NCBI GenBank assembly: GCA_001969505.1
Contig: LSSK01001500.1
Coordinates: 1 to 21,490 of the forward strand
Origin: Zancudomyces culisetae
Taxonomy: Eukaryota > Kickxellomycota > Harpellomycetes > Harpellales > Legeriomycetaceae
Length of the DNA: 21,490 nucleotides
Direction of reading: 5' to 3'
Part shown: piece by piece, positions 1-21,490 of the stretch
Layout: every line of letters begins with the position of its first letter
Numbering within the stretch: the stretch's first letter is position 1
Notes under the pieces: generated by a model
Told to the model about the DNA's origin: nothing
The model's input: the letters and a program-made list of their open reading frames with translations, nothing else
The model's database searches: none
Program-made: the position numbers and the translations under genes

Positions 1-564
1 AAAATATAAGAGAGAAATATGGAAAAAAATCTATAAGATGATGGTGTGGGAGGAGGATGGGTCGGATTTTAGTAACTACAAAACATACTTTTTTTTGTAA
101 TGGCTAAACTGGATATATGCTCAATATGCACTATACATATTGACTGCATACTTTTATATTTAGTTGAATAGTTTTTTTTATAGTTAGTATAGTAATTATA
201 GCTGCTAGATTCAGTACAGATACCGACCAAAAGAAACCCCATCTCATTAGATCAAGTCTTATTTGAGGCTTTTTTTAGTTTAACTAGATGCCACGCACAA
301 ATCTAGCACCTACAGTTGAATAAACTATTATAGTAGGAGGTAGCAACGAAGGAAAAGCTATCACTTGAGTTAAAGGTTATCCTGTCCAACCAACACAGAT
401 GGTTTGGAAGTTGCAAAAATAAAAATAAAAGATCTATTAAAGATATAAGTAGTTGATGCAAATCGAGATTATAATAACCAGCTATTCCATTGATTTTTTC
501 CCACACCCCAATTTGTTACGAAAGCGAAGCGGAGTGATGTTACTGACAACCAGAAATTAACGTG

Positions 565-578
565 AAAAAAAAATTTTT
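565..578. promoter_or_regulatory. A9T5 tract junction
   Basis: Nine A followed by five T, preceded by GTG. It is one of six A(n)T(n) junctions in the window, all in gene-free 5' flanks. Poly(dA:dT) tracts exclude nucleosomes in yeasts, and the core resembles the RRPE-type sequence AAAAATTTT; a regulatory role here is inferred. Confidence 0.35.
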
Positions 579-694
579 CCGTAATTATGCGACTAATTAA
601 AAAAACTTGTGATTATTATATAACGAGTGTATGATTGTAGCTTGTAGTAATTGAATCACTTTGATTATTTGAACAAAAAGAATCACCCACCTGT

Positions 695-713
695 AAAAAA
701 AAAATTTTTTTTT
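695..713. promoter_or_regulatory. A10T9 tract junction
   Basis: Ten A followed by nine T, nearly self-complementary, about 425 nt upstream of the start codon at 1137. It pairs with the A9T5 tract about 115 nt to its left. A nucleosome-excluding or RRPE-like role is inferred from the sequence type only. Confidence 0.35.
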
Positions 714-1136
714 AATTTTTTGCATCTGCAAATAATATATGAAGAACGGAGGCTAAGAAAAGTAATACAACAAATGTAAAGGTGTGCATGCCGCATAAAA
801 CTAAAAATCACTAGAAAACAAGAAAAAAGGGCTGAAACACGAAAAATTTGGGAGATACAGGCGAAAAAATAGGTGCATCGATTTGAATAACAGGCCTAAT
901 GTCTTTGGAATACAATATCGAGAAACAAAAGATCTAGAAAACGACTGATGAAAAACGACATAGTGTAAGCGTTATTGTGGTATTTCGGGGAGTTATACTT
1001 GAGTATACACGCTTTTTTTAATAAAGAAAAAAGAGAATAAATGTCAAAATGAGAAAAGGGGAGTAAATAATGTGAATTTGATGACATTTTCTAAAAATAA
1101 ATAATAGGTTATAAACACACACAAAAAGAAGAAAAA

Positions 1137-4100
1137 ATGCAAGATTTTGAGGGGATCAAAGAAATACTGTTCGATTTTGAGGGGGTGAAGGATATGATAA
1201 CGAATATGAAGCATACGCAGGAGCATGAGGAGCTGAAAATAGAAGATCTAACCCTGATAAATGAAGATATTTTGGGACAATTGGCATTTGATCGCGGAAT
1301 GGGGGTAAGTGAGGACATAGAGCTTGGAGGGGAGCTGGAGATGAATGGAGATGGTGAGGATATTGAACACAAGCTGTTGGTAGAAAGTGTAATGCAGGCA
1401 TTGGGGCAGGCAAACAATGGGCTTGAGTTTGGAGAGAGGATGGTGGTAACACCGGAAATTTCAGAGATGGAACTTGGAATGAGAATAGATATGGGACTAG
1501 GAGACATTAGTGAAATGACTAAAATAGATCTTCCGAATGAGGGGCTAAAGAGAAAAAACAGTAAACGTCCAAGAGAGCTACAAGAGACAATAGAAAGTGA
1601 AGTGATATCTGGATGGTTGGATGAAACAAGTGAAATCAACAAGATAAGTGATGGAGAGAAAGAGAAAAAACGCAAGAAAAAGGAGGGGAAGAGGGGAGAA
1701 AATATGATTACGGGGTTGATTATGGACGCGGAACATATCGAGGATCTGGATACAATGGTAGACATACCAAAGTGGCTGCAGGATGTGCTGAGTAAAGGAG
1801 AGCAAATCCAAGAGATAGAACCTGTTGATTTGGGGTTCGATTTAAGCCAAAATCTAAACCTGGCCAACTTTGGAATTGAAGAGATGTTATTAGGACCAGT
1901 GAAGAAGGAAGGGGCCAAAGTGTATCAAGAGAGTGATGTGGAAGATATGAAAGACATGGGGGAGGTGGAGGAGACGGAGGAGATGAAGACGAGATCAGAA
2001 CTTGATAGCAAGATAGATGAATATAGCGAGGATGAGGAGTTAAATCGAGGACCGACGAGTTTTATAGGTGAAGACGGGATCCCATACTTGTCATTTTCGT
2101 ACACGGTGAAAGGGCGATTACAGCGCCACACAATTCGGCGAGATGTAGACAAAGTGAAGATAAGCGAAATTCCCGAGACGTTTCGGCTGCGCAATTGTGT
2201 GTACCCGCGGGCACACTGCAGTTTTGGCAACTACAGTGGGAATCGGTGGAAATATGAGACAGAGTGTAATGACTATGGGTGGCGGTTGGCCTTCCTAAAC
2301 CAAGAAAAATTGGCAGAGAAGCGTGGGATGTTACAGCGTGCAGTAGATAGCTACCGCAATCTTATGTTTGGACGCAAAAACCGGCGGACGAGCAAACAAA
2401 TGAAGCTGATGCAGCCAGAGTATGTTATAGGCGGTGGAAATGATGTGGAAAGTAGTGCAGCGGAAGAGAAGACCCGAGGGAGCAAAATTAAAGTGAAAGT
2501 CAAGGGTAAAGGTAAAAGCAAGGATAAGTCGAAAGCTAAGGGTAAAAACAAGGATGCTGTAGAAAAAATGAAGCTGGATGTGGGAGTAAAAGGGCAGGTT
2601 ATTGGTGATAATTCAGACATGGGTGGGAATGGCGATAGCGATAACGGCGTGGGTGCAGATAAGGACAGAACCAAGGAAGATAGTCTGGCATCTGCGTTTC
2701 GACAGCGATTCCTGCCGGCCAATCTGCAGCATGTGACAGAAACGTTCCACACAAGTTCGGATTTGCAGCCCAAAATGCTGCTGGTAGATGTGTTTTCGCA
2801 CTCGCGGTTCAATACGATTCGGATTAAAGCCGACATTGCCCAAGTCACATACGATGTACCCAAAAGTTTCATTGATGCTCATGCGCTATATCCTCGAGCA
2901 TCAGGAAAAAGCAAGGAGCGTTACGGCCCGTTGGCACTGGGTCGCTGGGCGTTTGAAGTCAGTTGCAATGAAATTGCGTGGAAACTTGCATGGCTGAACA
3001 AACCGCGGCTGACAAATCGACAGACCATTTTGCAAAAGTGTGTAGATGCATATCGGTGGCGAGTGTCCAGCCCACCCGTTTCTGCTCTACAATGTCTGGC
3101 ACATACACCCGAGGTTCATTCTGATCTCTTGTTTTTGACACTTTGGGTTCCCAGATGGGGCCGTAGGCAACTACTATCCAGAATATATCCAGACAATACT
3201 CAATCTTCCGCTGTTGACACATCACTTTCAAACAATACGAATCTTAAACCAAATATAAATACAAATACACAAATAGCCCTAAATCCAAACCCAAACCCAA
3301 ATCCAAATCCAAATCCACCTACAAATTCAGCTCCAAACCCAAGTCTAAATCCAAATATAGTTTCGACTTCCCTCACAGAATCCATTTCAAAAACCAACCT
3401 CAAAAAGAAACTCCCAAAGCCTAAAAGCACTAAAACTCTCTCAACTAAAAAACTCAAAAAATCACCTGAACCCTTACCCCTCCCTGCAAATACCAACAGC
3501 ATAAGCAGCAGCGACTCTACTCCTGCTCCTGCTCCTGCTCCTGACCTCTCCAACAATCCAGCTAACACTTTGCTTAATTCCAATTTACTTTCTATTCTAT
3601 CCAACCCAATCCACCACCAAAACTTTTTGATGCTCCTTAATTCTCTAACCCCATCATCGAACAACACCCCGCAAAATTATCAACAACAATCTCAGCATCT
3701 TTTACTACAGCATCTCTTGCTATTACAACAACATCAACAGCTCCAACAACTCCAACAGCAGCAGCAGCAGCAACAACAACCTGATCTTAAAAAAGTTGCC
3801 AAAAAAAAGAAAAAGTCTGAACAATCTCAATCCTCGTCTATACTCACTAAAAACACAATCTATTCAAAAGTTGAAAAATCGTCTTCAAAACCCGTCAGAA
3901 AAACCAAACTAAAAAAGAGCGCTAACAGTGCCGGAAGTATTAACCTTGCAATGACCTCGGCTCCTCAAAACCCATTGGCTACTGTCCCCATTGTCCGCAT
4001 CCCATCACCTTCCTCTCTTTCACCTCCAACTATTACCACTAACGTTTCCAAAACAACTACAATCGCCGTAAATAATACCTGCAGCAGTAGTAGTGTTGGT

Positions 4101-4583
4101 AATAATACCGGACCTGTAGATATGGGCCAGCCCTCTGTAAAACCAATAATTAGCATCAAGCCCAAACCTCCTCATCCATTCCCTGCTCACACCTCTATAT
4201 TACCTTCTACTTCTACCGTTAATACACACATGAATGCAAACCATACCTCTACTTCTAACCCAACTCCCAATCCCAACCCCAATCCCAATCCCAATAATAA
4301 TGCTAATACGTTGCCCTTGTCGGCCCTGTCGCCCTCGTCCGAGTCGAAAATCGCAAAACATGCTGCTTCGATCATTGCTGATGCTCTGTTGCGGCAATTC
4401 ACCAACAACAATCTCCTTGCTGCTAATCCAAATATTTCCAGCAACACCAATCCCATCACTACCACTACCACTGCGACTTCCAACCCAAGTACAGCCTCAA
4501 CACCAGCATCTAGTCTCAATACTGAAGATGGTGCTAGTGCTTCTGTGTCGAAATCTACTAGAAAAGGCTCTATTAATCTATAA
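1137..4583 (+). CDS. Fungal protein with two DUF8032-like domains and a low-complexity tail
   Basis: A single uninterrupted frame of 1148 residues. Residues about 1-318 are acidic and low in complexity and start with a small internal repeat, DFEGIK / DFEGVK. Residues about 319-409 and 548-643 are two copies of one domain. Both keep YPRA, then G-x-RW-x(Y/F)E-x2-CN-x2-(G/A)W(R/K)LA(W/F)LN, then L-x3-R and Q(R/K)-x-VD(S/A)YR. This pattern matches what I recall of the fungal domain called DUF8032, whose biochemical role is unknown to me. A Lys/Gly-rich linker separates the copies. Residues about 690-1148 are rich in Asn, Pro, Ser, Thr and Gln, with two Asn-Pro runs and a Gln run. The Lys-rich patches and disordered tail would suit a nuclear regulator, but that is inference. 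The gene ends 44 nt from the 3' end of the convergent NAT4 gene. Confidence 0.85.
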   Translation: MQDFEGIKEILFDFEGVKDMITNMKHTQEHEELKIEDLTLINEDILGQLAFDRGMGVSEDIELGGELEMNGDGEDIEHKLLVESVMQALGQANNGLEFGERMVVTPEISEMELGMRIDMGLGDISEMTKIDLPNEGLKRKNSKRPRELQETIESEVISGWLDETSEINKISDGEKEKKRKKKEGKRGENMITGLIMDAEHIEDLDTMVDIPKWLQDVLSKGEQIQEIEPVDLGFDLSQNLNLANFGIEEMLLGPVKKEGAKVYQESDVEDMKDMGEVEETEEMKTRSELDSKIDEYSEDEELNRGPTSFIGEDGIPYLSFSYTVKGRLQRHTIRRDVDKVKISEIPETFRLRNCVYPRAHCSFGNYSGNRWKYETECNDYGWRLAFLNQEKLAEKRGMLQRAVDSYRNLMFGRKNRRTSKQMKLMQPEYVIGGGNDVESSAAEEKTRGSKIKVKVKGKGKSKDKSKAKGKNKDAVEKMKLDVGVKGQVIGDNSDMGGNGDSDNGVGADKDRTKEDSLASAFRQRFLPANLQHVTETFHTSSDLQPKMLLVDVFSHSRFNTIRIKADIAQVTYDVPKSFIDAHALYPRASGKSKERYGPLALGRWAFEVSCNEIAWKLAWLNKPRLTNRQTILQKCVDAYRWRVSSPPVSALQCLAHTPEVHSDLLFLTLWVPRWGRRQLLSRIYPDNTQSSAVDTSLSNNTNLKPNINTNTQIALNPNPNPNPNPNPPTNSAPNPSLNPNIVSTSLTESISKTNLKKKLPKPKSTKTLSTKKLKKSPEPLPLPANTNSISSSDSTPAPAPAPDLSNNPANTLLNSNLLSILSNPIHHQNFLMLLNSLTPSSNNTPQNYQQQSQHLLLQHLLLLQQHQQLQQLQQQQQQQQQPDLKKVAKKKKKSEQSQSSSILTKNTIYSKVEKSSSKPVRKTKLKKSANSAGSINLAMTSAPQNPLATVPIVRIPSPSSLSPPTITTNVSKTTTIAVNNTCSSSSVGNNTGPVDMGQPSVKPIISIKPKPPHPFPAHTSILPSTSTVNTHMNANHTSTSNPTPNPNPNPNPNNNANTLPLSALSPSSESKIAKHAASIIADALLRQFTNNNLLAANPNISSNTNPITTTTTATSNPSTASTPASSLNTEDGASASVSKSTRKGSINL
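3282..3317 (+). repeat. Asn-Pro codon repeat (first copy)
   Basis: A run of alternating AAY CCN codons encoding six Asn-Pro pairs inside the disordered tail of the 1148-residue protein. The DNA looks like a 6-nt microsatellite (AATCCA / AACCCA) and may vary in length between strains. Confidence 0.75.
3753..3779 (+). repeat. Polyglutamine codon run
   Basis: Nine consecutive Gln codons (one CAA, five CAG, three CAA), preceded by further Gln/Leu/His codons from about 3726. It lies in the low-complexity tail, just before a Lys-rich patch. Confidence 0.75.
4257..4295 (+). repeat. Asn-Pro codon repeat (second copy)
   Basis: A second run of Asn-Pro codons in the same protein, about 950 nt after the first and with mostly CCC rather than CCA for Pro. 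The different codon usage suggests independent expansion rather than a recent copy of the first run. Confidence 0.7.
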
Positions 4584-4627
4584 AACTATAAAAGCCGCAC
4601 TACACTCAGCATTGATCTGGTCCGGCC

Positions 4628-5828
4628 CTATTGTAAAAGTATAATACTCAATATCTCATATCCACCGTCTTTATCCTGGCCATCACCACCTCCGCTCTCC
4701 TTCTTGGTTTCCAGTTTTTTGTTTACATCTGATGTTTCATCATACATAATTCCCAGCCTCCTGTAAAATTTTCCAGCTTTTATGTTATCTATCATATTTA
4801 CACACATTTCTTTGTAAGCAACTCACTTTATATGTATATTTTAACACTTGTACATCTTTTTCAATTTTTAAAAAAAGAAACCTCCCTACCTTTGAAATGT
4901 GTCAGCATCAGTTTTTTTAGCTTGTACTTTCTTCCAAGCTCAAGCATAATGTCAATCATATATCTTCCGAGGCCTTGGCTTTGATATTCTGGCAAAATTT
5001 GTATTTCGTAGCTATTTCATTAGCATTCTCGTTATTGTTTTAGGCAGTTACAGTAGTTATAAACAGTTTACACATACCAATAAATAACAGGGATTTCCTT
5101 CCGATTACACTTTTCAAAGTCAAAACGGAAACACAAAAAGCCAGCAAGACTTTCTTGCTGCAAACACTGAGCAGATATATTGGCTACACTATTACTAAAA
5201 GTTTCTTTGTCGGTATTACTGGCTTTGGTGTGAGCACAGTTATGTGGTATTGTGAGTATAACGAATCGTGAACTTCTGCAAAATATTTCTCGCTCCTTGT
5301 GCTTTCTATTCCAGCCGAGGCTCGAACATACATAGCTAGTTGACAATTTACAAGTTTAATAGGTAAGGTACACACACACACACATACACACACACATATA
5401 TATATATAATACATATTGTATGTATTCAAAAATCAAGCCATAAACATTATTGTACTTACTACTCTAAAACGTTATTTTCAATCAAATCAATCATTTTCTC
5501 TTTCAATTTCTCTTCGAGCAGTCGATGATCATTTATCCCCACAGCCTTAAACACACACATATCGACATTTTGTTCAATACTTCCCGAACTTGGCGAGTAT
5601 TTCAAATAAAATCTAGTATCTGGCTCTTCCAAACGTAACAGTGGCAGTTCGCGGTTTATATCGATCTATACGAATTTGCAAACAAAAAAAAAGTTGAAGA
5701 TTTGTGAGAAGATAACAGGTAGGGGGAGAGGGAGGGGGAGGAGTGTGAACACATTTTATTTTGATTTATTAAGTAGTGCTGACCTTTTTGCATATTTCAA
5801 TAAGTTTTTTGTCTTTTAATGTTCTCAT
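4628..5828 (-). CDS. NAT4: Histone N-alpha-acetyltransferase Nat4/Naa40 (NatD), five exons
   Basis: Exons, in coding order, are 5784-5828, 5460-5665, 5078-5335, 4890-5011 and 4628-4788 (792 nt, 263 residues). All joins keep frame. NatD acetylates the N-terminal serine of histones H4 and H2A from acetyl-CoA. Family landmarks run in order: LIEICKKIDINREL near residue 10, VDMCVFKAVG, the LGW..K.KE block at about 89-98, FLCFRFDFE, VIYCYEIQ, the acetyl-CoA loop Q180-S-Q-G-L-G185, KLMLTHFKDN at about 204-212, FYRRLG and a C-terminal GYEIL. Three of these blocks (EYVCSS, YCYE, FKDN) appear only after splicing, which strongly supports introns 2-4. Exon 1 is less sure because its donor is GTCAGC. Compared with human NAA40 there is an insertion of roughly 25 residues before FLCFRFD. 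The gene converges on the gene ending at 4583. Confidence 0.88.
4789..4889 (-). other. NAT4: NAT4 intron 4
   Basis: 101 nt, donor GTAGGG, acceptor GATAG. It splits the Asp codon of FKDN after its first base. The join restores the Naa40 block FK-x-N...FY-x2-LG. Confidence 0.8.
5012..5077 (-). other. NAT4: NAT4 intron 3
   Basis: 66 nt, the shortest intron in the window. Donor GTATGT; acceptor AATAG with a TGCTAAT branch-like sequence only a few bases upstream. It splits the Cys codon in YCYE after its second base; without splicing the frame reads YWYV then stops. Confidence 0.9.
5336..5459 (-). other. NAT4: NAT4 intron 2
   Basis: 124 nt, donor GTAAGT, acceptor ACTAG. The donor lies across an in-frame TAG that splicing removes. 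It splits the Tyr codon of LEYVCSS after its second base. It contains the CA/TA microsatellite at 5371-5408. Confidence 0.87.
5371..5408. repeat. CA/TA dinucleotide microsatellite
   Basis: An alternating CA run (with one TA interruption) passes into an alternating TA run. It lies wholly inside NAT4 intron 2. Alternating purine-pyrimidine DNA of this kind is slippage-prone. Confidence 0.85.
5666..5783 (-). other. NAT4: NAT4 intron 1 (probable)
   Basis: 118 nt, acceptor TATAG preceded at a distance by a strong C/T-rich tract on the coding strand (complement of 5719-5742). The donor GTCAGC is unusual; it is the only GT between the putative first exon and its in-frame stop. An intron is required because a TAG lies directly before exon 2, and the spliced KKIDINREL fits the family. 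Confidence 0.6.
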
Positions 5829-5858
5829 TTCATTTCATTGCGTTTCGTTTCGTTTCAT
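5825..5858 (-). promoter_or_regulatory. Chain of three micro-uORFs overlapping the NAT4 start
   Basis: Reading the minus strand, uORF1 starts at 5858 (seven codons, stop 5837-5835), uORF2 starts at 5838 (two codons, stop 5832-5830) and uORF3 starts at 5833 (two codons, stop 5827-5825). The stop of uORF1 overlaps the start of uORF2, and the stop of uORF3 overlaps the proposed NAT4 start at 5828, both as ATGA. They arise from a TTTCG/TTTCA pentamer repeat. A role in translation control is inferred and depends on the mRNA 5' end. Confidence 0.45.
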
Positions 5859-6119
5859 TGCGTTTATTTACAGTATTATATATAATAGTTTTTTTAACAA
5901 GTATAAATCAAGAAAAAAAAGGTGGAAAAACAGTAAATTATTACAGGTAAAGAGAGTATTTAAACCAACAACGTTGGACCTCACTTTTCTATATATATTT
6001 TTTTCTCGTTTGAATCAAGTAAACAACTACCAACAATCAAAATACCCAGAATCTTTCTTGTTTGTTGGTTTTTTTTTAATACCTCTCTGGTCATATCATC
6101 AAAATCAACAAGTAGATTA

Positions 6120-8511
6120 TCAGTGTCCCTTTGTGTTAATAACAATCTTGCAGCCCTCTCCACATGCCTTTTCAAGAATACCACTACTAGTTCCGCTCTT
6201 GATATTAATAGTATGCTTTGTATTGTCATTTTTTAGTTTTACATCTCTCTGCCCACTTTCACTTCCTTTTCTATTAATGTTGCTATTGTTATTGATGTTA
6301 TTGTTATTATTTACAGATCCACCTCCACTCCCACTCCCACTCCCACTTCCATTTCCACTCCCACTTCCACTTCCACCTCCGCTTCCACTTCCACCTCCTG
6401 CAAGATTGTTATTAGCATTGTTAGTTATTTCTATAAGTATATTGTTTTCCACAACACTGGTTATCGTCACTGTGGAATTTGATGGCGTACCTGTGCCACT
6501 GCTAGTGGCAGTACTGACACTGGTAGTTTGACTGGTAACCTCGCTAGTCGATGACAATGGAGATTGTGAGATCTCATTTCCAACTACACCTTGATCGGTT
6601 GGGGCACTACTCGTGGTTTCAACACTACAAGTACCGTTTGTAGTGGTCTCACTACTCATTTGACTAGCTATTTCGCTAGTCATTTCACTGGTGGTTTCGC
6701 TAGTGGTTTCGCTAGTCGATGGCAATGAAGACTCTGGAATCTCATTTCCGACTACACCTTGATCAGTGGGCGCACTACTAGTGGATTCACCAGTAACTTC
6801 ACTGACTGTTTCACTAGTAACTTCAATGGTGGTTTCGCTAGTAACCTCGCTAGTAATTTCACTAGTAACTTCACTGGTAACATCGCTAGTAACCTCAACG
6901 GTGGTTTCGCTGGGCGTTTCGCTGGCAATCGCGCTAGTAGTCTCGCTGGCGGTTTCACTGGTAACTTCACTAGTTATGTCGCTGGTAACTTCACTGGTAA
7001 CTTCACTGGTAACTTCGCTAGTAACTTCACTGGTAACTTCACTGGTAACTTCACTAGTAGCTTCGCTGGTAACTTCACTAGTAACTTCACTGGTAACTTC
7101 ACTTGTTATTTCACTCGTAACTTCGCTGGTAACTTCACTAGTAACATCACTGGTAACATCACCTGTTATTTCACTGGTAACTTCACTTGTTATTTCACTC
7201 GTAACTTCACTTGTTATTTCGCTGGTAACTTCACTGGTAACCTCGCTAGTGGTTTCGCCAATAGTTTCGCTGGTTGATGTCAGTGGAGACTCTGGAATTT
7301 CATTCCCAACAATTCCTTGCTCGCTTGAACTGCTACTAGAGCTAACTGGAATTGATGAAACGGATAGTTGCACGGTTTCCACTGAACGGGTAACTGTTTC
7401 TACAACTGGAACAGTTGTTGTTTGTGAAGCAGTGGATAATGAAACAAATTCTGTTTCTACCACCGTCATTGATACGGTGCTTGGAGGTGCACTTGTTGAT
7501 TCAGAGGGTGTTTCTGTGCTCAATACAGTAACATCTGTGGATACTGGAATTGTCGTGGTTACTGATTCAATCGTCAGCATAGTAGTTGTCGAACGCGAAA
7601 GCGTTGTCTGCGTGGTGGTTTCAATGGTGCTAGTTATTGTCACTGTTATTGTAGTTGTTTCCAGAACTGTGGTAGTTGTGGTCGATTTGTACTTTATTTC
7701 TCCTTCTGGCAATAACTCGGTCATAGCATCTGTCGATGATATTTCGGGAATACCTACTTCGTTTCCAGCTATACCCTCGGTCATTTCACCCTCTACACCA
7801 CTTTCCTCCTGTGTTGGCTCTTGCCCTTCTGTGTCAGAGGGGGTAGACTCAGTATTTTCTGAAGTATCCTCTTTTGAGGATAATTCACTATCCGACTGGT
7901 CCATTATTTGTTCTGTATCACTTGATGTATCTGCATCAAAGTTGTCCACTATATGTGTTATTTGCATATTTTATCTAGCCACTTGTATGAAAATGGTTTA
8001 TTGGTAATAAAAAAAGAAAAACAGTACACATTAACTTACCTTCTTCCTGTCTGAATCCTATAGCCTTTCTTGCTGCTGACCTTTTTAACGTATCACTTGT
8101 ACGGGTCACCATTGTTATATGTCTGTTATTGTTGCCATTGGGTCCAACAGTAGAGCTGGATTTGTGATAAGGAGTTGAATATATAGGAGGCACAGTACTC
8201 GTAGGGCTAAAATCTTCTTTGATAATATTCGCCAAAATATATCTTTTTCGGTTGTTATGTTCAGTTTTGATGCTAGTCGTAGTTGACATATAAGAATTCA
8301 TGTGGGTGCTGGCTCGTGGATATGTAAAATCCGTGGTGGAGTGTGTACCGCCAGAGTAACTGGTTTGTATTTGTAGTGTGTTAACTGTAAGGCTGTCGTT
8401 TCCCGGATTTTGATAAGTTTCTACGCTTCGATCCGTATATATTGGCACACCACTTACAAGCAGTGCTTGTAGTGTTATAAGTATATTAACAAAATTTTGA
8501 ATATTTTTCAT
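6120..8511 (-). CDS. Secreted Ser/Thr-rich mucin-like repeat protein, two exons
   Basis: Exon 1 is 8040-8511 and exon 2 is 6120-7948 (2301 nt, 766 residues). The protein starts with a hydrophobic, signal-peptide-like segment (about residues 4-22) and is then almost all low complexity. An acidic segment follows the splice junction, then a Thr-rich stretch, a long (S/T)-E-V-T tandem repeat, and a Gly-Ser linker followed by poly-Asn. The motif QG(I/V)VGNEI occurs three times, plus a related EGIAGNEV, each marking the start of a block. The C-terminus has a Cys pair (ACGEGC) and no hydrophobic GPI-type tail. It looks like a heavily O-glycosylated wall or surface protein, but no named family was recognised. 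Unspliced, exon 1 ends with a stop at 7975. Confidence 0.75.
6319..6407 (-). repeat. Gly-Ser codon repeat
   Basis: On the minus strand a run of GGN and AGY/TCN codons encodes a Gly-Ser linker with one Asn, followed by Asn-rich sequence. It separates the mucin-like part from the short Cys-containing C-terminus. Confidence 0.8.
6784..7272 (-). repeat. 12-nt coding minisatellite, (S/T)-E-V-T repeat
   Basis: About 40 degenerate 12-nt units (plus-strand form GGTAACTTCACT) encode Thr-Ser-Glu-Val/Ile repeats. The unit length is a multiple of three and the unit lacks stops in several frames, so copy-number change keeps the gene open and long antisense frames appear by accident. Confidence 0.9.
7949..8039 (-). 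other. Intron of the mucin-like gene
   Basis: 91 nt, donor GTAAGT, acceptor ATATAG. It joins QEE to VDNFDAD by splitting a Val codon after its first base. The nearer acceptor CTAG at 7964-7967 would lead quickly to a stop, so the downstream TAG was chosen. Confidence 0.75.
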
Positions 8512-8734
8512 TGTTGCGATCCAGACATACGCCTATATTGTTATCGACAATCCTGTGTGTGACTACTTTTGTGTATACTCTTTTTGATATTTTTTAAAAC
8601 CTTGATATACTACGTATAATATAGACGATATATACAACTACTATTATTATTTATTTACAAGAAAAGTATATCAACGTTTGGGTGTAATATTTAAAAAAAT
8701 GTATAAAATCAAATGTAAAGAGCACGAGCTATTA

Positions 8735-8742
8735 CTTTTATA
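8735..8742 (-). promoter_or_regulatory. TATA box candidate for the mucin-like gene
   Basis: On the minus strand TATAAAAG fits the yeast consensus TATAWAWR and lies about 225 nt before the start codon at 8511. The match is exact, but such octamers are common in AT-rich DNA. Confidence 0.4.
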
Positions 8743-9369
8743 AAGAATTACCACCAAATCAAACGATATCTCTTCTAATAATAGTTGAAATAAATTAATG
8801 GGCTCGATGTTGTGGGATATCGTTTTCTAGCTATCATCAATAAAGTAAAGACAAATCAAGTATTAAGGAGCTATCCAGGAACAGAATTTGCGAGGTATAA
8901 CATTGAACAGATTCCAATACTACTATGCCAACTGTTGGTATTGTGGATGAATACGCTAGCCAAACCATTAAATCCGAGAAATAGTGCCAGTCTAGATGAA
9001 AGTGTACTGGTTCGGAAACAAAAAAAGTGTGTGAATTGCAAAAGACTTTATTAGACAATGCCCAGTACGCATATACTCAAGTACGATAGGAAGCTGTAGT
9101 GCAAAAAAAGGCAATCGAAGCTATAAAAATGGGCCAGATCAACTGCGGTAGAGAAAATTATAATGTAGAAACTAGGCTTTTGTACGGTTGTTAGACCAAG
9201 ATAAGGGCGGAGAGCGGGGTTTTAAGAATTAAGGAAAAGTAAATGGGTAGGCAAGTGAGAAGGATGGTATGGGTTGTGAATGGCTAAGACTTGGGTTCGC
9301 ACAGTTGCTCTTGGCTGTGTGTAACTTTTTTTTTTGTTTCCCCTACTTTTCGTTTTTTGATTATTATTA

Positions 9370-9389
9370 GGGGGTGGGGAGGAGGGGGG
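9370..9389 (+). repeat. G-rich run, possible quadruplex
   Basis: Runs of five, four, two and six G separated by single T or A bases, in RRP9's 3' flank. It might fold as a G-quadruplex, but only three clean runs of three or more G are present. Confidence 0.35.
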
Positions 9390-9691
9390 ATGAACTATGC
9401 GGTTCTAATTGTAATGCTATGACAATCTTGATCTAGATGTGTGTAATAAAGACCGCAATAAAGGCATAGCCAATCAAATACAATTTTTTTGGAAGAATGT
9501 TCTGTTGGAGTAAAAAAATCAGCTGAATAGGTTTTTTTTTCTAGATCAAAAAAGAAAATTAGAATATAAAGAAAAGAATGCGGAGATGTGGGTTTGCAAT
9601 GCCAAAGCTGGCCATCCAGGTATTATCCCAGAGTCAATGGAGGGAAAAGTGTCAAAGCGTAAATATTTATTAATTGTGTAGTAGCGTTTGG

Positions 9692-11858
9692 TTAAAATGA
9701 TTTAGGATAAAGTTTATAAACAACTAGCGAATTTTTAGAAGTAGGAATTCTATTCCATCTGCCAAGTCTAGGCTCTTGACCTACAGCCACGGCTATTGTC
9801 AAGGCGCTTGGGGATAGAATTACAGGATTGTCATTTGCATGCGGGTGAGATGATGACTTTGCCGCGAGTGAAGAGCCGAATTTGGAGCTCTTGTTCTTGG
9901 ATGAATCCGCTTCATGAATTGCGACATCGTTAATATAACCGTCCTAAATTATCGGGAAAAATGGAAGAATTCGGTTAGTCACAAGTTGAATAGAAAAAAA
10001 AATACAGTGCCAGAAACCAAAAATAAAGGTAGAGTATAGAGAAAACTTACAATAGGGATGACGTTAACCAGAGAAAAGCCGAGCAATTTATTGGAATTGA
10101 TTTTCCATAGTCTCAAGTAGCCATCGTTGGATCCAGACACAAACAAATCAGTTAGCGGAATGGCACAAAGGGAAGAAATCCAGTTAGGCAGATATCCATC
10201 ACTGTCACTGCCATCTGAGGAGCATTTTTGAACACCGTGAGCCAAATGGAAAGTAAAAATTGGCTTTTTTCTGCGAAAACTCCACAGACAAATGGCTCCA
10301 GAATCACCACCAGTAACAAAAGTCTCCTCGTCTATCATTGCAACACAGTCTACACTTCCTTCCCTAAATTTCTTGGATTTAAGCAACCGCAGACTTGTGT
10401 TAAATGAGGCTAACACAGATCGAACAGATCTATTTACACGCTCTGCTTTTCCATTGCTACTCTCGTTGTTGTTTTCTGTTTCAAGATCTATTTGGTCAAC
10501 CATGTCCTCTTGAAGGTCCAGCTCATCTTCTTTTGAGACGTCCAGCTCGCCAAATCTAATCTTTTCGATTACATTTGAAGGTTCGGTAACAACACCAGCT
10601 CGGAACACCATCTGAGTTTCGTCCACAATTTTCCACAAACGAGCAGACTTATCGCGAGCACCAACAGTAACGGCCTGGTCGCGCTGGATGGTAGATATGC
10701 CAGTTATAGAATCCAAATGACCAAACAATGTTTCCATATACCCAAGTTCGTCGACGTTCCATAGCTTGACCATACGGTCCAGTGAACACGAATATAGCTG
10801 ATTATGACCCTTTCTGAATACCAACCCGGTCACAGCATCCTTGTGCTGTTTGAATTCTGCGAGATGATCCATAGTTTTGGCGTTCCATATATGTATTAGC
10901 TTGTCTTTTCCTCCTGTAGCCAAGTATTTACCATCTGATGATACTGCCATACAGTAAACCTGATCTCTATGCCCCAGTGTTGTATCCTTGCAGGTCTTCT
11001 TTTGTCCCTTGATTGAATTTATCTTTTTTCCCGAAGAGACTTCCCCTGTTTATTTTTAGTTAAATTTAGTCGTTTAGTAGTATTCACGTACTGCTACAAA
11101 TTAGGTTAAAAAAATATAAATGATACTGGCAATAGTACTTGAAAGCTAGACTTACATTTAGCAATGCTTCCATCCTTAGACCCACTAAACACATACTTTC
11201 CATCTTCTGTAATAGTTGTGCAGGTTACTGCTAAATGGTGGCCATTCTTCAGTACAAGCGCTGAATCCTTATTTATAGTATACTTGAAACTGTCTGCTAT
11301 CCGTTTATATATCCGTCCTTGTGTTTTCTCTAAATCGTCCTGTAGTCGTTCTGCTATAATATCCCGATCTATATCTGCTGCATCAAACCCTTCGACCATT
11401 TCTGCCCCCTTTTTGAGGTTTTCTACATATGCTCGCGCTACTTCAAGCCGTTTTTGTGCGGCAGTCTCTGCCGAATAATCCCCGTTTTCTTCGCCATCTT
11501 CTTCCTCGCTGTCTTCTTCGCTGCTGCTTACTTCCTCGCTACCTGATTCGCCTCTCTTGTTTTCAGCACCACTACCAGGCTCTTCGTTTTCTTCACCTTC
11601 AAGATCGTCAGAATCTACCTCCTCATCGTCATATTTCTCTTCAAACTTGCCTCTCTTCCTATCACCAGATCTTCCACCACCAAATTTACCACCACGACCC
11701 CCACCGACTTTGCCTCTGTTTGACTGCCCAAAAGATCTAGACTTGTTGTTTGTTCTTTTAGTGTTATCTCTTGTATTCTTCCCTTTATTTTTGTTTTCGG
11801 TTGGGGCTTTCCTTTTTCTACCTTCACCTGGTAGTGCAAAAAATCGGTCTTTAGCCAT
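9692..11858 (-). CDS. RRP9: U3 snoRNP WD40 protein Rrp9 (U3-55K), three exons
   Basis: Exons in coding order are 11156-11858, 10051-11045 and 9692-9943 (1950 nt, 649 residues). Rrp9 binds the U3 snoRNA in the small-subunit processome of the nucleolus and is needed for 18S rRNA maturation. The protein opens with MAKDRFFALP, then a basic Gly/Arg/Lys-rich segment and an acidic Ser/Glu tract (to about residue 130). After that come a helical segment (RLEVARAYVENLKKG...) and WD40 blades from about residue 205 to the end. Diagnostic pieces include SGSKDGSIAKWEVSSGKK (completed only by splicing), VGARDKSARLWKI, MVFRAG, SGSNDGYLRLWK and the last-exon block AVGQEPRLGRW. The third exon supplies the final blade and the stop at 9692-9694. 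It is divergent from TAF1 across 1.18 kb. Confidence 0.92.
9944..10050 (-). other. RRP9: RRP9 intron 2
   Basis: 107 nt, phase 0, donor GTAAGT, acceptor TTTAG. A branch-like GACTAAC lies about 30 nt before the acceptor (CTAAC is the complement of 9974-9978). Reading through gives a hydrophobic tail and an early stop instead of the conserved last blade. Confidence 0.9.
11046..11155 (-). other. RRP9: RRP9 intron 1
   Basis: 110 nt, donor GTAAGT, acceptor AACAG, with branch-like TACTAAAC upstream. It splits the Trp codon of AKWEVSSG after its first base. It is the only intron here with a CAG rather than TAG acceptor. Confidence 0.92.
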
Positions 11859-12223
11859 ATTCGCTTCCCAAAAAATATTAATTTAACTATACTTTTTCTT
11901 TTGTTTAGCTGTACAGGCAATTCTCTGGCTCAATTTTAAATGGGTAAAGTTGTAAATGTAGTGTTTTCCTAGCTGAAGGTTGTAGTATTCGATTTCTTTG
12001 ATTCTTGGAAGTACCAATGATTGACGCTAATCTTTATATTCACAAAATCGTCAAAATTATCCACAATTAGAGCTTTCCCTTATGTTCTTCTCTCTATTTG
12101 TACAGGTTACGTTATTAAATTATTTACAGTTCTGGAAATGAGTAATATTTTGCTGACCTAGTTTATAATCTAATTACAAATATGTTTAGACTCACTAACC
12201 AAGCTCATATTCATCAACTTGTG

Positions 12224-12240
12224 AAAAAAAAAATTTTTTT
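12224..12240. promoter_or_regulatory. A10T7 tract junction, RRPE-like
   Basis: Ten A followed by seven T, flanked by GTG and CAG, about 365 nt upstream of RRP9 and 800 nt upstream of TAF1. The core contains AAAAATTTTT as in RRPE sites of ribosome-biogenesis genes. Function is inferred. Confidence 0.4.
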
Positions 12241-12310
12241 CAGAAACTTTTGAGGATTTAGGTTTGCTGATTTGCTTTTTTCCGCTAGAACAAAAAAAAT
12301 TTCGGTCTAT

Positions 12311-12328
12311 AAAAAAAAATTTTTTTTT
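12311..12328. promoter_or_regulatory. A9T9 tract junction
   Basis: Nine A followed by nine T, a perfect palindrome, 70 nt after the A10T7 tract. It is the second member of the pair in the RRP9/TAF1 divergent region. Confidence 0.4.
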
Positions 12329-13041
12329 AACTAGCATTAGCTATAATGAGAAACTATATAAAAAATGTCACATGGCCATAATAGTGGTAGAGCCAGCAGT
12401 TATATTGTGTTCATGTTGGCTTGGTTATATCATGTTTACAAATAAATGGATATTCCAGTGTCAGACATTAGAGTGGTATTTAAATGGCCGATAGTGTTAT
12501 TAGCCGCTTATAACGGTGTATACAATCCATATGGTATCAATTAACTACAAAGTCTTTGGACTAAGCCTTGTGTAGTATTTCTGCTTTTATATAGCCGGTA
12601 GCAACAGACGCGAATGAAAAGCTTGTTAAAGAAAGAATTTTAAGAGTGATGTTCAATAATTGCTCTTGGAAATCTAAAATCCGCGACCTGGTGCAAAATT
12701 GAAATCAAATGTATATTGATTCGTGTTTATTTATTTTTTTTCATTGCGCTTTTTAATGTCGCATTCAGTCAAGGATTTTTGAAAAGAAAAAAAAATTCGA
12801 CGGTTTTCTGGGTTGTGGGAAAAAAAAAACAAATGCAGGATAGAATATAAATAAATAGGTACAAAATAGATACAAAATTAGGAAAACACACGAATTTAAT
12901 GCTTGTAAATCAAGCCTCCAAGACTGCTAAGATGAATTATTGAATCAACATCGACCGAAGATAAGGCGAGTGAAATAAGACAATATCAACCTGTAAATAG
13001 AAAAAAACGAACGAACGAAGAATAAGAAAAAAACAGGGAAA

Positions 13042-16000
13042 ATGTCATTTGCAAAGTTTCTGTTTGGAAATGTTGATGAGTCTGGGAAACTAGACTTTTC
13101 GGACATGGACGATGAGATGAGGGAGGTGTTTTTGGAAGTTGGAGAGGAGGGAAACAGATTTTTAGAAACCGCATTGGACGATATTATGTTCAACAATGAT
13201 ATTGCGGAAGGCGTAGACAAAAAACAGACAACTTATACTACATTCGATGAGGATAGGAGTCGAGGTAGAAGCATGGAAATTGTGGAGAATGGTGCTGGTG
13301 GTAATGTTGGTGGCAAAAGCGTCATTCGGCAGAAGGTTAGATTTGAAAATGCGTATGAGGATGATGAGTATGATGAGGAAACAGAAGCTGACGAGATCGA
13401 AGAGGAAGAAGAGGAGGAAGAAGAAGAAGAAGAAGAGGTAGATGAAGAGGGAGCGAGAGGTAGAGATAAAGTTAGTGGTGATGTGAAGATGAGTAAGCAA
13501 GCACCGATAATAAAACGGAGACACGAACATGAAGATTATGAGGAGGAAGAGGAGGAGGAGGAAGAAGAAGATCGAAACAAAGACCAATATATGGGACTGT
13601 TTTCTGGTTCTGAAGAGAGCGAGATAGAGGAGAGAGATACAAGTGAAGACAGAAAAAGTGAGAATTTAACTAAGGAGGCTGTAGATGAACGAGAAAGGGA
13701 GAAAACAGCAGAGTTGTCGATGGGCTCAGAAATCGAAAGAGAGCTTGAAAAAATAGAGGAAGAGGAGGAGGAGAAGCGAGGACAAGAGCAAGAAGAAAGC
13801 GAAAAGGTGGCGGGATCAGAAACAGAGCCAGAGATGGAGATGGATGCAATGGAGGAGGGGGCTGAGGTGAAAGATTATGGACTTCGACAGGCAATATTAA
13901 AAAGAAAAAAATTGGTTGAAGCAAACCACAAAAATTTTACCGATATATTTGGATATTATATCGAGCATAAAATAAATAGAAACAAACGGAAATATCCGCA
14001 AATAGAAATTAAAACGGCAGACAGCAAGTTGTGGGAAATAAACAGGAAAGTTAAGAAGAGCGTTAACTATTTAGAAGAGATTACAAGTAGGTTAGAACGT
14101 ACACGGGAGGAAGAGGGAAGAGTAAATACATGGAATGATGTGAATTCAGGGGGGGTAGAGGTCGATAGAAGCATGTTTGGAATAGAAGTTTTAGATTGGG
14201 AAAAAGACATACGCTTCGAAAAACCAGTAGGAGAGGAAGATGGACCATGGAAAGTAGAAGGCCGGAGTATTAGGCCAATAAATATCAATTTTATGAATGG
14301 AGGCTGGATAGAGGACATACGGTTTGACATGGCTAGTGAAAAGGAAATAATGGCTATAAAGAAAAGCATTGAGCGAGGAATAGGGAGCAGAGAAGCAGAA
14401 GCTGGAGGGAAGCTTGAAAGAATAGGGTTAGAGGAGACAGGGGAAGGAAGAGGTAACAGATATAACATCTCCAACGATATGTTTTATGAGGCACTACAGG
14501 AAGGAAGAATAACAAGGGTACGACAGACATTTGGGCAGCTGGTAGTGAAGCATTCGGTTCCAGTGGTGAAATTACTGAAGCCGTTTTTCAAAATACGGTT
14601 TACAAAACAAGAATTAAGGGAATGGCACCGACCGAGATTTAATGTATATGAAAACACAGAGGCAACAAGTGGGGATGTAAAGATTCGATTTAATCGAGTA
14701 CGGAGTTCGAAGAAGAGAAAACACAGAGGTAGAAGTGAGGCACTTTGGAGTGGAATGGACATTACGTTGCGAGATAACAGTGAGATTGTGCTGGTAGAAT
14801 ACACAGAAGAATTTCCACCGCTGATGTCGAATGTGGGAATGGGCTCTGTACTGGTAAATTACTACAGAAAAGTGGATGACAAGGACACACATGTTCCAGA
14901 AACACGGCTTGGTGAGCTGTTTGTGTTGGGTGTGGCGGACGTTTCACCGTTTTGGGGGTTTGGAAATGTAGAATCAGGGCAAATGATGGCGGTTTTGTAC
15001 AACAATTTGTTTAGGGCACCGCTTTTCCAACAACGGCCGAACAATAGAGATTTTTTGGCCATTCGATTCAAAGCAGAAAAAAACAACAGCCGGTATTATT
15101 TGCGATCGATTCCACATTTTTTTGTAGCGGGGCAAACGTATCCGTTGATGGAAGTGCCTACTCCACATAGTCGTCGCGTGACTAATATAATCAAAATGAG
15201 GTTGCAAGTAGCGGCGTATAGACTAATAAATGAAAATTTACATCACTTGCTGAACTTTGAAAAACTAATCGAGATGTTCCCAGAATACAACGATGCACAA
15301 ATTAGGCAGCGACTCAAAGAGTTTTGTGAGTTTCAAAAAAAGGGGGCAGGTTCAGGATACTGGCGTGCTAAATCCAATATGCCGGTTCCTAAGGAAGAGA
15401 ATCTGCGTGAGATGCTTAGTCCTGAAATGATTTGTCTGTTTGAAAGTATGTTGGTAAGTCAGCTGCACTTGATGGACTTGGGTGCGGCTAAAGCGGCCTC
15501 GTCCGGAGCACATAACGATACTGATTCGGTTGGTAACTATAGCTACAACGATCCCCAAACACCTCAACCAACGCCTGTGAATGCCACTTCTTGGCGGCCT
15601 GTTGACGAAGCGTCGTCGCTGGCGCCATCTTCGATGGTACATACCCCGACTGAAGAAAGACTGGCCAACTGGAACACAACGCGCAATTTTACAAACGCTA
15701 CACAGGGCAAGGCGATGCTGCAGCTGTGTGGTGAAGGCGATCCATCAAATATTGGATGCGCATTCAGTTTCCTGCGTGTTAGCATGAAAGATATATTTTT
15801 GCGACCTGGTGAAGATATTGAAACAAAGCTAGCTGAAATCGAATCGCGGCCAAAGAGTGCGCATCGGTACAACGTCGCTGAGCAGCAGGAAATCTATCGT
15901 GAGGAGATTGATCGTATATGGAATGGCCAACTGCGGCTGCTCTCTTCGCCATCCTCCCTGTCGCTATCACTATCACTGTCACCATCATCTTCGTATGTAC

Positions 16001-16905
16001 CTTCTGCAGTAAAGCTTATTACCAGTTGTAAGCACCATTGCAGTGAAAATGAGAATTTGATTGTTCCCAAGTCTGGCGATCCATACCTTCCTCTTTTTCT
16101 CACCAACAATAATGTCAACAATACAAACAATAGTAATGGCGGAAAGTGTTTTGAAATTTCCAATCTATCAACTAACCTTCCTCTGAACAAACCCACAGTT
16201 CCTCCTCCTCATCAAACAAGCTTTATCGGCTACAATTCAAAGATGCTTACCAAAAAGCGCTTGGTAATTAAACGCAAAATACGATCTGCAACTATCGGCC
16301 CCTCTGGTGAATATACATATTCATATTCGGTTGAAATTCTAACAGACCCTCAAGTAATTGAGGCATACCTGCGACAGAAATACATCATCCATCAACAACA
16401 AAAGGAAAATGCTCTTAGGGACAGCGAAGCCATTGCCAAATTGAGGTTATCCAAGCATTGTAGGGCAAAACACTATTCAAAGTTATTATCTTCACACATG
16501 AGCACTTTTAGCTTGTCCTCGCAAATTCAACAACAACAACAACAGCAGCAGCAACATCAATTCTCCCAAAATGCGTCCTCTCTCAACTACGGGTACGGCT
16601 CCGCTAATGATCCAAATACTGGTAGCGGTATGACATTCTCTACCGCGTCCTCCGGTGCTGATGGAGCATTTAATACACCTGGTAGCCTTAGAGCAGATGG
16701 TTCTTTCTCGGGATCGTCGCATCATCTCAACTCCCTAAATGTCAATACCAGCCTGAATACAAATCAGAATATTATGCCCACTACACCAGGTGCATCAACA
16801 CCGCTTTCCTCTACTGGATCAAGAAGATGTAGAAACTGTGGAATGCTGGGCCACATGAAATCAAACAAAAAATGCCCCAGGTATTACGAGTTTTACCCTT
16901 CGTAA
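13042..16905 (+). CDS. TAF1: TFIID subunit TAF1
   Basis: An intronless frame of 1287 residues. TAF1 is the scaffold subunit of TFIID, contacting TBP, TAF7 and promoter DNA in the nucleus. The N-terminus FAKFLFGNVDESGKLD matches the TBP-binding TAND1 region of animal TAF1. Residues about 105-270 are Glu/Asp-rich and disordered. The DUF3591 core spans about residues 375-965: HSVPVVKLLKPFF, WHRPRF, EYTEEFPPLMSNVGMG, FVAGQTYPLMEVP, the winged-helix-like IRQRLKEFCEF, LANWNTTRNF and YNVAEQQEIYREEIDRIW. After a Ser/Leu run there is a short conserved segment (KRLVIKRKIR), then a polyglutamine/Ser/Asn-rich stretch. A CCHC zinc knuckle follows: C1263-x2-C1266-x4-H1271-x6-C1278, nine residues before the end. 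No bromodomains follow the knuckle, as in yeast Taf1. The link from CAFSFL to YNVAEQQ is short compared with human TAF1. Confidence 0.96.
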   Translation: MSFAKFLFGNVDESGKLDFSDMDDEMREVFLEVGEEGNRFLETALDDIMFNNDIAEGVDKKQTTYTTFDEDRSRGRSMEIVENGAGGNVGGKSVIRQKVRFENAYEDDEYDEETEADEIEEEEEEEEEEEEEVDEEGARGRDKVSGDVKMSKQAPIIKRRHEHEDYEEEEEEEEEEDRNKDQYMGLFSGSEESEIEERDTSEDRKSENLTKEAVDEREREKTAELSMGSEIERELEKIEEEEEEKRGQEQEESEKVAGSETEPEMEMDAMEEGAEVKDYGLRQAILKRKKLVEANHKNFTDIFGYYIEHKINRNKRKYPQIEIKTADSKLWEINRKVKKSVNYLEEITSRLERTREEEGRVNTWNDVNSGGVEVDRSMFGIEVLDWEKDIRFEKPVGEEDGPWKVEGRSIRPININFMNGGWIEDIRFDMASEKEIMAIKKSIERGIGSREAEAGGKLERIGLEETGEGRGNRYNISNDMFYEALQEGRITRVRQTFGQLVVKHSVPVVKLLKPFFKIRFTKQELREWHRPRFNVYENTEATSGDVKIRFNRVRSSKKRKHRGRSEALWSGMDITLRDNSEIVLVEYTEEFPPLMSNVGMGSVLVNYYRKVDDKDTHVPETRLGELFVLGVADVSPFWGFGNVESGQMMAVLYNNLFRAPLFQQRPNNRDFLAIRFKAEKNNSRYYLRSIPHFFVAGQTYPLMEVPTPHSRRVTNIIKMRLQVAAYRLINENLHHLLNFEKLIEMFPEYNDAQIRQRLKEFCEFQKKGAGSGYWRAKSNMPVPKEENLREMLSPEMICLFESMLVSQLHLMDLGAAKAASSGAHNDTDSVGNYSYNDPQTPQPTPVNATSWRPVDEASSLAPSSMVHTPTEERLANWNTTRNFTNATQGKAMLQLCGEGDPSNIGCAFSFLRVSMKDIFLRPGEDIETKLAEIESRPKSAHRYNVAEQQEIYREEIDRIWNGQLRLLSSPSSLSLSLSLSPSSSYVPSAVKLITSCKHHCSENENLIVPKSGDPYLPLFLTNNNVNNTNNSNGGKCFEISNLSTNLPLNKPTVPPPHQTSFIGYNSKMLTKKRLVIKRKIRSATIGPSGEYTYSYSVEILTDPQVIEAYLRQKYIIHQQQKENALRDSEAIAKLRLSKHCRAKHYSKLLSSHMSTFSLSSQIQQQQQQQQQHQFSQNASSLNYGYGSANDPNTGSGMTFSTASSGADGAFNTPGSLRADGSFSGSSHHLNSLNVNTSLNTNQNIMPTTPGASTPLSSTGSRRCRNCGMLGHMKSNKKCPRYYEFYPS
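16528..16554 (+). repeat. Polyglutamine codon run in TAF1
   Basis: Nine mixed CAA/CAG codons followed by CAT CAA, in the disordered linker before the zinc knuckle. Confidence 0.75.
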
Positions 16906-17166
16906 CACCATTTTTACCTTTTTACCCTTTTGCTTTCGCTTTTGCTTTTTGCTTTTATCTTTGTGTTGTGTTTGTAGTTCAGTATAGAGTTTGTTTTTGT
17001 ATCAATTGAGATTATTCACAAATAAACAATATTCACCATTTTCAGGAAAAAAAAATGGAGACGGTGTGTGAGTTGAATGAGCTTCGCCCTTAAGCTTATA
17101 GCACCCAAATTAGTAATCATTTGCATTATCAATCATGTTGATGTTTACACTTTTCTTCATATATAA

Positions 17167-17178
17167 AATTGGCCAATT
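17167..17178. promoter_or_regulatory. Palindromic double CCAAT element
   Basis: AATTGGCCAATT is a perfect 12-nt palindrome carrying a CCAAT pentamer on each strand. CCAAT is the core bound by the HAP/NF-Y complex, which often controls respiratory genes. It is about 1.35 kb from PUT1 and 260 nt past TAF1, so a target is uncertain. Confidence 0.25.
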
Positions 17179-17287
17179 ATTAATCAGAATTGGTATCTGC
17201 GCAATAAAGCTTGATTTGGAAAATGGTTGAATTTTTCCCGACCCACTAAATAAACCTGAAACTGAAAAAAAAAAACAAGAAACAAAA

Positions 17288-17325
17288 TGGAAAATGGAAA
17301 AGGGAAAAGGGAAAAGGGAAAATTG
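17288..17325 (+). repeat. GGAAAA(T/G) tandem repeat
   Basis: About five consecutive 7-nt units, first GGAAAAT then GGGAAAA, in the TAF1-PUT1 intergenic region. It is purine-only on the plus strand apart from the T of the early and last units. Confidence 0.75.
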
Positions 17326-17376
17326 GCAATTAAACTTTTCCTTTCATTTCTGCCACCCTTGCTTTGAAAAAAGAAG

Positions 17377-17393
17377 AAAAAAATTTTTTTTTT
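17377..17393. promoter_or_regulatory. A7T10 tract junction
   Basis: Seven A followed by ten T, about 1.13 kb upstream of PUT1. It has the same form as the paired tracts before the other two plus-strand genes. Confidence 0.3.
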
Positions 17394-17867
17394 GAAAAAT
17401 TATATATACCAGCCAAAACGATTCTTTCTAATTTTTGTCGCTATTCGTAAAATGCACGAATTTTCCCTCAAATGTTTTCAGTATGTTTTGTCTACTTATA
17501 AACTCCTCTTCAGAAAACGCTTACAGTTTTTTTTTTTTACATTATCAAACCATTTTTATAATAGTACACTCAGTATGGTCCACTATAATCTCTCCCTTTT
17601 CTCTTTTGGCCTATCTTTTATGTGTATAATGTATAATATTATAATATTGGTGCGTAGTTTTTACTCTCCTCCCCTTCCTTCTCCCCCCCTTCCCTCCCCA
17701 TTTCAAAACCACACTCCATTCATCAAACACAAAATAAAACAAAGATAATGACACCCCCCCCTCCTCCGTTCTCATACCCTATACCCTAAATTTGATTGCA
17801 TGACCTTAAAGATAAACAAAAAAAGTTTTTCTTTTCTCCTTCGTACCAAATAAAAAGTCGTGCCACC

Positions 17868-17919
17868 TAGCCATCACATTCTCCCATAAATGGAACAACC
17901 TGCCTCATTAGCCATCACA
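17868..17919 (+). repeat. 11-nt direct repeat TAGCCATCACA
   Basis: Two identical 11-nt copies at 17868-17878 and 17909-17919, 41 nt apart. They could be paired protein-binding sites or chance; nothing else marks them. Confidence 0.4.
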
Positions 17920-18151
17920 GACCATTCCATTTTTTATCTTGTATAACACAATGTAACATCACGCCAAATGCCCCAGATTCATGTGCAATGTAAACACACG
18001 TGGATAGAAAATGACAACATCATTTTTCAAGCTCGTGATACGAGCTCAAGGATCGCTCTCATCATCCATTCTTGTCGCTACTTTTTTTTCATCAGCTTTG
18101 TAATTTATTTACTTTTTTTTTGCTCTTTAATTAGCCGATTGAGTGAATTTG

Positions 18152-18166
18152 GCGGATTTTTTCCGC
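18152..18166. promoter_or_regulatory. CGG-N7-CCG inverted repeat, possible Zn2Cys6 site
   Basis: Five-nt arms GCGGA and TCCGC around five T, so CGG and CCG are seven bases apart in inverted orientation. Fungal Zn2Cys6 regulators bind inverted CGG triplets with fixed spacing; yeast Put3, which controls PUT1, prefers a spacing of ten. It lies about 360 nt before the PUT1 start. A regulator is inferred, not identified. Confidence 0.4.
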
Positions 18167-18212
18167 GATACTCCTCTTAAAGCATTATAAACGATATAAT
18201 TCGAAAAGTCGG

Positions 18213-18225
18213 AAAAAAAAATTTT
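18213..18225. promoter_or_regulatory. A9T4 tract junction
   Basis: Nine A followed by four T, about 300 nt upstream of the PUT1 start and 47 nt after the CGG inverted repeat. It is placed where a nucleosome-depleted promoter tract would be expected. Confidence 0.35.
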
Positions 18226-18313
18226 ATTGTTATGGATGTTTTTTTCTTCAATCTATGTGGGAAAACCTAGTCTTAGTAACGAAACAAATGGGAGTAAACA
18301 GCAAAAAGTGAAA

Positions 18314-18321
18314 TATAAATA
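18314..18321 (+). promoter_or_regulatory. TATA box candidate for PUT1
   Basis: TATAAATA fits TATAWAWR exactly and lies about 205 nt upstream of the start codon at 18526, downstream of the CGG inverted repeat. Confidence 0.45.
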
Positions 18322-18525
18322 AAACTAAGAATTTTCCCGTTCATACTTTCTTTGTTCCGTTTACATTCATTAATTTAGTTTTAACTTGTTTCAGGTTCAG
18401 TTTAATTTTCAGTTTCTGATGCTGATTCTGGTTTTGTTAAATATCTAATACTCAATAAACAGGTACAAGCGCGAATATTTTTATCTTTTCATCAAATAAC
18501 TATACAGAGTTTGCACAAAGCAAGA

Positions 18526-20574
18526 ATGATACAAGGTATACGAAAAAATCACCTACCAAGCAAAACTAATATCACTTGGTTACTATCTGTATCAAGATCG
18601 TATTCGGGAATAACCGGCGCAAAGAGCGTTTATGGGTCATGTGCTACTTCTGTTGCCCCATCCACTGTTTGGAATAAACAAAGAGCAGTCAATAGCGTCA
18701 TTTCCAGAAGTTACTCCCAGGGCCAAAGTGCAGACCAAACTGAAATCCAACAACCCACCAAAGAACAGGTCAAGTATATAACAGAAACCATCAAGCTAAA
18801 TGATAAGAGCTACCTAAAGCACGCAACTCTCGGCCAGTTGCTGCGAAACTCATTTGTATATTCTTGCTGCACTATCCCATGGCTGGTGAACAACTCGCTG
18901 AAACTTATCGAGTTTACTGAACGCATCCATTTGAGTTGGCTCAGTCACTGGTTTATCAAGAGGACGTTTTTTAAGACATTCTGCGCAGGGGAAAACGAAC
19001 GTGAGATTGTGGGCAGCATGAAACGGCTGAAGGGGCTGGGTATCAAATCAATTTTGGACTATTCCGTAGAATCGGATTTGAAAAAAGATGATGATGCTGG
19101 TAATGGTAAGGCTAAAAGTGAAAATGAAGTCATTGAGGAAGCCAAAAAGGCGATTGACGATCTTGTTCAGGAATATAAAAAGAGCATTGATATGGCAGCG
19201 CAGCAACGCGATTCTTTCGTTGCTGTTAAGGTCACTGGGTTGATTACTCCTGATAGTCTGTATAGACTATCCACTTTATACGAACCAGTGTTGAGGAAGG
19301 GATACAACGACCTGGTTATCAAGGCGAGTAATGGAAGTATAAAGAGTGTCAAAGACATAAATGGATTGGAAAAGATTGACCTTACTCAGTTTAAGACTGG
19401 AATCCTAGAAAAACTACCAGGGTATAGCCACAATGCCAGTAGTGTAGATGTACAGAAAATATTTAGTAGTATAGATAAAGATGGCGACGGATATATTGAT
19501 TTTATAGATCTAATGATGGGAATGGGATACTCCAACAAGTTGGTTCGCAATCTTTTCCTAGCACCACCACACTCAAAATCAACCTCGCAAGCAAAGAAGG
19601 ACGATGATTCTGGTATTCGCCCACTGGACTTGGAATTTTATGACAATTTGACTGAAAGGCTCAGGGAGATTACAATGTATGGCATTCAAAAACGTACCAG
19701 GATCATGGCAGACGCAGAACATTCATACTTCCAGCCTACAATAGATCAAGCCGTGTTGGAGGTCTGTGAAAGTGTGAACAAATTTACCAGTACCAATGGT
19801 AGCAACAATTTCCAGGTTGACCCGATCCTGTACAACACGTATCAGCTGTACACCAAGAGTGGGTTGTACAGATTGAAGACTGATTATATCAGGTCGGTCA
19901 GACAAGGCTGGGCATTTGGTGTCAAGATAGTCAGAGGCGCATACATGGCATTGGAAAACGCCAGGGCTCTTGAACTTGGCTATGAAACACCAATCAATGA
20001 AACCTTGCAAGCTACACATGATAGCTATAACGGAGCTATTGAGTTTTTGTTGGGAAAAATAGCCGAAAGTAAGACAAAGGCCTTGCAAATGGTGCAAAGC
20101 TCTAATGAGGCAAGCAAAGTTATTTCTGTTAACAATCCGGCCATTTTTATTGCTTCACACAACCACAACTCCATAAAATTGGCTATTGATAGATCGCAGA
20201 AATTGGGACTGATAACTAAACATGACTTTTCAGACACTGACAAAAAAAACAAAAATGTAGTAGCTGATTGTTCAAGAACTCTGGGTTTCGGTCAGTTGTT
20301 TGGTATGCAGGATGGAGCTACTAGCTACTTGGCCAATTATATGCTGGCTGCAGAGATTGATGCCACTAGCGGCAACAGTTCACAACTACCCAAGGCATTC
20401 CCTTCAGCCAAATCCCTCCATGTTTACAAATATGTTCCATATGGGCCAATTGCAAAAGTATTACCATATTTGATCCGCAGAGCACAAGAAAATTCGGCTG
20501 TTTTGGACACAGTCAAAGATGAAGTTAGACAGATCAACAACGAAATCAAATCAAGACTCTTTTTCTCTTCATAA
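18526..20574 (+). CDS. PUT1: Mitochondrial proline dehydrogenase with EF-hand
   Basis: 682 residues from the ATG at 18526; the frame is open a little further upstream, but only a TTG precedes it. FAD-dependent proline dehydrogenase oxidises proline to pyrroline-5-carboxylate at the inner mitochondrial membrane. The N-terminus (about 65 residues) is rich in Arg, Ser and Lys with few acids, as in a mitochondrial presequence. Catalytic-barrel motifs in order are DAEHSYFQP (from 396), NTYQLYTK, KIVRGAYM (467-474), ASHNHNS (from 543), FGQLFGM (from 588), YKYVPYGP (from 634) and LIRRAQEN, whose paired Arg match the substrate-binding pair of the family. Residues 317-328 (DKDGDGYIDFID) form a canonical EF-hand loop with Asp at positions 1, 3, 5, 9 and 12, between the N-terminal part and the barrel. 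It is longer than yeast Put1 (about 476 residues). The gene converges on LCB1. Confidence 0.95.
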   Translation: MIQGIRKNHLPSKTNITWLLSVSRSYSGITGAKSVYGSCATSVAPSTVWNKQRAVNSVISRSYSQGQSADQTEIQQPTKEQVKYITETIKLNDKSYLKHATLGQLLRNSFVYSCCTIPWLVNNSLKLIEFTERIHLSWLSHWFIKRTFFKTFCAGENEREIVGSMKRLKGLGIKSILDYSVESDLKKDDDAGNGKAKSENEVIEEAKKAIDDLVQEYKKSIDMAAQQRDSFVAVKVTGLITPDSLYRLSTLYEPVLRKGYNDLVIKASNGSIKSVKDINGLEKIDLTQFKTGILEKLPGYSHNASSVDVQKIFSSIDKDGDGYIDFIDLMMGMGYSNKLVRNLFLAPPHSKSTSQAKKDDDSGIRPLDLEFYDNLTERLREITMYGIQKRTRIMADAEHSYFQPTIDQAVLEVCESVNKFTSTNGSNNFQVDPILYNTYQLYTKSGLYRLKTDYIRSVRQGWAFGVKIVRGAYMALENARALELGYETPINETLQATHDSYNGAIEFLLGKIAESKTKALQMVQSSNEASKVISVNNPAIFIASHNHNSIKLAIDRSQKLGLITKHDFSDTDKKNKNVVADCSRTLGFGQLFGMQDGATSYLANYMLAAEIDATSGNSSQLPKAFPSAKSLHVYKYVPYGPIAKVLPYLIRRAQENSAVLDTVKDEVRQINNEIKSRLFFSS

Positions 20575-20722
20575 ACCCTCACACCCCTGTTTCTTTTCTT
20601 ATAGAATTTTTTGTTTGTTTATTTTCAACAGTTATATTGAATATAGTAATTAAACATAAAAAATAAATTTTAAATATTAAAAACAATCGAAACGAAACAA
20701 TGTCGTTTCCTCCGGAGCTAGC

Positions 20723-21490
20723 CTAATAATTATTGATCAGCTTATTAATAGAGTTTTCTATAGCCTCAACACACTTGATGATTTGATGCTTAGAATGTCC
20801 TGCGGATACAATGATTCTCAAGCTAGGCTCAGGGGCCGGCTCTTTCTCCCGCTCAACCACATAAAGACTACTACAAACAAGAACCTTATAAGTCGTTTGA
20901 ATTTCAGAGGCTAGTTGCATCATCACAAGCTCTTCATCTTGCCTAGTCCAAAACTGCTGGGTGCTATTTATCCCTCCATTGCCACCCAGCTTTTGTACAG
21001 CTTGCCTCATACAGTTTGGTGTCAGGTGTACATGGATTATTGGGGAATTATCATCACCCTCAATCTCAATGATACCGCTGTCCCTGTCAGTAAAATTGTC
21101 ATTATTGGTGCTAACACTGCTAATACTGCTAACATTACTGTCCTTATTGCGCAGTCTCTTTTCTTCACTGGCATATCCGTTGATCGATTTGTTGTTATTG
21201 TTGTTGATTTCTTCAAGCAATTGCCTCATATACGAGATGTTTTCATTTAATTTTCGTAGTGCTAGGCGCCCATCTCCATCTCTTTCAGCAAGTCGACTAA
21301 TTGCATCTGACGCAGTAACAGCCATTATCGCTGGCATTGATGCTGAAAAGACATACCCGAGTCCCGACAACCGTTGATGGCCAATAAGTTCCTTTGCCGC
21401 ACAACAGAATCCACCAGAGCCGCCAAATGCCTGCCACAACGAACCCAAAAGGATCTCTACTTCTTTGGTAGCCTCTGCCACACCATCCTT
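20723..21490 (-). CDS. LCB1: Serine palmitoyltransferase subunit 1, C-terminal part
   Basis: The frame is open to the right edge, so the 5' part of the gene lies outside; 255 codons and the stop (20723-20725) are seen. Lcb1 pairs with Lcb2 in the endoplasmic reticulum to condense serine with palmitoyl-CoA, the first step of sphingolipid synthesis; Lcb1 itself lacks the PLP lysine. The block LLGSLWQAFGGSGGFCCAA followed by HQRLSGLGYVFSASMPA is typical of Lcb1 in the alpha-oxoamine synthase family. After it comes a family-like helix (AISRLAE...LNENISYMRQLLEEI). An Asn/Ser/Asp-rich insertion of about 50 residues follows, then the conserved C-terminal subdomain (SPIIHVHL, LRIIVSAGHSKHQI). The 3' end is 148 nt from that of PUT1. 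Confidence 0.93.
   Translation of the reverse strand, partial: KDGVAEATKEVEILLGSLWQAFGGSGGFCCAAKELIGHQRLSGLGYVFSASMPAIMAVTASDAISRLAERDGDGRLALRKLNENISYMRQLLEEINNNNNKSINGYASEEKRLRNKDSNVSSISSVSTNNDNFTDRDSGIIEIEGDDNSPIIHVHLTPNCMRQAVQKLGGNGGINSTQQFWTRQDEELVMMQLASEIQTTYKVLVCSSLYVVEREKEPAPEPSLRIIVSAGHSKHQIIKCVEAIENSINKLINNY

Follow-up and report, generated by a model that had tools for sequence, protein, structure and literature searches.

The window, a 21,490-nt stretch of Zancudomyces culisetae DNA that forms contig C562 of a 23.1 Mb assembly, carries on its minus strand a gene in five short exons, which we assign, with a probability of about 0.93, to the NAA40 family of N-terminal acetyltransferases (NatD; Nat4 in yeast) and whose product would be about 263 residues long (table 1). 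Its host belongs to the Harpellales and is described in passages of two papers as an obligate gut symbiont of aquatic insect larvae (PMC12611240, PMC5954228). The spliced open reading frame sums to 45 + 206 + 258 + 122 + 158 = 789 nt, or 263 codons, followed by TAG, and re-reading of the sequence reproduces the five minus-strand exons, GT..AG borders and 263 residues of the original prediction. The latter had also held that no single frame in this region is long; indeed, among the stop-to-stop frames that carry NAA40 sequence, the longest spans 95 codons (5355-5068). All four introns end in TAG, and donor 1 is weaker than the other three. Intron 3 cannot be read through, though its length is a multiple of three, because it holds an in-frame TAA.

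Table 1. Parts of the gene model, with positions in the window, and histone copies located elsewhere in the genome (G000)
Feature	Position or locus	Strand	Description
Exon 1	5784..5828	-	45 nt, 15 codons; MRTLKDKKLIEICKK; start codon 5828-5826
Intron 1	5666..5783	-	118 nt; GTCAGC...TATAG
Exon 2	5460..5665	-	206 nt; N-terminal region to helix preceding SSLGW loop
Intron 2	5336..5459	-	124 nt; GTAAGT...CTAG; contains AT/TG microsatellite
Exon 3	5078..5335	-	258 nt; SSLGW loop, long insertion, FRFDFE, VIYC
Intron 3	5012..5077	-	66 nt; GTATGT...TGCTAATGAAATAG
Exon 4	4890..5011	-	122 nt; YEIQ strand, acetyl-CoA loop QSQGLG, MLTHFK
Intron 4	4789..4889	-	101 nt; GTAGGG...GATAG
Exon 5 and TAG stop	4628..4788	-	coding 4788-4631, 158 nt; DNIKAGKFYRRLG...YEILS; stop 4630-4628
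Intact H4 copies	L009, L010, L011 (C449, C655, C232)		start MTGRGKGGKG
Two closest H2A copies	L022, L023 (C530, C433)		starts MSGGGKSGGK, MAGGKSGGK

Several other features lie in the same window. An open reading frame of 1148 residues on the plus strand (1137-4583) stops 44 nt from the NAA40 stop, making the two genes convergent; a motif like YPRA...NRW.YE.ECN..GW.LA.LN occurs in it twice, alongside long tracts rich in Q, N and P. It gave no Pfam match at E <= 0.1 and no NCBIfam match over the cut-off, the NCBIfam search having been run with two proteins and having returned nothing over the cut-off for either. Directly upstream of the NAA40 start lies a small ATGAAACG/ATGAAATG repeat (5829-5870, minus strand) with several ATGs, each soon followed by a stop, and tiny upstream frames are possible there if transcription begins before those ATGs. 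The minus strand also encodes a Ser/Thr-rich protein with long TSEVTSE repeats (6120-7967), whose other allele differs by a 12-nt indel in a Gly/Ser tract. Further along the plus strand are a TAF1-like gene (13042-16905), with a match to DUF3591, presumably the TAF1 core, at E 3e-162, a TBP-binding match just below the cut-off and a CCHC zinc knuckle over it, and a proline dehydrogenase gene (18511-20574) with an EF-hand-like stretch whose matches fall below the Pfam cut-offs. EF-hand domains occur in some Coemansia homologues of this enzyme, and its next relatives are those of Smittium and Spiromyces (37-40% identity). A tRNA scan of the window found none.

The NatD-type identity put forward in the original prediction is supported by several comparisons. 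The spliced protein matches Pfam Acetyltransf_1 (PF00583) with 43.1 bits, against a cut-off of 20.7. In a phmmer search of the PDB, five NAA40 sequences, human by sequence comparison, come first (E 7e-11 to 3e-10), followed by C825.04c (PDB 4ua3; E 6e-8), which from its gene name we take to be Schizosaccharomyces pombe Nat4, and then by PAI 1 at 4e-3; no Saccharomyces cerevisiae Nat4 entry is among the PDB matches. Other N-terminal acetyltransferases reach E-values of 0.25 or worse (the GNAT-family entry 6wqb 0.25, NAA50 0.26, NAA30 0.72), so that by this measure the protein is closer to NAA40 than to them. Since the best match has an E-value of 7e-11 and its alignment to NAA40 spans junctions 3/4 and 4/5 with a gap at neither, chance is very unlikely. 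Against the assignment, the protein's N-terminal 111 residues alone have a best PDB match of E 0.91, to S. pombe Nat4, and its C-terminal 54 residues alone gave no match in the PDB.

The active site points the same way. D127, E129, Y136, Y138 and E139 (human numbering) are all identical to human NAA40 in the alignment (5/5); according to passages of PMC7790372 and PMC12265263, the first four contact histone residues 1-4 in human NatD, and catalysis depends on E139. What the DNA itself shows is the exon arrangement at junctions 2/3 to 4/5, an acetyl-CoA loop of GNAT type and the residues predicted to serve NatD substrate binding and catalysis. The loop reads QSQGLG, i.e. QxxGxG, and Q is the usual GNAT alternative to R at its start. 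The Naa40 loop is given in a passage of PMC3174195 as RxxGxG/A, from which the present one differs at position 1, with Q in place of R. NAA40 has been described in organisms as far apart as yeast and human, so the gene adds one more fungal member to an established family: a conserved housekeeping gene, ordinary in kind.

The exon chain itself was compared with its alternatives. GT and AG choices in hand-set windows at each border were enumerated, and 16 chains that kept six anchor motifs, varying at donor 2, donor 3, acceptor 3 and acceptor 4, were scored against an NAA40 profile of 16 vertebrate sequences, namely human and 15 picked from the best 120 of 659 relatives; the named proteins among those best 120 are vertebrate. 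The predicted chain ranks first of the 16 with 52.7 bits (next 48.6, lowest 15.7), and acceptor 4788 surpasses acceptor 4776 by 8.8 bits. Intron 1 had one donor and one acceptor in its windows, so the enumeration is no test of it. When the window was scanned in all six frames, as 790 stop-to-stop peptides of at least 15 residues each, exon 4 alone matched the profile unaided at E <= 1 (E 3e-6); the other exons are recognised through the chain. Junctions 2/3, 3/4 and 4/5 are well supported, as had been argued from family blocks restored across them, although the block quoted for the first of these, EYVCSS.GW, was wrong: the junction reads EYYVCSSLGW.

Exon 1 is the weakest part of the gene model and is weakly supported. 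It brings no gain in profile score (52.7 bits for the full chain, 52.9 when exon 1 is dropped), and the score that the first 30 residues reach against human NAA40, with ICKKID of the N-terminal region aligned to VCAKVD, is equalled by 79 of 2000 shuffles. Immediately before exon 2 its frame is closed by a stop codon, so translation has to begin either in a preceding exon or within exon 2. Scanning 6119-5700 for first exons joined to acceptor 5665 gave three phase-compatible candidates including exon 1; the two others both begin at 6094 and would be joined through longer introns, of about 370 and 420 nt.

A second copy of part of the gene bears on this exon. Contig C463 (18,323 nt) is 99.3% identical to window positions 5396-14400 over the 9,000 bases compared and, given this identity, is most likely the other haplotype; it starts inside intron 2 and covers exons 1 and 2. 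The second allele (L018) carries two substitutions in exon 1, both synonymous transitions, no change in exon 2, and in intron 1 a 2-nt indel and one substitution in a G-run. As 14 of the 42 possible transitions in exon 1 (start codon excluded) are synonymous, two such changes would both be synonymous by chance about once in nine, which counts in favour of the exon. One NAA40 gene and one partial allelic copy were found in the assembly; for exons 3-5, the assembly search returned the window itself only. Both haplotypes seem to have been kept in places by the assembly, another instance being C449 and C655, which are identical over 3,309 nt.

Three other readings of the locus have to be weighed against the five-exon NAA40 gene. 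An unlikely one, though the only rival with appreciable weight, keeps the gene and changes its exon set, through an intron that splits exon 3, a different first exon or a start at the exon 2 Met. Exon 3 might hide another intron: without the 66-nt GT..AG stretch 5219-5154 (donor GTAATA, acceptor CAAG) the chain scores 60.0 bits against the profile, where it had 52.7. Exon 1, with its weak donor, contributes nothing to the score. Against this, the acceptor would be CAAG where all four modelled introns have TAG, three other in-frame removals from exon 3 gain equally (58.6 to 60.1 bits), as trimming of an insertion would, and both allelic changes in exon 1 are synonymous. As a gain is expected whenever an insertion, such as the one that exon 3 has relative to vertebrates, is trimmed, as 43 in-frame GT..AG removals were tried over all exons and as the acceptor is CAAG, we keep 5219-5154 as coding and regard the extra intron as an alternative, not a correction.

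Far less probable is a decayed copy of NAA40, a reading to which the empty protein database search described below would lend itself, and which we reject: the five exons are open, every splice site is GT..AG, catalytic and substrate residues are retained, and where the alleles were compared, over exons 1 and 2, they differ by synonymous changes only. Nor did the 23.1 Mb of assembly searched contain a better NAA40 copy, although 27.8 Mb is the size given in a passage of PMC12611240 and the assembly may be incomplete. Most improbable of all is a different GNAT, such as a polyamine or bacterial-type acetyltransferase. The fold is common to GNATs, and NCBIfam does return PaiA (6.5e-7) and RimI (3.8e-6), both far under their cut-offs; but seven orders of magnitude in E-value separate the best NAA40 match from the first entry of another kind, and this gap, together with the conserved NAA40 substrate residues, leads us to reject other GNAT families.

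The NAA40 gene may have escaped correct annotation. A search of a protein database with the spliced protein, over 384 candidates of 0.55-1.75 times its length, returned no match at E <= 0.001, so a correct full-length model appears to be absent from it. The same database holds the Z. culisetae proline dehydrogenase, with which the one encoded in the window shares 100% identity across 99% of the length, so that a conserved gene in exons of 45-258 nt yielded no match where another protein of the same fungus is present. The expectation that a simple gene caller would leave the region empty or call a wrong fragment is consistent with the empty search, although a shorter or mis-spliced fragment may be annotated. 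Z. culisetae is reported, in a passage of PMC12611240, to be without about 20% of the expected single-copy fungal genes, and some of these genes may simply have been overlooked in annotation.

The histones of the same genome raise the question of substrate. With human H4 as query it yielded four matches, and the same intact protein is encoded by three of them (table 1); as two of these three copies sit within stretches that agree over 3,309 nt, the distinct intact H4 loci number two. The fourth copy, L012 (C1:2358-2654), has an internal TAG and altered residues, its open segment begins past the N-terminus and its DNA is ~93% identical to an intact copy over 370 nt; it is probably a pseudogene. 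Human H2A gave six matches, of which the two closest (80% identical) are listed in table 1; the other four are 49-67% identical, have N-termini outside the starts read and are perhaps H2A.Z-like. No SGRG start was found among the H4 starts and the two closest H2A starts read. SGRG is, according to a passage of PMC12265263, the motif that human NatD needs, small departures from which severely impair it.

One H2A start, SGGGK, is exactly the optimum of human NatD in a peptide library, Ser-Gly-Gly-Gly-Lys, as given in a passage of PMC3174195, whose authors note that the assay tends to miss arginine. Drosophila H4 likewise starts with Thr, according to a passage of PMC3916430. The string TGRGKGGK was met, by abstract or passage, in Drosophila histone papers only, while TGRGK is absent from the matches listed in a broad literature search on Thr-starting H4; since TGRGKGGK is known from Drosophila histones, an H4 with Thr1 is not unique to Zancudomyces. 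No paper treating Zancudomyces together with Naa40 was found in the literature search. By analogy with its family, the enzyme would acetylate histone N-termini co-translationally, its likeliest targets being the SGGGK-starting H2A copy and, provided that Thr1 is accepted by the fungal enzyme, also the TGRGK-starting H4. That specificity has shifted together with the histones, an enzyme with Leu for W90 acetylating both TGRG-starting H4 and SGGG-starting H2A, is a tentative proposal that may well prove wrong.

Set beside human NAA40 (PDB 4u9v, 4u9w, 9rg7), the Zancudomyces protein has in common the GNAT core and the motifs FRFD.E, V.YCYE.Q, MLT.FK.N..A..F.R and YEILS. It differs in a long extra loop preceding FRFD, in an additional Gly/Asp/Lys-rich loop ahead of YEILS and in having no Cys/His-rich tail. 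Human W90 is replaced by Leu, while W92 is retained; in the one aligned stretch compared, S. pombe Nat4 likewise has the SS-x-GW loop, W92 and a residue other than Trp (Phe) at the position of W90. We take the loop tryptophan missing from two fungal clusters of the family to be this W90. A passage of PMC7790372 describes these clusters, 47 and 222, as being without a conserved loop Trp and suggests that fungal specificity may differ. Trp at human position 90 (alpha1-alpha2 loop), where the present protein has Leu, would then mark the animal-type subgroup, cluster 20 of that paper. If the cluster Trp is W90, its replacement by Leu excludes the animal subgroup, not the NAA40 family.

For the NatD-specific N-terminal helix-loop-strand (human residues 24-51, passage of PMC8037211), the Zancudomyces protein offers the ICKKID/VCAKVD alignment with the shuffle score given above. 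Human NatD docks on the ribosome via a basic N-terminal helix together with K93/R95, as stated in a passage of PMC12716425; the N-terminus here is much shorter (MRTLKDKK) and the second patch reads NRK. S. cerevisiae Nat4 acetylates an H2A without SGRG (SGGK), whereas human NatD does not, according to a passage of PMC12265263. A NatD placed beside H4 tails of the TGRGK type and H2A tails of the SGGGK or AGGK type offers a natural test of how strict the SGRG rule is.
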